From the NCBI GenBank assembly GCA_945864145.1, contig CAMBAN010000005.1, positions 1-55,400 of the forward strand: DNA of 55,400 bases, read 5' to 3'. Both the position numbers and the translations under genes were made by a program. Under the pieces are notes generated by a model. It was given only the letters and a program-made list of their open reading frames with translations, did no database searches and was not told the DNA's origin. The stretch is from an uncultured Lachnospiraceae bacterium (GTDB lineage Bacteria > Bacillota > Clostridia > Lachnospirales > Lachnospiraceae). Each line of letters starts with the position of its first letter. Position 1 is the stretch's first letter. This document shows positions 1 to 55,400 of the stretch, one piece after another.

Positions 1-777
1 ACAATCCCATCCAATATCATAGCTTGTCATAAATGGAACCATCTTATCTGCATCTGCACCAAGTAAAGTATCTGCATTGTCCTTAAAAGCTACTAACATT
101 TCTTCAAATTCAGCTTTGTTTGCAGGTGCTTCCATTCCTAACTTATCAAGCCAGTCCTGACGTACAAAGGTAACGATTCTCTGCTGCTCTGCTCTCTTAC
201 CTTCAATAGCCCATATAGTTCCATCCTTAGGGTCTTCATTCCATAACATATTTGTGTCGCCAAGCCAGTTCCAAAGGTTTGAAATTTCACTCTTATACTG
301 TTCCAAAGATTCGCTCAGGTCAATGACACCACCCATCTGAGCATATGTTAATACAGTCGGATAGCTGTAAGTAACACAGATATCAGGAGCATCTCCTGAT
401 GCAAGAAGGTTGTTGATTTCTTCCGTTTCTGTCCATCTTGGAACCTTCTTAAATATTACTTCTACATTGTGTTCTTCCAGCATTCCTTTTTTAATGTACT
501 CTGTGTACATATTGTTCTCCGGATCAGAACCTCCATCATTACCACGGTCATAAACCTCAACTGTAATCTGTCTTGTTTCAGCAAATTTTCCATCTACTAA
601 TTCGCCGGTTGCTTCTGCTTCTGCCACAGCAGCCTCTGTTTTTGCTTCGCTGCTTTCTGTTGTAGCTGCAGCATCCTTTGATGTCGTCTGTGAAGCATTG
701 TTCGCATCGCTTCCACATGCAGCCAGGGATAATACCATACTGCATGCCAGTAAGATTGAAATCACTTTCTTCTTCAT
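1..777 (-). CDS. Sugar ABC transporter substrate-binding lipoprotein (C-terminus beyond window)
   Basis: Extracellular solute-binding protein of the LplA/family-1 type, which captures a sugar or oligosaccharide outside the membrane and hands it to the two permeases encoded just upstream. The 259 visible codons start at an ATG with GGAGG 8 bases upstream. The N-terminus has Lys residues, a hydrophobic stretch and a lipobox LAAC, so Cys21 should be lipidated. An Ala/Thr/Glu-rich linker follows, as is usual between the anchor and the binding domain in Firmicutes. There is no stop codon in the window, so roughly half of the protein lies to the left. The substrate cannot be read from the sequence. 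Confidence 0.9.
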   Translation of the reverse strand, partial: MKKKVISILLACSMVLSLAACGSDANNASQTTSKDAAATTESSEAKTEAAVAEAEATGELVDGKFAETRQITVEVYDRGNDGGSDPENNMYTEYIKKGMLEEHNVEVIFKKVPRWTETEEINNLLASGDAPDICVTYSYPTVLTYAQMGGVIDLSESLEQYKSEISNLWNWLGDTNMLWNEDPKDGTIWAIEGKRAEQQRIVTFVRQDWLDKLGMEAPANKAEFEEMLVAFKDNADTLLGADADKMVPFMTSYDIGWDC

Positions 778-830
778 TCTTTTAACCTCCCACATATATT
801 CATTATCTAAAAAACAGGTGTCCCTGTTAA

Positions 831-1703
831 TTATTCTTTTACAGCTCCCAATGTAACACCATGAATAAAGTATTTCTGAAGCCATGGATAAATCATCAGA
901 ATAGGAATTGTTGAAAACATTACAATTGCAGCTTTCAGGGATTCTGCAAGACCCGGTGTAGAAAAGCCTTCCTGTGTTGCCACTTCTACCTGATTGATAT
1001 TATTTAAAATGTTATAAAGCAATAGCTGCAACGGATAATACTCCGGTGTTTTCACATACATCAACGCATCTGAATAACCGTTCCAACGTCCTACTGCATA
1101 GAACAGCGCCAATGTAGCCATAACAGGCTTGGATAATGGTACATAGATTTTCACCAGAATCTGGAAAAATGTTGCACCATCAATTTCTGCTGATTCCCTC
1201 AAGCTGTCCGGAATACCATAAAAGAAGCTTCTCATGATAATCATATTGTAAACACTTAAACAGCTTGGAATAATCAATACCAGCGGACTATCCAGAAGAT
1301 TTAATGACTTCATTAATAAGTAGTTTGGAATTGTTCCTGCATTAAAGAACATGGTAACCGTAATAAATACGTTGATTACTTTACGTCCAATCAATTTTTC
1401 AAAAATCAATGGATATGCACAAAGTGTAGTCATTGTCAAAGATACAACGGTACACACAACCGTCAAAAATACTGTCCAAAAAAATGCCGTAATATATTTT
1501 GAGTCCTTTAAAACGGTAGCATATGCATCAAAATTTAATCCTTTTGGTAACAAATAAACCTGATTACGAACCAGATACTGCGTATCACTTAACGATTTTG
1601 CAAGCAAATTAATCATTGGTACGACGCAAATGATACTTACCAACACACAGACTAAAACAAAAATCCAGTCTCCAATTCTATTTCTTGTTGATTTTACTTT
1701 CAT
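831..1703 (-). CDS. Carbohydrate ABC transporter permease (LplC/YtcP type)
   Basis: Inner-membrane permease of a CUT1-type sugar importer. The 290 residues hold about six hydrophobic segments (for example residues 13-35, 72-98, 110-130 and 141-160). The cytoplasmic EAA loop lies at about 170-193 and contains ESAEIDGA, the contact site for the ATPase. The protein ends in GAVKE, a tail also seen in the second permease set of this window. It lies between the other permease and the lipoprotein with gaps of 12 and 53 bases, so the three form one operon. No ATP-binding subunit is visible; a shared MsmX-like ATPase is likely. Confidence 0.93.
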   Translation of the reverse strand: MKVKSTRNRIGDWIFVLVCVLVSIICVVPMINLLAKSLSDTQYLVRNQVYLLPKGLNFDAYATVLKDSKYITAFFWTVFLTVVCTVVSLTMTTLCAYPLIFEKLIGRKVINVFITVTMFFNAGTIPNYLLMKSLNLLDSPLVLIIPSCLSVYNMIIMRSFFYGIPDSLRESAEIDGATFFQILVKIYVPLSKPVMATLALFYAVGRWNGYSDALMYVKTPEYYPLQLLLYNILNNINQVEVATQEGFSTPGLAESLKAAIVMFSTIPILMIYPWLQKYFIHGVTLGAVKE

Positions 1704-1715
1704 TTCACTTACCTC

Positions 1716-2666
1716 CTACCAAATTCCACGTTCGCCAAGTTTTCTTGAAATCCAGTTCGCCATAAGTAGGAAGAATACACCAACAACTGACTGGAATAAA
1801 CCAACGGCTGTAGTAAGTGAAAATTGCAATCCCTTAATACCGGTTCTATATACAAAAGTAGAGATTACATCTGCTACTTCCATTACTAAATTATTCTGTA
1901 ATGCAAACGGTCTGTCAAAGCTGCTTCCCAAAATATTACCTAAGTTCATAATCAAAAGAACAACGATAGTAGGTTTGATACCCGGTAAGGTAATGTGCCA
2001 CATTTTTCTTAATCGCCCTGCTCCATCTACAGAGGCCGCTTCATAAAGCTCCGGATTAATACCGGCAATGGCTGCTAAATATACGATAGAGTTCCAACCA
2101 AAGCTTTGCCAGATACCAAGTCCAATATAAGTACCAATCCAATGCTTTGGATCATTTAAAAATGGAATGGCTTCTCCTCCTAAATTCTTGATAACCATAT
2201 TAACAAGTCCACCATTTGGTGCAAAAAGCTGAAGTGCCAAACTTGAAATAATGACCCAGGAAAGGAAGTGAGGCATATAGGCAATTGTCTGTACCACTCT
2301 CTTAAAATTTTTGAAGCACAATTCATTCAAAATGAGTGCAAAAATAATTGGTGCCGGAAAACCTAAAATCAAATCCATCAGATTCAGGGTAACCGTATTT
2401 CTTAATGCATAAAGGAAATCCTTATTCTTAAATGCTTTTATAAAATATTCAAAGCCATGATTTTTTGCCAAAGGCATTTTCCATACGCTTTCTACAATAC
2501 TGTATTTCTTAAATGCAATCTGAATGTAAATCATTGGAGCATATTTGAATACAATTAAATAAATAATTGGCAATGCCAACAGTGCATATAACTGCCAATA
2601 TCTTTTCATATACACGCGAAAATTTACTTTCCTTTTCGCAACGTAATTTTTTCTCTTTTTCAACAC
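1716..2666 (-). CDS. Carbohydrate ABC transporter permease (LplB/YteP type)
   Basis: First permease of the importer, with about six membrane segments and an EAA loop containing ELYEAASVDGAG and ITLPGIKP near the C-terminal third. The frame is open to a GTG at 2684, but those first codons are themselves the ribosome binding site (GGGGAGG at 2676-2682). I therefore place the start at the GTG at 2664-2666, nine bases after GGAGG, giving 316 residues; the next codon, TTG at 2661-2663, is an alternative. The family normally has a short basic N-terminus, which fits (VLKKRKN). It is the first gene of the operon and faces a divergent AraC regulator. Confidence 0.9.
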   Translation of the reverse strand: MLKKRKNYVAKRKVNFRVYMKRYWQLYALLALPIIYLIVFKYAPMIYIQIAFKKYSIVESVWKMPLAKNHGFEYFIKAFKNKDFLYALRNTVTLNLMDLILGFPAPIIFALILNELCFKNFKRVVQTIAYMPHFLSWVIISSLALQLFAPNGGLVNMVIKNLGGEAIPFLNDPKHWIGTYIGLGIWQSFGWNSIVYLAAIAGINPELYEAASVDGAGRLRKMWHITLPGIKPTIVVLLIMNLGNILGSSFDRPFALQNNLVMEVADVISTFVYRTGIKGLQFSLTTAVGLFQSVVGVFFLLMANWISRKLGERGIW

Positions 2667-2730
2667 ACTTATTTTCCTCCCCACAAAATATGAACATAAC
2701 TTGTTTACATAAGTAATGTCGAATATTCAC

Positions 2731-2760
2731 TTTATACAACGCTTTTATGATAATTGTGAA
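2731..2760 (-). promoter_or_regulatory. Probable promoter of the permease-permease-lipoprotein operon
   Basis: On the minus strand a -35-like TTCACA (2755-2760) is followed after 18 bases by TATAAA (2731-2736). The spacing is one base longer than ideal and the -35 is imperfect, which suits an activator-dependent promoter under the adjacent AraC protein. Confidence 0.45.
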
Positions 2761-2834
2761 CATAATATACATTACTCACAAAAAGATAATATCATTTTCA
2801 AATAGCAAAATCATTGTAAATATAACATAGAACA

Positions 2835-2863
2835 TTGCAAATATCACTCTATTAATGTATGAT
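2835..2863 (+). promoter_or_regulatory. Probable promoter of the AraC-family gene
   Basis: TTGCAA (2835-2840), 17 bases, then TATGAT (2858-2863). It lies about 95 bases upstream of the regulator start, and it is divergent from the transporter promoter, so both share a control region of about 290 bases. Confidence 0.6.
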
Positions 2864-2958
2864 ATTGTATAGTGATTTATGAGATTAGCTTACTTTTTTT
2901 GTGCAACTTATCAATAACCATCAACTAATCAAATATTCTCATTTTTTGGGAGGTGCTT

Positions 2959-3756
2959 ATGTCTTTAGTCGAATATCATAAGAAAACAAATAAGATTTTT
3001 TCAGAATTTGGATGTCACTTTCATAATGCCTATGAAATATACCATTTCATCTGTGGTGACGCAGATATTATGATTGAGGGAAAAATTTATAAATTACTCC
3101 CTCACAGTCTGGTATTACTTGCCCCTGGTATTCTTCATGGAATACAGGTCAATTCCACTAAGGACTATGTCAGAAATGTTCTTTATATTTCCAATAAAGA
3201 TGTCATTCCCGAACGTCTTTATACCTTGACCAATATTGTTCCGGACATCAGAAAAGACCCCAGTAAGGCCTTTATTTATGAGCATACTGAGGCTTTTCGA
3301 ATGGACGAGTTCTACTATAATATTTTTCAGTTGGAAATACAGCCAAAAGAATTCAAAAAAACATTTGAACCGATTTTCAATGAAGCTTTCCTGGCACAGT
3401 TAAATATCCTGTGTTGTACCCTGAAACCGGCAGATGCAGAATTTAGAACAGATAATAAAGTTACTGAAATTGTTCAGTACATTAATCAACATTTAGCGGA
3501 ACCACTCTCCCTTGACCAGATTTCTTCCCGTTTTTTTATCAGCAAAAACTATCTTAATAAACTGTTTAAGCAATATCTGGGTACTACCATAAACGAATAC
3601 ATTCGTTACAAACGTGTTGCAATTGCAAGACAATACATGATACAGGATGGAGATTCCGCTATGACCGCCGCCTTGCGTGTTGGTTTTTCTGACTACAGCT
3701 CCTTCTACAGAACCTATAAAAAATATATCAAATCCTCACCTAGGGACGATTTGTAA
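2959..3756 (+). CDS. AraC-family transcriptional regulator
   Basis: Regulator of 265 residues. The N-terminal half looks like a small cupin sugar-sensing domain (HNAYEIYHFICGD, then LLAPGILHGIQ). The C-terminal ~100 residues hold the double helix-turn-helix: the first around LSLDQISSRFFISKNYLNKLFK, summarised by LDQIS and SKNYL, and the second in AALRVGFSDYSSFYRTYKKY. The start is the ATG at 2959, five bases after GGGAGG; a GTG at 2953 overlaps that binding site and is rejected. Its divergent position makes it the likely regulator of the sugar importer at 1-2666; this is inferred from position. Its stop is 3 bases from the stop of the convergent peptidase gene. Confidence 0.92.
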   Translation: MSLVEYHKKTNKIFSEFGCHFHNAYEIYHFICGDADIMIEGKIYKLLPHSLVLLAPGILHGIQVNSTKDYVRNVLYISNKDVIPERLYTLTNIVPDIRKDPSKAFIYEHTEAFRMDEFYYNIFQLEIQPKEFKKTFEPIFNEAFLAQLNILCCTLKPADAEFRTDNKVTEIVQYINQHLAEPLSLDQISSRFFISKNYLNKLFKQYLGTTINEYIRYKRVAIARQYMIQDGDSAMTAALRVGFSDYSSFYRTYKKYIKSSPRDDL

Positions 3757-3759
3757 GTT

Positions 3760-4842
3760 CTATTTTACATTTTTTGCATAATAGGAAACAAATTCCCACA
3801 TATTATAATTTTTCTTCCAAATGGAAGAAAACTCTGATTGGGAAACAGGGCATTCTCCTCTTCCAACTTCAATTGCAATACTTGGTGTGTTCTGTACCAT
3901 CATGACCCAATCTCCAAAACCACCGGAAACACAGACGCTTGAAGTAGTCGTATCTATCATCCGATAATGGTTAACACTGTTCACTAACTGAGCCAAGGAT
4001 TTTGACTTTGCTGAAAGCTCCGAAGAAACTCCCAAAGCTCCATAATAAATCACTTCTCCCCGTGCATGATAATTCAGCACGCAGTCAAAATCTCTCTTGG
4101 AAAAAGCTGTCATAAGTGCTATTGTTTCCGCTTCACTTGCCGGTGTCACGCCCTTAAATTTTTCCGAGCTTCTATTGGTATGCTCTAAAAATGTATTCCA
4201 GCCTGCATCAAAATTCCTGTTAATATCTACCCCATTTGCATTTGCTTTCCATCGTGCAAGATAATTTGCATAGCTTTGATACCCGGTTTTGTCTATCTTG
4301 TATAAGGTTCTCAAAAAGGAAAGTCTGTTTTCGTCCTCTGTACACGCTTCTCCCAGCTGACTAATCGATACACCGTCCGGGTTTGACATCGGTACAATAT
4401 AGAAGCATACATTATTCAACATTTCCTGATAGGCTTCATTCGTATCATACGAAACCGTATAATTTAACAACATATGCATAATCAGCTGTGTCGTAATATA
4501 TTCCCTTCCATGGATACTTCCTTCTACAAATACTGCATGCTCTGCCTTAGGATTTCCTAAAATCAAAAGGTAAATATCTCTTCCCTCTGTCGACTGTCCT
4601 ACAACCTCATATTGTATTTTATCCGGAAACATTCTTGTCAGCTGCGCAATATCATTTTGCATCATGGTATAGGTATATATCTGACTGGTATCCGCAACAA
4701 AAATAGTAGGTGCTATTGCTTCGGCTGTCTGTTCTTCTTCCACAATCAAAAGCTCATTTGTCTGCATTTCTGAAGCATACGAAGTAAAAGTCCCCCCCAA
4801 CACACAACATAAGCTACATATAAAAAGAATAGCTTTTTTCAT
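3760..4842 (-). CDS. Secreted M14-family zinc carboxypeptidase
   Basis: Exported metallopeptidase of 360 residues. A signal peptide (MKKAILFICSLCCVLGG, likely cut near TSYASE at about residue 24) is followed by the M14 fold. The zinc ligands are readable: HGRE (His111, Glu114) and His259 in LNYHARGE. Substrate residues appear in GVDINRNFD (Arg209), and the catalytic Glu325 is in AIEVGRGE. In Gram-positives, relatives of this group cleave gamma-D-glutamyl-diaminopimelate or other peptidoglycan peptides; the exact substrate is inferred. It lacks visible LysM or other wall-binding repeats. Start ATG with AAAGG about 11 bases upstream, preceded by a hairpin and a palindrome. Confidence 0.9.
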   Translation of the reverse strand: MKKAILFICSLCCVLGGTFTSYASEMQTNELLIVEEEQTAEAIAPTIFVADTSQIYTYTMMQNDIAQLTRMFPDKIQYEVVGQSTEGRDIYLLILGNPKAEHAVFVEGSIHGREYITTQLIMHMLLNYTVSYDTNEAYQEMLNNVCFYIVPMSNPDGVSISQLGEACTEDENRLSFLRTLYKIDKTGYQSYANYLARWKANANGVDINRNFDAGWNTFLEHTNRSSEKFKGVTPASEAETIALMTAFSKRDFDCVLNYHARGEVIYYGALGVSSELSAKSKSLAQLVNSVNHYRMIDTTTSSVCVSGGFGDWVMMVQNTPSIAIEVGRGECPVSQSEFSSIWKKNYNMWEFVSYYAKNVK

Positions 4843-4865
4843 TCAATAACCATGCCTTTCTCACA

Positions 4866-4889
4866 GCCTGCAAACTTTGGGCCGCAGGC
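4866..4889 (-). promoter_or_regulatory. Hairpin just upstream of the peptidase ribosome binding site
   Basis: GCCTGC (4866-4871) and GCAGGC (4884-4889) form a 6-bp GC-rich stem with a 12-base loop. It lies about 24 bases upstream of the M14 peptidase start and is not followed by a U-run, so it is a leader structure rather than a terminator. Confidence 0.4.
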
Positions 4890-4900
4890 ACAAATTTGCC

Positions 4901-4940
4901 GTGTGAAAAATATATTTTTCACACTATCCCCTTTTCACAC
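4901..4940. promoter_or_regulatory. 24-bp perfect palindrome plus a third half-site
   Basis: Bases 4901-4924 read the same on both strands: half-sites GTGTGAAAAATA and TATTTTTCACAC. A third half-site CTTTTCACAC follows at 4931-4940, and a fourth, CTTTTCACA, occurs at 5014-5022. The array sits upstream of the M14 peptidase and next to the end of the helicase gene. It looks like a transcription factor operator; no protein in the window is an obvious partner. Confidence 0.45.
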
Positions 4941-5024
4941 AAATGTAAACTCTGAATATATTTTATCATTTTCAGAATTTTCTGTCAATTTTGTGTTTGA
5001 AGCAAAAGCTATTCTTTTCACATT

Positions 5025-7073
5025 TTACGCAACAATATACAGTTCATGTAAAGCTCTGGTCGCTGCTACATACATTTGCTTGGCAAGCTTTGGATTTTCG
5101 TGGTATCCTTTTAAATCAGGCTTCCACAAGATAACGCAGTCAAACTCTAAGCCCTTTGTTTCCTGCACTGTCAAAACCTTTGCTCCTTTGGTGGAACCTG
5201 CATCCTGTGTTCTGTTTTCCGAAAGACTGGTTCCCTGCTTGTAAAGTCTTTGGTAAACCTCATCTGCTTTTTTTTCCTCGAAGCAGATAATGGCTATCGT
5301 TTCATATCCCTCTCTTAATGCCTTCTCACACAGCTCTCCTATCTGTCCAATTGCCTCTGCCATAGAAATGCTTTCAATATAGGACACAGGCTTACCATGT
5401 CTGATAACAGGCTCGATTTTATAGGCTCCTTTTGATGCCCGGTCTAAAATCTTACCGGCAAACTCTGATATTTCAATGGTATTTCGATAGCTCTTTGATA
5501 ATAGTCTGAATTCATCTGTATCCGCATTAAAAATCTTTGTGGTCATATCCCGCCAGTCATTCATACCCGTTTCATAATTCACATTCTGTGATACATCACC
5601 CATGATTGTAAAAAAGCATTTTGGAAGTACGGTTCGAAGCGCATAATAAACGATTGGTCCAAAATCCTGTGCTTCATCAATAAAAATCTGTCCAAATTCT
5701 TCATCCGGCTTTTTTTGTACCACACGATAATAGATAAGCAGCAGTGCCGCCACATCATACACATCAAACTCTTCTCTTTTTATTTTTTCTGACACTTCTG
5801 TCATATCTATAAAATACGCATTTCCATAGCTTTCTAAGAAGCGTAAATAAATGGTAAGTAAGCTTCCCTTATACTGATGGGAAGAAAAATACCCTTTATA
5901 TTGTGCCTGTTTCTTTTTTGCTATATTTTCTATTTCATGCCCCTGTGATAAGGTCTTAATGCGAGCGCGTAATCTTTCATCTAAGCCTGTCATCAGTCTG
6001 TTAATCGAAAAATCAGGATTACCCTTTATATAGTTATCGTTATTTTTCTGTGAAAGAATCATTCCAAGGTCTTCATCATATACCACACTGTTTCCTAATA
6101 TATGAAATCTAAGCTGTTCCAGATAGTTTTCCAGCTCTTTTGCAAAAAGCAGCTTGCTTTTCCATGCATATTTCACATCAGGAGGCACCAACTTGTATTT
6201 TTTCTTCCATTCTTTTTTTAACAGATAAGTCAAAAGCTCATCCATGCGCTTATGCTTCACGTCATAGACATCCAACTCAGGAAGTCCACCTGTAATGTAA
6301 TCAATCAGGATATCACTTCCTCCTACAATACAGAACTCATTTGAAGTAAAGCGCTCTTTATAGTTGTACATGATATAAGAAATGCGATGCATGGCTACTG
6401 TTGTTTTTCCACTTCCTGCAACACCCTGTACAATGATATTGTGAAATGGATTGGCACGAATAATATTATTCTGTTCCTTTTGAATGGTCGCTATGATATC
6501 TCCCAGTACAGCATCTCTGTTTTTACTCAAATACTTCACAAGAAGTTCATCATTTGCAGCGACATCACTGTCATAAAATCCCTGCAGTTTTCCATTTTCA
6601 ATATCATAAGTACGTTTTAGGTTCAAATCAATGTGATACTCTCTTCCATCCGGTATCTGATAAGTTCCCTTGCCTAACTCATTTTCATAATACACTGTAG
6701 ATATCGGTGCTCTCCAATCCACAATCACCACATGTGTTTTGTCTCTTTGTACACCGTGCTTTCCAATATAAATGGACTCCACTAAGCGTTCATCTAAATT
6801 GGCATAATCAATTCGTCCAAAGAAAGGCTTGTCTAATGCTGCTTCATTTTTATGCAGCTGATTCTGACTATGCTCCTCTAAGCTTCTTGCTGTAAAAAGC
6901 TGGTCATAAAGCTCTACATTTCCACTTTGTACTTCCTTATAAAGAGCCTGATACTCTTTATGTCGTTCTTCTACCTGTTTTTCATAAACGGCAATGTTTT
7001 CCTTTATGACAGTCTGACAACTTTCAAGCTGTTTTCTTTCTTCCTGCATTTCCTTTTCTTTTTTCTTATCCAC
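5025..7073 (-). CDS. helD: HelD-like UvrD/PcrA superfamily 1 helicase
   Basis: Superfamily 1 ATPase of 682 residues. An N-terminal coiled-coil arm (about 1-75, rich in Lys/Glu/Gln) is followed by the family signature DWRAPISTVYY (about 119-129). Walker A is GVAGSGKTT (about 217-225), Walker B is IFIDEAQDF, and motifs V/VI are VQETKGLEFD and YVAATRA near the C-terminus. In Bacillus, HelD removes stalled RNA polymerase from DNA; the size and arm match that family better than UvrD, so that role is likely. The start is a GTG, seven bases after AAGGAG. It stands alone, downstream of the gatB terminator. Confidence 0.85.
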   Translation of the reverse strand: MDKKKEKEMQEERKQLESCQTVIKENIAVYEKQVEERHKEYQALYKEVQSGNVELYDQLFTARSLEEHSQNQLHKNEAALDKPFFGRIDYANLDERLVESIYIGKHGVQRDKTHVVIVDWRAPISTVYYENELGKGTYQIPDGREYHIDLNLKRTYDIENGKLQGFYDSDVAANDELLVKYLSKNRDAVLGDIIATIQKEQNNIIRANPFHNIIVQGVAGSGKTTVAMHRISYIMYNYKERFTSNEFCIVGGSDILIDYITGGLPELDVYDVKHKRMDELLTYLLKKEWKKKYKLVPPDVKYAWKSKLLFAKELENYLEQLRFHILGNSVVYDEDLGMILSQKNNDNYIKGNPDFSINRLMTGLDERLRARIKTLSQGHEIENIAKKKQAQYKGYFSSHQYKGSLLTIYLRFLESYGNAYFIDMTEVSEKIKREEFDVYDVAALLLIYYRVVQKKPDEEFGQIFIDEAQDFGPIVYYALRTVLPKCFFTIMGDVSQNVNYETGMNDWRDMTTKIFNADTDEFRLLSKSYRNTIEISEFAGKILDRASKGAYKIEPVIRHGKPVSYIESISMAEAIGQIGELCEKALREGYETIAIICFEEKKADEVYQRLYKQGTSLSENRTQDAGSTKGAKVLTVQETKGLEFDCVILWKPDLKGYHENPKLAKQMYVAATRALHELYIVA

Positions 7074-7208
7074 TTTTTTTCTCCTTTTTCATAAATCAAG
7101 GGAAAGTGCGCACGTTTCTCTTTTCTATAGATATTAGTATAGCGAAAAGAAAAAGAAATACTAGACTTTAATTTTGAAGTGTGGTATAGTGTATATCATA
7201 AGGTTGCC

Positions 7209-7242
7209 AAAAAAGCACTTTAGTTTACTAAAGTGCTTTTTT
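7209..7242 (-). terminator. Rho-independent terminator of the aspS-gatCAB operon
   Basis: A perfect 15-bp stem (7209-7223 with 7228-7242) with loop TTTA; its arms contain GCACTTTAG and CTAAAGTGC flanked by A and T runs. It lies 15 bases after the gatB stop and works in either direction. Confidence 0.9.
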
Positions 7243-7256
7243 TATGCCTTCTATTC

Positions 7257-8687
7257 TTACAACAGTTCTTTTAATAACTGGTTGACCATACCAGGGTCTG
7301 CCTTGCCCTTCATCGCCTTCATGGTCTGTCCTACCAAAAAGCCAATTGCTTTTTCTTTTCCGTTTCTATAATCCTCTACCGACTGTGGATTTGCAGCAAT
7401 TACTTCCTCAACCGTTTTTCTTAACGCACCCTCATCATTTACTGTCTTTAAACCTTTTTCTTCGACATATTTTTCAGGGTCTACGTTTTGTGCAAACATA
7501 ACTTCAAATACTTCTTTTGCAACAGAGGAATTGATTGCTTTACTGTCTACAAGTGCAATCAGCTTAGCAAGATTTTCCGGTGAGAATAAAATATCTTCCG
7601 GGTCCATGCTCTTTTCCTTAAGCAGACGAAGTGTCTCTCCCATTAACCAGTTAGAAACTTTCTTTGGTTGTTTGCAGATAGCTACAGTTTCCTCAAAGAT
7701 ATCTGCCATATGCTTAGAGTCAGTTATGATGCCAATGTCATATTCCGGGATATCATATTCCTCTTTATAACGCACCATTTTTTTCTCACGAAATTCCGGC
7801 TGATTTTCTTTGATTTTCGCAATCCATTCATCGCTAATGAAAACAGGAACTAAATCCGGGTCCGGGAAATAACGGTAGTCCTGTGCGTCCTCTTTTGAAC
7901 GCATTGCATAGGAATACTCTTTTGCATCGTCCCAGCGACGTGTTTCCTGAATGACCTCTTTTCCGGACTCAAGTAATTCAATCTGACGTTCTCTTTCTCC
8001 TTCAATCGCATGCTGAATTGCACGGAAAGAATTCAAATTTTTCATTTCTGTTCTGGTACCAAATTCCTTTGCACCAACCTCACGTACAGAAATATTAACA
8101 TCAGCTCTCATAGAACCTTCATTTAACTTACAGTCTGATGCACCTAAATACTGGATTGTCATACGAAGCTTTTCCAGATAAGCAATAACTTCCTCTGCAC
8201 TTCTCATATCAGGTTCTGATACGATTTCAATCAAAGGTACACCGGAACGATTGTAATCTACTAAAGAGCAGTCCTCCCATTCATCATGGATAAGCTTTCC
8301 TGCGTCTTCTTCCATATGAATTTCGTGAATACCAACTGACTTTTTGCCATTCTCTGTTTCTATTTCCACATGACCATTTCTACAGATTGGCAGATAAAGC
8401 TGGCTAATCTGGTAGTTCTGTGGATTATCAGGATAGAAATAATTTTTTCTGTCAAACTTACAATACTGAGTAATCGTACAGTTTGTAGCAAGTCCTACTG
8501 CTACTGCATATTCGACCACCTGCTTATTTAAGACGGGTAAAGAACCCGGCATACCTGTACAAACAGGACATGTATGTGTATTGGGTGCGCCACCAAAAGC
8601 GGTAGAACAGCCACAGAAAATTTTTGTCTTTGTTGCAAGCTCAACGTGAACCTCAAGACCAATCACTGTTTCATATTGCTTTGCCAT
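7257..8687 (-). CDS. gatB: Asp-tRNA(Asn)/Glu-tRNA(Gln) amidotransferase subunit B
   Basis: The GatB subunit (476 residues, normal length) binds misacylated tRNA and activates the Asp or Glu side chain for amidation. Visible signatures are the start YETVIGLEVHVELATKTKIF, the zinc-type cysteines CGCS and CPVC (about 25-42), FDRKNYFYPDNPQNYQISQ, and the C-terminal YqeY-like tail ending KGKADPGMVNQLLKELL. It starts 3 bases after the gatA stop, which suggests translational coupling, and it is the last gene of the operon. Since a GlnRS gene is present in the window, the likely main product is Asn-tRNA(Asn). Confidence 0.97.
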   Translation of the reverse strand: MAKQYETVIGLEVHVELATKTKIFCGCSTAFGGAPNTHTCPVCTGMPGSLPVLNKQVVEYAVAVGLATNCTITQYCKFDRKNYFYPDNPQNYQISQLYLPICRNGHVEIETENGKKSVGIHEIHMEEDAGKLIHDEWEDCSLVDYNRSGVPLIEIVSEPDMRSAEEVIAYLEKLRMTIQYLGASDCKLNEGSMRADVNISVREVGAKEFGTRTEMKNLNSFRAIQHAIEGERERQIELLESGKEVIQETRRWDDAKEYSYAMRSKEDAQDYRYFPDPDLVPVFISDEWIAKIKENQPEFREKKMVRYKEEYDIPEYDIGIITDSKHMADIFEETVAICKQPKKVSNWLMGETLRLLKEKSMDPEDILFSPENLAKLIALVDSKAINSSVAKEVFEVMFAQNVDPEKYVEEKGLKTVNDEGALRKTVEEVIAANPQSVEDYRNGKEKAIGFLVGQTMKAMKGKADPGMVNQLLKELL

Positions 8688-8690
8688 ATC

Positions 8691-10130
8691 CTACACCGTT
8701 CCTTTCTCGTACGTATACGCTGCCTGAATCAGTTTTTTCTCTTCAAAACTGTTTGCAAGCATCTGCATACCAATCGGCAATCCATTTGCATCCTTTCCGC
8801 ATGGTAGAGAAATACCCGGAATACCTGCAAGGTTTGCAGAAATGGTATAAATATCGCCAAGATACATTTTGATTGGATCTGAAAGACTTTGTCCAAGCTT
8901 TGGTGCTGTGGTCGGTGCAACAGGTCCTAAAATAATATCATATTTCTCAAAGGCTTCATCAAAGGCTTTTCTAATCATTGCCTTTACGCGAAGTGCTTTC
9001 AAATAGTATGCATCATAATAACCGGAGCTTAATACAAAGGAACCAAGCATAATTCTTCGTTTTACCTCAGGTCCAAAGCCTTCGGAACGGGTCTTTTTAT
9101 ACATATTGTGCAAGCCCTCTGCATCAGCAGCACGATAACCGTATTTAATACCATCAAAACGCTCCAGATTTGAGCTTGCTTCTGCTGCCGCAATGGTATA
9201 GTAAGTAGGAATCGCATAGGAAACAAGGCTTAAATCAAATTCCTCTACAATAGCACCCTTCTTTTCAAACTCCTTCGCTGCTGCAAGCACTGCATTTTTT
9301 ACTTCTTCGTCCAGTCCTTCTCCAAAATAATCTCTTGGAATACCAATTCTCATACCCTTTACATCATCCACTAAGGCTGAAGTAAAATCAGTATCCTTTC
9401 TGTCAATGGAGGTTGAGTCCTTTTTATCATAAGAAGTAATCACTTCTAAAACAGTGGCACAATCTGCTACATTTTTCGTAATTGGTCCAATCTGGTCCAG
9501 AGAAGAACCATAGGCAATAAGCCCGTATCTGGAAACTGTTCCGTAGGTAGGTTTTAAACCAACGACACCACAATAGGAAGCAGGCTGTCTGATAGAACCA
9601 CCTGTATCAGAACCTAATGCAAAAAAGCATTCATTCGCTGCTACAGCGGCTGCGGAACCACCTGAAGAACCACCAGGTACATGCTCTGTATTTCTTGGAT
9701 TTTTGGTTACACCATAGGCAGAGGTTTCTGTCGTAGAACCCATGGCAAATTCATCCATATTTGTTTTTCCAATCATAACAACACCGGCTTTTTCCAAATT
9801 GATAACCGCCTCTGCAGAAAAGGTTGGAATAAAATTATTTAAGATTTTGGAAGAACAGGTCGTAAGTACACCCTCTGTACACATATTATCCTTGATGGCA
9901 ACAGGTACACCTGCCAAAGGACCGGAAAGCTCTCCTGCCTCAATTTTCTTTTGTACTTCTTCTGCCTTTTTCAATGCCCCTTCTTTATCGATGGTCACAT
10001 AGGCATTGATTTCTTTTTCCACTTCTTCTATTTTAGAAAGCACTGCCTGCATGGCTTCCACCGCAGTAGTCTTTCCCTCTTTAATAGCTGCTGAAAGCTC
10101 AACAGCAGACAATGATAAAATATCTTCCAT
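8691..10130 (-). CDS. gatA: Asp-tRNA(Asn)/Glu-tRNA(Gln) amidotransferase subunit A
   Basis: Amidase-signature subunit that releases ammonia from glutamine for the transamidation. The catalytic Lys is in VAIKDNMCTEG, and the Ser-cisSer region is seen in GGSSGGSAAAVAANE and GSDTGGSIRQPASYCG. I start at the ATG at 10128-10130 (MEDILSLSAVEL, 479 residues). A GTG four codons upstream at 10142 lies directly against the AGAAAGG site, so it is less likely. It follows gatC and precedes gatB with very short gaps. All catalytic residues look intact. Confidence 0.96.
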   Translation of the reverse strand: MEDILSLSAVELSAAIKEGKTTAVEAMQAVLSKIEEVEKEINAYVTIDKEGALKKAEEVQKKIEAGELSGPLAGVPVAIKDNMCTEGVLTTCSSKILNNFIPTFSAEAVINLEKAGVVMIGKTNMDEFAMGSTTETSAYGVTKNPRNTEHVPGGSSGGSAAAVAANECFFALGSDTGGSIRQPASYCGVVGLKPTYGTVSRYGLIAYGSSLDQIGPITKNVADCATVLEVITSYDKKDSTSIDRKDTDFTSALVDDVKGMRIGIPRDYFGEGLDEEVKNAVLAAAKEFEKKGAIVEEFDLSLVSYAIPTYYTIAAAEASSNLERFDGIKYGYRAADAEGLHNMYKKTRSEGFGPEVKRRIMLGSFVLSSGYYDAYYLKALRVKAMIRKAFDEAFEKYDIILGPVAPTTAPKLGQSLSDPIKMYLGDIYTISANLAGIPGISLPCGKDANGLPIGMQMLANSFEEKKLIQAAYTYEKGTV

Positions 10131-10150
10131 ATTTGCAAACACGCCTTTCT

Positions 10151-10444
10151 CTAGTCAAACGTTCTTGGCACCATGAACATATTGTCCTTTTCACCCGGAG
10201 CATTTTTCAAGGTCTTTTCGCTTTCATCTCCGTTTGTCACAATATCCTCGCGAAATACATTCTGTACAGGAAATACATGAGACATTGGCTCAATACCTGT
10301 TGTATCTAACTCGTTTAACTGGTCGATATAGTCTAACATGCTTCCCATATCCTTTTTCGCCTGCTCCTTTTCCTCATCAGAAAGCTCAAGCTTTGCCAGG
10401 ATACCTACATATTCAATTGTTTCATCAGAAATAATATTAGACAT
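10151..10444 (-). CDS. gatC: Asp-tRNA(Asn)/Glu-tRNA(Gln) amidotransferase subunit C
   Basis: Small subunit (97 residues) that wraps GatA and GatB together. It matches the family in length and in the helical N-terminus ([20 protein letters not shown]) and the typical middle [12 protein letters not shown] with the C-terminal FREDIV region. ATG with a strong AGGAGG upstream. Located between aspS (10 bases) and gatA. Confidence 0.96.
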
Positions 10445-10454
10445 ATTTTTCCTC

Positions 10455-12191
10455 CTAACTTCTAACCTTGATATGCACTTCTCTAAGCTGCTGCTCTGTC
10501 ACATCGTTTGGTGCTCCGCACATCAAATCCTGTGCGGAACCGCTCATTGGGAAAGCAATGACTTCTCTGATATTTTCTTCATTTCTAAGAAGCATCAGCA
10601 TACGGTCAACGCCCGGAGCCATACCTGCATGTGGTGGTGCGCCAAACTGGAATGCCTGATACAGTGCGCCAAATTTACTCTTTAGAGTTTCTTCATCATA
10701 GCCTGCAATTTCAAATGCCTTTACCATGATTTCCATGTCATGATTTCTGACAGCACCGGAAGAAAGCTCAATACCGTTACACACGATGTCATACTGATAA
10801 GCTAAAATATCTAATGGATTTTTGGTCTGTAATGCCTCTAAGCCGCCCTGTGGCATAGAGAATGGATTGTGTGTAAAGCCAAGCTGTTTTGTTTCCGGGT
10901 CAAGCTCATACATTGGGAAATCATTGACATAGCAGAATCTATAAGCATTTTTCTCACATAAATCCAATTTATTTCCTAATTCAATTCTTAACTGACCTGC
11001 ATAGTAGTTTGCGCGTTCTTCCTTATCAGCGATAAAGAAAATCGTATCTCCTGCCTCTAATTTTGCAAGGTCTGCCAATTCCTTCTTTAATTCCTCCGGA
11101 ATAAATTTATCAATTGGTCCCTTATAGGTCATATCCTCAGCAACCTCTAAGTAACCAAGTCCACCCATACCCATATCGGTTGCAAATTTCAAAAGCTTTT
11201 CATGGAAGCCCTTTGACATCTCTGCATGTACTTTAATGGCTCTGACTGTTCTTCCAATAAATGGCTTAAAGGTACATTTCTGGAAGAAATCTGTCACGTC
11301 AATGATACGAAGCGGATTTCTCAAGTCAGGCTTATCACAGCCAAACTCTAACATAGCCTGTTTATAGCTGATAACCGGATATGGTGCCTGGGTTACCTCA
11401 AAGCCTTCCGGTGCAAATTTTTCAAAAGTAGCGGAAAGAACTTCTTCGCCCACACGGAATACATCCTCCTGTGTAGCAAAGCTCATCTCAAAGTCTAACT
11501 GATAGAACTCTCCCGGTGAACGGTCTGCTCTTGCATCTTCATCTCTAAAGCAAGGTGCAATCTGGAAATATTTATCAAAGCCGGATACCATGAGTAACTG
11601 CTTATACTGCTGTGGTGCCTGTGGTAATGCATAAAATTTTCCTTTATATTTTCTGGATGGAACAATATAATCTCTTGCTCCCTCCGGAGAAGAAGCACAA
11701 AGAATCGGAGTCTGAATTTCCATAAAGCCCATCTCTGTCATTTTTTGTCTTAAAAAGCTGATTACTTTAGAACGGAAAATAATATTCTCCTTTACTTTTG
11801 CATTTCTTAAATCCAAATAGCGGTATTTTAAACGTACATCTTCTCTGGTTTCCTTTGAAGTCATGATTTCAAAGGGAAGCTGATGATATACTTTACCTAA
11901 TACTTCAATGGATTTTGCTTCCAGTTCAATTGTACCGGTTGGAATTTTAGGGTTGTAGGTATCCTCATCTCTTTTTTCTACAGGTCCTTCGATGGAAATA
12001 CACATTTCCTTGGTAATACCATCTAACAGCTCTGTGTTTCTAAGCACTACCTGTAATACCCCATACATATCTCTCAAATCGATAAAGGATACGCCGCCAT
12101 GGTCTCTGATATTTTCTACCCAACCTGCTACCTGTAACGTCTGTCCGATATGCTGCTCTCCGATTTCCTGCATTGTAACTGTTCTGTACAT
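10455..12191 (-). CDS. aspS: Aspartyl-tRNA synthetase (probably non-discriminating)
   Basis: Class II synthetase of 578 residues with the bacterial layout: N-terminal OB fold for anticodon binding ([21 protein letters not shown]), motif 2 ([20 protein letters not shown]), a bacterial GAD insertion, and motif 3 ([13 protein letters not shown]). It charges tRNA-Asp and, judging by its operon with gatCAB, probably also tRNA-Asn, giving Asp-tRNA(Asn) for GatCAB to amidate. That second role is inference from context and from the T-box specifier. First gene of the operon; ATG with GGAGG 7 bases upstream, and a T-box leader ahead of it. Confidence 0.97.
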
Positions 12192-12243
12192 ACTTTAACC
12201 TCCACTTGACAAAAATTTTTACTGCTTCCGGGAGATTTTCAAA

Positions 12244-12511
12244 TAAAAAAAGTCCCGGAATACATTTTTGTATTCCGGGACGGATAAATCTATTATCCGC
12301 GGTACCACCCGCATTGGTAAGCCGTCATCTCCATCAAGATGTTTTATCGCCCTACCCACTCTTTCATTTAACGCATGAGTACGTATTACCCTACTTAGTT
12401 CAGATAATCTGCTCCAGAGTGTTCCCTTTATTAACTTCCGCGAACAGCGCTTTCAGTCGGTGACGCCGTATTCCTGTCGTTTCCCTTAATAAGAGTCTCT
12501 TTCTTCGCATT
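12244..12511 (-). promoter_or_regulatory. T-box riboswitch of aspS-gatCAB, specifier GAAC
   Basis: Read on the minus strand, the leader has a Stem I (TTATTAA pairing with TTAATAA, base AGAG with CTCT), then the canonical T-box GGGTGGTACCGCG at 12298-12310, then a terminator. The unpaired 3' side of the specifier loop reads AGGGAACA: AAC at 12421-12423 (Asn) overlaps GAA at 12422-12424 (Glu). No Asp codon (GAC/GAT) sits there. Uncharged tRNA should stabilise the antiterminator and switch on the operon. A leader of this kind with overlapping Asn/Glu codons is, as I recall, described for the transamidation operon of Clostridium acetobutylicum. Confidence 0.93.
12245..12281 (-). terminator. T-box terminator hairpin
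   Basis: Stem GTCCCGGAATAC (12252-12263) with GTATTCCGGGAC (12270-12281), followed on the minus strand by a run of seven T (12251-12245). It is the off-state structure of the T-box and competes with the antiterminator that includes the GGTGG element. Confidence 0.92.
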
Positions 12512-12543
12512 TCAAGATGTATAATTATTCAATACATAGATGT

Positions 12544-12572
12544 ATCATATCACAGTGTACATAATTATGCAA
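12544..12572 (-). promoter_or_regulatory. Promoter of the aspS-gatCAB operon
   Basis: TTGCAT (12567-12572), exactly 17 bases, then TATGAT (12544-12549), all on the minus strand. Transcription would begin near 12537, some 25 bases ahead of Stem I. Confidence 0.75.
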
Positions 12573-12583
12573 GATACTTTCTC

Positions 12584-13732
12584 TTATTTTTCCAGCAAAC
12601 TTTTATCTTTGAAATTGCTGACATAACGTTCTACTGTTTCTAACACGATAACGTCCGGTTTGTATTGTTCTAACATACCCAGAGAAAATTCATCCTTCCA
12701 GTTAATCCATTCTACCTGTCCAAAATATGCTTTTGACACGGTAGAAAAGAAGCCGCCAAAGGAATCTCCTACTACTAAAACAGTTTTATCCTGAAACATA
12801 TCAGGGTTAGCAGAATCCGGATCAATCACATATACAGTATCTATTGCATATTCCTTATCCACCCCTGCAATCGTAGCTAAATCGCCTGCAAGCTCCTGCG
12901 AATTGATATCAAAATGAACATCGGAGACCTCCTCCTTCTGTCCATATGCTGTTTCATAGAAGTTTTGAAAGCCAACAAAAGCACCTATCTGATTCCAATG
13001 CGTATCCGTCTTATAATACACTTGATAATCCTTGCTGGCTTCTATCAGTTCTTTTTTCGGATATACATACGTAACATCCGAATTTGCCCATAAATATTCT
13101 GCGACCTGGTCTGCACGTGTTGTTTCATTGACACGCGCCACCGTATCAGGCATATATTGCTCATATACAGATTCCTTATTAGGTGCGCAGAAAACATAAA
13201 ACTCTATGCCACGCTCCTCAAAATAATCACGCATTTCTTCCAGATTATTTTTTACCTGTAAAAGCTCCTCCTCTGTATAATGATTGATACCCATATAATC
13301 ATAAATCGGGTAACCGTCATTTTGGGTTTTATAGAACAGATAATTGTCTTTTCCGACGAGTACCTGCGTTGACTCAATATACATACCGCCCGTCATCCAT
13401 TTGGTTAATTGCGTATTGAAAGCTATCATTTTCGTCTTTCCAAAAAGCATATCCGTAAAGGTATTTATTCTTGTCTGTAAAGCTAAAAACCAATTTTGTT
13501 TTTGTGCTTCCTGTTCTGGTTGACTTTCCTCCGTGCTTTCTTCTGTTACTACATTTTCCTGTGCTGTATTTTGCTGCAGTGTTCCGTTTTGTTCCAGTAA
13601 ATCCTGCACTGCACTGTCTGTTCCGTTTTCTGTCTGTGGCACGACGCTTCTAAATAATGTCACCACAAATACACTCATGATGAACAGAAGAAATACAATT
13701 GTTATCCATTTATCTCTTTTTTTCATAGTCAT
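12584..13732 (-). CDS. DHHW/AlgX-like protein of an MBOAT acylation pair
   Basis: Membrane-anchored extracellular protein of 382 residues: one N-terminal membrane helix (about 9-29), a low-complexity Gln/Glu/Thr linker (about 35-80), then an SGNH-like domain. The motif DTHWN (243-247) and GDSFGG (322-327) give the catalytic Asp, His and Ser expected for the AlgJ/AlgX/DHHW family. Such proteins take an acyl group delivered by an MBOAT partner and transfer it to an extracellular polymer. The MBOAT gene is directly upstream (33 bases), and dapF precedes that. The acylated polymer is unknown. The T-box promoter of the next operon begins just behind its stop. Confidence 0.82.
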   Translation of the reverse strand: MTMKKRDKWITIVFLLFIMSVFVVTLFRSVVPQTENGTDSAVQDLLEQNGTLQQNTAQENVVTEESTEESQPEQEAQKQNWFLALQTRINTFTDMLFGKTKMIAFNTQLTKWMTGGMYIESTQVLVGKDNYLFYKTQNDGYPIYDYMGINHYTEEELLQVKNNLEEMRDYFEERGIEFYVFCAPNKESVYEQYMPDTVARVNETTRADQVAEYLWANSDVTYVYPKKELIEASKDYQVYYKTDTHWNQIGAFVGFQNFYETAYGQKEEVSDVHFDINSQELAGDLATIAGVDKEYAIDTVYVIDPDSANPDMFQDKTVLVVGDSFGGFFSTVSKAYFGQVEWINWKDEFSLGMLEQYKPDVIVLETVERYVSNFKDKSLLEK

Positions 13733-13765
13733 TTTGCCCTTTCATCCAATCAAATCCCTGTTACC

Positions 13766-15175
13766 TTAGAAATTAAAGTAAATAAATGGGTTGTACGCAT
13801 TGTTAATGATAAAGGAAACTGATACGACTAATACGACCAAAATTCCTACCGTATATACCGCCTGCCAAATTTTGCTGTCCTTGAGTTTTTCATCAAGCTT
13901 TGGCATAAACGGCGTACAACTGATAAGTGCTACTGCATAATAAATCCAATTTTGCCTGATATAAGCCCATACAGACTTGTCCATAAAGCCTTTTGCACCA
14001 ATGCCAAACATCGCCTTGATATAAACAATGGCACCTGAAAGATTATCAGATCTGAAAATAACCCAGCCTAAAACTACAAACAGCATGGTATAAATATGTC
14101 CCCACCAACTGTTCTTTTTGCTTAAGCCTGTAAATTTCTCAAAAGTAAGAATGACAAAATACATCAGTCCCCATGCAATAAAAGTCCAGTTTGCTCCATG
14201 CCAGATACCTGTCAATAGCCATACCACAAATAAATTAAATACAAGTCTTGGCTTGGACACACGGCTTCCTCCAAGTGGGAAATATACATAGTCTCTGAAC
14301 CACGTCTGTAAAGACATATGCCATCTTCTCCAAAATTCAGAAACGGTTGTGGAGATATACGGATAATTAAAGTTTTCTTCAAACTTGAAACCAAACATCA
14401 TGCCAAGTCCGATTGCCATATCTGAATAACCGGAAAAATCAAACAGAATCTGTAGAGAATACGAAATCGCACCAAGCCAGGCCATACCCCAGGATGCCTG
14501 TAATTCACCCTGAATCAATAAATCAAAGGCTGCGTCTGCTACTACTGCCATATTGTTGGCAAGCAATACCTTTTTACCAAGTCCGATGCAAAAACGGGTA
14601 ACACCCGCTGAAAAATCAGCCCAGTTCTCTACTCTATGTTCTATCTGCTCTGCTACCGTTTCATATCTGACAATAGGACCCGCAATCAGCTGTGGGAACA
14701 AAGACACATACAATCCTACCTGTAAAGGATTTTTCTGTACTTTTCCATGTCCACGATAGACGTCAATCACATAGGACATCGCCTGAAACGTAAAAAAGGA
14801 GATACCGATAGGTAATGCAACTTGCGGCTCCGGAATACCTAAGTGTAAAAAGCGATTTAGCTGTGAAGCCACAAAACCACTATATTTGAACCAGCCTAAG
14901 ATACCTACATTCGTAAGCACCATACACGCCATAACCAGTTTTGCCACATTTTTGGTATCCCGGAAACGGTCTACCAGCACTCCATATAAATAATTCAATA
15001 TAATTGTCGCAATCATCAAAAATACATAAGACGGTTCGCCCCATGCATAAAAAAACAGACTGGCAATTAACAAAAATATATTTTTTGCATTTTTTGTCTT
15101 ACGTAAAAATCCGTAATAAATCACCAGTACAACCGGTAAAAATACGAATAAAAAAACCTCGCTAGGAAATAACAT
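13766..15175 (-). CDS. MBOAT-family O-acyltransferase (AlgI-like)
   Basis: Polytopic membrane acyltransferase of 469 residues with about ten hydrophobic segments. It begins with the typical MLFPSEVFLFVFLPVVL. Conserved signatures are PQLIAGPIVRY, FWRRWHMSLQTWFRDYVYFPLGG and GIWHGANWTFIAWG, whose His is the presumed active-site residue. It should move an acyl group (often acetyl) across the membrane to the DHHW partner encoded next. GGAGG lies just ahead of the ATG. The operon order dapF-MBOAT-DHHW is tight. A second MBOAT at 41553-42980 has a different type of partner. Confidence 0.92.
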   Translation of the reverse strand: MLFPSEVFLFVFLPVVLVIYYGFLRKTKNAKNIFLLIASLFFYAWGEPSYVFLMIATIILNYLYGVLVDRFRDTKNVAKLVMACMVLTNVGILGWFKYSGFVASQLNRFLHLGIPEPQVALPIGISFFTFQAMSYVIDVYRGHGKVQKNPLQVGLYVSLFPQLIAGPIVRYETVAEQIEHRVENWADFSAGVTRFCIGLGKKVLLANNMAVVADAAFDLLIQGELQASWGMAWLGAISYSLQILFDFSGYSDMAIGLGMMFGFKFEENFNYPYISTTVSEFWRRWHMSLQTWFRDYVYFPLGGSRVSKPRLVFNLFVVWLLTGIWHGANWTFIAWGLMYFVILTFEKFTGLSKKNSWWGHIYTMLFVVLGWVIFRSDNLSGAIVYIKAMFGIGAKGFMDKSVWAYIRQNWIYYAVALISCTPFMPKLDEKLKDSKIWQAVYTVGILVVLVVSVSFIINNAYNPFIYFNF

Positions 15176-15192
15176 AGCGCTCCTCCTGTTTT

Positions 15193-16047
15193 TTAGTAAT
15201 CTTTCACTTCACCCTCGTATACAAACTTTGCCGGACCTGTCAGATACACATTGGCATCTTCGCTATCCCACTCACAGCAGAGCTTGCCACCTAACAGTTT
15301 AACAGTAACTTTCCTTTCCGTCAAACCATTTATATAACTTGCAACCAGCGCTGCACAACAGCCTGTTCCGCAGGCAAGCGTTTCTCCTACACCACGTTCC
15401 CAGACTCTCAGCGTAAGGTGTTCTCTGTCCATAACTTTCACAAATTCCACATTTGTATGCTCCGGAAATCTCGGTCCATAGGCTATTTTCGGTCCTATTC
15501 TCTCTACAAGCTCCTTTGTAGGGCTTTCCACATAAATAACCGCATGTGGATTTCCCATAGAAACGCAGGTCATTCTTAATACTTCGAATGCATCTCCAAT
15601 TGTCTCATTTATGACAAAATCACTTGCGGAAAGAACAGGGATTTTTTGTGCCATAAGCTCCGGTTTTCCCATATTTACCCGTATCTGTAAAGGTTCCTCT
15701 TTCAAAATTTCAATTCCCTTTACTGCTCCTCCACAGATAACATTACATCTCTTTTCTTTCAAATATCCCATTTTATACACATATGCAGCCACGCAGCGCA
15801 TACCATTTCCACACATATTGGCTTTGGAACCGTCCATATTATATATTTCCATGGAAAACCGTTCCAAAGAAAGCTTATCTTCTCTTGGTAGCTTTTTTAC
15901 ATATAATATACCGTCTGCCCCTACTCCAAAATGCCTGTCACAAAGCTTTTTGGCGATTTTGCCTTTTTCCTTCTCCTCCACTGTTTCTTTTTCTTCATCA
16001 ATTAGAATGTAATCATTTCCACAGCCCTGCATTTTTGTGAATTTCAT
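15193..16047 (-). CDS. dapF: Diaminopimelate epimerase
   Basis: Converts LL- to meso-diaminopimelate for lysine and peptidoglycan synthesis. Both active-site cysteines are visible, Cys79 in NMCGNGMRC and Cys225 in LACGTGCC. The N-terminal MKFTKMQGCGNDYILID is diagnostic; 284 residues is normal length. ATG with GGAG 6 bases upstream. It is the first gene of an apparent operon with the MBOAT and DHHW genes (17-base gap), which places a cell-wall precursor enzyme together with an envelope acylation pair. Confidence 0.96.
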   Translation of the reverse strand: MKFTKMQGCGNDYILIDEEKETVEEKEKGKIAKKLCDRHFGVGADGILYVKKLPREDKLSLERFSMEIYNMDGSKANMCGNGMRCVAAYVYKMGYLKEKRCNVICGGAVKGIEILKEEPLQIRVNMGKPELMAQKIPVLSASDFVINETIGDAFEVLRMTCVSMGNPHAVIYVESPTKELVERIGPKIAYGPRFPEHTNVEFVKVMDREHLTLRVWERGVGETLACGTGCCAALVASYINGLTERKVTVKLLGGKLCCEWDSEDANVYLTGPAKFVYEGEVKDY

Positions 16048-16157
16048 GGGCAGCTCCGATTTTTTCTCTTATCCTATCATATGTATCACTATGCAAAAGC
16101 GTGCACCTCCTGTCGGAGACTTTTATCATGCAGAAAACGATTTTTTCTATACAATAA

Positions 16158-16192
16158 AAGGATTGCGTCCTTATTTCCAGACTGCAATCCTT
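16158..16192 (-). terminator. Terminator of the glnA-ANTAR operon
   Basis: AAGGATTGC (16158-16166) pairs with GCAATCCTT (16184-16192); on the minus strand it is followed by TTATTG. The hairpin overlaps the stop codon of the ANTAR gene. Confidence 0.65.
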
Positions 16193-16733
16193 ACATAATA
16201 GATAATACCATCTGTGCTGTCTCCACCAGACTGGTTCCATTATCCATGCTATGCTTTTGTAAATATCTGTGGGCTTCCTCTTCTGTCATATGATTACGTT
16301 CCATCAGTAAAGCCTTTGCAGCATTAATCGTTATCGTATCCTGCTCGCTTCTCACCTTTGGTTTTTCTCTGAGTTTTTTACGTCTGCGCACCATATTCTG
16401 TGACATCATACCAATTGTATTTATCAGTTCGTGCACTTTTAATGGCATGGCCAATCCAACGATTCCTGTCGCAGAGACTTCAGAAAGAACTCTCTGCGAC
16501 GCCATGGTAACCATCTCAAAACCATCCGGAAGATTTTCCTTTAGCTCCAGGCATATCATATCGACTAATCTATATCCACATATCACAATTCCATCATGAA
16601 ATTCATCCACATAGCTTAGTGCCTGTGCACCGGAAGTGCACACTGCTGCTACGCTAAAGCCATTTTTGACAAGTACATTTTTAATGCTCTTTGCATCTTC
16701 TATCTTGCCAAAGGCTACGATAATATTAGTCAT
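16191..16733 (-). CDS. ANTAR-domain RNA-binding regulator with degenerate receiver
   Basis: 180 residues in two parts. The N-terminal half has the receiver pattern (NIIVAFGKIEDAKSIKNVL, then GIVICGYRLVDM), but the usual phospho-acceptor Asp is replaced by Cys-Gly (ICGYRL), so it probably is not phosphorylated there. The C-terminal ~50 residues form an ANTAR helix bundle (INAAKALLMERNHMTEEEAHRYL), a domain that binds paired hairpins in RNA and prevents termination. It follows glnA by 37 bases, a common clostridial arrangement that links it to nitrogen control. I choose the second of two adjacent ATGs because AGGAGG is 6 bases from it. Confidence 0.87.
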   Translation of the reverse strand: MTNIIVAFGKIEDAKSIKNVLVKNGFSVAAVCTSGAQALSYVDEFHDGIVICGYRLVDMICLELKENLPDGFEMVTMASQRVLSEVSATGIVGLAMPLKVHELINTIGMMSQNMVRRRKKLREKPKVRSEQDTITINAAKALLMERNHMTEEEAHRYLQKHSMDNGTSLVETAQMVLSIM

Positions 16734-16770
16734 CATACACCTCCTAACTACAGTTTCTTAATAAAACAAG

Positions 16771-18102
16771 TTAGAATTTGTATAAATAAGACTCAATTTC
16801 CCAGGCTGTAACCTGACCATCGTATTCCTTCCATTCGTTGATTTTGGATTCAAAATACTGTTCAAACACACGATCTCCTAAAAGATCGCGTAACAGACTA
16901 TCCTTTTTCATTTCATTACAAGCATCTAATAAATCAGTAGGAAGCTTTTCAATGCCTCTGTCTTTTGCTTCCTTTTCTGACAGTGTATTGATATTGCCAT
17001 GAATCTCTGCACCAGGCTCAATTTTATTTTTGATACCATCCAAACCAGCCATCAGACATGCTGCAAATGCCAGATAAGGATTGGCAGCCGGGTCCGGACT
17101 TCTAAGCTCAATTCTGGTACCTGCTCCTCTTGTAATCGGAATACGAATCAAGGTATTTTCTCCTAAGGTACTCCAGGATACATAAACCGGCGCTTCAAAG
17201 CCCGGCTTTAATCTCTTATAAGAATTTACCAACGGATTTGTCACTGCACAAATGCCCTTGACATGCTTCATCAGCCCCCCCATAAAATAGTATGCTTCTT
17301 TGCTTAAACCATTTTCTCCATTTGGGTCATCAAAAATATTTTTGCCATCTTTCTTTAAGGACATATTGATATGCATACCGGAACCACAGAACTCTTTTCT
17401 TGGCTTTGGCATAAAGGTTGCATGCAGACCATGATGCTTTGCAATTGTCTTTACAGCAAGCTTAAAGGTCATAATCTGGTCTGCTGTTGTCAATGCCTCG
17501 TCATACTTAAAATCAATCTCATGCTGAGATGGTGCCTTTTCATGATGAGATGCCTCAACAGTAAAGCCCATATCCTCTAAGGTCAGCACGATATCACGTC
17601 TTGCATTCTCCCCTGAATCCAGTGGTCCCATGTCAAAGAATCCAGCCTGCTCATTGGTATTGGTCGTTGGTCTTCCATCCTCATCAGCATTAAAAAGGAA
17701 AAACTCGCACTCTGGCCCTACGTCAAAGGTATAACCCAAATCAGCAGCTTCCTTCAATGCTTTCTTTAAAATATATCTGCAGTCTCCCTCAAAAGGTGTT
17801 CTGTCTGTACAATAGACATCACAGATAAATCTTGCCACCTTTCCCTGCTGAGGTCTCCATGGAAAAATGACAAAGGTGTCTAAATCTGGGTATAAGAACA
17901 TATCTGCATTGTCTGTCGGAAGCATTCCCTCCACCAAAGAACAATCAAACATGCAATCATTATTTAAAGCTTTTTCCAGCTGGCTTGAAGTAATTGCCAC
18001 ATTTTTAAAATTTCCTTCAATATCCGTAAACTGCATACGGATAAATTCAACATCCTCTTCTTCAATTAAATTAATAATATCCTGTTTGGTATATTTTGGC
18101 AT
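16771..18102 (-). CDS. glnA: Type I glutamine synthetase
   Basis: Makes glutamine from glutamate, ammonia and ATP. The 443-residue length is that of the GSI-alpha group found in Firmicutes, which lacks the adenylylation region. Visible signatures: MQFTDIEGNFKNVAI near the start, SHHEKAPSQHEIDF (metal ligands), GSGMHINMSL (substrate loop) and RIPITRGAGTRIELRSPDPAANPYL near the end. It has its own promoter and is followed by the ANTAR gene in the same transcript. The control is probably by product feedback and the neighbouring RNA-binding regulator, the latter inferred. Confidence 0.96.
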   Translation of the reverse strand: MPKYTKQDIINLIEEEDVEFIRMQFTDIEGNFKNVAITSSQLEKALNNDCMFDCSLVEGMLPTDNADMFLYPDLDTFVIFPWRPQQGKVARFICDVYCTDRTPFEGDCRYILKKALKEAADLGYTFDVGPECEFFLFNADEDGRPTTNTNEQAGFFDMGPLDSGENARRDIVLTLEDMGFTVEASHHEKAPSQHEIDFKYDEALTTADQIMTFKLAVKTIAKHHGLHATFMPKPRKEFCGSGMHINMSLKKDGKNIFDDPNGENGLSKEAYYFMGGLMKHVKGICAVTNPLVNSYKRLKPGFEAPVYVSWSTLGENTLIRIPITRGAGTRIELRSPDPAANPYLAFAACLMAGLDGIKNKIEPGAEIHGNINTLSEKEAKDRGIEKLPTDLLDACNEMKKDSLLRDLLGDRVFEQYFESKINEWKEYDGQVTAWEIESYLYKF

Positions 18103-18212
18103 GATTCATTTCCTTCCCATTTATACGTTATTTTGTTCCATTTGTGCATTATTTTGAAACATTCGACATTTTATCTTATTTTTTTATATTCTTTTACCAT
18201 TCACACGGAATT

Positions 18213-18242
18213 AATATAGCAATATTTTTTATTGTTTGTCAA
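18213..18242 (-). promoter_or_regulatory. glnA promoter
   Basis: TTGACA (18237-18242), 18 bases, TATATT (18213-18218) on the minus strand. The leader to the glnA start is about 100 bases and A/T-rich, and I see no paired hairpins of the kind ANTAR proteins bind. Confidence 0.7.
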
Positions 18243-18264
18243 TGGTTACTTATAGTCATATTGT
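18236..18264 (+). promoter_or_regulatory. Probable promoter of the 18312 gene, overlapping the glnA promoter
   Basis: TTGTCA (18236-18241), 17 bases, TATTGT (18259-18264). Its -35 hexamer overlaps the -35 of glnA on the other strand, so RNA polymerase could occupy only one of them at a time. Confidence 0.5.
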
Positions 18265-18311
18265 TTCTCCTTTCTGCATATGATACCACTAAAGAACATG
18301 ATGGAGTATTT

Positions 18312-18791
18312 ATGAGTTCACAGACAAAAATTCTCGTTCTCCACAGAAGAATTTTCATCTATACATTACTAGCCTTATTCGCCCTGATTTCCATTGCTGT
18401 TATTCTTTACTTTTCCATCAGTAAAACTCCGAATGAGGAATTTCATACAGCTGCAAGCTTTTATGACGCAGATGAAATCGCAAATGTCCCAACAGATACT
18501 TCCGCTACCTATCTACCTGGAGTTTATCAATCCTGCGTACAGCTTGGCGACAGTCAATTCGAAATCAGTCTTTGTGTAGACAAAGACCATATCAACAGCA
18601 TTACACTGCTGCCTGTTGATGAGACTATCAGCACTATGTATCCATTGTTGGATAGCACGGTAGAAGAGCTGACAAGTAAAATCATCGAAACACAATCTCT
18701 GGAAAACATCAGCTATTCCACGGAATACCGCTATACGTGTCTGACTATTCTTTCTGCCATTCAGCATGCATTAAATAAGGCTGAGTACTAA
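18312..18791 (+). CDS. Membrane-anchored protein of unknown function
   Basis: 159 residues. One membrane helix (about residues 17-38: TLLALFALISIAVILYF region) follows a short basic N-terminus, then an extracellular domain. That domain (LPGVYQSCVQLGDSQFEIS, then SITLLPVDETISTMYPLLD and a C-terminal TILSAIQHALNKA) has a layout that recalls FMN-binding-domain-like proteins, but I see no clear flavin attachment motif, so I do not name it. The start is the ATG at 18312, five bases after GGAG; a longer frame to 18144 would have no ribosome binding site and would run through the promoter. It is divergent from glnA. Confidence 0.7.
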   Translation: MSSQTKILVLHRRIFIYTLLALFALISIAVILYFSISKTPNEEFHTAASFYDADEIANVPTDTSATYLPGVYQSCVQLGDSQFEISLCVDKDHINSITLLPVDETISTMYPLLDSTVEELTSKIIETQSLENISYSTEYRYTCLTILSAIQHALNKAEY

Positions 18792-18794
18792 AAA

Positions 18795-18835
18795 ACTACG
18801 GTTTCACAAATCTTTTCCCTTTGTGAAACCGTAGT
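18795..18835. terminator. Bidirectional terminator
   Basis: A perfect 16-bp stem: ACTACGGTTTCACAAA (18795-18810) with its complement at 18820-18835, with T-runs on both sides. It serves both the 18312 gene and the convergent small gene at 18839. Confidence 0.9.
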
Positions 18836-18838
18836 CTT

Positions 18839-19039
18839 TTATTTTTTCTGCTTGTCTAACAGCTCTCTTAAGGCATCCTCACTGTCGCTGACCCAGGCAT
18901 CCTCTTCATCTGCATTGAGACCAAGGTACTGGGCAAGTGTTTCTTCCGTATCACTCATGCCCCATTGATAGCTGTATTCATCTATTTCCTCAAACTCAAT
19001 CTCTCCTGCTAAATAGCGCTCTTTAAACTTTTTCTCCAT
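18839..19039 (-). CDS. Small acidic protein of unknown function
   Basis: 66 residues, strongly acidic, no membrane segment. Start chosen at MEKKFKERYLAGE, seven bases after AAAGGG; a longer frame to 19069 has no ribosome binding site. The body has the pattern EFEEIDEYSYQWGMSD, then LAQYLGLNADEEDAW and a C-terminal ALRELLDKQKK. I recall small clostridial proteins of similar length with a GEIEFEEID...LGL..EEE.AW pattern but no named function. It is not clearly in an operon, and no toxin-like partner is adjacent. Confidence 0.65.
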   Translation of the reverse strand: MEKKFKERYLAGEIEFEEIDEYSYQWGMSDTEETLAQYLGLNADEEDAWVSDSEDALRELLDKQKK

Positions 19040-19118
19040 ATTCGTTCCCTTTCTTTTGTCGGCAACCATTTCTTATACCTTATTATATGTAAAAAAAGAC
19101 GCTTTCGCAAGATAGCAC

Positions 19119-20933
19119 TTAACCAATATCCGGTTCGTCCATCAAAGTAACATAATCCACCGTTTTTCCTTCTGTTTCAAAAATGATTAATTCATTCTCT
19201 CCTGTTTTTAATAATGGTGCAGGGATATAGAGACGCTTCTGCGGTCCAATCTCCCAAAATCTTCCAAGATTGAAGCCATTCAGGAATACACAGCCCTTCC
19301 CCCAGCCTTCCAAATCTAAGAAAGTATCGCCCTTTTCCTCTACCTCAAAGGTGAAACGACAAAAGGTCGGTAGATTATCTGTATAACCCTTTGTAAAATC
19401 CACTTTCTCAACATTATCTAATGGAAGTGGATACATGGTCCACAAATAGTGCATATGTCCATTAATCTGTACACAATCATCAATACCTTTTCTTTGGTGT
19501 GCCATCATAGGTCCAAAATTCACGCGCCCCATATTTTCCATTAAAATATCTAATGGAGCATTTGGTTCAAAGGTAACAGGTTCTCTCTTTTCCTGCTCCT
19601 CACCATCTTCTGCTTTGACATTTATGTCTTCTGCTTTTTTCACTCTGCCTGTCAGCACATCATATTCCCCTGTCAATTCTCTGTCATAAAGTGTGACAAG
19701 TGGTTTTTTATCCACAAAAATATTTGCTCTGTCATTCGCTCCCCAAAGTCTGATTCTTTCAATATTCTTTTCCTTTGCAAGCCTGGAATGATATAGAATG
19801 TATCCGTAATTTTGTCCGCATTTTTCCATGCAGACAGGGAACGTATCCTCTATCGGCGTAGAAAGATTTTGCAGATTTTCAAAAAGTCCTGTTTTTGACA
19901 CGACTGTCAGTTTTCCATAGGCTTTCTTCTTGATTTGTGTCGTCAGTGTCACTTTCGGCACTGGTGCATGTTTTTGAATGACCTTCTGAAACGCCTCATA
20001 TTTTGGTGTAAAATCTCCTGCCTCTGTCAGAAGAGCATCATAATCATAGCTTGTGACATCCGGTGTCAATTCGTCGTAATAGTTTGAACCATTCATAAAG
20101 CCAAAATTGGTACCACCAATGAACATATAGATATTCACATGTCCCATTTCCAGCATGTCATCCAAATCCTGTGGTGCATCCGGGTTTCCCTTCATATGCC
20201 CGCCATTTCCCCAATGGTCAAACCAGCCTACCCAAAACTCTGCACACATCAGTGGCTTATCCGTATACCGGCTAAGTACTGCAAAGCGTTCCCTGGTACG
20301 TGAGCCAAAGTTCCCTGTCATTTTTGTACCGGGTAATTCCCCACAGCTTAGTGACTCATCAAATGGTCCATCAGAAGTAATGAGTGGCACCTCTACCCCT
20401 CTGTCCAGCATCATATCACGGATTGCCTCCAGATATCTGGTATCATCTCCGTAATAACCATATTCATTTTCCACCTGCATCATAATGACAGGTCCGCCCT
20501 TTGTTATCTGTAAAGGAGTAATAAGGGGCATTAACACATCATAATACTCTCTGACATGTTTTAAAAACGGTTCATAGCAGGCTCTTAATTTCATATTATC
20601 TTCTTTTAAAAGCCACGCAGGAAGCCCACCCATTTCCCATTCAGCACAGATATAAGGAGACGGTCTTATAATCACATATAAGCCAAGCTCCTGTGCAAGC
20701 CTTATAAAGCTGACCAAATCATATCTGCCCTCAAAATGGAACTCTCCCTTATTCGGTTCATGGACATTCCAGGCAATATAAGTTTCTACTGTATTACATC
20801 CCATTGCCTTTAGCTTTTCCAGGCGGTCACGCCAGTACTCCGGTACTATTCTAAAATAATGAATACTTCCGGAAATTACTTTAAAAGGCTCTCCATTTAG
20901 ATAAAAGTCATCTTTGATTTCAAATTTTCCCAT
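19119..20933 (-). CDS. GH35 beta-galactosidase
   Basis: Glycoside hydrolase family 35 enzyme of 604 residues that removes terminal beta-galactose from oligosaccharides. The acid/base Glu157 is in VENEYGYYG and the nucleophile Glu232 is in MCAEFWVGWFDHWG. The N-terminal GSIHYFRIVPEYWRDRLEKL segment is typical. The C-terminal third holds the accessory beta domains (WGKGCVFLNGFNLGRFW). No signal peptide, so it is cytoplasmic and acts on imported sugar. The start is the ATG at 20933, five bases after GGAGG; the frame continues upstream without one. It is the last gene of the operon under LacI. Confidence 0.95.
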   Translation of the reverse strand: MGKFEIKDDFYLNGEPFKVISGSIHYFRIVPEYWRDRLEKLKAMGCNTVETYIAWNVHEPNKGEFHFEGRYDLVSFIRLAQELGLYVIIRPSPYICAEWEMGGLPAWLLKEDNMKLRACYEPFLKHVREYYDVLMPLITPLQITKGGPVIMMQVENEYGYYGDDTRYLEAIRDMMLDRGVEVPLITSDGPFDESLSCGELPGTKMTGNFGSRTRERFAVLSRYTDKPLMCAEFWVGWFDHWGNGGHMKGNPDAPQDLDDMLEMGHVNIYMFIGGTNFGFMNGSNYYDELTPDVTSYDYDALLTEAGDFTPKYEAFQKVIQKHAPVPKVTLTTQIKKKAYGKLTVVSKTGLFENLQNLSTPIEDTFPVCMEKCGQNYGYILYHSRLAKEKNIERIRLWGANDRANIFVDKKPLVTLYDRELTGEYDVLTGRVKKAEDINVKAEDGEEQEKREPVTFEPNAPLDILMENMGRVNFGPMMAHQRKGIDDCVQINGHMHYLWTMYPLPLDNVEKVDFTKGYTDNLPTFCRFTFEVEEKGDTFLDLEGWGKGCVFLNGFNLGRFWEIGPQKRLYIPAPLLKTGENELIIFETEGKTVDYVTLMDEPDIG

Positions 20934-21017
20934 TGTTACCTCCATCCTAACGTGTATCTGACACGCCCTTATTTGATAAAACAGAAAATATCTTAGCATT
21001 TCCATTCTATAAAATAA

Positions 21018-21054
21018 GGGCGTACCGTACTTCTGAGGAAGCATCAGTACGCCC
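21018..21054 (-). terminator. Hairpin between the lipoprotein and the beta-galactosidase
   Basis: GGGCGTAC (21018-21025) pairs with GTACGCCC (21047-21054); the minus strand then reads TTATTTTATA. This is a weak terminator or processing hairpin. It could allow transport genes to be expressed more highly than the hydrolase. Confidence 0.5.
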
Positions 21055-21075
21055 ACATATGACACTTGTGTTACC

Positions 21076-22725
21076 TTATTTGTATAACTCGTCAAACTGT
21101 CTCTGTAATTCAGCAGTTACCTCATTAATACCTGCTGCCTCTAATGCAGCCTGATATTCTGCTACGATTTCTTCTGCTGTTCCCTTATACTTACCATAGG
21201 AAATCTGCTTCATATAGTTTGTATGAATTTCACTGATGTTGTTAATCATAGACTGGATATTATCTACATCTGCAACAAACTGTCCATACGGATAGTTAAT
21301 CTTAATCTTGTCATATTCTGCATATAACTTGTCGATTGCATCCCAGTTCATAGTAGCGTCCTTGATTTCAAGGTCATCGTTACGTCCCCACCAGAAGTTT
21401 GTTGTGATTGCATCTGTATCCTTATTATAAGTATCAGGCTGAATACGAAGTCCTTCATCATTTACATCCCACTGCTTGCCCTGGATACCATAGTTGATTA
21501 ATTTGTAGCAATCCGGATCATTTCTTAATAAGTCATAAACCATCAATGCTCTTTCAGGGTTCTTAGATGCTGCAGATACTGCCATTGCACCGTGTGTAAT
21601 AGAAAGTGCAACTACGTTCTGTGTCTCTTCACCGAAGTAGAAGAAGCCTGTTTCAGCATCTTCATCATCTTCATAAATGGTGTAGCCCGGCTTATGAGAG
21701 CAAAGGTCTGTCCATGTCTGTGTATGATGCTGTTCTGCTGCTACACGACCGATTTTGTAATCTTCACGGTTATCAGATGCAGTATTATTCAATACGTCTG
21801 TCTTCCAAACACCGATTTCATCCCATTCCTTCATCATCTTTGCATATTCTACTAAAGAATCTGTATCTGTCATGTATGGGCTGTATACTGTGTAAAGGTC
21901 ATCCTTTGTACCACCCCACATAGCGCCTGCATTCAATCCATCGATTGATACATAATTGCTGTGTGAAGAAATCCAGCCGCTAACCATCTGTGCATACTGT
22001 GTACCGTCTGAATCCCATGGAATCACATCCGGATATGCTTCTTTTACATATTTAAAATAGGTTGTTAAATCTTCCCAGCTATGTACACCGTTCTCTAAGC
22101 CGGCTTCTTTAGCCCAGTCAAGACGATATGCATAACCATGATTGGTCCACTGTGCATAATTATCTTCCGGCATCAGATAGATTTCTCCATTGTACTTACA
22201 CAAATCCCAGTTTTCAGCCGGTACACTTGCCCAAGTCTGAGGTGCATATGTCTTTAACATATCTTCACTTAACTCAAGGAAAGCACCATTCTTTACGTTT
22301 GGCCATGCATCCAACCAGTCAGATGCGGTACCAACCAAATCAACTGTACCATCCATCTGTGCCAGGGTCAGATTGTAAACTGATAAATAATCTGTCCAGT
22401 CAATGTAGTAAATAGAAAGCTCTGCATTTACCTTCTCTGTTAAAATAGCATTTAACTGCTCGAGCATTTCCTCTGTTGCACCGTTTGTTGGTGCGCCACC
22501 TGTTGTCATATAAGTAATAACAACGTGCTCTGATGTGTCAATTGCAGCGGTGTCTGTGCCGGCACTTGCGTCTGTTGAACTTGTCTCTGTTGATGCTGAT
22601 GTTGATGTACTTGCTGTATCTGTAGCAGTTGATGAAGTACTACTGCTGTCAGATGAACCACAGCCTGTAAGACCTGTAGTAACCATTGCTGTTGTAAGCA
22701 ATATTGCAACTAATTTCTTTTTCAT
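21076..22725 (-). CDS. Sugar ABC transporter substrate-binding lipoprotein
   Basis: Solute-binding protein of 549 residues. A signal peptide with lipobox LTGC places the lipid on Cys22. A Ser/Thr/Ala-rich linker runs to about residue 65. The rest is a family-1 binding fold rich in Trp and Tyr (VSGWISSHSNYVS, ATNFWWGRN-like region), as expected for oligosaccharide binding. It is larger than a typical 420-residue protein but is usual for LplA-like proteins. It lies between the permeases and the GH35 gene, so the ligand is probably a beta-galactoside; this is inferred. Confidence 0.93.
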   Translation of the reverse strand: MKKKLVAILLTTAMVTTGLTGCGSSDSSSTSSTATDTASTSTSASTETSSTDASAGTDTAAIDTSEHVVITYMTTGGAPTNGATEEMLEQLNAILTEKVNAELSIYYIDWTDYLSVYNLTLAQMDGTVDLVGTASDWLDAWPNVKNGAFLELSEDMLKTYAPQTWASVPAENWDLCKYNGEIYLMPEDNYAQWTNHGYAYRLDWAKEAGLENGVHSWEDLTTYFKYVKEAYPDVIPWDSDGTQYAQMVSGWISSHSNYVSIDGLNAGAMWGGTKDDLYTVYSPYMTDTDSLVEYAKMMKEWDEIGVWKTDVLNNTASDNREDYKIGRVAAEQHHTQTWTDLCSHKPGYTIYEDDEDAETGFFYFGEETQNVVALSITHGAMAVSAASKNPERALMVYDLLRNDPDCYKLINYGIQGKQWDVNDEGLRIQPDTYNKDTDAITTNFWWGRNDDLEIKDATMNWDAIDKLYAEYDKIKINYPYGQFVADVDNIQSMINNISEIHTNYMKQISYGKYKGTAEEIVAEYQAALEAAGINEVTAELQRQFDELYK

Positions 22726-22789
22726 TTCTTTTCCTCCTATATCTTACATAGTTTTATCTGCACCCCGAAAAGGGATTGCATTCGCCAAA

Positions 22790-23713
22790 TTAACCCTTTA
22801 CCGCGCCTACGGTAATACCACCAATGAAATACTTCTGTACAAATGGATACAGGAATACAATAGGTCCTGTTGCCATAACTGCAGTTGCCATTTTCAAGCT
22901 TTCTGTCGGGATATCTGAAAGCTGGATAAACTGTCCTGCAACAGAGTTTTTCAAGCTCTGTACCTCATTTACTACCTTGTATAAGTTATACTGCAAAGGT
23001 ACGGTTGTAACCTTAGAACTTAAGAACAAAGAAGACTGATACCATTCATTCCAATACCCCAATGCCAGGAACAAACCAATTGTTGCAAGTGCAGGCTTAA
23101 GCATTGGTAAAATGAGTGCTGTAAATATCTTCATATCCCCTGCACCATCTATTTTTCCGGACTCTGTAATTTCATGAGGTATACTCTTTACAAAGTTTTT
23201 CATCAAAATGATGAGCCACGGTGACATCAGAAGCGGTAATAATACTGCAAAATAGCTGTCCTTTAAATGATAGGTCTGTGTCATTAATAAATAGTACGGT
23301 GCAAGTCCTGCCTGAAAGAGGCTGGTGAAATAAATGAAAAAGGAAATACCGTTTCTAAAAGGAAAATCCTTTCTCTGTAATGCATAACCGGTCATAGCGA
23401 TAATGGACAAACCAACAAAGGTACCAACTACTGTCAGCGTAATGGTCAACGCGTAAGAATACCAGATAGCACCGCTTTTACAAACCATTTCATATGCCTT
23501 CAGCGTTGCTTCCTTAGGGATGAGCTGAACACCTTCAGCTCTGATAATCTCCTCTCTTGTAAAAGAAGTACCAATAATAATCAAAAACGGAAGAATACAG
23601 CATACGGAGTAAAATGTCACGAATATGTATCCGATTCCTCTTATTATCATATCAGAAACTCCAATTTTTACTTTGGAACTTTCTACTGCATAGTTTTTTT
23701 CTTTCTTTGCCAT
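22790..23713 (-). CDS. Carbohydrate ABC transporter permease (LplC/YtcP type)
   Basis: Permease of 307 residues with about six membrane segments. The EAA loop is seen in ITESGKIDGAGDMKIF followed by ILPMLKPALA. The C-terminus (FIGGITVGAVKG) matches the other importer in this window. The start is at MAKKEKNYAVE. It is separated from the first permease by 17 bases and from the lipoprotein by 64. The order permease-permease-lipoprotein is the same as in the 1-2666 operon. Confidence 0.93.
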   Translation of the reverse strand: MAKKEKNYAVESSKVKIGVSDMIIRGIGYIFVTFYSVCCILPFLIIIGTSFTREEIIRAEGVQLIPKEATLKAYEMVCKSGAIWYSYALTITLTVVGTFVGLSIIAMTGYALQRKDFPFRNGISFFIYFTSLFQAGLAPYYLLMTQTYHLKDSYFAVLLPLLMSPWLIILMKNFVKSIPHEITESGKIDGAGDMKIFTALILPMLKPALATIGLFLALGYWNEWYQSSLFLSSKVTTVPLQYNLYKVVNEVQSLKNSVAGQFIQLSDIPTESLKMATAVMATGPIVFLYPFVQKYFIGGITVGAVKG

Positions 23714-23730
23714 GTTTTAACCTCCCCACC

Positions 23731-24684
23731 TTAGAACAATGAATAATCAGGGTCAATTTTCTTTACAACAAAGTTACTAACCATAACCATGCAGAAACCG
23801 ATAATTGACTGATACAAACCAACGGCTGAAGCTGTTGCAAAGTTGAAATCTGTCATTGTTGCACGATATACGTAGGTTTCAATGATATCTGTTGTAGAAT
23901 ACAGTAGTGGATTTTTACCTACTACATTGTAGAACAGACCAAAGTCACCCTTTACAATACCACCCACTGCGAAAAGCAACAGAATGATAAAGGTAGGTTT
24001 AAGACCAGGAAGGATAATGTATCTGATTTTTTGCCAGCCATTTGCTCCATCCACTCTTGCAGCTTCGATGATTTCTGCATCAATACCCATAATCGCTGCG
24101 AAATAAACAACGGAATTGTAACCTGTCTTTTGCCACAAATGAATGATGACTAACAACACCGGCCAGACACTGGCATCTGAATAGGGACCCCATTTTTCCA
24201 TACCCAATTTCCCTAAAATTGAATTTACAAAACCATAGTCATAATTCAACAGGTTATAAACCAAAACACCTACCAATACCTGTGAAATGAAGTATGGTAA
24301 AAACATCATGGTCTGTGATACCTTTTTGAACCATTTACATCTCATTTCATTTAGCAAAATAGCTACAAAAATCGCTAATGCATTTCCTAAAATGATAAAT
24401 GCCACATTGTAAAGAATGGTATTTCTTGTTAAATCAAAAAGCTTTCCGGAATTAACAAGAAATTCGAAATTTTTCAAGCCCACGAATTGGCTTCCAAAAA
24501 TACCATCTCTATAATTATATTTTACAAATGCTACATAAATACCCGGCATAGGTGCGTAAGAGAACACGCAAAAGAACACAACTGCCGGTAAGCACATCAG
24601 CAATAATACTCTTGACCGTTTCACTTTTTGCCAAAAGCTCAAGCCAGATTTCGGTTTTGCAACCTTTGTCTTAGTCTTTCCCAT
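23731..24684 (-). CDS. Carbohydrate ABC transporter permease (LplB/YteP type)
   Basis: First gene of the beta-galactoside operon. It has about six hydrophobic segments and an EAA loop containing EIIEAARVDGANGW and ILPGLKPTF. I start at the ATG at 24684 (317 residues), eight bases after AGGAGG; a TTG two codons earlier is only two bases from that site. It lies just downstream of a promoter and a LacI-type operator. Confidence 0.92.
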   Translation of the reverse strand: MGKTKTKVAKPKSGLSFWQKVKRSRVLLLMCLPAVVFFCVFSYAPMPGIYVAFVKYNYRDGIFGSQFVGLKNFEFLVNSGKLFDLTRNTILYNVAFIILGNALAIFVAILLNEMRCKWFKKVSQTMMFLPYFISQVLVGVLVYNLLNYDYGFVNSILGKLGMEKWGPYSDASVWPVLLVIIHLWQKTGYNSVVYFAAIMGIDAEIIEAARVDGANGWQKIRYIILPGLKPTFIILLLFAVGGIVKGDFGLFYNVVGKNPLLYSTTDIIETYVYRATMTDFNFATASAVGLYQSIIGFCMVMVSNFVVKKIDPDYSLF

Positions 24685-24713
24685 TTTCAATACCTCCTAT
24701 ACAATTGCCAATC

Positions 24714-24727
24714 TGCAACCGATTTCA
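24714..24727. promoter_or_regulatory. LacI-type operator of the transporter-GH35 operon
   Basis: TGCAACCGATTTCA, differing by one base from the TGAAACCGATTTCA ahead of the lacI-family gene. It sits about 8 bases downstream of the -10 box, over the expected transcription start, which is a repressing position. Confidence 0.8.
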
Positions 24728-24734
24728 TATATAA

Positions 24735-24764
24735 ATATTACCATTCATATACCTATTATGTCAA
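24735..24764 (-). promoter_or_regulatory. Promoter of the transporter-GH35 operon
   Basis: TTGACA (24759-24764), 18 bases, TAATAT (24735-24740) on the minus strand. The LacI-type operator follows directly. Confidence 0.75.
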
Positions 24765-24847
24765 TATAATGTATGAATTTTGCATATTTTCTGTTATGTT
24801 GTACAAACATTTATTGTCTTTTTGTATAATTTATCTATATCGATTGT

Positions 24848-24882
24848 ACAAAAAAATGACCTGATTTCTCATCAGGTCATTG
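24848..24882 (-). terminator. Terminator of the lacI-family gene
   Basis: An 11-bp stem AATGACCTGAT (24855-24865) with ATCAGGTCATT (24871-24881), followed on the minus strand by a run of T. Confidence 0.9.
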
Positions 24883-24916
24883 CTTTTACGTTTCATTTTT
24901 GAATTCGGTGTCAAAT

Positions 24917-25972
24917 CTATGATACCGGAGCGCCCCCACTGCTTTCCCTGACAACCAAAGTCGGATTGACCATGCGTACCTTACCGGTCTTTTTCTTTTC
25001 AATCAGGGAAACTGCTGTATCCACGAGCTTTTTGCCAAACTCATCATAATTATAATCAATACTTGTTAATCTTGGAATCGTCATTTCTGCCATATAAGTA
25101 TTATCATAGCTGACAAGAGAAATGTCTTGAGGAACTTTCATATTATGTTCAAAAAGACTTTTCATAATTCCCATTGCAGAGAAATCATTGATTGCAATCA
25201 CAGCAGTTGGACGTACTCCCTTATCCAGCATTTCATTCATGGCAAGATAGCCACTTTCAAAATCATAGCCTGTATCCTCTGCTACCAGTTCTGCATCAAA
25301 CTCAATCAACTGTTCCTTTAAAATCTGTTTGTATCTTTGCAGCTTTTCAAAAGTTGCAAGCACATGCTTACTTCCTCCAATCAGCGCAATCTTTCTATGT
25401 CCAAGAGAAATCAAGTGCTCCATCAAAAGCTCCATTGCCTGCATACTGTCAATACGCACGACATTGCATCTTGTTCCGTCAAGCTTTCCCGTCACCACAA
25501 CAGGAGTCGTTGCCATGACCTGATTTATCAGTTCCACATATTCCTCATTGGATACCAGATCATCGACACGTCCGCCCAACTGAATAATGGCATCTACTCT
25601 TTGCTCCTGCAGTTTTCCCAGTAATTCCTTTTCTGTGTCTGTTACACCAAGAGAGTTGCACAGTAATACGGTGTATTCTGTTTCTCTTGCTGCCTTTTCA
25701 ATGGATACGAATAAAGCTGCATAATATGGATTTCTAATATCTGCTGCAAGCACACCTATGGTCCTTGTTTTGGTATCTGCAAGCCCCTTAGCCAAAGCAT
25801 TTGGTTTAAAATTATACTTTTCAATCAGTGCCTGTACTTTCTCTTTCTTTTCACTTCGTACATTTGCACTATTTGTCAATACACGCGATACTGTAGACGG
25901 TGATACCCCTGCCTCCCTGGCAATATCATAAATTGTGATTGTTTTGTTTTCATTATTTCTTTGTGGGAGCAT
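24917..25972 (-). CDS. LacI-family transcriptional repressor
   Basis: 351 residues: N-terminal helix-turn-helix (TIYDIAREAGVSPSTVSRVL at about 12-31), a hinge (NALAKGLADTKTRTIGVL), then a periplasmic-binding-protein-like sugar domain with FESGYLAM and DNTYMAEMTIPRLTSIDY. It should bind an imported sugar and release DNA. A palindromic operator lies in front of its own gene and a near-copy in front of the downstream transporter operon, so it probably represses both. Both promoters overlap or precede the operators. Confidence 0.94.
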   Translation of the reverse strand: MLPQRNNENKTITIYDIAREAGVSPSTVSRVLTNSANVRSEKKEKVQALIEKYNFKPNALAKGLADTKTRTIGVLAADIRNPYYAALFVSIEKAARETEYTVLLCNSLGVTDTEKELLGKLQEQRVDAIIQLGGRVDDLVSNEEYVELINQVMATTPVVVTGKLDGTRCNVVRIDSMQAMELLMEHLISLGHRKIALIGGSKHVLATFEKLQRYKQILKEQLIEFDAELVAEDTGYDFESGYLAMNEMLDKGVRPTAVIAINDFSAMGIMKSLFEHNMKVPQDISLVSYDNTYMAEMTIPRLTSIDYNYDEFGKKLVDTAVSLIEKKKTGKVRMVNPTLVVRESSGGAPVS

Positions 25973-25992
25973 ATCAATTCCTCCATACTATA

Positions 25993-26006
25993 TGAAACCG
26001 ATTTCA
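25993..26006. promoter_or_regulatory. LacI-type operator of the regulator gene
   Basis: TGAAACCGATTTCA, an inverted repeat with a central CG, 10 bases downstream of the -10 box. It supports autoregulation. It matches the second operator at 24714-24727 at 13 of 14 bases. It departs from the CcpA cre consensus at positions 6 and 9. Confidence 0.82.
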
Positions 26007-26016
26007 CTTTTATTCT

Positions 26017-26045
26017 ATCATAAGTAAATTATATGCTTATGTCAA
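26017..26045 (-). promoter_or_regulatory. Promoter of the lacI-family gene
   Basis: TTGACA (26040-26045), 17 bases, TATGAT (26017-26022) on the minus strand. Confidence 0.8.
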
Positions 26046-26108
26046 TCCATTACCTTTATTTTATGCAAAAACATTATTCAGACAACATCTGTCAGCATTT
26101 TCAGCAAA

Positions 26109-26138
26109 CAAAAAAGGAAATCCGTTTATCAGATTTCC
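26109..26138 (-). terminator. Terminator of tRNA-Gly
   Basis: GGAAATC (26116-26122) pairs with GATTTCC (26132-26138), followed on the minus strand by TTTTTTG. Confidence 0.8.
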
Positions 26139-26147
26139 CTTTTCCAG

Positions 26148-26220
26148 AGCGATAGACGGGGCTCGAACCCGCGGTCTCGACCTTGGCAAGGTCGCGCGTT
26201 ACCAACTACGCCACTATCGC
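26148..26220 (-). tRNA. tRNA-Gly (anticodon GCC)
   Basis: 73 bases. Acceptor arms GCGATAG and CTATCGC pair perfectly. The D arm is GCGTAGTTGGTAACGC. The anticodon stem CGACC/GGTCG holds loop TTGCCAA, anticodon GCC, reading GGC and GGT. The T arm is GCGGG TTCGAGC CCCGT, with one G-T pair. The 3' CCA is not encoded and must be added after transcription. It has its own promoter and terminator and lies just downstream of glyA, whose enzyme makes glycine. Confidence 0.97.
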
Positions 26221-26224
26221 ATTT

Positions 26225-26255
26225 ATATCTTGTTCGTTTCCCGCGAACAAGATAT
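26225..26255 (-). promoter_or_regulatory. 12-bp hairpin in the tRNA-Gly leader
   Basis: ATATCTTGTTCG (26225-26236) and CGAACAAGATAT (26244-26255) form a perfect 12-bp stem with a 7-base loop. It fills the space between the -10 box and the tRNA 5' end, so it begins close to the transcript start. Confidence 0.7.
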
Positions 26256-26284
26256 ATAATACAACGTGTTTCTATATATGTCAA
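26256..26284 (-). promoter_or_regulatory. Promoter of tRNA-Gly
   Basis: TTGACA (26279-26284), 17 bases, TATTAT (26256-26261) on the minus strand; a strong consensus promoter as expected for a tRNA. Confidence 0.85.
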
Positions 26285-26305
26285 CACTTTTTTCAATTTT
26301 TTTTA

Positions 26306-27544
26306 TTAAATCAATGGATATTTATCTGTCAGCTTCTGAACAATTGCTCTGGTCTCTGCAATTCCAGCTTCCTGATTTTTAATTACAAGTGAAATAGCCT
26401 CTGCGATTTCTTCCATATCATCCTCTTTCATACCTCTGCTTGTAACAGCCGGTGTTCCTAATCTGACACCACTTGTGACAAATGGAGATTTTGGATCATT
26501 AGGAATTGTATTTTTATTACATGTAATATGTGCTTCGTCTAAAAGCTTTTCTACTGCTTTTCCTGTTAAATCAAATGGAGTAAGGTCAACCAGCATCAAA
26601 TGGTTATCTGTACCATCAGAAACAATCTTAATACCTCTGTTTTGTAAGCCCTTGCAAAGTGCCTGTGCATTATTGATAATCTGCTGCTGATAAGCCTTGA
26701 AATCATCAGAAAGTGCTTCTTTAAAGCAAACAGCCTTTCCTGCAATGACATGCATCAAAGGTCCGCCTTGAATACCTGGGAAAATAGCCTTGTTGAAATT
26801 GTACTTTTCTGCTGCTTCTTTATTTGCTAAAATCAGACCGCCTCTTGGTCCTCTTAATGTCTTGTGTGTCGTAGTAGTTACTACATCTGCATATGGAATT
26901 GGGCTTGGATGAAGTCCTGCTGCCACAAGACCTGCAATATGAGCCATATCTACCATTAAAACAGCGCCGACCTTGTCAGCAACCTCTCTAAAGCGTTTGA
27001 AGTCAATTGTTCTTGCATAGGCACTTGCACCTGCGATAATCATCTTAGGCTTACATTCTAATGCAAGTGCTTCCATTTTATCATAATCCAGGAAACCATT
27101 ATCATCTACACCATAAGGAACTACATTGAAGTATTTACCTGACATATTAACTGGTGAGCCATGTGTTAAATGTCCGCCATGGTCAAGGTTCATACCCATA
27201 ATAGTATCTCCAGGCTGTAATACTGCAAACTGTACTGCCATATTTGCCTGTGCACCGGAATGTGGCTGTACATTGGCATAATCGCAGCCAAACAGTTCTT
27301 TTGCTCTTTCAATGGCCAAATTTTCTACTACATCAACGCAATCACAACCGCCATAGTATCTTTTTCCAGGATAGCCTTCTGCATATTTATTCGTAAGTGG
27401 GCTGCCCATTGCTGCCATAACTGCCTTACTTACCCAGTTTTCAGATGCAATCAGCTCAATATGGCTGTTTTGTCTTGCCTGTTCATCAACAATTGCCTGT
27501 GAAATTTCAGGGTCTACCTTAGTTATTTCCTCTAATGAATACAT
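26306..27544 (-). CDS. glyA: Serine hydroxymethyltransferase
   Basis: PLP enzyme that interconverts serine and glycine and supplies one-carbon units. 412 residues, normal length. The PLP lysine is in [16 protein letters not shown]; other signatures are [15 protein letters not shown] near the start, [15 protein letters not shown] and [14 protein letters not shown] near the end. ATG with GGGAGG. It has its own strong promoter. Its downstream neighbour is tRNA-Gly. Confidence 0.97.
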
Positions 27545-27630
27545 TTTTTTCCTCCCAGTTCTACGCCAAGCGCACTATGTATAAATTTTCAAATATGCAT
27601 CTGTTTATGCATAAAAATCTATTGTTTTCC

Positions 27631-27659
27631 ATTATAGTATCATTCCTGATTTTTTACAA
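27631..27659 (-). promoter_or_regulatory. glyA promoter
   Basis: TTGTAA (27654-27659), 17 bases, TATAAT (27631-27636) on the minus strand. The ~80-base leader holds a small palindrome (TTTATGCATAAA at 27604-27615) but no riboswitch that I can recognise. Confidence 0.8.
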
Positions 27660-27662
27660 GGA

Positions 27663-28688
27663 CTAATTGAAATGGAATATTTTCTGGCAAATTTTATACC
27701 CATCTATGGAAATCTTTCTGCCGCATCTGCCAGGTAAATTCATTGCATTTCCCAATAGTCCATAACGCAGTCGAAACCATAGTCTGCCGTCTTTATTTTT
27801 TATATAGGTCCAAAGCTCTTTTTTCTTCTCCAGATTTTCTGCAATACCGGAACGAATTAACAGTACAGAAGAAACAGTCGTAATAATATCCAGATAATTT
27901 TGCATATAGCGTTTTACTTTTCCATTGGTATGAATTCTTTCGATTTCATCTACATAGTAGTCTACCATAATTTTATTGACCTTAATCTGCTGGTCAATTC
28001 TTCCAATCATAACCTGCTCATTGACAGACTGGTCTGCTCTTCCGATATAGTAACGATAAAAGTTCACATCTAAGTAATACATCGTCTTTACATAAGGTAG
28101 CGGATGAAAAACAAATATGTTATCCACATAAAAGGTATGTTCCGGCAGCCTCATTCCACATTCTCTCAAAAGATTGGTACGATAAATCACGGAATGCATT
28201 AAAATATACTGCCCTACTCTGAAATGCTTTACGTCCTTCCAGGTAAATACCTGCTCTTGTGGCAAGGCATGATGATAGCTCATGACTCTCTTTTTCTTTT
28301 CGCCTTCCTTTTCGTAGACGAAATTACTAATCATCATATCTATGGATTTTCCATCCTTTAATAATCCTTTTAAGGTGTCCAGTATTTTTAAATATGCTTC
28401 CTGATTTACCCAGTCATCGCTGTCTACTACTTTGTAGTACAAGCCTGTAGCATGTTCAATTCCACTGTTAACTGCGGAACCATGTCCGCCATTTTCCTTA
28501 TTTACCACCTTCACAATACCCGGAAAGCGTTCCTTGTATTCTGCCGCAATTTCCGGTGTTTCATCCTTGGAACCATCGTTTACAATAATAATTTCTACAT
28601 CCTCACCACCCGGTAGCAGCGAATCAATACACTTTCTCATGTATGCTGCTGAGTTATAGCAAGGAATTGCTATAGACAATAATTTCAT
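27663..28688 (-). CDS. Family 2 glycosyltransferase
   Basis: GT-A fold transferase of 341 residues. The N-terminal MKLLSIAIPCYNSAAYMRKC is typical of family 2. The nucleotide and metal site is seen in IIIVNDGSKDET and KVVDSDDWVN (the DxD-like motif). No membrane segments, so it is a cytoplasmic enzyme that extends a polysaccharide or glycolipid. The substrate is unknown. I start at the internal ATG (28688) after GAAAGG rather than at a TTG three codons earlier. It lies 8 bases after mutY in the same direction. Confidence 0.9.
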   Translation of the reverse strand: MKLLSIAIPCYNSAAYMRKCIDSLLPGGEDVEIIIVNDGSKDETPEIAAEYKERFPGIVKVVNKENGGHGSAVNSGIEHATGLYYKVVDSDDWVNQEAYLKILDTLKGLLKDGKSIDMMISNFVYEKEGEKKKRVMSYHHALPQEQVFTWKDVKHFRVGQYILMHSVIYRTNLLRECGMRLPEHTFYVDNIFVFHPLPYVKTMYYLDVNFYRYYIGRADQSVNEQVMIGRIDQQIKVNKIMVDYYVDEIERIHTNGKVKRYMQNYLDIITTVSSVLLIRSGIAENLEKKKELWTYIKNKDGRLWFRLRYGLLGNAMNLPGRCGRKISIDGYKICQKIFHFN

Positions 28689-28705
28689 TTTTTTCAATAC
28701 CTTTC

Positions 28706-29797
28706 TTATTCTTTATATTTTTCATTTCCCAGTCTGATTTTCAAATATGCTGCGTAGGCAGCATAGGCAGCCGGAATCGGGTATTTCTCCTGTACGGTTT
28801 CTCTGTCCGCAAACAAAAATGACATTTCTGTCATGTCCGGTTTTTCCAATTCATCCACACGAACTGCATAGCCTGTCATATGCCATTCCTTATGAGTAAA
28901 TATATGCTTTGTTTCCTCAAGCTTTTGTATATGAAGAGGTTGAAAGCCCTTGGCTTTTACAAAGTCCAGCACCTCCTCTGTCGTTTTGATGCCTTCCATC
29001 CATGGGAATTCATACATGCCTGCAAGTAATCCTTTGGGTGGTCGTTTCTGCAGTGCCACCTTCTGCTCATCCTGTAATACAATAATTGTCTTTTGGACAA
29101 CTGTTCTCTTTTTCTTTGCTGCTTTTTTGGGATATTCTGTCATACAGCCGGCAAGATGTGCCTCACAAAAATGCTGCCATGGACATTCCGTGCATTTTGG
29201 CTCACCATTTGGAATACATACCATGGCTCCCAGCTCCATCAATGCCTGATTAAAATCTCCCGGCTTATCCTTTGGCATTATTTCCTGCAAGTCCCTTTCC
29301 ACACTCTTTTTTACCGCAGCACTTAAAATATCTCTGTCATCCATGCGCACACGTGAAAGAACACGGAGCACATTACCGTCTACCGCCGGCTCTGCCTTTC
29401 CATAAGCAATCGAAGAAACTGCTCCTGCTGTATAGCTTCCAATTCCTGAAAGCCTGCAAAGTTCCTCATAAGTATCAGGAATCACGCCCCCATACTGTTC
29501 CATGACCTGTTTTGCAGCCTTATTCAAATTCCTGACACGATTATAGTAGCCCAGTCCTTCCCAAAGCTTTAACAAAGTCTCTTCGTCCGCTTCTGCCAGG
29601 CTCTTTACATCAGGAAGTGCTTGCATAAACCGTTCATAATAAGGTTTTACAGCCTCTACTCTTGTCTGCTGCAGCATAATCTCTGATACCCAGACATGAT
29701 AGGCTGTTGGTTCCTCTCTCCATGGTAAAATCCTGGCATGGGAATAGAACCATGCTAATAGCGGCTCACAAATCTGTTCTAATGCAAATTCCTTCAT
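28706..29797 (-). CDS. mutY: A/G-specific adenine DNA glycosylase
   Basis: Removes adenine paired with 8-oxoguanine. 363 residues. Signatures: MLQQTRVEAVKPYY (lesion recognition), the helix-hairpin-helix LSGIGSYTAGAVSS, catalytic Asp in PAVDGNVLRVLSR, and the [4Fe-4S] cluster cysteines in CIPNGEPKCTECPWQHFC (spacing 6-2-5). The C-terminal NUDIX-like domain includes LQKRPPKGLLAGMYEFPW. Its ATG overlaps the stop of the DUF1653 gene by one base, so the two are translationally coupled. Confidence 0.96.
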   Translation of the reverse strand: MKEFALEQICEPLLAWFYSHARILPWREEPTAYHVWVSEIMLQQTRVEAVKPYYERFMQALPDVKSLAEADEETLLKLWEGLGYYNRVRNLNKAAKQVMEQYGGVIPDTYEELCRLSGIGSYTAGAVSSIAYGKAEPAVDGNVLRVLSRVRMDDRDILSAAVKKSVERDLQEIMPKDKPGDFNQALMELGAMVCIPNGEPKCTECPWQHFCEAHLAGCMTEYPKKAAKKKRTVVQKTIIVLQDEQKVALQKRPPKGLLAGMYEFPWMEGIKTTEEVLDFVKAKGFQPLHIQKLEETKHIFTHKEWHMTGYAVRVDELEKPDMTEMSFLFADRETVQEKYPIPAAYAAYAAYLKIRLGNEKYKE

Positions 29798-30366
29798 TAT
29801 CGTAACCTATTACATTCAAAATGTTCCAATTTCAGTAAACAGCTCATCAGTTCACTATATCTTTGCTCTATATCGCCGTCCTTTACTTCTACGTCAAGAC
29901 TCACTGCCATGGTATCAATCATGGAATTCGTGATACGGCTGTGCATATTGTTTAAAATCTCCAGCTTCTCCTCATAGCTGTCTGCCTCCAAAAATGCCAA
30001 AAGTCCCTCATCCAAAGCAGGTGCCTGCGCCTCTGTCACAGCTTCCTTTACGGGCTCTGCAGATTTAGAAACAGGCATCTTATTTCCTTCCACTTTGGAC
30101 TCTTTTTCCACCTCTTGTGGTTCTAACCAGAATGACTCCTGAATCTTTTCAAAACGGTAGACCTGCGTTACCTCCGGATATTTTACCCTGTCCACTTCAC
30201 TCATGAACATATCAAGAGGTCTTACGTACACTGCATAAGGTGCATATAGCTGCTGATAGACTACCATTTTTTCATTTGTTTCCGAATGAATGGCAACAGA
30301 CAGTATCTGATAGCATTTTCCCTTAAAGTGACGATATATCTCATTTGGTCTTGGTTGTTGTCTCAT
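29797..30366 (-). CDS. DUF1653-domain protein
   Basis: 189 residues. The N-terminal ~70 residues (RPNEIYRHFKGKCYQILSVA, then MVVYQQLYAPYAVYVRPLDMF) are the DUF1653 fold, a small beta domain of unknown function. A variable charged linker follows (about 95-125), then a helical C-terminal region. ATG with GGAGG 6 bases upstream. It forms an operon with mutY. The role is unknown; link to nucleotide or DNA quality control is only suggested by position. Confidence 0.85.
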   Translation of the reverse strand: MRQQPRPNEIYRHFKGKCYQILSVAIHSETNEKMVVYQQLYAPYAVYVRPLDMFMSEVDRVKYPEVTQVYRFEKIQESFWLEPQEVEKESKVEGNKMPVSKSAEPVKEAVTEAQAPALDEGLLAFLEADSYEEKLEILNNMHSRITNSMIDTMAVSLDVEVKDGDIEQRYSELMSCLLKLEHFECNRLR

Positions 30367-30507
30367 AGATATCCTCCCACTTCATTCCTTTTCAAACTGT
30401 TTCAATTATATCCCATTTATCCTCGTTTGTCATTTGCGAAATTGTGACATCTATATTATGATAGAAGAGTGAAAAACTATGACTACCAACTAAGAAAGGT
30501 AAAAACT

Positions 30508-31980
30508 ATGCATACTTTGATAGAACGTTTATATAAAGAAGACAACAAGCGCTCCCTGTTAAGCGAGCTCAGACAGGGCATTAAAGAAAAAGACGGCTTT
30601 GGCATCGTCTTTGACAGGGTCTGTGAGGATACCGATTTCTTTTTATCCCTGCTTTCCCATGAAGACCCTAAAACAAGGAAAAATGTCGCTCTCCTTCTTG
30701 GTGAGCTTGGCATAGAAGAAGCCTTAACTGCTCTTTGGGAGGCTTATGAGGCTGAAACACAGCTTTTTGTAAAAAGCTCTTATTTGACAGCATTGTCTCA
30801 TTTAGATTATGACAATCTGTTACCCAGTCTCCATGAAAGGTATACCTTTCTTTCTTCAGCAGAGCTTACCGAAGAAAACAGAAAGCATTTCGAGGAAGAG
30901 CTTCGCGTATTGAATGATATGTTAGTTGCAAAGGAAGGAATTAATACCCATATTTTTAAAGGATATTTGAATGAGCATGACTGTATTTTGTTAACGAACC
31001 GAAATTACAAAGAAATCACGGCAAATCAATTAACAGAGGAACAGATTCTGCCTTTTGCTTCCGGTGTGCGTGTAAAAACAACCAATTTGAAAAAGGTCTT
31101 GGAAATCCGCACTTATTCCGAGCTTTTGTTTGTTATTCCCGGTATGGAGGTATGTCCAGGCGCTCCGGACGCTGCTGCAAAAAAAATTGCCGCTTCCGCA
31201 CTGGTTGAAATGCTAAAGAAAGACCATAAGGGATTTTTACCCTTCTATTTCCGTCTGGAAATCAAGAGTAAGCAGCCATTAGACAAAAAAGCACTTTTTG
31301 CCAAACGTCTTTCTGCTGCCATTGAACAGGCAACAAACCGTACTTTGATAAATTCTCCTCATGATTATGAGTTTGAAATTCGTATGATTGAGGATAAAAA
31401 CGGGAATTTCCATGCATTGGTAAAATATATGACCATCCCTGAGGTCAGATTTGATTACAGACAGGAGCACGTAGCAGCAAGTATCAAGCCTTCTACTGCC
31501 GCACTCCTTGTAGAACTTGCAAAGGAGTATATGGTAAAGGATGCACAGGTATTAGACCCCTTCTGTGGTGTGGCTACCATGTTAATTGAACGTCAAATGG
31601 TCGTAAAGGCCAATACCTCCTATGGCATAGATACCTCTGTGGAAGCTATTGAAAAAGCAAAGCAAAATACCCTGAATGCCGGTCAGATTATCCATTTTGT
31701 GAACAGGAACTTTTTTACTTTTTCCCATGAATACCTTTTTGATGAAATCTTTACCAACATGCCTTGGGCTATGGGTAAGATATCCAAAAATGATATTTAT
31801 GACCTTTACAACAGGTTTTTCAAGCAGGCAAAAACGGTTATGAAGCCTCAGGGTACTATTATTCTCTACACACATGATGCTGACCTTGCCAGACATTTCG
31901 GATTGCAAAGCGGCTATACCATAAAAAAGAGCTATCCCATCTCCGAAAAAGAGGGAACAGCTCTCATGATTTTTCAATAA
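30508..31980 (+). CDS. HEAT-THUMP-like RNA methyltransferase
   Basis: Three regions in 490 residues. Residues ~1-135 are helical repeats of HEAT type (DPKTRKNVALLLGELGIEEAL). The middle has a THUMP-like pattern (NSPHDYEFEIRMIEDKNG). The C-terminal domain is an S-adenosylmethionine methyltransferase: VLDPFCGVATMLIE for cofactor binding and FTNMPWAMGK at the motif IV position, where many RNA enzymes have N-P-P-Y. This is close to the TRM11/TRM14 group that makes N2-methylguanosine in tRNA; substrate inferred. The start is the ATG at 30508 after AAAGG; a GTG at 30469 lacks a good site. The convergent neighbour begins 2 bases past its stop. Confidence 0.8.
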   Translation: MHTLIERLYKEDNKRSLLSELRQGIKEKDGFGIVFDRVCEDTDFFLSLLSHEDPKTRKNVALLLGELGIEEALTALWEAYEAETQLFVKSSYLTALSHLDYDNLLPSLHERYTFLSSAELTEENRKHFEEELRVLNDMLVAKEGINTHIFKGYLNEHDCILLTNRNYKEITANQLTEEQILPFASGVRVKTTNLKKVLEIRTYSELLFVIPGMEVCPGAPDAAAKKIAASALVEMLKKDHKGFLPFYFRLEIKSKQPLDKKALFAKRLSAAIEQATNRTLINSPHDYEFEIRMIEDKNGNFHALVKYMTIPEVRFDYRQEHVAASIKPSTAALLVELAKEYMVKDAQVLDPFCGVATMLIERQMVVKANTSYGIDTSVEAIEKAKQNTLNAGQIIHFVNRNFFTFSHEYLFDEIFTNMPWAMGKISKNDIYDLYNRFFKQAKTVMKPQGTIILYTHDADLARHFGLQSGYTIKKSYPISEKEGTALMIFQ

Positions 31981-31982
31981 TT

Positions 31983-33164
31983 CTATTGTACAGCTGCCTG
32001 GATATCGGCAATCTTCCATGTAGGATTGTCGATACCATCATCTGTTTCATCTATTCTTACAAAGTAGAAATAACTGTCCGTTTCATCCAACTGTTCTTTT
32101 CCGGTTTTCGTCAGCCACATATGTTTCATAAAATGTACACGGCAGGAAAAGCTGTCCTCACCATAGCTTTGATACTCCGTCAGACTTTTCTCATCAATTA
32201 CATTTCTGCTGGTCAGATGGTCACTGATTAAAGTGATGTCAATTCCATGTGCATACTCACCAAGCTTATTCCAGAGATAAGAATCCTTGATAAAATACTG
32301 TCTGACAGTATTCAGACCATTTGTCGGTCCGGTCAAGTCTCTCGTTGTAAAGAGACTCCAGGTAAGTGCAGCCTGCATGACATCAATTTCATCCAGTATT
32401 TCCTGCGGCACTGTGTCTAATGTTTCTACACATTCTGTCGCCGTTATCTGATTGCCATTTTCTTCATACGCCATTTCTGCTCCGTTTTGGTCAACAATAC
32501 GGATATGCGGTTTTTCATAGAGTTGATTTACTGTATACGTCACAAGGTAAGGAAATTCCTGATATTCATACAAATACCGGAACTGGTCTACTTCACCTTT
32601 TTCTCCTGTCTGGTAGTCAGGCGTGACTTCTACATCATTGATATAAAGTGTCTGGTTTGAGTACATCTGTATATCATAGCTCCAGGTCGCAATGTCCAGT
32701 ACAGGCTCAAGTCTTACTGCTTCCATCTTATTTATCTGTAAAAATCCCAGCCTTTTTTCTGTCGATACTGACGCAAGTGTCAATTTCCCGATTCTTTCAT
32801 CCGCAGCATACAGATAGTATTCCTTTTCTCCTGTTGTAAAATCCTCTTTTGCAAAGTGATACGTTAAAGGTGCTGTTTTCAGAGTATCCTCATATTGTTC
32901 TTTGATAATACTTTCATCTGAAAAAGGAGATTTGGGTATTTCAGGATAAGTAATCAGCTCCATTGCTTTTCCATTGCTCAAGGCTGATAAAGTATTCTCT
33001 ACGACATACTCCGGGTTTGCCTGTTCATACAACGCAATAGTTTTCCATACATATAATAGAAAGGCAATGGTCACGCCACATAAAATACAACAAAACAGCA
33101 CATAAGCCGGCCAAAAAATGGATGGTTTCTTTTTTACTTTCATTTGTTCCAGAGTAATATCCAT
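31983..33164 (-). CDS. Membrane-anchored protein of unknown function
   Basis: 393 residues: a short cytoplasmic N-terminus, one membrane helix (about 18-42), then a ~350-residue extracellular domain with no motif I recognise. It has no Cys-rich region or enzyme signature; it is rich in Tyr, Asp and Glu. The C-terminal part (DSYFYFVRIDETDDGIDNPTWK) could be an NTF2-like fold, a guess. Third gene of an operon with the pilT-like and NAGPA genes (gaps of 12 bases), so probably part of the same envelope function. Confidence 0.7.
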   Translation of the reverse strand: MDITLEQMKVKKKPSIFWPAYVLFCCILCGVTIAFLLYVWKTIALYEQANPEYVVENTLSALSNGKAMELITYPEIPKSPFSDESIIKEQYEDTLKTAPLTYHFAKEDFTTGEKEYYLYAADERIGKLTLASVSTEKRLGFLQINKMEAVRLEPVLDIATWSYDIQMYSNQTLYINDVEVTPDYQTGEKGEVDQFRYLYEYQEFPYLVTYTVNQLYEKPHIRIVDQNGAEMAYEENGNQITATECVETLDTVPQEILDEIDVMQAALTWSLFTTRDLTGPTNGLNTVRQYFIKDSYLWNKLGEYAHGIDITLISDHLTSRNVIDEKSLTEYQSYGEDSFSCRVHFMKHMWLTKTGKEQLDETDSYFYFVRIDETDDGIDNPTWKIADIQAAVQ

Positions 33165-33176
33165 GTTCTTTTCCTC

Positions 33177-34250
33177 CTACTCTTTGACTACAAACGTTGT
33201 TGGCAGCTTCCAGGACGAGTTGGAAAAATAGAAGGTCACACTCGTCATTTCATAATTGCCATTATAGTACATGGAGGACGAACTTCCCCCGTCAATATTA
33301 GCTGCATTCACAGCTCCATACTCCTGCATAATCTGAATCAAATCTGATGCTGTTGCTCCCAAATGTCCTGATACACCTCGTCCGTCTGTCACCAGCAAAA
33401 GTACTGTTCCATCTGCCTTTTGTCCGATGGCTGTTCTGGGATTTGCGCCACTTCCCATACCATCTACCTGCCTTGCTTCTCCGTTAATCAACAGTGGCAC
33501 AAAATGGTTATTGGCGTCACTGCTTTCTTCCTGAAAAACAACTGCATCTCTGACTCTCTCCTGCTTTACAAGTGTCTCTACCTCAGCATTACTCATACCA
33601 CCTATATTTTTAATCAGTAAAATATCATCCTCATTAAAGCCGACCAGATACAGTCCTGTTACTCCACTACAAGAATTGTACTGGATTTCTCCATTACTTA
33701 CTACAATTCCCATAGGCAGTCCACCGGTATTTCCTGCTGACTGATACAAGCCTCCATTGACACCGGCAATAGCCCCCTGTTCTTCTACAATAGTTCCCAG
33801 CTCTCTGCCATATGCACCCCAGGGATAAGTAGTTCCCACGCTGACCTTTGACGGGTCCTGCACAATCATCATTTTGGCAAAAAAAGTACGACCGGATATT
33901 TCTTCAATGGTAATTGGCGCTGTAGTCGTTTCTGCCATTTGTGTCACATCCGAGTTTACCTGTGTAATTTGTATCATATCTGTATTCATTTCTTCATTCA
34001 TTGCCTCCATGGAATTTTCCGCTACTGCTTCCATGATTTCCTCTTGAGAAAGGAAAATAGACGCAACAAATTTGAGCTGTCCTGTTTCCAACATGGTTGT
34101 TGTAAATAAGTCTCTGGCCGATTTTGATGGTCCCTTACAAAACATATAAACCATGGCAAGTAAATTAACCAAAATGGCAAGTACCAATGTGAAAAAGACT
34201 AAAAAAAATCTTCCCACATAGGTTCCTACTACTGCTCTGCTACTTTTCAT
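33177..34250 (-). CDS. Phosphodiester glycosidase (NAGPA) family protein
   Basis: 357 residues, with one N-terminal membrane helix (about 13-35). The domain shows the NAGPA/DUF2233 pattern: IAGVNGGLYQ, NPRTAIGQKADGTVLLLVTDG, and the terminal VNAANIDGGSSSSMYYNG. In the family these residues bind a metal or sugar phosphate; bacterial members are secreted and hydrolyse glycan phosphodiesters or act on exopolysaccharide. It is anchored outside the membrane. Middle gene of an operon, 12 bases after the PilT-like gene. Confidence 0.87.
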   Translation of the reverse strand: MKSSRAVVGTYVGRFFLVFFTLVLAILVNLLAMVYMFCKGPSKSARDLFTTTMLETGQLKFVASIFLSQEEIMEAVAENSMEAMNEEMNTDMIQITQVNSDVTQMAETTTAPITIEEISGRTFFAKMMIVQDPSKVSVGTTYPWGAYGRELGTIVEEQGAIAGVNGGLYQSAGNTGGLPMGIVVSNGEIQYNSCSGVTGLYLVGFNEDDILLIKNIGGMSNAEVETLVKQERVRDAVVFQEESSDANNHFVPLLINGEARQVDGMGSGANPRTAIGQKADGTVLLLVTDGRGVSGHLGATASDLIQIMQEYGAVNAANIDGGSSSSMYYNGNYEMTSVTFYFSNSSWKLPTTFVVKE

Positions 34251-34262
34251 ACATACACTCCT

Positions 34263-35327
34263 CTACACAAATGCTACTTTATTTTTTACAGCCTCCTGGT
34301 CCAAAGCAAACTGATAGACCATGTCCTCACTGATTTTATGATTTTTGTACAATGTCAAAAGACTGTCGTCCATTGTCATCATTCCCAGCCTGGCACTGGT
34401 TTGCATAACTGTCGCAAGCTGATGTGTCTTTCCCTCTCTAATCAGATTTCTTACTGCAGGTGTTGCATGCAATACTTCAAAAGCAGCTACTCGCCCCGTA
34501 TGGTCAGCAGTTGGAATAAGCTGTTGGGAAATCACCGCTTCAAGTACATTAGCAAATTGGATTCTTATCTGTTGCTGTTGATGAGATGGGAAAACATCAA
34601 TGATACGGTCTACTGTATTGGCTGCCCCAAGCGTATGTAAGGTTGAGAGAACCAAATGTCCTGTTTCTGCTGCTGTTACAGCTACGCTAATAGTTTCATA
34701 GTCTCTCATCTCTCCTACCAAAATGACGTCAGGGTCCTCACGTAGCGCAGCTTTAAGAGCATTGGCATAATTAATGGAATCCAGTCCGATTTCTCTTTGA
34801 TTCACAATGGATTTCTTATGTTTATGCAAATATTCGATAGGGTCCTCCAGTGTGATGACATGTGCTTCTCTATTATTATTAATAATGTCAATAAAAGATG
34901 CCAAAGTTGTAGATTTACCACTTCCTGTTGGACCTGTTACCAAAATCAGTCCCCTTTGCTTTTGATAGAGTTCAATGACTGATTGTGGGAGCCCAAGTGC
35001 CTGTGGGGTAGGTACCTCTGTATCTACCAGACGAATTGCCATAGCAACAGAACCTCTTTGCTTAAACAGGTTCACACGAAAACGCCCTTCCCCCGCAATG
35101 GCATAAGACATATCACACTCTCCGAATTCCTCAAAGTGCGCTCTTTGTCTTTCATTCATAATATGAGAAGCAATATCCAAAGTGTCCTGCGGCAGTAGTT
35201 TTTCTCCCGGTGCTGTGACCAGATTTCCATTCACACGCATTTTAGGTGGAAGTCCTACTGTCAAATGAACATCTGATGCTCCCATTTCCTTTCCAAGACG
35301 AAGGATTTCTTCTATATTTAATGCCAT
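34263..35327 (-). CDS. pilT: PilT-like type IV pilus retraction ATPase
   Basis: 355 residues. N-terminal PAS-like domain, then a RecA-like ATPase: Walker A TGPTGSGKST (about 131-140), Asp box ITLEDPIEYLH, Walker B DVILVGEMRD, His box TAAETGHLVLSTLHT. The frame is open to 35357, but the ATG at 35327 (MALNIEE) is eight bases after GGAG, so I use it. PilT drives pilus retraction. No pilin, PilB or PilC gene is next to it; instead it leads an operon with a NAGPA protein and an unknown membrane protein. Confidence 0.93.
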   Translation of the reverse strand: MALNIEEILRLGKEMGASDVHLTVGLPPKMRVNGNLVTAPGEKLLPQDTLDIASHIMNERQRAHFEEFGECDMSYAIAGEGRFRVNLFKQRGSVAMAIRLVDTEVPTPQALGLPQSVIELYQKQRGLILVTGPTGSGKSTTLASFIDIINNNREAHVITLEDPIEYLHKHKKSIVNQREIGLDSINYANALKAALREDPDVILVGEMRDYETISVAVTAAETGHLVLSTLHTLGAANTVDRIIDVFPSHQQQQIRIQFANVLEAVISQQLIPTADHTGRVAAFEVLHATPAVRNLIREGKTHQLATVMQTSARLGMMTMDDSLLTLYKNHKISEDMVYQFALDQEAVKNKVAFV

Positions 35328-35397
35328 AATCATAACTCCTTCTACAGTTTTTAGCACGCAATTTTACTTGTTTTCTGTTTATTTCGTTATATTCAAT

Positions 35398-35426
35398 ATT
35401 TTATCACTCATTTTACAGAATAGCAA
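35398..35426 (-). promoter_or_regulatory. Probable promoter of the pilT operon
   Basis: TTGCTA (35421-35426), 17 bases, TAAAAT (35398-35403) on the minus strand. The span 35328-35633 has no gene; it holds this promoter, the plus-strand promoter and its leader. Confidence 0.5.
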
Positions 35427-35502
35427 TGAGGTATAAATATTTAAATTATTTTTACATTCTATACAATTTTGTGTTGCAGTTCTTTTTCCCACCTTTTTCT
35501 AC

Positions 35503-35531
35503 TTGTCAAACGACCGTCCGTATACTATTAT
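35503..35531 (+). promoter_or_regulatory. Promoter of the 35634 gene
   Basis: TTGTCA (35503-35508), 17 bases, TATTAT (35526-35531). The leader is about 95 bases. Confidence 0.75.
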
Positions 35532-35534
35532 TTA

Positions 35535-35609
35535 CCTAAGTTGTTATGAATTTATTACAGAACAATTTCGCATTTTTATACACACTTTCTGTATAAAAAA
35601 ACAACTAGG
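35535..35609 (+). promoter_or_regulatory. Folded leader of the 35634 gene
   Basis: CCTAAGTTGTT (35535-35545) pairs, with one bulge, to AACAACTAGG (35600-35609), and it encloses an inner stem TTTTTATACA (35573-35582) with TGTATAAAAA (35590-35599). The outer stem ends about 12 bases ahead of the ribosome binding site. Confidence 0.35.
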
Positions 35610-35633
35610 GAATGAAAAAGAGGAGAGTTACAT

Positions 35634-36179
35634 ATGAGGGAGCAGTTTGAATACGAAGGCACTGTCACCGGCGAGTACAAAGAAGGAATGTACGCCATGT
35701 ACGATGGTAAAGAATATCCTGCTGTATATTTGGGAGTGGGCAGATTTATTCTTTATTCAGATAGTGCCAATGAACATTTTACTTTTCCAACAGGAGACGG
35801 ACGTTATTTGTTACAGACCGATTTGAGAGATGAGCTTTTGACTCGTGCCAATGAAGTCCGCATGATTGGAGTTGTAAAGGATTGTCATGAAAGTGTCATG
35901 ATAAGGGAGATTTACGAAGAAGGCGTTGTGATTTCTACTTACAACCCACGCCTCGCCTTTTCGCTCAAGCTTCAACCCGTTAAGGAGCTTGGTTTTACAG
36001 GCTTGGTAAAGAGAGAAATCCTGCTCGGTATGTATGAAGAGAGAGATTATCTTTGGAATCCAAGACTTGGTGTATATGCAACCTTTTGCCAGTCTGTTTC
36101 TACAAGCAGTGAACAGATTTGGTTTGCAGAAGGTGACCGCATGACACAGGTCTGTGTATTGGAAAATCCTGCACGTTAA
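35634..36179 (+). CDS. Cytoplasmic protein of unknown function
   Basis: 181 residues, no signal peptide or membrane segment. The sequence is mostly beta-type (FEYEGTVTGEYKEGMYAMYDGKEYP pattern abridged: YEGTVTG, YAMYDGKEYPA) and then EERDYLWNPRLGVYATFCQSV, with no known catalytic motif. ATG six bases after GGAGAG. It is a monocistronic unit with its own promoter, a long leader and a strong terminator. I do not recognise the family. Confidence 0.7.
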   Translation: MREQFEYEGTVTGEYKEGMYAMYDGKEYPAVYLGVGRFILYSDSANEHFTFPTGDGRYLLQTDLRDELLTRANEVRMIGVVKDCHESVMIREIYEEGVVISTYNPRLAFSLKLQPVKELGFTGLVKREILLGMYEERDYLWNPRLGVYATFCQSVSTSSEQIWFAEGDRMTQVCVLENPAR

Positions 36180-36185
36180 CAATGA

Positions 36186-36227
36186 GGCAGTGTATGTTGA
36201 ATGAAAATTCAAGATACGCTGCCTTTT
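36186..36227 (+). terminator. Terminator of the 35634 gene
   Basis: A 17-bp stem with one mismatch and one G-T pair (36186-36202 with 36207-36223), then TTTT. Confidence 0.85.
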
Positions 36228-36257
36228 CGTTTGCATATTTCAGTGAACTGTTGGAAT

Positions 36258-36884
36258 TTATTTGATTCTTGGCAGGTTCCACTTATAGTAGGCGGATAGA
36301 AAACGTATAAGGACAATGACGATTGCACCAAAAATCATAGCACCCTGCATTCCTAATGCATCTATGGTGTATACGCAAAGAATTGCTCCTGCAAGAGAAG
36401 CACAGGCATATACATGCTTTACAAAAATGTATGGTGTATTTCCTGCAAGCATATCCCTGAGAACGCCACCTCCCACACCTGTCAGCACACCTACAAAGAC
36501 AAGAAGAAAATTGCTAAAATGGTGAGAAGTCTGATAAGCAGTATTGATACCTACTACTGTAAAAATGCCAAGTCCTAACGAATCCATGACAAATATCATA
36601 AAATTAAAAAATTTCGTATTATAAATTAATTTCTGCATATATGCCAGCATAAAAATCACAATAGCCGTTGCAATCGCTACTGCTGCATATACCGGGTTTT
36701 GGAAGGTCTTAGGAGGAAAAGACCCAATCATCAAATCTCTGATAATTCCACCACCTACTGCCGTTGTCAGTCCTAAAAAAGAAATACCAAAGATATCCAT
36801 TTTCTTTTCAATGCCTATCATTGCCCCGGATACAGAAAATGCGATGGTACCTATGATTTCAATAATGAAGATAAATGTATCCAT
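36258..36884 (-). CDS. TRIC/UPF0126 family membrane channel
   Basis: 208 residues with about seven membrane helices. Two repeats carry the family glycine motifs, GGGIIRDLMIG and GGGVLRDMLAG, typical of UPF0126/YicG, related to trimeric intracellular cation channels. The start is MDTFIFIIEIIGTIAF at 36884, nine bases after AAGGGG; longer starts would overlap the upstream dehydrogenase stop. It probably conducts monovalent cations; what its bacterial role is, is not established. It is 34 bases downstream of the dehydrogenase gene. Confidence 0.88.
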   Translation of the reverse strand: MDTFIFIIEIIGTIAFSVSGAMIGIEKKMDIFGISFLGLTTAVGGGIIRDLMIGSFPPKTFQNPVYAAVAIATAIVIFMLAYMQKLIYNTKFFNFMIFVMDSLGLGIFTVVGINTAYQTSHHFSNFLLVFVGVLTGVGGGVLRDMLAGNTPYIFVKHVYACASLAGAILCVYTIDALGMQGAMIFGAIVIVLIRFLSAYYKWNLPRIK

Positions 36885-36918
36885 AGCAAAATACCCCTTT
36901 TCTTTTTGATTGTCTGTT

Positions 36919-37893
36919 CTATTCAAAATCAGCACGTTCTATTTTATGTAATAATGGCTTTCCTGTCAAGTATCTTTCCATATTTTTTATACAACTATCT
37001 ATAATGAACTCCTGTGTTACCGGACAGTGTCCAAAACTTGGACCGGCAATGTGCGGTGTGATATATGCTCTTTCACACTGCCATAAAGGATGCTCCTTCG
37101 GAAGTGGTTCCGGGTTTGTCACATCTAAAATTGCTGCACGCAAATGTCCTTTTTGTAAAACCTCTGCCAATTCATCAACCTCAAGAAGCGTACCTCTTCC
37201 CATATTTAAAAGTACAGCCTGAGGCTTCATGGAAAATAATCTCTCTTTTGTCAGTAAATGTCTGGTGTTAGGCTTATTGGGAAGGCTTGCTGCCACAATA
37301 TCTGCCTTTGGAAGCTCTTTATCGATTTCCTCTAACGTATACATTTCATCAACCCCCTGCGGTTTGATTGTTGCCTTTCTTCTAAGACCTACTGTTTCCA
37401 TGCCAAAAGCCTTACATTTTAAGGCAAGAGAAGCCCCAATATCTCCCGTTCCCAATAAAAGCACTCTTTTCCCATAAAGACATTCTTCAGCACCTGCATC
37501 CTGCCATAATTCTTGTTTTTGCTGCTCTCTATAGGTATCAAAATGGCGATATACCTGTAAAATAGCACCAATGGCATATTCTGACATAATCATGCCAAAC
37601 GCACCGCTCATATTCGTCAGTTCAATATGCCCCGGAAATGGTCTTTCCTGTTTCATGGTATATTTATCAGTCCCAGCCCAGGTCATTTGTATCCATTGTA
37701 AATTTGGATTTTCGTAAATGACATCCATATCAGGTTCGCCAAAAATGATATCTGCACTTATAAGCAGCTTCCTTTTTTCTGTTTCTGAACCAAAATGCGT
37801 TAGAAAAAAGAGTTCTGCTCCATATTTTTTACAAGCCTCTGCCAATTTATGCTCCTGCACTTTGGTACAGGAAAAAGTAACTGCTATTTTCAT
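36919..37893 (-). CDS. D-2-hydroxyacid dehydrogenase
   Basis: NAD-dependent oxidoreductase of 324 residues. The Rossmann motif is LLLGTGDIGASLA. The catalytic residues are visible: Arg in NMGRGTLLE, Glu in NPEPLP, and His in YITPHIAG. The N-terminal domain (ADIIFGEPDMDVIY) is the substrate half. The exact acid is unknown. The start ATG is far from its AGGAG (15 bases), but an in-frame stop lies just upstream, so it is the first possible start. Confidence 0.9.
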   Translation of the reverse strand: MKIAVTFSCTKVQEHKLAEACKKYGAELFFLTHFGSETEKRKLLISADIIFGEPDMDVIYENPNLQWIQMTWAGTDKYTMKQERPFPGHIELTNMSGAFGMIMSEYAIGAILQVYRHFDTYREQQKQELWQDAGAEECLYGKRVLLLGTGDIGASLALKCKAFGMETVGLRRKATIKPQGVDEMYTLEEIDKELPKADIVAASLPNKPNTRHLLTKERLFSMKPQAVLLNMGRGTLLEVDELAEVLQKGHLRAAILDVTNPEPLPKEHPLWQCERAYITPHIAGPSFGHCPVTQEFIIDSCIKNMERYLTGKPLLHKIERADFE

Positions 37894-37924
37894 GATTATA
37901 TCTCAATACTCCTGTTATCATACT

Positions 37925-37953
37925 AAAAGGGAAGGTTTACACCTTCCCTTTTT
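37925..37953 (-). terminator. Terminator of htpG
   Basis: AAAAGGGAAGGT (37925-37936) pairs with ACCTTCCCTTTT (37941-37952). The loop is TTAC. It lies 19 bases past the htpG stop on the minus strand and is symmetric, so it can act in both directions. Confidence 0.75.
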
Positions 37954-37971
37954 ATGATAATTCCATCTATA

Positions 37972-40080
37972 CTATTGTGCAAGTAAAAGCATGATTTTAT
38001 TGCTTCTGTTAATGAATTTTGTCATTGCATCCGGCTGTAATGGAGCCTGCTGTAATAAAGCAAGGTCATATAACTGCTCGCAGATAAGAGAAACGTTTTC
38101 TCCATCCTGATGCTCTAAGACATATTCTACAAGCTTATTGTTTGCATTTAAGACAAGTGTCTCTCCTTCTTTGCCCATCATACCCATATCCATGCCAGGC
38201 ATTGCATACATCTTCATCATGTCCTGCATTCTGCGACTTTCCTCGGATACTGTAATCATAGAAGAAATGTCTTTATTTTTTAATTTTTCAACCTTAACGG
38301 TAATCTTGTCATTCTTAATGGCTTTCTTGAATAAAGCAGTTACTTCTTCACTCTTCTTTGCAAGCTCCTCTTCTACCTTTTTAGAGTTCTTTGTCTTAAA
38401 GGTGTCTGTCAGATCTGCATCGATACGTGCAAACTTAATACCTTGATTTTTAGCCTCTAACTGTGAAATAAATGGCTGGTCAATCTTATCCGGCAATACA
38501 ACAGCATCCATCTTTGCTTTTTTGAACATATTTACATACTGGCTCTGTTGTACCATATCTGTTACGTAGTAAATAATCTTTTCCTTCGTTTCTTCGTCTT
38601 CAGTTGGAATCTCTACCTGTTCCTCATCCTCAGACACAACTTCAGCTTCGACCTTTTCTCCTGTCTCTGCATCTGTTGCAGAAGCACCCGCCTCAGCCTC
38701 ATCAGGGTCTACTTTCTTTACCTCTAAGCACTCCGGTAATGTCTCATACTGTCCATCCAAGTTCTTAAAGAGGATATAATCTGTCATCTTTTCACAGAAT
38801 TTGTTATCCTTCAAGCAACCAAATTTGATAAATGGAGAAATGTCATCCCAGTATTTTTCGTATGTTTCCTTATCTGTTTTGCACATACCGGAAAGCTTAT
38901 CAGCAACTTTCTTTGTAATATATTCACTGATTTTTGTGACAAATCCGTCATTTTGTAATGCACTTCTTGATACATTTAATGGTAAATCAGGACAGTCGAT
39001 AACACCCTTTAATAATAAGAGGAATTCCGGAATCACTTCCTTAATATTATCTGCAATGAATACCTGATTATTGTACAGCTTTATGGTTCCTTCAATAGAT
39101 TCATATTCCATATTAATCTTAGGGAAATAAAGAATACCCTTCATATTAAATGGATAATCCATATTCAAATGAATCCAGAATAATGGCTCCTTATAGTCCT
39201 GGAATACCTTGCGGTAGAAATCAAGATACTCTTCCTTTGTACACTCATTTGGATGCTTTGTCCAAAGTGGGTGAGTGTCATTTAATGGAACCGGTCTCTT
39301 TTTGATTTTTAACTTTGTAACCTTTTCCTTTTTACCCTCTACCTCTTTACCATCCTCGTATACAGGCTTTTCTTCTTCCAGAGTTTCCACTACTACATCA
39401 TCATCCCTCTTTTCCTCAGGACTGATAGTTTCAAACTCTTCAGGGGCATTTGCCTTTTCTAAGTAAATTTCATATGGCATGAAAGAACAATACTTCTTAA
39501 TCACTTCTCTTGCCTTGTATTCATTACAGAACTCTAAGCAATCCTCGTTCATAAATAAGGTGATTTCTGTACCGACAGTTTTTTTGTCGCCATCCTTCAT
39601 GTCAAATTCTGTACCGCCATCACATTCCCAATGAACAGGTGTAGAACCTTCTTTATAGGATAAGGTATCAATATGTACCTCATCGGCTACCATGAATGCA
39701 GAGTAGAAACCAAGTCCGAAATGACCGATAATCTGATCATCATTTGTCTTATCCTTATACTTTTCAATAAAATCAGTAGCTCCTGAAAAGGCAATCTGGT
39801 TGATATACTCTTCTACTTCTTCTGCTGTCATACCAAGACCGGTATCAATAAACTTTAAAGTTTTTTCCTCTGGATTTACAATAACATGAATGTCCTTTTT
39901 CACATCTGCCGGGAAGGAATATTCTCCCATCATCTCTAACTTCTTTAACTTTGTGATTGCATCACATCCGTTGGAAATCAATTCTCTATAAAAAATATCA
40001 TGGTCTGAATATAACCATTTCTTTATAATAGGGAATATGTTATCACTATTGATTGATAAACTACCATGCTTCTGTGCCAT
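37972..40080 (-). CDS. htpG: Molecular chaperone HtpG (Hsp90)
   Basis: Dimeric ATP-dependent chaperone. The GHKL ATP site is intact: ELISNGCDAITKL, DTGLGM, and GHFGLGFYSAFMV. With the start at MAQKHGSLSINS it is 702 residues, longer than the ~625 of E. coli, because of acid-rich inserts at about 240-260 and 460-500. I prefer the ATG at 40080; one at 40092 is only one base after AAAGGA. It has a CIRCE element and its own promoter, so HrcA should repress it; that would class it with groES/groEL rather than the Bacillus class III arrangement. Confidence 0.95.
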   Translation of the reverse strand: MAQKHGSLSINSDNIFPIIKKWLYSDHDIFYRELISNGCDAITKLKKLEMMGEYSFPADVKKDIHVIVNPEEKTLKFIDTGLGMTAEEVEEYINQIAFSGATDFIEKYKDKTNDDQIIGHFGLGFYSAFMVADEVHIDTLSYKEGSTPVHWECDGGTEFDMKDGDKKTVGTEITLFMNEDCLEFCNEYKAREVIKKYCSFMPYEIYLEKANAPEEFETISPEEKRDDDVVVETLEEEKPVYEDGKEVEGKKEKVTKLKIKKRPVPLNDTHPLWTKHPNECTKEEYLDFYRKVFQDYKEPLFWIHLNMDYPFNMKGILYFPKINMEYESIEGTIKLYNNQVFIADNIKEVIPEFLLLLKGVIDCPDLPLNVSRSALQNDGFVTKISEYITKKVADKLSGMCKTDKETYEKYWDDISPFIKFGCLKDNKFCEKMTDYILFKNLDGQYETLPECLEVKKVDPDEAEAGASATDAETGEKVEAEVVSEDEEQVEIPTEDEETKEKIIYYVTDMVQQSQYVNMFKKAKMDAVVLPDKIDQPFISQLEAKNQGIKFARIDADLTDTFKTKNSKKVEEELAKKSEEVTALFKKAIKNDKITVKVEKLKNKDISSMITVSEESRRMQDMMKMYAMPGMDMGMMGKEGETLVLNANNKLVEYVLEHQDGENVSLICEQLYDLALLQQAPLQPDAMTKFINRSNKIMLLLAQ

Positions 40081-40131
40081 TTTTGTCAACATTCCTTTCT
40101 TTCATTCTTATCTGAACTTTTTCTGTAGATT

Positions 40132-40160
40132 AGTGTAAGCCCGTGAAAATAAAAAGTCAA
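40132..40160 (-). promoter_or_regulatory. htpG promoter
   Basis: TTGACT (40155-40160), 17 bases, TACACT (40132-40137) on the minus strand. Confidence 0.7.
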
Positions 40161-40167
40161 TAGAAAA

Positions 40168-40194
40168 TTAGCACTCAATTGCATTGAGTGCTAA
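40168..40194. promoter_or_regulatory. CIRCE element (HrcA operator)
   Basis: A perfect TTAGCACTC - 9 bases - GAGTGCTAA inverted repeat. It sits just upstream of the htpG -35 box, between the PrsA-like gene and htpG. HrcA binding would repress htpG at normal temperature. Confidence 0.95.
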
Positions 40195-40228
40195 TAATTA
40201 ATATTTTGTTTAGATTTTCTTTATAAAT

Positions 40229-41290
40229 TTATCTTTCTGTATACATCTGCGTATACAAGTCAAAAAAGCTACTGGTGGTGATTTTGGGTTCTGAAATGAA
40301 AGTAACTGTGTCCCATAGCTTTTCATTTAAGGTCTTTGTCAATCCGGTAATAAATGTGGAATATTCCTCATTAAACACTTCTTTTCGCTTTTCCTCTACG
40401 ATTTTCAGCTTATTTCTATCTGTCTCATCGCGGTCAAAGGTACTGATACATTTCAAAATTGCATAGCCATCACTGGTCGTAATAATGTGACTGACCTCAT
40501 CTGTTGCCAAATCAAAAGCTGCTTTTTCAAAGGCTTCCTCATAAGTTCCCTTGCCAAAAGATAAAATATGTTCTTCACTGTCACTATACTCTGTAATCAA
40601 AGCGTCAAAGTTTTCTCCGTCTTTTGCTCTTTGCAGAGCTTCCTTAGCCTTTTCATATGTTTCCTGCTTAGATTGTTCGGAAAACTCCTGTTTATCCCCC
40701 TTTTCATCTAAATGATAGGTTTTAAAAAAGATACAGGCTACTTTTATGGTTCTTGCTTCATCATCACTTATCTCCGGATTGATATCTGCAATCAGATAAT
40801 CATAAATCTTATCTGCCAAAGCCTTCTCCTGATACATGCGATAAATCAAATCCTCTGTTACCGAAAGTGCCTCAATTTCTTCTGCTGTCAAAGAAGCATA
40901 GTAGGTCTGTGCAATCCCCTGCAAGCATGAAAGCTCCTCTTCGTTCAGAGAAATACCCTCTTTTTCTGCCATCAGATTCATTGCCTTGATACGCGCAATA
41001 TTTGCAATAACACGTTCCTTTAATTGGCTTTGCAAATCTTTGCCTTCTTTCGTGGCCTCCCATATTTCCTCACCGAATACCTCTTCATATTCATTTTTGG
41101 TATTCATTAAATACACCATAATTTCCGGTAACGTACAAGACATTTTCTCGATTCGGAAAATTTCATCCTTCTCAAACCCTGTCGTCAATACGATTTTGGT
41201 GCTCTTTTCTCCCTGCTTTTCTATTCCGCAACCGCTCAGTGTCAGACAAAGCATGACAACCACCAATATATGACTCATTATCTTCTTCAT
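40229..41290 (-). CDS. PrsA/SurA-like peptidyl-prolyl isomerase lipoprotein
   Basis: 353 residues. A signal peptide ends in lipobox LSGC (Cys21). The next part is a SurA N-terminal-like helical region (LKERVIANIARIKAMNLMAEKEG), then a parvulin-like core (VACIFFKTYHLD, EYSDSEEHILSFGKGTYEEAFEKAAFDLATDEVSHIITTSDGYAILKC; only its parts cited). It should fold secreted proteins at the outer face of the membrane. The rotamase core is not a strong match, so it may act as a chaperone only. It lies upstream of CIRCE-htpG, in the same direction. Confidence 0.82.
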   Translation of the reverse strand: MKKIMSHILVVVMLCLTLSGCGIEKQGEKSTKIVLTTGFEKDEIFRIEKMSCTLPEIMVYLMNTKNEYEEVFGEEIWEATKEGKDLQSQLKERVIANIARIKAMNLMAEKEGISLNEEELSCLQGIAQTYYASLTAEEIEALSVTEDLIYRMYQEKALADKIYDYLIADINPEISDDEARTIKVACIFFKTYHLDEKGDKQEFSEQSKQETYEKAKEALQRAKDGENFDALITEYSDSEEHILSFGKGTYEEAFEKAAFDLATDEVSHIITTSDGYAILKCISTFDRDETDRNKLKIVEEKRKEVFNEEYSTFITGLTKTLNEKLWDTVTFISEPKITTSSFFDLYTQMYTER

Positions 41291-41458
41291 TCTTAAATCC
41301 CTCTATCTGCTTTAGTAGATTTACATATCCATATTTTCACTCCACAACATGTACTTTATGTCGTCACAGCCTTCATTATGCACAAAAAATTATATTTCTG
41401 CAATACCCTGTTTATGCAGTTTTTAATTGTTTGATTTTTCACATATTTATTTTGAAAT

Positions 41459-41501
41459 ATTCTAATTATATATAGAATTTACTGATTATTTTTGCTATAA
41501 T
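41459..41501 (+). promoter_or_regulatory. Extended -10 promoter with an inverted repeat
   Basis: TGCTATAAT (41493-41501) is an extended -10 with no good -35. An inverted repeat ATTCTA (41459-41464) / TAGAAT (41473-41478) occupies the -35 region. It probably drives the MBOAT-SGNH pair and may be controlled by a protein at the repeat. Confidence 0.5.
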
Positions 41502-41552
41502 AAGAGACATGACGGGGAACATATTATGTAAATGTAGGGGGCGGCGTATCAT

Positions 41553-42980
41553 ATGGTCTTTAGCAGTTTATCTTTTCTTTTTCTGTTTCTACCGATTTTT
41601 CTCATATGCTACTATCTCATCAAGGATGAATACAAAAATGGACTGCTTTTTTTGGGTAGTCTGCTTTTCTATGGCTTAGGAGAACCCTCGTTTCTTTTAC
41701 TCATGCTTACTACGATTGTACTGAATTTCTTTTTTGGTCTTATCATAGAAAAATGTCAGGAAAAACCCTTTTGGAAAGGTACTGTATTTATCACTGCTTT
41801 ACTGATAGATTTCGGGACTCTTTTCTTCTTCAAATATACAAATTTTTTCTTAGAAAATATCAATGCACTCTTACGGCTGCAGCATAGCTCTCATACCTTT
41901 ACACTTTTAGAGCTCACACTACCGCTTGGTATCAGCTTTTATACCTTTCAGATTGTTTCTTACATCATTGATGTTTATAAAGGAAGCATCGCAGCGGAAC
42001 ACTCTCTGATTGATTTAGGAGCCTATATTGCCATGTTTCCACAGTTGATTGCAGGTCCTATTGTTATGTATTCAGATATTCATGCGGCTTTGAAAAAAAG
42101 AACCGTTGGCATAGAAAATTTGGATGAAGGTCTGAAAACATTTATCCTTGGACTTGGCTACAAGGTTATTCTTGCCAATCGAATCGGGCTTTTATGGAAT
42201 GAGGTATGTACCATTGGTTACGTCAGTATCTCTACACCACTTGCCTGGCTTGGTGCATTGAGTTATGCACTTCAGCTCTATTTTGACTTTTGCGGCTATT
42301 CACTTATGGCAATCGGTCTTGGAAAAATGCTAGGCTTTACTATGCCTGAAAATTTCCGTAACCCTTACATGGCACGTTCTGTCACAGAATTTTGGCGTAA
42401 ATGGCACATGACTCTTGGTACCTGGTTTCGCACCTATGTCTACATTCCACTGGGTGGAAACCGCAAAGGTAAAGTCCGTATGTTCTTCAATCTTTTTGTT
42501 GTCTGGTTTTTGGTTGGTCTATGGCACGGTGCCTCCTGGAATTTTATTTTGTGGGGACTGTTCATTTTTATCATGCAGATGATAGAAAAAGGATTTTTAT
42601 TAAAATGGTTAGAAAAAGATGCACTGCCGGCAAAGCTTTTATCCCACTTGTACATGATTTTTTATATTCTTGTCAGTTGGATTTTGTTTGCTGTCAGCGA
42701 TTTCAGCGAGCTTGGCATTTATTTATCCCGTATGTTTGGTTTGACAGATAGCGCTTCCATTAACAGCCTTGATTTTCTGCCGTTGCTTTCTGACTATGGT
42801 CCCTTGCTTGCCCTTGGTATTTTTTGCAGTACTGATTTTCCTAAGAGAATATATCAAAAGCTTTCTGAGAAAATATCGACTTTTGGTATTTCACTTGGTA
42901 TTTATTTAGGTATTTTCTGGTATGCTGTATACTTTTTATCTATCGGTATCAGTAATCCATTTTTATATTTTCGTTTCTAA
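41553..42980 (+). CDS. MBOAT-family O-acyltransferase (second copy)
   Basis: 475 residues with about ten membrane segments. Signatures: MVFSSLSFLFLFLPIFLIC at the start, PQLIAGPIVMY, FWRKWHMTLGTWFRTYVYIPLGG, and GLWHGASWNFILWG with the presumed catalytic His. It resembles the MBOAT at 13766-15175 in outline but differs through most of the sequence, so it is a separate system. Upstream of it is a 262-base non-coding stretch with an extended -10 promoter. Its partner, 29 bases downstream, is an SGNH hydrolase-like protein rather than a DHHW protein. Confidence 0.92.
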   Translation: MVFSSLSFLFLFLPIFLICYYLIKDEYKNGLLFLGSLLFYGLGEPSFLLLMLTTIVLNFFFGLIIEKCQEKPFWKGTVFITALLIDFGTLFFFKYTNFFLENINALLRLQHSSHTFTLLELTLPLGISFYTFQIVSYIIDVYKGSIAAEHSLIDLGAYIAMFPQLIAGPIVMYSDIHAALKKRTVGIENLDEGLKTFILGLGYKVILANRIGLLWNEVCTIGYVSISTPLAWLGALSYALQLYFDFCGYSLMAIGLGKMLGFTMPENFRNPYMARSVTEFWRKWHMTLGTWFRTYVYIPLGGNRKGKVRMFFNLFVVWFLVGLWHGASWNFILWGLFIFIMQMIEKGFLLKWLEKDALPAKLLSHLYMIFYILVSWILFAVSDFSELGIYLSRMFGLTDSASINSLDFLPLLSDYGPLLALGIFCSTDFPKRIYQKLSEKISTFGISLGIYLGIFWYAVYFLSIGISNPFLYFRF

Positions 42981-43009
42981 CTTTAAAACAGAAAGGCATG
43001 TGTAACCTT

Positions 43010-44113
43010 ATGAAGGACAAAAAATCTTATTTTTTAACCGGAGGACTTCTCCTTTCTACTGCATTATTTTCTTTAGCAGGTATTTTGCAGGAAAACTACA
43101 CTTTCCCGACTTTTTACAGTGAAAATGCCTCTTTAGAAAACTGTCTTCCTTTTGTCAGTGTTTGTGAAAACATCCATGCGGATGAACTGTCCTTTCTTTC
43201 TTTTTCTACAAAAGAAAATGTGTCCGACAGAGATTTTACAGAAGAAATTGCGGCTTTTTCTCCCAGTAACATTACTCAGGAAGCTACTCCTCTTTCTTAT
43301 TCTGTACCCAAAGTATTTACTCCCTCTGCCTGCAAGACTTTAAAACAAACACTGATTGCCAAAGCATCCTTCCTGGAGCAATTAGGCATAAAGGATGCCT
43401 GTTCCTTTGTCAATCAGGGGCTCCCGGGTTTCTCAAATATGACAGAAATGTCAATTTCTGACTTAGGTGTTACAAAAGAAGATTTGATAGTATATCAAAG
43501 CAGTCGAATAGAACCAGTCACCTATGAATTTACAACCGTAGATGATTCCTATTTTGCAGATGCAGTATTTATTGGAGATTCCAGAACAGTAGGCATTGAG
43601 AATTATTCCGGCATCGAAAATGCTACTTTTCTGTGTAAAACATCTCTGACAATTTATGATTATGATAAAAATAAAATTACCTATGAAGGGAAAAAGACTT
43701 CTATTCGCGATGTGCTTTGCAAAAAGCAATTCAAAAAGATTTATTTAATGTTAGGCATCAATGAATGCAGTTATGATACCCTGGAAAGTTATAGGGAAAA
43801 GTATACCGCCGTAGTCACTGACATTCTTTCCCTCCAGCCGGAAGCCTTCCTCTTTCTGGAAGGAAATTTGAGTATAACGCAAAAAAAATCTGACGAGAGC
43901 CCCAAACTCAACAATACCAATCTTTTTCTTCGGAATGCTGCGATTGAAGCGCTCGCCAATCAAAAAAATATTTTCTATATTGATATCAATGAAAGCACAC
44001 TTTGTGAGGATGGTGTACTCATTAGCGATTATACGTGGGATCAAGTACACATCAAGGCTGAATACTATCCTGTATGGAAAGACTTTCTCCTGATGCATGG
44101 AATCGTAGGTTAA
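43010..44113 (+). CDS. Membrane-anchored SGNH/GDSL hydrolase-like protein
   Basis: 367 residues. One N-terminal membrane helix (SYFLTGGLLLSTALFSLAG) anchors a long linker and then an SGNH domain in the second half: FIGDSRTVG carries the nucleophile Ser, LMLGINECSY the Gly/Asn region, and DYTWDQVHIK the Asp and His. It probably receives the acyl group from the MBOAT and passes it to an extracellular glycan or removes it. The frame opens at 42998, but the ATG at 43010 (MKDKKS) has better spacing from AAAGG. Its stop overlaps the stop of the convergent FHA gene. Confidence 0.82.
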   Translation: MKDKKSYFLTGGLLLSTALFSLAGILQENYTFPTFYSENASLENCLPFVSVCENIHADELSFLSFSTKENVSDRDFTEEIAAFSPSNITQEATPLSYSVPKVFTPSACKTLKQTLIAKASFLEQLGIKDACSFVNQGLPGFSNMTEMSISDLGVTKEDLIVYQSSRIEPVTYEFTTVDDSYFADAVFIGDSRTVGIENYSGIENATFLCKTSLTIYDYDKNKITYEGKKTSIRDVLCKKQFKKIYLMLGINECSYDTLESYREKYTAVVTDILSLQPEAFLFLEGNLSITQKKSDESPKLNNTNLFLRNAAIEALANQKNIFYIDINESTLCEDGVLISDYTWDQVHIKAEYYPVWKDFLLMHGIVG

Positions 44114-45000
44114 AATATGTGTACTCTGAAATCCACATCAGCCAAAGACAAAATGTCTTTATCCCGTAACTCCATCAATTCATAAGGGGGAATATATTCT
44201 CCATTGACAAAGGTATGGTTCATACTGCCTAAGTCCTGTACAAAAAACTGTTGACTCTGTTTCATCAGCTTACAATGTACACGACTGATTGCATCTGATA
44301 AGGCTATGACACCATCTACCGCTCCTTCCATTTTTCCGAGGATATATTCTTCCTTATTCATGGTGTATTCAACAACACCTTCTCTTCCGCTGTAATGAAG
44401 CTGTAGGGTTCTTTCTTTTGTTTTTTCCGTATGTGGAACAAGCAATCCGGATTTTCCATCTCCCAGGGCTTCTATTGCCTCCATTGTCTCATCAAAATTT
44501 TCCCCTGTTTCCAGATAAGCTACAATTTTTTCCATTACTTCATTCGCTTCCTCTTGCGGTAAATAGAAGGTGATATGTGCAATGGTATCTAAAAATCTGC
44601 GTTCCCAATTCAGTCCGTCTGCATAGCTTACTCTGCCACATACAGGAAGCATGATAAAGACTGGTCTTCTTTCCGTTTCGTCATAATAGACATGTTCAAA
44701 TTTACTCCAGATACAGTTTCTCTTTAAAAAGCCATTCTCTTCTATCTGCGTGGTCATAAATACACAGATATACAAAACATCTATAAGCTCCTCTTTAGAA
44801 AGCTTTGGTAAGATTTCTCCTAGTGGTACAACATTTTCTGTGGAAAAGATCATGCGCTCATATCCGTTAATCACACTTCTTTTCATAGGTAGTTTGTTTG
44901 CAAGCTTAGCTTGTTCAAGCAAAAAATATCCCATCTCAAAGTAAGCATCTCCTTCTTGAAAAGAGACAACCAATCTGTTTTCTTTTTCTTTAATCTGCAT
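44110..45000 (-). CDS. FHA-domain protein with DUF6382-like N-terminus
   Basis: 296 residues. The C-terminal ~80 residues form a forkhead-associated phosphothreonine-binding domain (YILGKMEGAVDGVIAL, then ISRVHCKLM and VQDLGSMNHTFVNG, with the Arg, Ser/His and Asn residues in place). The N-terminal part (VSFQEGDAYFEMGYFLLEQ) resembles DUF6382, which in clostridia is often near Tad pilus genes; no such genes are here. It starts 11 bases inside the upstream gene, so the two are coupled. Its kinase partner is not in the window. Confidence 0.85.
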   Translation of the reverse strand: MQIKEKENRLVVSFQEGDAYFEMGYFLLEQAKLANKLPMKRSVINGYERMIFSTENVVPLGEILPKLSKEELIDVLYICVFMTTQIEENGFLKRNCIWSKFEHVYYDETERRPVFIMLPVCGRVSYADGLNWERRFLDTIAHITFYLPQEEANEVMEKIVAYLETGENFDETMEAIEALGDGKSGLLVPHTEKTKERTLQLHYSGREGVVEYTMNKEEYILGKMEGAVDGVIALSDAISRVHCKLMKQSQQFFVQDLGSMNHTFVNGEYIPPYELMELRDKDILSLADVDFRVHIF

Positions 45001-45457
45001 GGTTCTCCTCCTTTCTTTGGGGCTGCATTTTTAAAGACTCTATGACATTGTGAAACACATGAAGCTGTTCCTCTTTATTCTGTTCTCCACATTGTAATGT
45101 CAAAATGAACTCACAATTCTCAAATACACCGAGCAAAATAATATTTTGCATTTTATATCCCATAAGCTCAGACTCGTAATGCATTTCTCCATATTCCTGT
45201 CTATAAATCTGATGCTTCCTGACATAAAGGCATTGAAACCCTGTCATGGCACTTTGGTATTCTAAATAGTAATCCTGAAGCCGAAGCACCAGCTCTGTAT
45301 CATCCAGTTCTCTGATGCCTTTCGTAACAGAGATCACTGTCTGCCTATCCTCTGAAATCCACAGATAGTCGCGAAACATGTCTTCTGTCTGTTTTAGATT
45401 TTTCGGAAGCATAAGCTCTATCTTATTATCATATAATTGATATTGTTTGTATAACAT
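44990..45457 (-). CDS. Unknown protein coupled to the FHA gene
   Basis: 155 residues. The start MLYKQYQLYDNKIELMLPKN lies six bases after GGGAG; a GTG five codons earlier is in the binding site. The pattern KIELMLPKNLKQTEDMFRDYLW recalls the DcrB/PsbP-like small fold, which is only a shape guess. No membrane segment. Its last 11 bases overlap the FHA start, so both are made together and may form a complex. Confidence 0.7.
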   Translation of the reverse strand: MLYKQYQLYDNKIELMLPKNLKQTEDMFRDYLWISEDRQTVISVTKGIRELDDTELVLRLQDYYLEYQSAMTGFQCLYVRKHQIYRQEYGEMHYESELMGYKMQNIILLGVFENCEFILTLQCGEQNKEEQLHVFHNVIESLKMQPQRKEENHAD

Positions 45458-45477
45458 TCTTTTCTCCCTCACAAGAA

Positions 45478-45503
45478 AAGAGTTTGATTAGTAGCAAACT
45501 CTT
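45478..45503 (-). promoter_or_regulatory. Hairpin ahead of the FHA-pair operon
   Basis: AAGAGTTTG (45478-45486) with CAAACTCTT (45495-45503), 9-bp stem. On the minus strand TTTTCTT follows the stem, so it could act as a terminator or attenuator directly ahead of the ribosome binding site. Confidence 0.5.
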
Positions 45504-45538
45504 AGATTCCACTACATACGCGAACTTTCCTATTGTAG

Positions 45539-45566
45539 AAAAAAGGGTTGTTTTTCAACAACCCTT
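45539..45566 (-). terminator. guaB terminator
   Basis: AAGGGTTGTT (45543-45552) with AACAACCCTT (45557-45566) and a T-run on the minus strand. Confidence 0.88.
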
Positions 45567-45584
45567 CTCTATCATACTTCTATT

Positions 45585-47066
<1,482 letters not shown>

Positions 47067-47099
47067 TTAAAATAAAGTGAAAACTCTATATTGTTCAGA

Positions 47100-47128
47100 A
47101 TTATACAAAATACAATGCAAAAAGTCAA
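47100..47128 (-). promoter_or_regulatory. guaB promoter
   Basis: TTGACT (47123-47128), 17 bases, TATAAT (47100-47105) on the minus strand. Confidence 0.85.
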
Positions 47129-47136
47129 TTGGCAGA

Positions 47137-47637
47137 TTAGTCAAGGAATACCTTTCTTGGGGCGATTCCTTTGATGGTTTTTGCAAAATCATCCGATAAA
47201 TTTAGCATATATTTCTGATTACCGTCATAGAACATCATATATAGCTTCTCATCAGGCAAATCCTGTCCTGCACTGTAGTCAATAACCTTACCTTCTCTGT
47301 TTTTATAAGAATCCAACTGATAAGACTTTACAGGTGCCAGAATCTCAATTTTATCTACAGAAATCGTAGCAACTCTTTTTCTTCTCTGCTTAGCCATAAT
47401 TTTATCAATAGTAATCTCTTTGTCCAAATACAGATACTCATATTCGATGTCTGTCCACTGAAATACAAAATAGTCCAAAACACCAAAAGCTACTGCAATA
47501 ATAAAGATGATAATATTCCCGGTCAACAAACATAAAAGACCGGCTATAATGGTAGGAACTAAACTTACCACACGTAATGCCTTCTCTTTCATTCCGCTTT
47601 CTTTCTTTACTAAAAGTTCCTTATAACTATCATTCAT
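47137..47637 (-). CDS. DUF6106-like membrane protein
   Basis: 166 residues. Two adjacent membrane helices (about 26-60) follow a basic N-terminus. The C-terminal cytoplasmic part (YLYLDKEITIDKIMAKQRRK and VDKIEILAPV) is soluble and of unknown function; it resembles the PH-like tail of some small clostridial membrane proteins. ATG with a spacing typical for the genome. It sits upstream of the guaB promoter. Confidence 0.72.
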   Translation of the reverse strand: MNDSYKELLVKKESGMKEKALRVVSLVPTIIAGLLCLLTGNIIIFIIAVAFGVLDYFVFQWTDIEYEYLYLDKEITIDKIMAKQRRKRVATISVDKIEILAPVKSYQLDSYKNREGKVIDYSAGQDLPDEKLYMMFYDGNQKYMLNLSDDFAKTIKGIAPRKVFLD

Positions 47638-47770
47638 ACCTCATAACCTCCACGCATTCCTGCTGCTTTTCTTTTGTTCTTTTATGAACTTACATGGTAA
47701 AATATAACGTAAATACTGCAAGAAATCAATGTATTATGACAGATTTAGAAAAAATTAATACCTTAACACA

Positions 47771-47799
47771 TTGACTATTGTAAAAGTTGCCTATATCAT
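47771..47799 (+). promoter_or_regulatory. Promoter of the 47839 gene
   Basis: TTGACT (47771-47776), 17 bases, TATCAT (47794-47799). Confidence 0.7.
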
Positions 47800-47838
47800 A
47801 AATGCATATCTAAAAAAGAGAAAGGCGCGGCAAAGGAA

Positions 47839-48606
47839 ATGGGTGTATATAACGAAAATCGTGATAAAAATCAAAATATGCGTGACGAAATCAGAGAGCA
47901 GAATGCAAAGCTTAAGGGTGCTCCCTTTAAGGAAAAGCTTTCTTATTTTAAAGAATATTATTTAAAATCCACATTAATTATACTTGCAATCCTTGTATTC
48001 CTTGGTTCCTTAATTTACAGCATGTTAAGCGGTCCTGAGGATACTGTTTTTGCTGCATTATTCTATAATGATACCGGTGATTCTTCAGATACTTCTCTTG
48101 CTGATAATTTTGCAGCCTACATGGGAATCGATACTGAAAAACATGACGTTTATATCGATGCGACCATGACTTATCATGATACTTCATCTACAGAAATCAG
48201 TACAGAGGTCACTACAGATGCTACAACCGCACCAAATACCTCTATGTATTCCTATGATGATTATGTAGGTCTGGAAAAATCCATGGCTCTTATTGCAGCA
48301 AAAGAATTAGACGTCATTGTCGGTGATGAAGCGACCTTCCGGTACTACTGTAAAGCTGAAATATATGCGGACTTAAGAGACTTTTTCACAGAAACGGAAT
48401 TAGAAGCATACAAGGACAGACTTTGCTACTATGAAAACGAAGAAACAGGTGAGCTTGTACCGTATGGTATCTCGATTACAAACTCACCTAAAATCAAACA
48501 ATATCATTATTATGATGGCATTGACTCTTTTCTTGGTTTTGTTGTCAATTCCCAAAATCCGGACAATGCCAAAGCATTCTTAGCTTATATTGATATGGAA
48601 GACTAA
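47839..48606 (+). CDS. Membrane protein of unknown function
   Basis: 255 residues: a basic cytoplasmic N-terminus of ~45 residues, one membrane helix (STLIILAILVFLGSLIYSML), and an acidic extracellular domain rich in Asp, Thr and Tyr (TEVTTDATTAPNTSMYSYDD). No enzyme motif is visible. The tail (GFVVNSQNPDNAKAFLAYID) recalls the end of solute-binding proteins but the length is too short. The neighbouring PfkB gene converges on it with only 2 bases between stops. Confidence 0.7.
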   Translation: MGVYNENRDKNQNMRDEIREQNAKLKGAPFKEKLSYFKEYYLKSTLIILAILVFLGSLIYSMLSGPEDTVFAALFYNDTGDSSDTSLADNFAAYMGIDTEKHDVYIDATMTYHDTSSTEISTEVTTDATTAPNTSMYSYDDYVGLEKSMALIAAKELDVIVGDEATFRYYCKAEIYADLRDFFTETELEAYKDRLCYYENEETGELVPYGISITNSPKIKQYHYYDGIDSFLGFVVNSQNPDNAKAFLAYIDMED

Positions 48607-48608
48607 TC

Positions 48609-49520
48609 TTATTTCCAGATTAAAGGCTTCCACTGTTCAATTTGTTCCTCTGTCATAAAGCCGATAGAGGTTCCTACAAAGCCGATTTTATAGGAGGCAA
48701 AGAGAAGTGCATTTTTAATTGCTTCTCTTTCGTCTCCTGTTTTTACGTAATAATGCAAAAATGCAGAAAACATCGCATTACCTGCTCCAATCGTATTTAC
48801 AACCTCATTGGTCTTTACAGGCTTATACTCTAATACACTATTCTGTTCCCTGGTATACATCAGGACACCCTTTTCACCAAGCCCAATCAGCACAATCTTT
48901 GGATTTCCCAGTTCCTTACACTGTTCCAGACATTCATAGGGTGTGCCATCCAAATCATCCTCACTGACATATAGAATATCTGCTTCTCTGATAAAATCCG
49001 CCTTTTCCAACACCTTTTCCTTTCGCATGCTTCTTACGTTTACTGCTAAAGGCTTGTTGTATTTTTTTGCAAGCTCCAGTAAAGGTCTGCAGAAATTACA
49101 GCTTGAAATCAAAACCATGTCCTTATCCGGTATCTGTCTTTCAAACAGCTCATAATCATACTGGGTATGTCTGATGCACTTTACATCCTCAAAGGTCTGT
49201 GTTTGTCCATTTGCATATAAAATAATTGCACTTGGCATACCATCCAAAACAGGTAAGACATATTGCATATCCAAATCAAGCTGTGCCGGGTTCAATGCAT
49301 GGTTATACTGTTCCAGAGCAAATTCTTTTGCCACCATACTCATAAAATCCACATCATTTCCAAGCCAGCGTAATGCTACTGCTTCATTATATCCGGCTCC
49401 ACCTATATTTAAATCAATCATGCCCTCCTCACTGCAGAATCTCTTGTAAGGAAGTGGAAGTTCATCTACTTTTACAATGGTTTCCATTTGCAAAAAACCT
49501 GCTACCATGAATTTACTCAT
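48609..49520 (-). CDS. PfkB-fold protein with Asn in place of catalytic Asp
   Basis: 303 residues with the ribokinase fold. The first PfkB signature is NIGGAGYNEAVAL (38-50) and the second region is VNTIGAGNAMFSAF (241-254). In active members this reads GAGD, the Asp being the catalytic base; here codon 248 is AAT, Asn. The rest of the fold seems intact. It may be a pseudokinase, or use another base. The substrate is unknown. ATG six bases after GGGAGG. No other sugar gene is adjacent. Confidence 0.8.
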   Translation of the reverse strand: MSKFMVAGFLQMETIVKVDELPLPYKRFCSEEGMIDLNIGGAGYNEAVALRWLGNDVDFMSMVAKEFALEQYNHALNPAQLDLDMQYVLPVLDGMPSAIILYANGQTQTFEDVKCIRHTQYDYELFERQIPDKDMVLISSCNFCRPLLELAKKYNKPLAVNVRSMRKEKVLEKADFIREADILYVSEDDLDGTPYECLEQCKELGNPKIVLIGLGEKGVLMYTREQNSVLEYKPVKTNEVVNTIGAGNAMFSAFLHYYVKTGDEREAIKNALLFASYKIGFVGTSIGFMTEEQIEQWKPLIWK

Positions 49521-49655
49521 TTTTATCCTCCCGGCTCAACTATAGCCACCTGTCAAGTTTGAAGGTTTCTATTATTTTCTGAATTTTTATTATATTTTCT
49601 CACTTTTATTATATATGATTATTATTTGTCTATCAACACATTTCGACCTTTTTAC

Positions 49656-49684
49656 TTGAAAAAAGCCAGCCTATGTTTTATGCT
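49656..49684 (+). promoter_or_regulatory. Promoter of the DUF6062 gene
   Basis: TTGAAA (49656-49661), 17 bases, TATGCT (49679-49684). The leader is about 115 bases and can fold. Confidence 0.65.
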
Positions 49685-49699
49685 GATACAAATAGCAGT

Positions 49700-49787
49700 G
49701 AAAAAGCTTTAGCTTTTTCCTGTATGAAACTGAGAACTTCTTTGCGAAAGAACCACTGTTCTGAGTGATTAGAAATTCTTTTCATAC
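49700..49787 (+). promoter_or_regulatory. Structured leader of the DUF6062 gene
   Basis: A 9-bp hairpin (49700-49708 with 49711-49719, GAAAAAGCT/AGCTTTTTC) is followed by an outer stem GTATGAAA (49722-49729) with TTTCATAC (49780-49787). Inside are AGAAC (49733-49737) with GTTCT (49758-49762), and TTCTTT (49738-49743) with AAAGAA (49747-49752). The nested set ends 8 bases ahead of the ribosome binding site. I know no riboswitch class with this pattern. Confidence 0.45.
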
Positions 49788-49807
49788 TACATTCAGGAGG
49801 ATTTGCC

Positions 49808-50569
49808 ATGAAAGAACAACTATATACCATACCGCTTAACGATGCCTTTGCCGCGAATGATGAATGTCCCTTCTGTTTTATCGAGAGAAAAGTAGAGCAG
49901 GATTTACTGGATTTTACACTTGGCTCCGGTTCCTCTTATATGGAGAGTGATATTCGCGATAAAACAGATAAAGCTGGCTTTTGCAGAATGCATTTTCAAA
50001 AAATGTTCCAATATGGCAATACCCTTGGAAATGCCTGGATTTTGAAAACCCATTATTTAAAAATGAATGCAGAGCTTTCAAATGAAATCAAGCATTTCAA
50101 ACCGGTAAAAGCTAAATTTACTGACCGTTTCCGTAAAACAAAGGAAATAAACAATTCTATGTCCGCCTGGGTATTTTCCAAGGAACAGTCCTGCTTTATT
50201 TGCGAGCAGTATCAGGACATTTATCAAAGATATTTGGATACTTTTTTCTATATGTACAAAAAAGATCCTGCTTTTGTAGAAAAAGTCAGACAAAGTAAAG
50301 GCTTCTGCCTGGTTCATTTTGGAGATTTATGCGAAGCTGCTGTTTCTTCGTTATCAGAAAAACAACAACAGTACTTTTTTGATATGCTTTTCCCTTTGAT
50401 GCAGGAAAATATGCAGAGAGTTTCTAAAGACGTAAACTGGCTCGTAGAAAAATTTGACTATCAAAATCAAAATGCTGACTGGAAAAATTCAAAAGATGCA
50501 GCACAGCGCGGTATGCAGAAGCTAAAGGGCGGCTATCCGGCAGATGCCCCTTATCAGTATAAAAAATAA
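49808..50569 (+). CDS. DUF6062-family protein with duplicated Cys/His sites
   Basis: 253 residues, no signal peptide. Two matched sites are visible: CPFC (Cys20, Cys23) with CRMH (Cys59, His62), and CFIC (Cys129, Cys132) with CLVH (Cys167, His170). The gaps inside each pair are almost equal (36 and 35 residues), so the protein seems to be an internal duplication of a four-ligand zinc-ribbon-like unit. The C-terminal ~80 residues are helical and basic. ATG after a strong GGAGG. It has its own promoter, a structured leader, and a terminator embedded in the TetR gene end. Function unknown. Confidence 0.82.
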   Translation: MKEQLYTIPLNDAFAANDECPFCFIERKVEQDLLDFTLGSGSSYMESDIRDKTDKAGFCRMHFQKMFQYGNTLGNAWILKTHYLKMNAELSNEIKHFKPVKAKFTDRFRKTKEINNSMSAWVFSKEQSCFICEQYQDIYQRYLDTFFYMYKKDPAFVEKVRQSKGFCLVHFGDLCEAAVSSLSEKQQQYFFDMLFPLMQENMQRVSKDVNWLVEKFDYQNQNADWKNSKDAAQRGMQKLKGGYPADAPYQYKK

Positions 50570-50578
50570 TATAAAAGA

Positions 50579-50622
50579 GGTATCCATGGTAGCTTAAGAA
50601 GCTACCGTAGATACCTTTTCTT
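50579..50622 (+). terminator. Terminator of the DUF6062 gene, inside the TetR gene end
   Basis: GGTATC (50579-50584) and GATACC (50610-50615) close an imperfect stem with ATGGTAGCTT/AAGCTACC pairing inside, followed by TTTTCTTCTTT. Its 3' arm is made of the last codons of the convergent TetR gene. Confidence 0.8.
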
Positions 50623-51241
50623 CTTTGTTCTCTGCCTGAGATTTTTCCTGCACCATTTCTCTAATGAATTCAATTTGATTTCTCATCTCTTTATAAACAG
50701 CCTCTGGATCAGACTCACCATAAGCCTGCTCAGCTGCAATACCATTTACAGTATACTGTACAAGCTTTTTCAGTTTTTCACGCTGTGTCTTTTCCTCAAC
50801 TGTTAAAATGTCAGCATTTTTTAGAAAACCATTCATTTTTTCGTTATAAAAATCCTGGTCCTCTGCTATCTGCGCTCTTACCTCAGCATCTGTTTCCCTT
50901 TGTGCCTGCTCTAAAAACATAAGCATATACGGATACTTTTTCTTGATGCGCATCTTGGTAAATTCCATCTGTTTCACTACTTCAAAGTAGTCTCTTTCAT
51001 CTGCATCCAGGATAGACGAAAGCTCTAAAATCACGTACTTTACACTATAACCATATACAAAATTGTAAAGACCAAGCTTTGAGCCAAAATAGTGAAACCA
51101 AAGACCCTTACTAACCTCTACGGCTTTGACCATGTCATCTGTACTGGCGTGCTTAAAACCATTCTTCGCAAATACTTCTACTGCTCCATTAATCATGCGG
51201 TCCTGTTTTTCTCTGGACAAATCAAAGAACTTTTCGTTCAT
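50594..51241 (-). CDS. TetR-family transcriptional regulator
   Basis: 215 residues. The N-terminal helix-turn-helix region is seen in INGAVEVFAKNGFKHASTDDMVKAVEVSKGLWFHYFGSKLGLY (cited only in outline: ASTDDMVKAVEVSKG and FHYFGSKLGLY). The C-terminal ~150 residues form the helical ligand/dimer domain. Its target and ligand are unknown; the nearest gene that might be controlled lies at 51391, divergently oriented. ATG 8 bases after GGAGG. Confidence 0.92.
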   Translation of the reverse strand: MNEKFFDLSREKQDRMINGAVEVFAKNGFKHASTDDMVKAVEVSKGLWFHYFGSKLGLYNFVYGYSVKYVILELSSILDADERDYFEVVKQMEFTKMRIKKKYPYMLMFLEQAQRETDAEVRAQIAEDQDFYNEKMNGFLKNADILTVEEKTQREKLKKLVQYTVNGIAAEQAYGESDPEAVYKEMRNQIEFIREMVQEKSQAENKEEKVSTVAS

Positions 51242-51390
51242 GCACCTTTCCTCCCCTTTGTTGACTTTCGTGGTCTATTTCATATTAACATAATATTTCT
51301 AACAATTCAATAAATTTTATACATATTCCCTTTTCTTTTCGATAAAATAGTATTAAAATGTCTATATCAAATATTGAAAGGAGTTTTCAA

Positions 51391-51897
51391 ATGGCAAAAA
51401 AATTAGGAAGACTTATATTATTTAGTGCATTAACTGGTGCTGCTGCAGCAGGAACTTATTATCTCCTCCAAAAAAAGAATGATTCTCCACTGAAGGATGC
51501 TGATGACATAGATGATTTTGATGATTTCGATGAAGATTTAGATGACGACTTTGACGAACAGCCAAATTATTCCAAATCTCGTCCTTATGTTTCTTTAGAT
51601 TTAGAAAATGCAAAAGAAATTATTGGAGAAAAGGTAATCGAGACAATCGATAAAACAAAGGAAAAAATTGTAGAATTTAATGTTCCTGAAAAACTGGATA
51701 AGGCAAAAGAAATTGTAGAGGGATACACTCGTGCAAATACAGATGCTTCTCATACACATGCAGAGCCTACTGTTTCTCAGACCTATACAACTGTCTCCAG
51801 CACACCTCATCCTGACCATGAAGCATCAGCTGCTACTGCCTATCAGGATACTCCTACTATGGAAACTGAAGAATTTTTCGATGATACAGAAAACTAA
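51391..51897 (+). CDS. Small membrane-anchored acidic protein
   Basis: 168 residues. A membrane helix lies near residues 6-24 (GRLILFSALTGAAAAGTYYLL) after MAKKL. A long Asp-rich stretch follows (about 33-58), then a helical region with repeated KAKEIV and IDKTKEKIVEF patterns, then a Thr/Pro-rich tail. The start is the ATG at 51391, seven bases after AAAGGAG; the frame opens at 51358. It may be a YtxH-like cytosolic-facing membrane protein. No catalytic motif. Divergent from the TetR gene. Confidence 0.75.
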   Translation: MAKKLGRLILFSALTGAAAAGTYYLLQKKNDSPLKDADDIDDFDDFDEDLDDDFDEQPNYSKSRPYVSLDLENAKEIIGEKVIETIDKTKEKIVEFNVPEKLDKAKEIVEGYTRANTDASHTHAEPTVSQTYTTVSSTPHPDHEASAATAYQDTPTMETEEFFDDTEN

Positions 51898-51899
51898 TT

Positions 51900-51939
51900 A
51901 AAAAACTTCCTGTTTGTTTAAGCAAACAGGAAGTTTTTT
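51900..51939. terminator. Terminator of the 51391 gene, inside the HAD gene end
   Basis: A perfect 17-bp stem (51900-51916 with 51923-51939) with arms containing CTTCCTGTTTG and CAAACAGGAAG, T-runs on both sides. The HAD stop codon (51918-51920) is in the loop, so the last codons of HAD form the 3' arm. Confidence 0.9.
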
Positions 51940-52571
51940 AATTCTTCTACTTTTGTAAAATAGTAATCACTATTCTGCTTCATAAATTCTCTGATTTCAG
52001 GAATATCATTTGACCAGCCTGCACCTACAAAGGTACAGCCAAACTTCTTTGCCATATCATATCCCGGTTTTAAATCATCTACCATCACGATATCCTTAGG
52101 TGAAAGCGCATATTCTTTAGCAATTTGCTCTAATGCATAGGTTGCCGGTTTTCTCTGCTCCGGTGCACATTCCCAGCCAAATATCTTATCCGGTAACGGC
52201 AACTGATTTGCCTCGTAATCTCTCTTAATATTAAAGTCATAAGAGTGACTGACAACACAGACGATACCACCTTCTGCCTTATGCATTTCTATGATTTCTT
52301 TCATACCCGTATAAGCCTTTGGAATATGGTCTGTCACATAATTTCTCCAGATTTCTACTTCCTGCTCCAGTTCTTCTTCTGTCATGTGCAGTTTTCCTGT
52401 ACAGTATTCAATAAAACCCGGATGAAAATTTTCTCTAAAATAGTCTTCTAAAGAAATCGTCACTCCCGGTCTCATGATACGTAATGCCTCTAAAAAAGCA
52501 GGGTAGTGGACATCTGCCGTGCTGTCCACTACCGTATCATCATGGTCTAATACTAAACATTTGTATTTCAT
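51918..52571 (-). CDS. HAD-family phosphatase
   Basis: 217 residues. The nucleophile motif is LDHDDT (Asp9, with Asp11 as acid/base). Motif III/IV residues are seen in APEQRKPATY (Lys) and IVMVDDLKPGYDMA. The cap domain (about 20-90) is of the helical C1 type. It probably dephosphorylates a small metabolite such as a sugar or nucleotide monophosphate. It follows glnS by 16 bases in the same direction, so they may share a transcript. Confidence 0.88.
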   Translation of the reverse strand: MKYKCLVLDHDDTVVDSTADVHYPAFLEALRIMRPGVTISLEDYFRENFHPGFIEYCTGKLHMTEEELEQEVEIWRNYVTDHIPKAYTGMKEIIEMHKAEGGIVCVVSHSYDFNIKRDYEANQLPLPDKIFGWECAPEQRKPATYALEQIAKEYALSPKDIVMVDDLKPGYDMAKKFGCTFVGAGWSNDIPEIREFMKQNSDYYFTKVEELKNFLFA

Positions 52572-52586
52572 ACTAACCTGCCTGTT

Positions 52587-54278
52587 TTATTTTGGTAAAA
52601 CGAAAGAGCTCTTTAAGGATACAATACGGTTAAATACCAATGCATCCGGCTTAGAATCCTTATAATCTACATTAAAGAATCCCTGTCTTACAAACTGGAA
52701 GCTCTCGTAAGCCTTTGCATCCTTCAATGCAGGCTCTAAATAGCAATCCTTTAATACTGTTAAAGAATTTGGATTTAAGTTGATAGAGCCATCCTCGTTA
52801 TAAACACCTTTTTCTTCGTCAATTAAGTTTTCGTATAAGCGAACCTCAGCCTTTACTGCATAAGGAGCCGGTACCCAATGAATGGTTCCCTTTACTTTTC
52901 TTCCTGTAAAGCCGCTTCCCTGCTTTGTTTCAGGGTCATAAGTACAATGAACAACAGTAACCTTTCCTGTCTCATCCTTTTCGTAGGATACACACTTTAC
53001 AAAGTAAGCACTCATCAAACGTACCTCATTACCAGGAAACAGTCTGAAGTATTTCTTTGGCGGTTCCTCCATAAAGTCATCTCTGTCAATGTAAAGCTCT
53101 CTACAGAATGGTACCTGTCTTGAACCTAATGCTTCATTTTCCAGGTTATTTGGAACCTCTAAGTATTCTACCTGACCTTCCGGATAATTATCGATTACCA
53201 GTTTTACAGGGTCAAGTGCAGCCATCATTCTAGGCTTTTTCAGCTTCAAATCTTCTCTGATACAATACTCAAGCATCGCATAATCAACAGAAGAATTTGC
53301 TTTGCTGACACCACAAAGCTCAACAAACTTCTTTATAGATTCCGGTGTAAAACCTCTTCTTCGTAAAGCTGCAATCGAAACAAGTCTTGGGTCATCCCAA
53401 CCATCTACAATGCCTTCCTCAACCAACTTTTTGATATATCTTTTTCCGGTTACCACGTTTGTCAGATACAGTTTTGCAAACTCAATCTGCTTTGGTGGAT
53501 GTGGATATTCAAGCTCTCTTACTACCCAGTCATACAACGGTCTGTGGTCCTCAAACTCCAAAGTACAGATAGAATGGGTAATGCCCTCAATTGCGTCCTC
53601 AATCGGGTGTGCAAAATCATACATCGGATAAATGCACCATTTATCTCCTGTTCTGTGATGTGTCATATGTGCTACACGGTAAATAACAGGGTCTCTCATG
53701 TTCATATTAGGAGATGCCATGTCAATTCTTGCACGTAAAACCTTTTCTCCATCCGCAAACTTTCCGTTTTTCATATCCTCGAAAAGTGCAAGATTTTCCT
53801 CTATACTTCTATTTACAGATGGGTCCTCCTTACCAGGCTCTGTCAAAGTACCACGATACTCCTTGATTTGCTCTGCAGATAAATCAGACACATAGGCCTT
53901 TCCCTTTTTAATGAGCTTTACAGCACCCTCATACATCTGTTCAAAGTAATCTGACGCAAAGAAAAGTCTGTCCTCCCAATCAGCACCAAGCCATGCAATA
54001 TCTGCTTTAATAGACTCTACGAACTCTACCTTCTCCTTTGTAGGATTTGTATCATCAAAACGCATGTTGAACTTACCGCCATACTGCTGTGCTAATCCAT
54101 AATTTAAAATAATACTTTTTGCATGTCCTACATGTAAATAGCCGTTAGGCTCTGGTGGAAATCTTGTATGAACAGTATCGTATACGCCTTCTGCCAGGTC
54201 TTTATCGATAATCTGCTCAATAAAATTTCTGGAAACAACTTCCTTTCCTTCTTCATTTTTGTTTTCCATTTCGCTCAT
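52587..54278 (-). CDS. glnS: Glutaminyl-tRNA synthetase
   Basis: Class I synthetase of 563 residues. The HIGH motif is [14 protein letters not shown] (HVGH). A Rossmann core and a C-terminal double beta-barrel follow. The KMSKS loop reads [11 protein letters not shown] where E. coli GlnRS has VMSKRKL. The start is the ATG at 54278, 8 bases after GGAG. Most Firmicutes make Gln-tRNA through GatCAB, so a GlnRS here frees GatCAB for Asn-tRNA. GlnRS in clostridia is generally thought to have arrived by horizontal transfer, though base composition here looks normal. Confidence 0.95.
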
Positions 54279-54369
54279 AGTTCTATCTCCTCCATTTGAA
54301 CTGCTTATCAAAATATTTTAAACTATGCACCCAGTATTTGTAAAGAGAATTTGCATAACTGCCATAAGG

Positions 54370-55400
54370 CTATTTCTTATCTTCTTCCATATCCTGCGGT
54401 CGAAGCCGTCTGTAATGATTCAAATTCTTTATCAGGGTACTGATGCTGTATTTTAAAGTATTAAAAAATCCTGCTTCATTCATATTAATAAGAATAATTC
54501 CTGCCGGAATCGCTAAAATCATGCCGCCAACTCCGCCAATCCGATAGCCGATAAAAATCAAAAACAGGGTAGGAAGCGGTGCAAGTCCTATGGAATCACC
54601 CATAATCTTAGGCTGGATGAGCTGTCTGACTAACTGACCAACACCCCAGATAATCACAAATCCTATCGCCTGCACATAATCGCCCGATATCAATCTGAGT
54701 ATCGCCCACGGCCAAAAGACCGCACCTGAGCCAAAAAACGGCAAAAAATCCAAAAAGGCAATAAACAGGGCTATCAGGAAAGCATATTTAATCTTTAAAA
54801 TGCAAAGTCCAAACAATATGAGGAAGTAAATCCATATCTCAATTTTAAACTGCGCCTTTATATATTCACCCACAGCCTGTACAAGACTCTGGTAAAAAAT
54901 ATCCCATTTTTCCCTGATACTTTTTGGTACTACTTTGTTAAAAAACTTTATCGTACTCTCTCTGTCTGCAATAAAAAAGTAAGAGGATAAGAAGCACATA
55001 ATAATACTGATGATGATATTTGCTATGTTTCCTACTACAGAACCAACACTTGAAATGCTGACACTTTCCATTTGGGAAGCAAACTTCTCCAAGGTCTCAC
55101 CTACCACATTTCCAATCCCGTTTAGGGTTTCTGTCCATTTTGGAGAAAGCGTTACAAAGGTCCTGCTTATCCAGTTTCCTACATTGGAGAAATCCGACTC
55201 CAGACTTAGCCACATTTCCGGTATCTCAGCAATAAAACCGGCAAGTTGTCTGGCAATCAGTACACAAATGGAGTATCCAATTGCTACAACTGCTGCAATA
55301 ACTGCAACAATTACAACAACGGTTCCTGCTTTTCTTTTGATATTTAACTTTTTATCCAATATATGCACCAGAGGATTGGCTATACAGGAAATAATCCATC
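54370..55400 (-). CDS. AI-2E-family transporter (N-terminus beyond window)
   Basis: Polytopic membrane protein of the AI-2E/PerM-like family, with about seven hydrophobic segments in the visible 343 codons. The end includes FLPFFGSGAVFWPWA and GDSIGLAPLPTLFLIFIGYRIGG, typical of the family. A GTG at 55368 is open upstream to the edge, and the codons before it (IANPLVHILDKK) match the normal family pattern, so the true start lies beyond 55400. The function in this organism is unknown; some members export sodium or signalling molecules. Confidence 0.88.
   Translation of the reverse strand, partial: WIISCIANPLVHILDKKLNIKRKAGTVVVIVAVIAAVVAIGYSICVLIARQLAGFIAEIPEMWLSLESDFSNVGNWISRTFVTLSPKWTETLNGIGNVVGETLEKFASQMESVSISSVGSVVGNIANIIISIIMCFLSSYFFIADRESTIKFFNKVVPKSIREKWDIFYQSLVQAVGEYIKAQFKIEIWIYFLILFGLCILKIKYAFLIALFIAFLDFLPFFGSGAVFWPWAILRLISGDYVQAIGFVIIWGVGQLVRQLIQPKIMGDSIGLAPLPTLFLIFIGYRIGGVGGMILAIPAGIILINMNEAGFFNTLKYSISTLIKNLNHYRRLRPQDMEEDKK

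Follow-up and report, generated by a model that had tools for sequence, protein, structure and literature searches.

The stretch of DNA analysed here, called the window, comprises 55,400 nucleotides from an uncultured Lachnospiraceae bacterium. On its minus strand, aspS, gatC, gatA and gatB lie directly downstream of a T-box leader RNA (Table 1), as the sequence-only reading of this DNA had stated; the Rfam model RF00230 covers the leader (12514–12273) over its whole length (model positions 1–219). The leader contains a UGGN-ACC bulge within an antiterminator and a competing terminator, and the segment 12320–12238 has a fold z-score of −6.9. Sub-threshold Rfam matches to ncr1175 and NsiR1 over the terminator hairpin were judged to be due to chance. 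When the whole genome was scanned, the same T-box was recovered with an E value of 5.8e-18 as one of 14 T-boxes. The Rfam gathering score for RF00230 is 93, and the window leader falls short of it at 81.2 bits, so the curated cut-off misses the T-box and a standard Rfam scan of the window gives a tRNA as its sole entry. Upstream of the leader, two minus-strand genes occupy positions 12584–15175; one is DltB-like, below the family cut-off, and the other has no NCBIfam match at E 1e-20.

Table 1. Features of the window discussed in the text, with the evidence for each.
Feature	Positions	Strand	Evidence
T-box leader RNA before aspS-gatCAB (RF00230)	12273..12514	−	cmscan 81.2 bits, E 3.5e-18, model 1–219
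Stem I, AGUA of the usual loop E absent beside the specifier	12411..12508	−	RF00230 alignment, folds
5'-strand CUC, closing the specifier loop by pairing to GGG 12426–12424	12493..12495	−	MFE, RNAalifold, third-pair covariation
Overlapping GAA triplet (Glu), G12424 being the −1 base	12422..12424	−	sequence; recurrence of GG ahead of AAC in collapsed-loop picks (73 of 74)
Asn specifier AAC, next base A12420	12421..12423	−	RF00230 specifier columns
T-box bulge UGGU, variable base U12304	12304..12307	−	sequence and RF00230 model
Intrinsic terminator hairpin, then T run	12252..12281	−	fold z-score −6.9 for 12320–12238
aspS, bacterial-type aspartyl-tRNA synthetase, 578 aa	10455..12191	−	NF001750 and TIGR00459 over cut-off
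gatC	10151..10444	−	TIGR00135 over cut-off
gatA	8691..10142	−	TIGR00132 over cut-off
gatB	7257..8687	−	NF004014 and TIGR00133 over cut-off
glnS, context of direct Gln-tRNA synthesis	52602..54173	−	TIGR00440 over cut-off

It had been proposed that this operon makes Asn-tRNA through a non-discriminating AspRS and GatCAB. No AsnRS over the cut-off was found in the window's assembly, which is 83% complete, and because glnS (GlnRS) lies inside the window, GatCAB here need not make Gln-tRNA. The route is supported within limits: another AspRS of bacterial type is encoded in the genome (G000:C28, 53% identity, truncated by the contig end), and a genome of the same genus (G390) possesses AsnRS. The motif TGGNACC[AG]C was not found in the fetched stretch around the second AspRS. 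The T-box precedes the AspRS and GatCAB genes of the indirect Asn-tRNA route, and we infer that the AspRS is non-discriminating.

Loop E, its AGUA strand and the rule of a purine after the specifier are common terms in the description of T-boxes. On the plus strand, positions 12421–12424 read GTTC, and the transcribed minus strand reads GAAC, so that GAA overlaps AAC as described earlier. Within the loop sequence GGGAACACUCU, RF00230 sets AAC in its specifier columns, preceded by G and followed by A, in agreement with the claimed Asn specifier. Inspection of the loop found no GAC, and the model likewise gives AAC, which bears out the statement that the Asp codon is absent. The loop-E GAA columns of RF00230 align to AGG in the window leader, with AGUA unaligned, so the triplet within GAAC is distinct from the GAA of loop E. 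Loop E (AGUA / GAA) was not found at the specifier of the window leader, and we treat it as a usual rather than a required T-box feature. By eye, AGUA is missing in two of the 14 T-boxes of the genome, the window leader and L009. No report of a T-box without loop E at the specifier was found in a search that reached few subscription papers and so tells little about the literature in general.

The strand AGGGAACA, which the sequence-only reading had given as the specifier loop strand between two Stem I helices, is present in the sequence, but in the fold its GGG pairs with the 5'-strand CUC, which leaves a smaller free loop than had been described. In the MFE structure of the window RNA, this pairing precedes AAC and a single A is left opposite AACA; RNAalifold of 44 relatives gave the same CUC/GGG pairing and the same A opposite AACA. 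The −1 base, G(−1), was paired with a probability of 0.90 and each base of AAC with less than 0.1, and presenting GAA rather than AAC was about 1.1 kcal/mol dearer. With AAC unpaired while the G of GAA is paired to C, these folds favour the Asn reading. The isolated Stem I was no more stable than shuffled sequences (z +0.76), so the case for the helix is built on covariation, not energy. Specifier loops of this kind are called collapsed loops below.

Relatives were drawn from several sources. Named aspS loci were the best 80 of a longer list, and a search of 60 genomes of the family gave 30 loci. Model R1, run on 392 genomes of the order, gave 181 with a match at E <= 0.001, of which many of the weaker were to other T-boxes; part of these were fetched as 30 short-flank loci and 58 stretches, together with 2 tRNA stretches. 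Model R2, run on 391 genomes of the class, gave 286 with a match at E <= 1e-4, many having other specifiers, and part were fetched as 30 loci and 40 stretches, some of which are longer stretches of the same loci. After removal of 7 duplicates, 154 AAC T-boxes were tabulated, and 25 more loci were left unclassed. Eleven of the 30 R1 loci (L125, L127–L131, L133, L135, L136, L153, L154), in which GGAAC was read, were left out of the table. The script behind the table demanded A or G after AAC and, in collapsed loops, GG before it (L091 being a hand-kept exception), so the first counts of these bases were circular; they were redone without the demands and held. The second script, which still sought AAC and kept duplicates and related loci, made no demand at −2, −1 or +4 and gave 156 picks from 166 loci with a bulge motif within 800 bases upstream. 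The base after AAC was A in 146 picks, G in 8 and C in 2; the two C picks (L053, L209) were misplaced, their specifiers reading AACA.

Sixteen of the 25 unclassed loci are gat-linked. By eye, GAAC is present in L082, L088, L093 and L210; L087 and L070 run into a contig edge, L090 and L115 could not be read clearly, and the bulge motif was not found upstream in L036, L048, L057, L094, L098, L102 and L113. In L210 (G418:C77:43860-49866), gatCAB follows a collapsed-loop T-box, and of the archaeal-type AspRS there is just a 26-residue match to its end, as would fit loss of the synthetase gene. Upstream of the gat-linked aspS of L068, the bulge reads GGGCGGTACCGCG (CGG) in place of GGGTGGTACCGCG, perhaps in a decayed leader.

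Among the 74 collapsed-loop picks of the second script, AAC is preceded by GG in 73 and by AC in one, a recurrence beyond chance. The 72 tabulated collapsed loops have G(−1) in 71 and C in one (L091); 70 are gat-linked, and the remaining two are of untested linkage. The exception, L091:2210-2315, reads CAAC, in which CAA (Gln) overlaps AAC (Asn). Pairs of the closing helix were counted in the 66 of the 72 loops that held the 5' motif sought by the script, the other six having CUC by eye. Pair 1 was C-G in 64, U-G in one and C-C in one; pair 3 was C-G in 51, U-A in 5, G-C in 3, G-U in 3, U-G in one and non-standard in 3. At the third pair of alignment A1 (n = 44), C-G was found in 38, G-C in 3, U-A in one, G-U in one and a broken pair in one. 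The second pair (12494 / 12425 in the window) was U-G in 65 of the 66 and U-A in the other; this near-invariant wobble in place of loop E suggests a special motif. G(−1) was paired with a probability above 0.5 in 55 of the 72 collapsed loops versus 17 of the 82 tabulated loop-E T-boxes. G(−2) is conserved as much as G(−1) in collapsed loops, so structure alone could keep both.

The −1 base of the loop-E T-boxes was compared by gene context. In family f11, with an archaeal-type AspRS and GatCAB, it is G in 15, U in one and A in one (n = 17, counting L333 on a cut contig), and before aspS with a divergent GatAB it is U in 9 and G in one (n = 10). Fifty-five loop-E T-boxes with no gat over at least 1.4 kb downstream, or of untested linkage, have U in 48, A in 4 and G in 3, the three with G being L077 (aspS), L273 and L281 (both asnB). 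G(−1) was thus seen in 14 of 16 archaeal-type T-boxes with gat close by versus 4 of 64 other loop-E T-boxes, with a Fisher p of 2e-10 that is overstated because the sequences compared are related. From 20 gatB loci of the class, which include L383 and L384 for an R2 match near gatB and not for GAAC, only these two have the bulge motif upstream, and cmscan, applied to 7 of the 20, detected T-boxes in them alone; both (families f64 and f63) are gat-linked and have loop E and GAAC. In the stretches fetched for L182–L212, one type of T-box stands before two non-orthologous AspRS genes, of bacterial type and of archaeal type (NF003483), most of them followed by gatCAB, and the synthetase may have been swapped under one leader.

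A GatA tree of 96 gat-linked rows was built by a quick method with SH-aLRT support; its collapsed rows carry the selection of the table (GG before AAC demanded, L091 excepted). One clade of 86 rows (support 100) has G(−1) in 83 and U, A and C in one each, and another of 10 rows (support 100) has U in 9 and G in one, with five changes of the −1 base on the tree in all. Since the larger clade spans both AspRS types and both loop designs, G(−1) tracks the GatCAB lineage even where the synthetase gene or the loop differs; because it follows the lineage with so few changes, it may be inherited rather than selected. L329 has U(−1), whereas L323 and L217, whose GatA it almost matches in sequence, both have G. 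The second GatCAB clade, with U(−1) in 9 of 10 rows, needs no GAA, and the idea that gat linkage by itself fixes G(−1) was refuted by the same 9 of 10 aspS with divergent GatCAB. We also rejected the idea that G(−1) is a sign of genomes in which the sole GatCAB belongs to the T-box operon and must therefore make Gln-tRNA as well: a single gatB was found in 42 of 43 genomes irrespective of the −1 base, and glnS exceeded its cut-off in 41 of 43.

Neither tRNA-Asn nor tRNA-Glu(UUC) was among the 24 tRNA matches of the window's assembly (ARAGORN), and a pattern search for tRNA-Asn also found none, so the discriminator bases were taken from relatives. Among those read there, every complete tRNA-Asn has G73, every tRNA-Glu(UUC) has A73, and tRNA-Asp has G73. 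UGGU allows a Watson-Crick pair to A73 and a wobble pair to G73, so the earlier suggestion that the bulge U is compatible with both discriminators (Asn by wobble, Glu by Watson-Crick) holds among the relatives. The bulge base is U in all 72 tabulated collapsed-loop T-boxes, and in the 82 loop-E T-boxes it is U in 54, C in 24 and unread in 4. UGGC occurs in 6 of the 8 asnB leaders read and in 9 of 35 leaders of aspS alone, and in f11 both U and C are found with G(−1). As a marker of dual reading the bulge base is weak, U being common also in Asn T-boxes that lack GAA.

For the transamidation operon of Clostridium acetobutylicum, a two-codon T-box was reportedly described by Saad et al. in 2013, and the sequence-only reading had named such a precedent. 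The precedent is real according to passages of a review (PMC4052509), by which this T-box bound both tRNA-Asn and tRNA-Glu. As far as those passages describe it, both leaders belong to operons for tRNA-dependent transamidation, and in each an Asn codon overlaps a Glu codon, as GAAC at 12424–12421 in the specifier loop of the window leader; the C. acetobutylicum RNA has bound both tRNAs in experiments, whereas the window leader may do so. We class the window leader as another two-codon T-box of this known kind, with a conserved GAA overlap. Canonical Asn T-boxes before aspS, asnS, asnA and asnB share the AAC specifier and the T-box bulge with the window leader; they have loop E (AGUA / GAA), mostly as GAA-U-AAC-A, whereas the window leader has G(−1) and no loop E at the specifier. 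The lysK T-box of Bacillus cereus, in the part of PMC2916919 that concerns it, responds to two tRNAs (Lys and Asn), as proposed for the window, but it has another gene and specifier and its response was seen by reporter assay. Extracts of the T-box literature describe a general preference for a purine after the specifier and C as its commonest third base, and TBDB entries give GAA as the usual specifier of Glu T-boxes (0.88). A portion of PMC6523644 describes bacterial AspRS making Glu-tRNA(Glu), a possible link to Glu. Excerpts of PMC4919913, PMC7583486, PMC2494555, PMC7778990 and PMC4206432 were also drawn on.

These comparisons bear on which tRNA the leader reads. An Asp specifier, as in a plain aspS leader, would suit the annotation of the downstream gene, but the loop lacks GAC and the covariance model gives AAC, and this reading is scarcely credible. 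That tRNA-Glu is the main or sole ligand, with GAA as the specifier, is very improbable: GAA is present, G(−1) is conserved and the bulge U would pair with Glu A73 by Watson-Crick, but AAC is the triplet that the model aligns as specifier, the purine comes after AAC, AAC T-boxes with U(−1) precede related aspS genes, and the operon, with GlnRS in the window, suits Asn-tRNA synthesis. As a specifier in the window, GAA would be followed by C and would end in A, both against the general preferences of T-boxes.

A much stronger contender, to which we give somewhat less than an even chance, is that tRNA-Asn alone is sensed, G(−1) being structural, closing the collapsed loop with C, and the GAA overlap a by-product. 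G(−1) stands opposite C or U in 65 of the 66 measured collapsed loops, G(−2) is equally conserved, and the closing helix is backed by covariation of the third pair. AAC satisfies both the purine and the third-C preferences, GAA neither, and T-boxes with U(−1), hence lacking the GAA overlap, precede aspS elsewhere. However, G(−1) is also frequent in the loop-E T-boxes of some gat operons (15 of 17 in f11, plus L383 and L384), where the helix is unseen; moreover, pair 1 is nearly invariant while pair 3 varies, and in L091 pair 1 is a C-C mismatch.

The comparisons point securely to AAC as the main specifier. The comparative case for GAA is moderate, as the triplet is conserved within one GatCAB lineage, not in collapsed loops alone, and is found in further gat operons, and the C. 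acetobutylicum precedent comes from experiment; its structural case is mixed, with G(−1) hidden in a pair, G(−2) equally conserved, C after GAA and A as the third base. Sensing of tRNA-Glu by the window T-box, and with it dual sensing, is plausible on these grounds. The reading that we put forward, T-box control of aspS-gatCAB by tRNA-Asn with a weaker tRNA-Glu input, is evenly poised between right and wrong.

Under this reading of a main Asn and a weaker Glu input, a transcription-attenuating T-box would control aspS-gatCAB, with uncharged tRNA-Asn(GUU) as the main input, read by AAC, a step well supported by comparison. Once the tRNA is bound, UGGU would pair with the tRNA end, the antiterminator would form and the terminator (12281–12252) would be avoided. 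From the known mechanism of T-boxes and the pathway, AspRS and GatCAB would then be made and would yield Asn-tRNA(Asn) via Asp-tRNA(Asn). Uncharged tRNA-Glu(UUC) may be a weaker second input, a step for which the chances look about equal either way; it would read GAA once the pair C12495-G12424 at the loop edge opens. Because two A's belong to both readings, one tRNA would be bound at a time. A more specific form, which we consider rather unlikely, is a gated two-codon reader: the Glu codon would have its first base concealed in the conserved C-G pair, so that tRNA-Asn could be read immediately, whereas tRNA-Glu would have to wait for the gate to open.

The window leader shows that a T-box specifier loop can do without loop E. 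The T-boxes before related aspS genes, which vary in loop design, carry either G or U at −1 and come from relatives whose tRNA genes are known, make a ready test set. If both tRNAs are read, Asn-tRNA synthesis would be tied to two charging states by one leader. The gated reader, if true, would have a ranking of two starvation signals built in, and would have been handed down with GatCAB, whichever of the two unrelated AspRS genes and of the two loop designs went with it.
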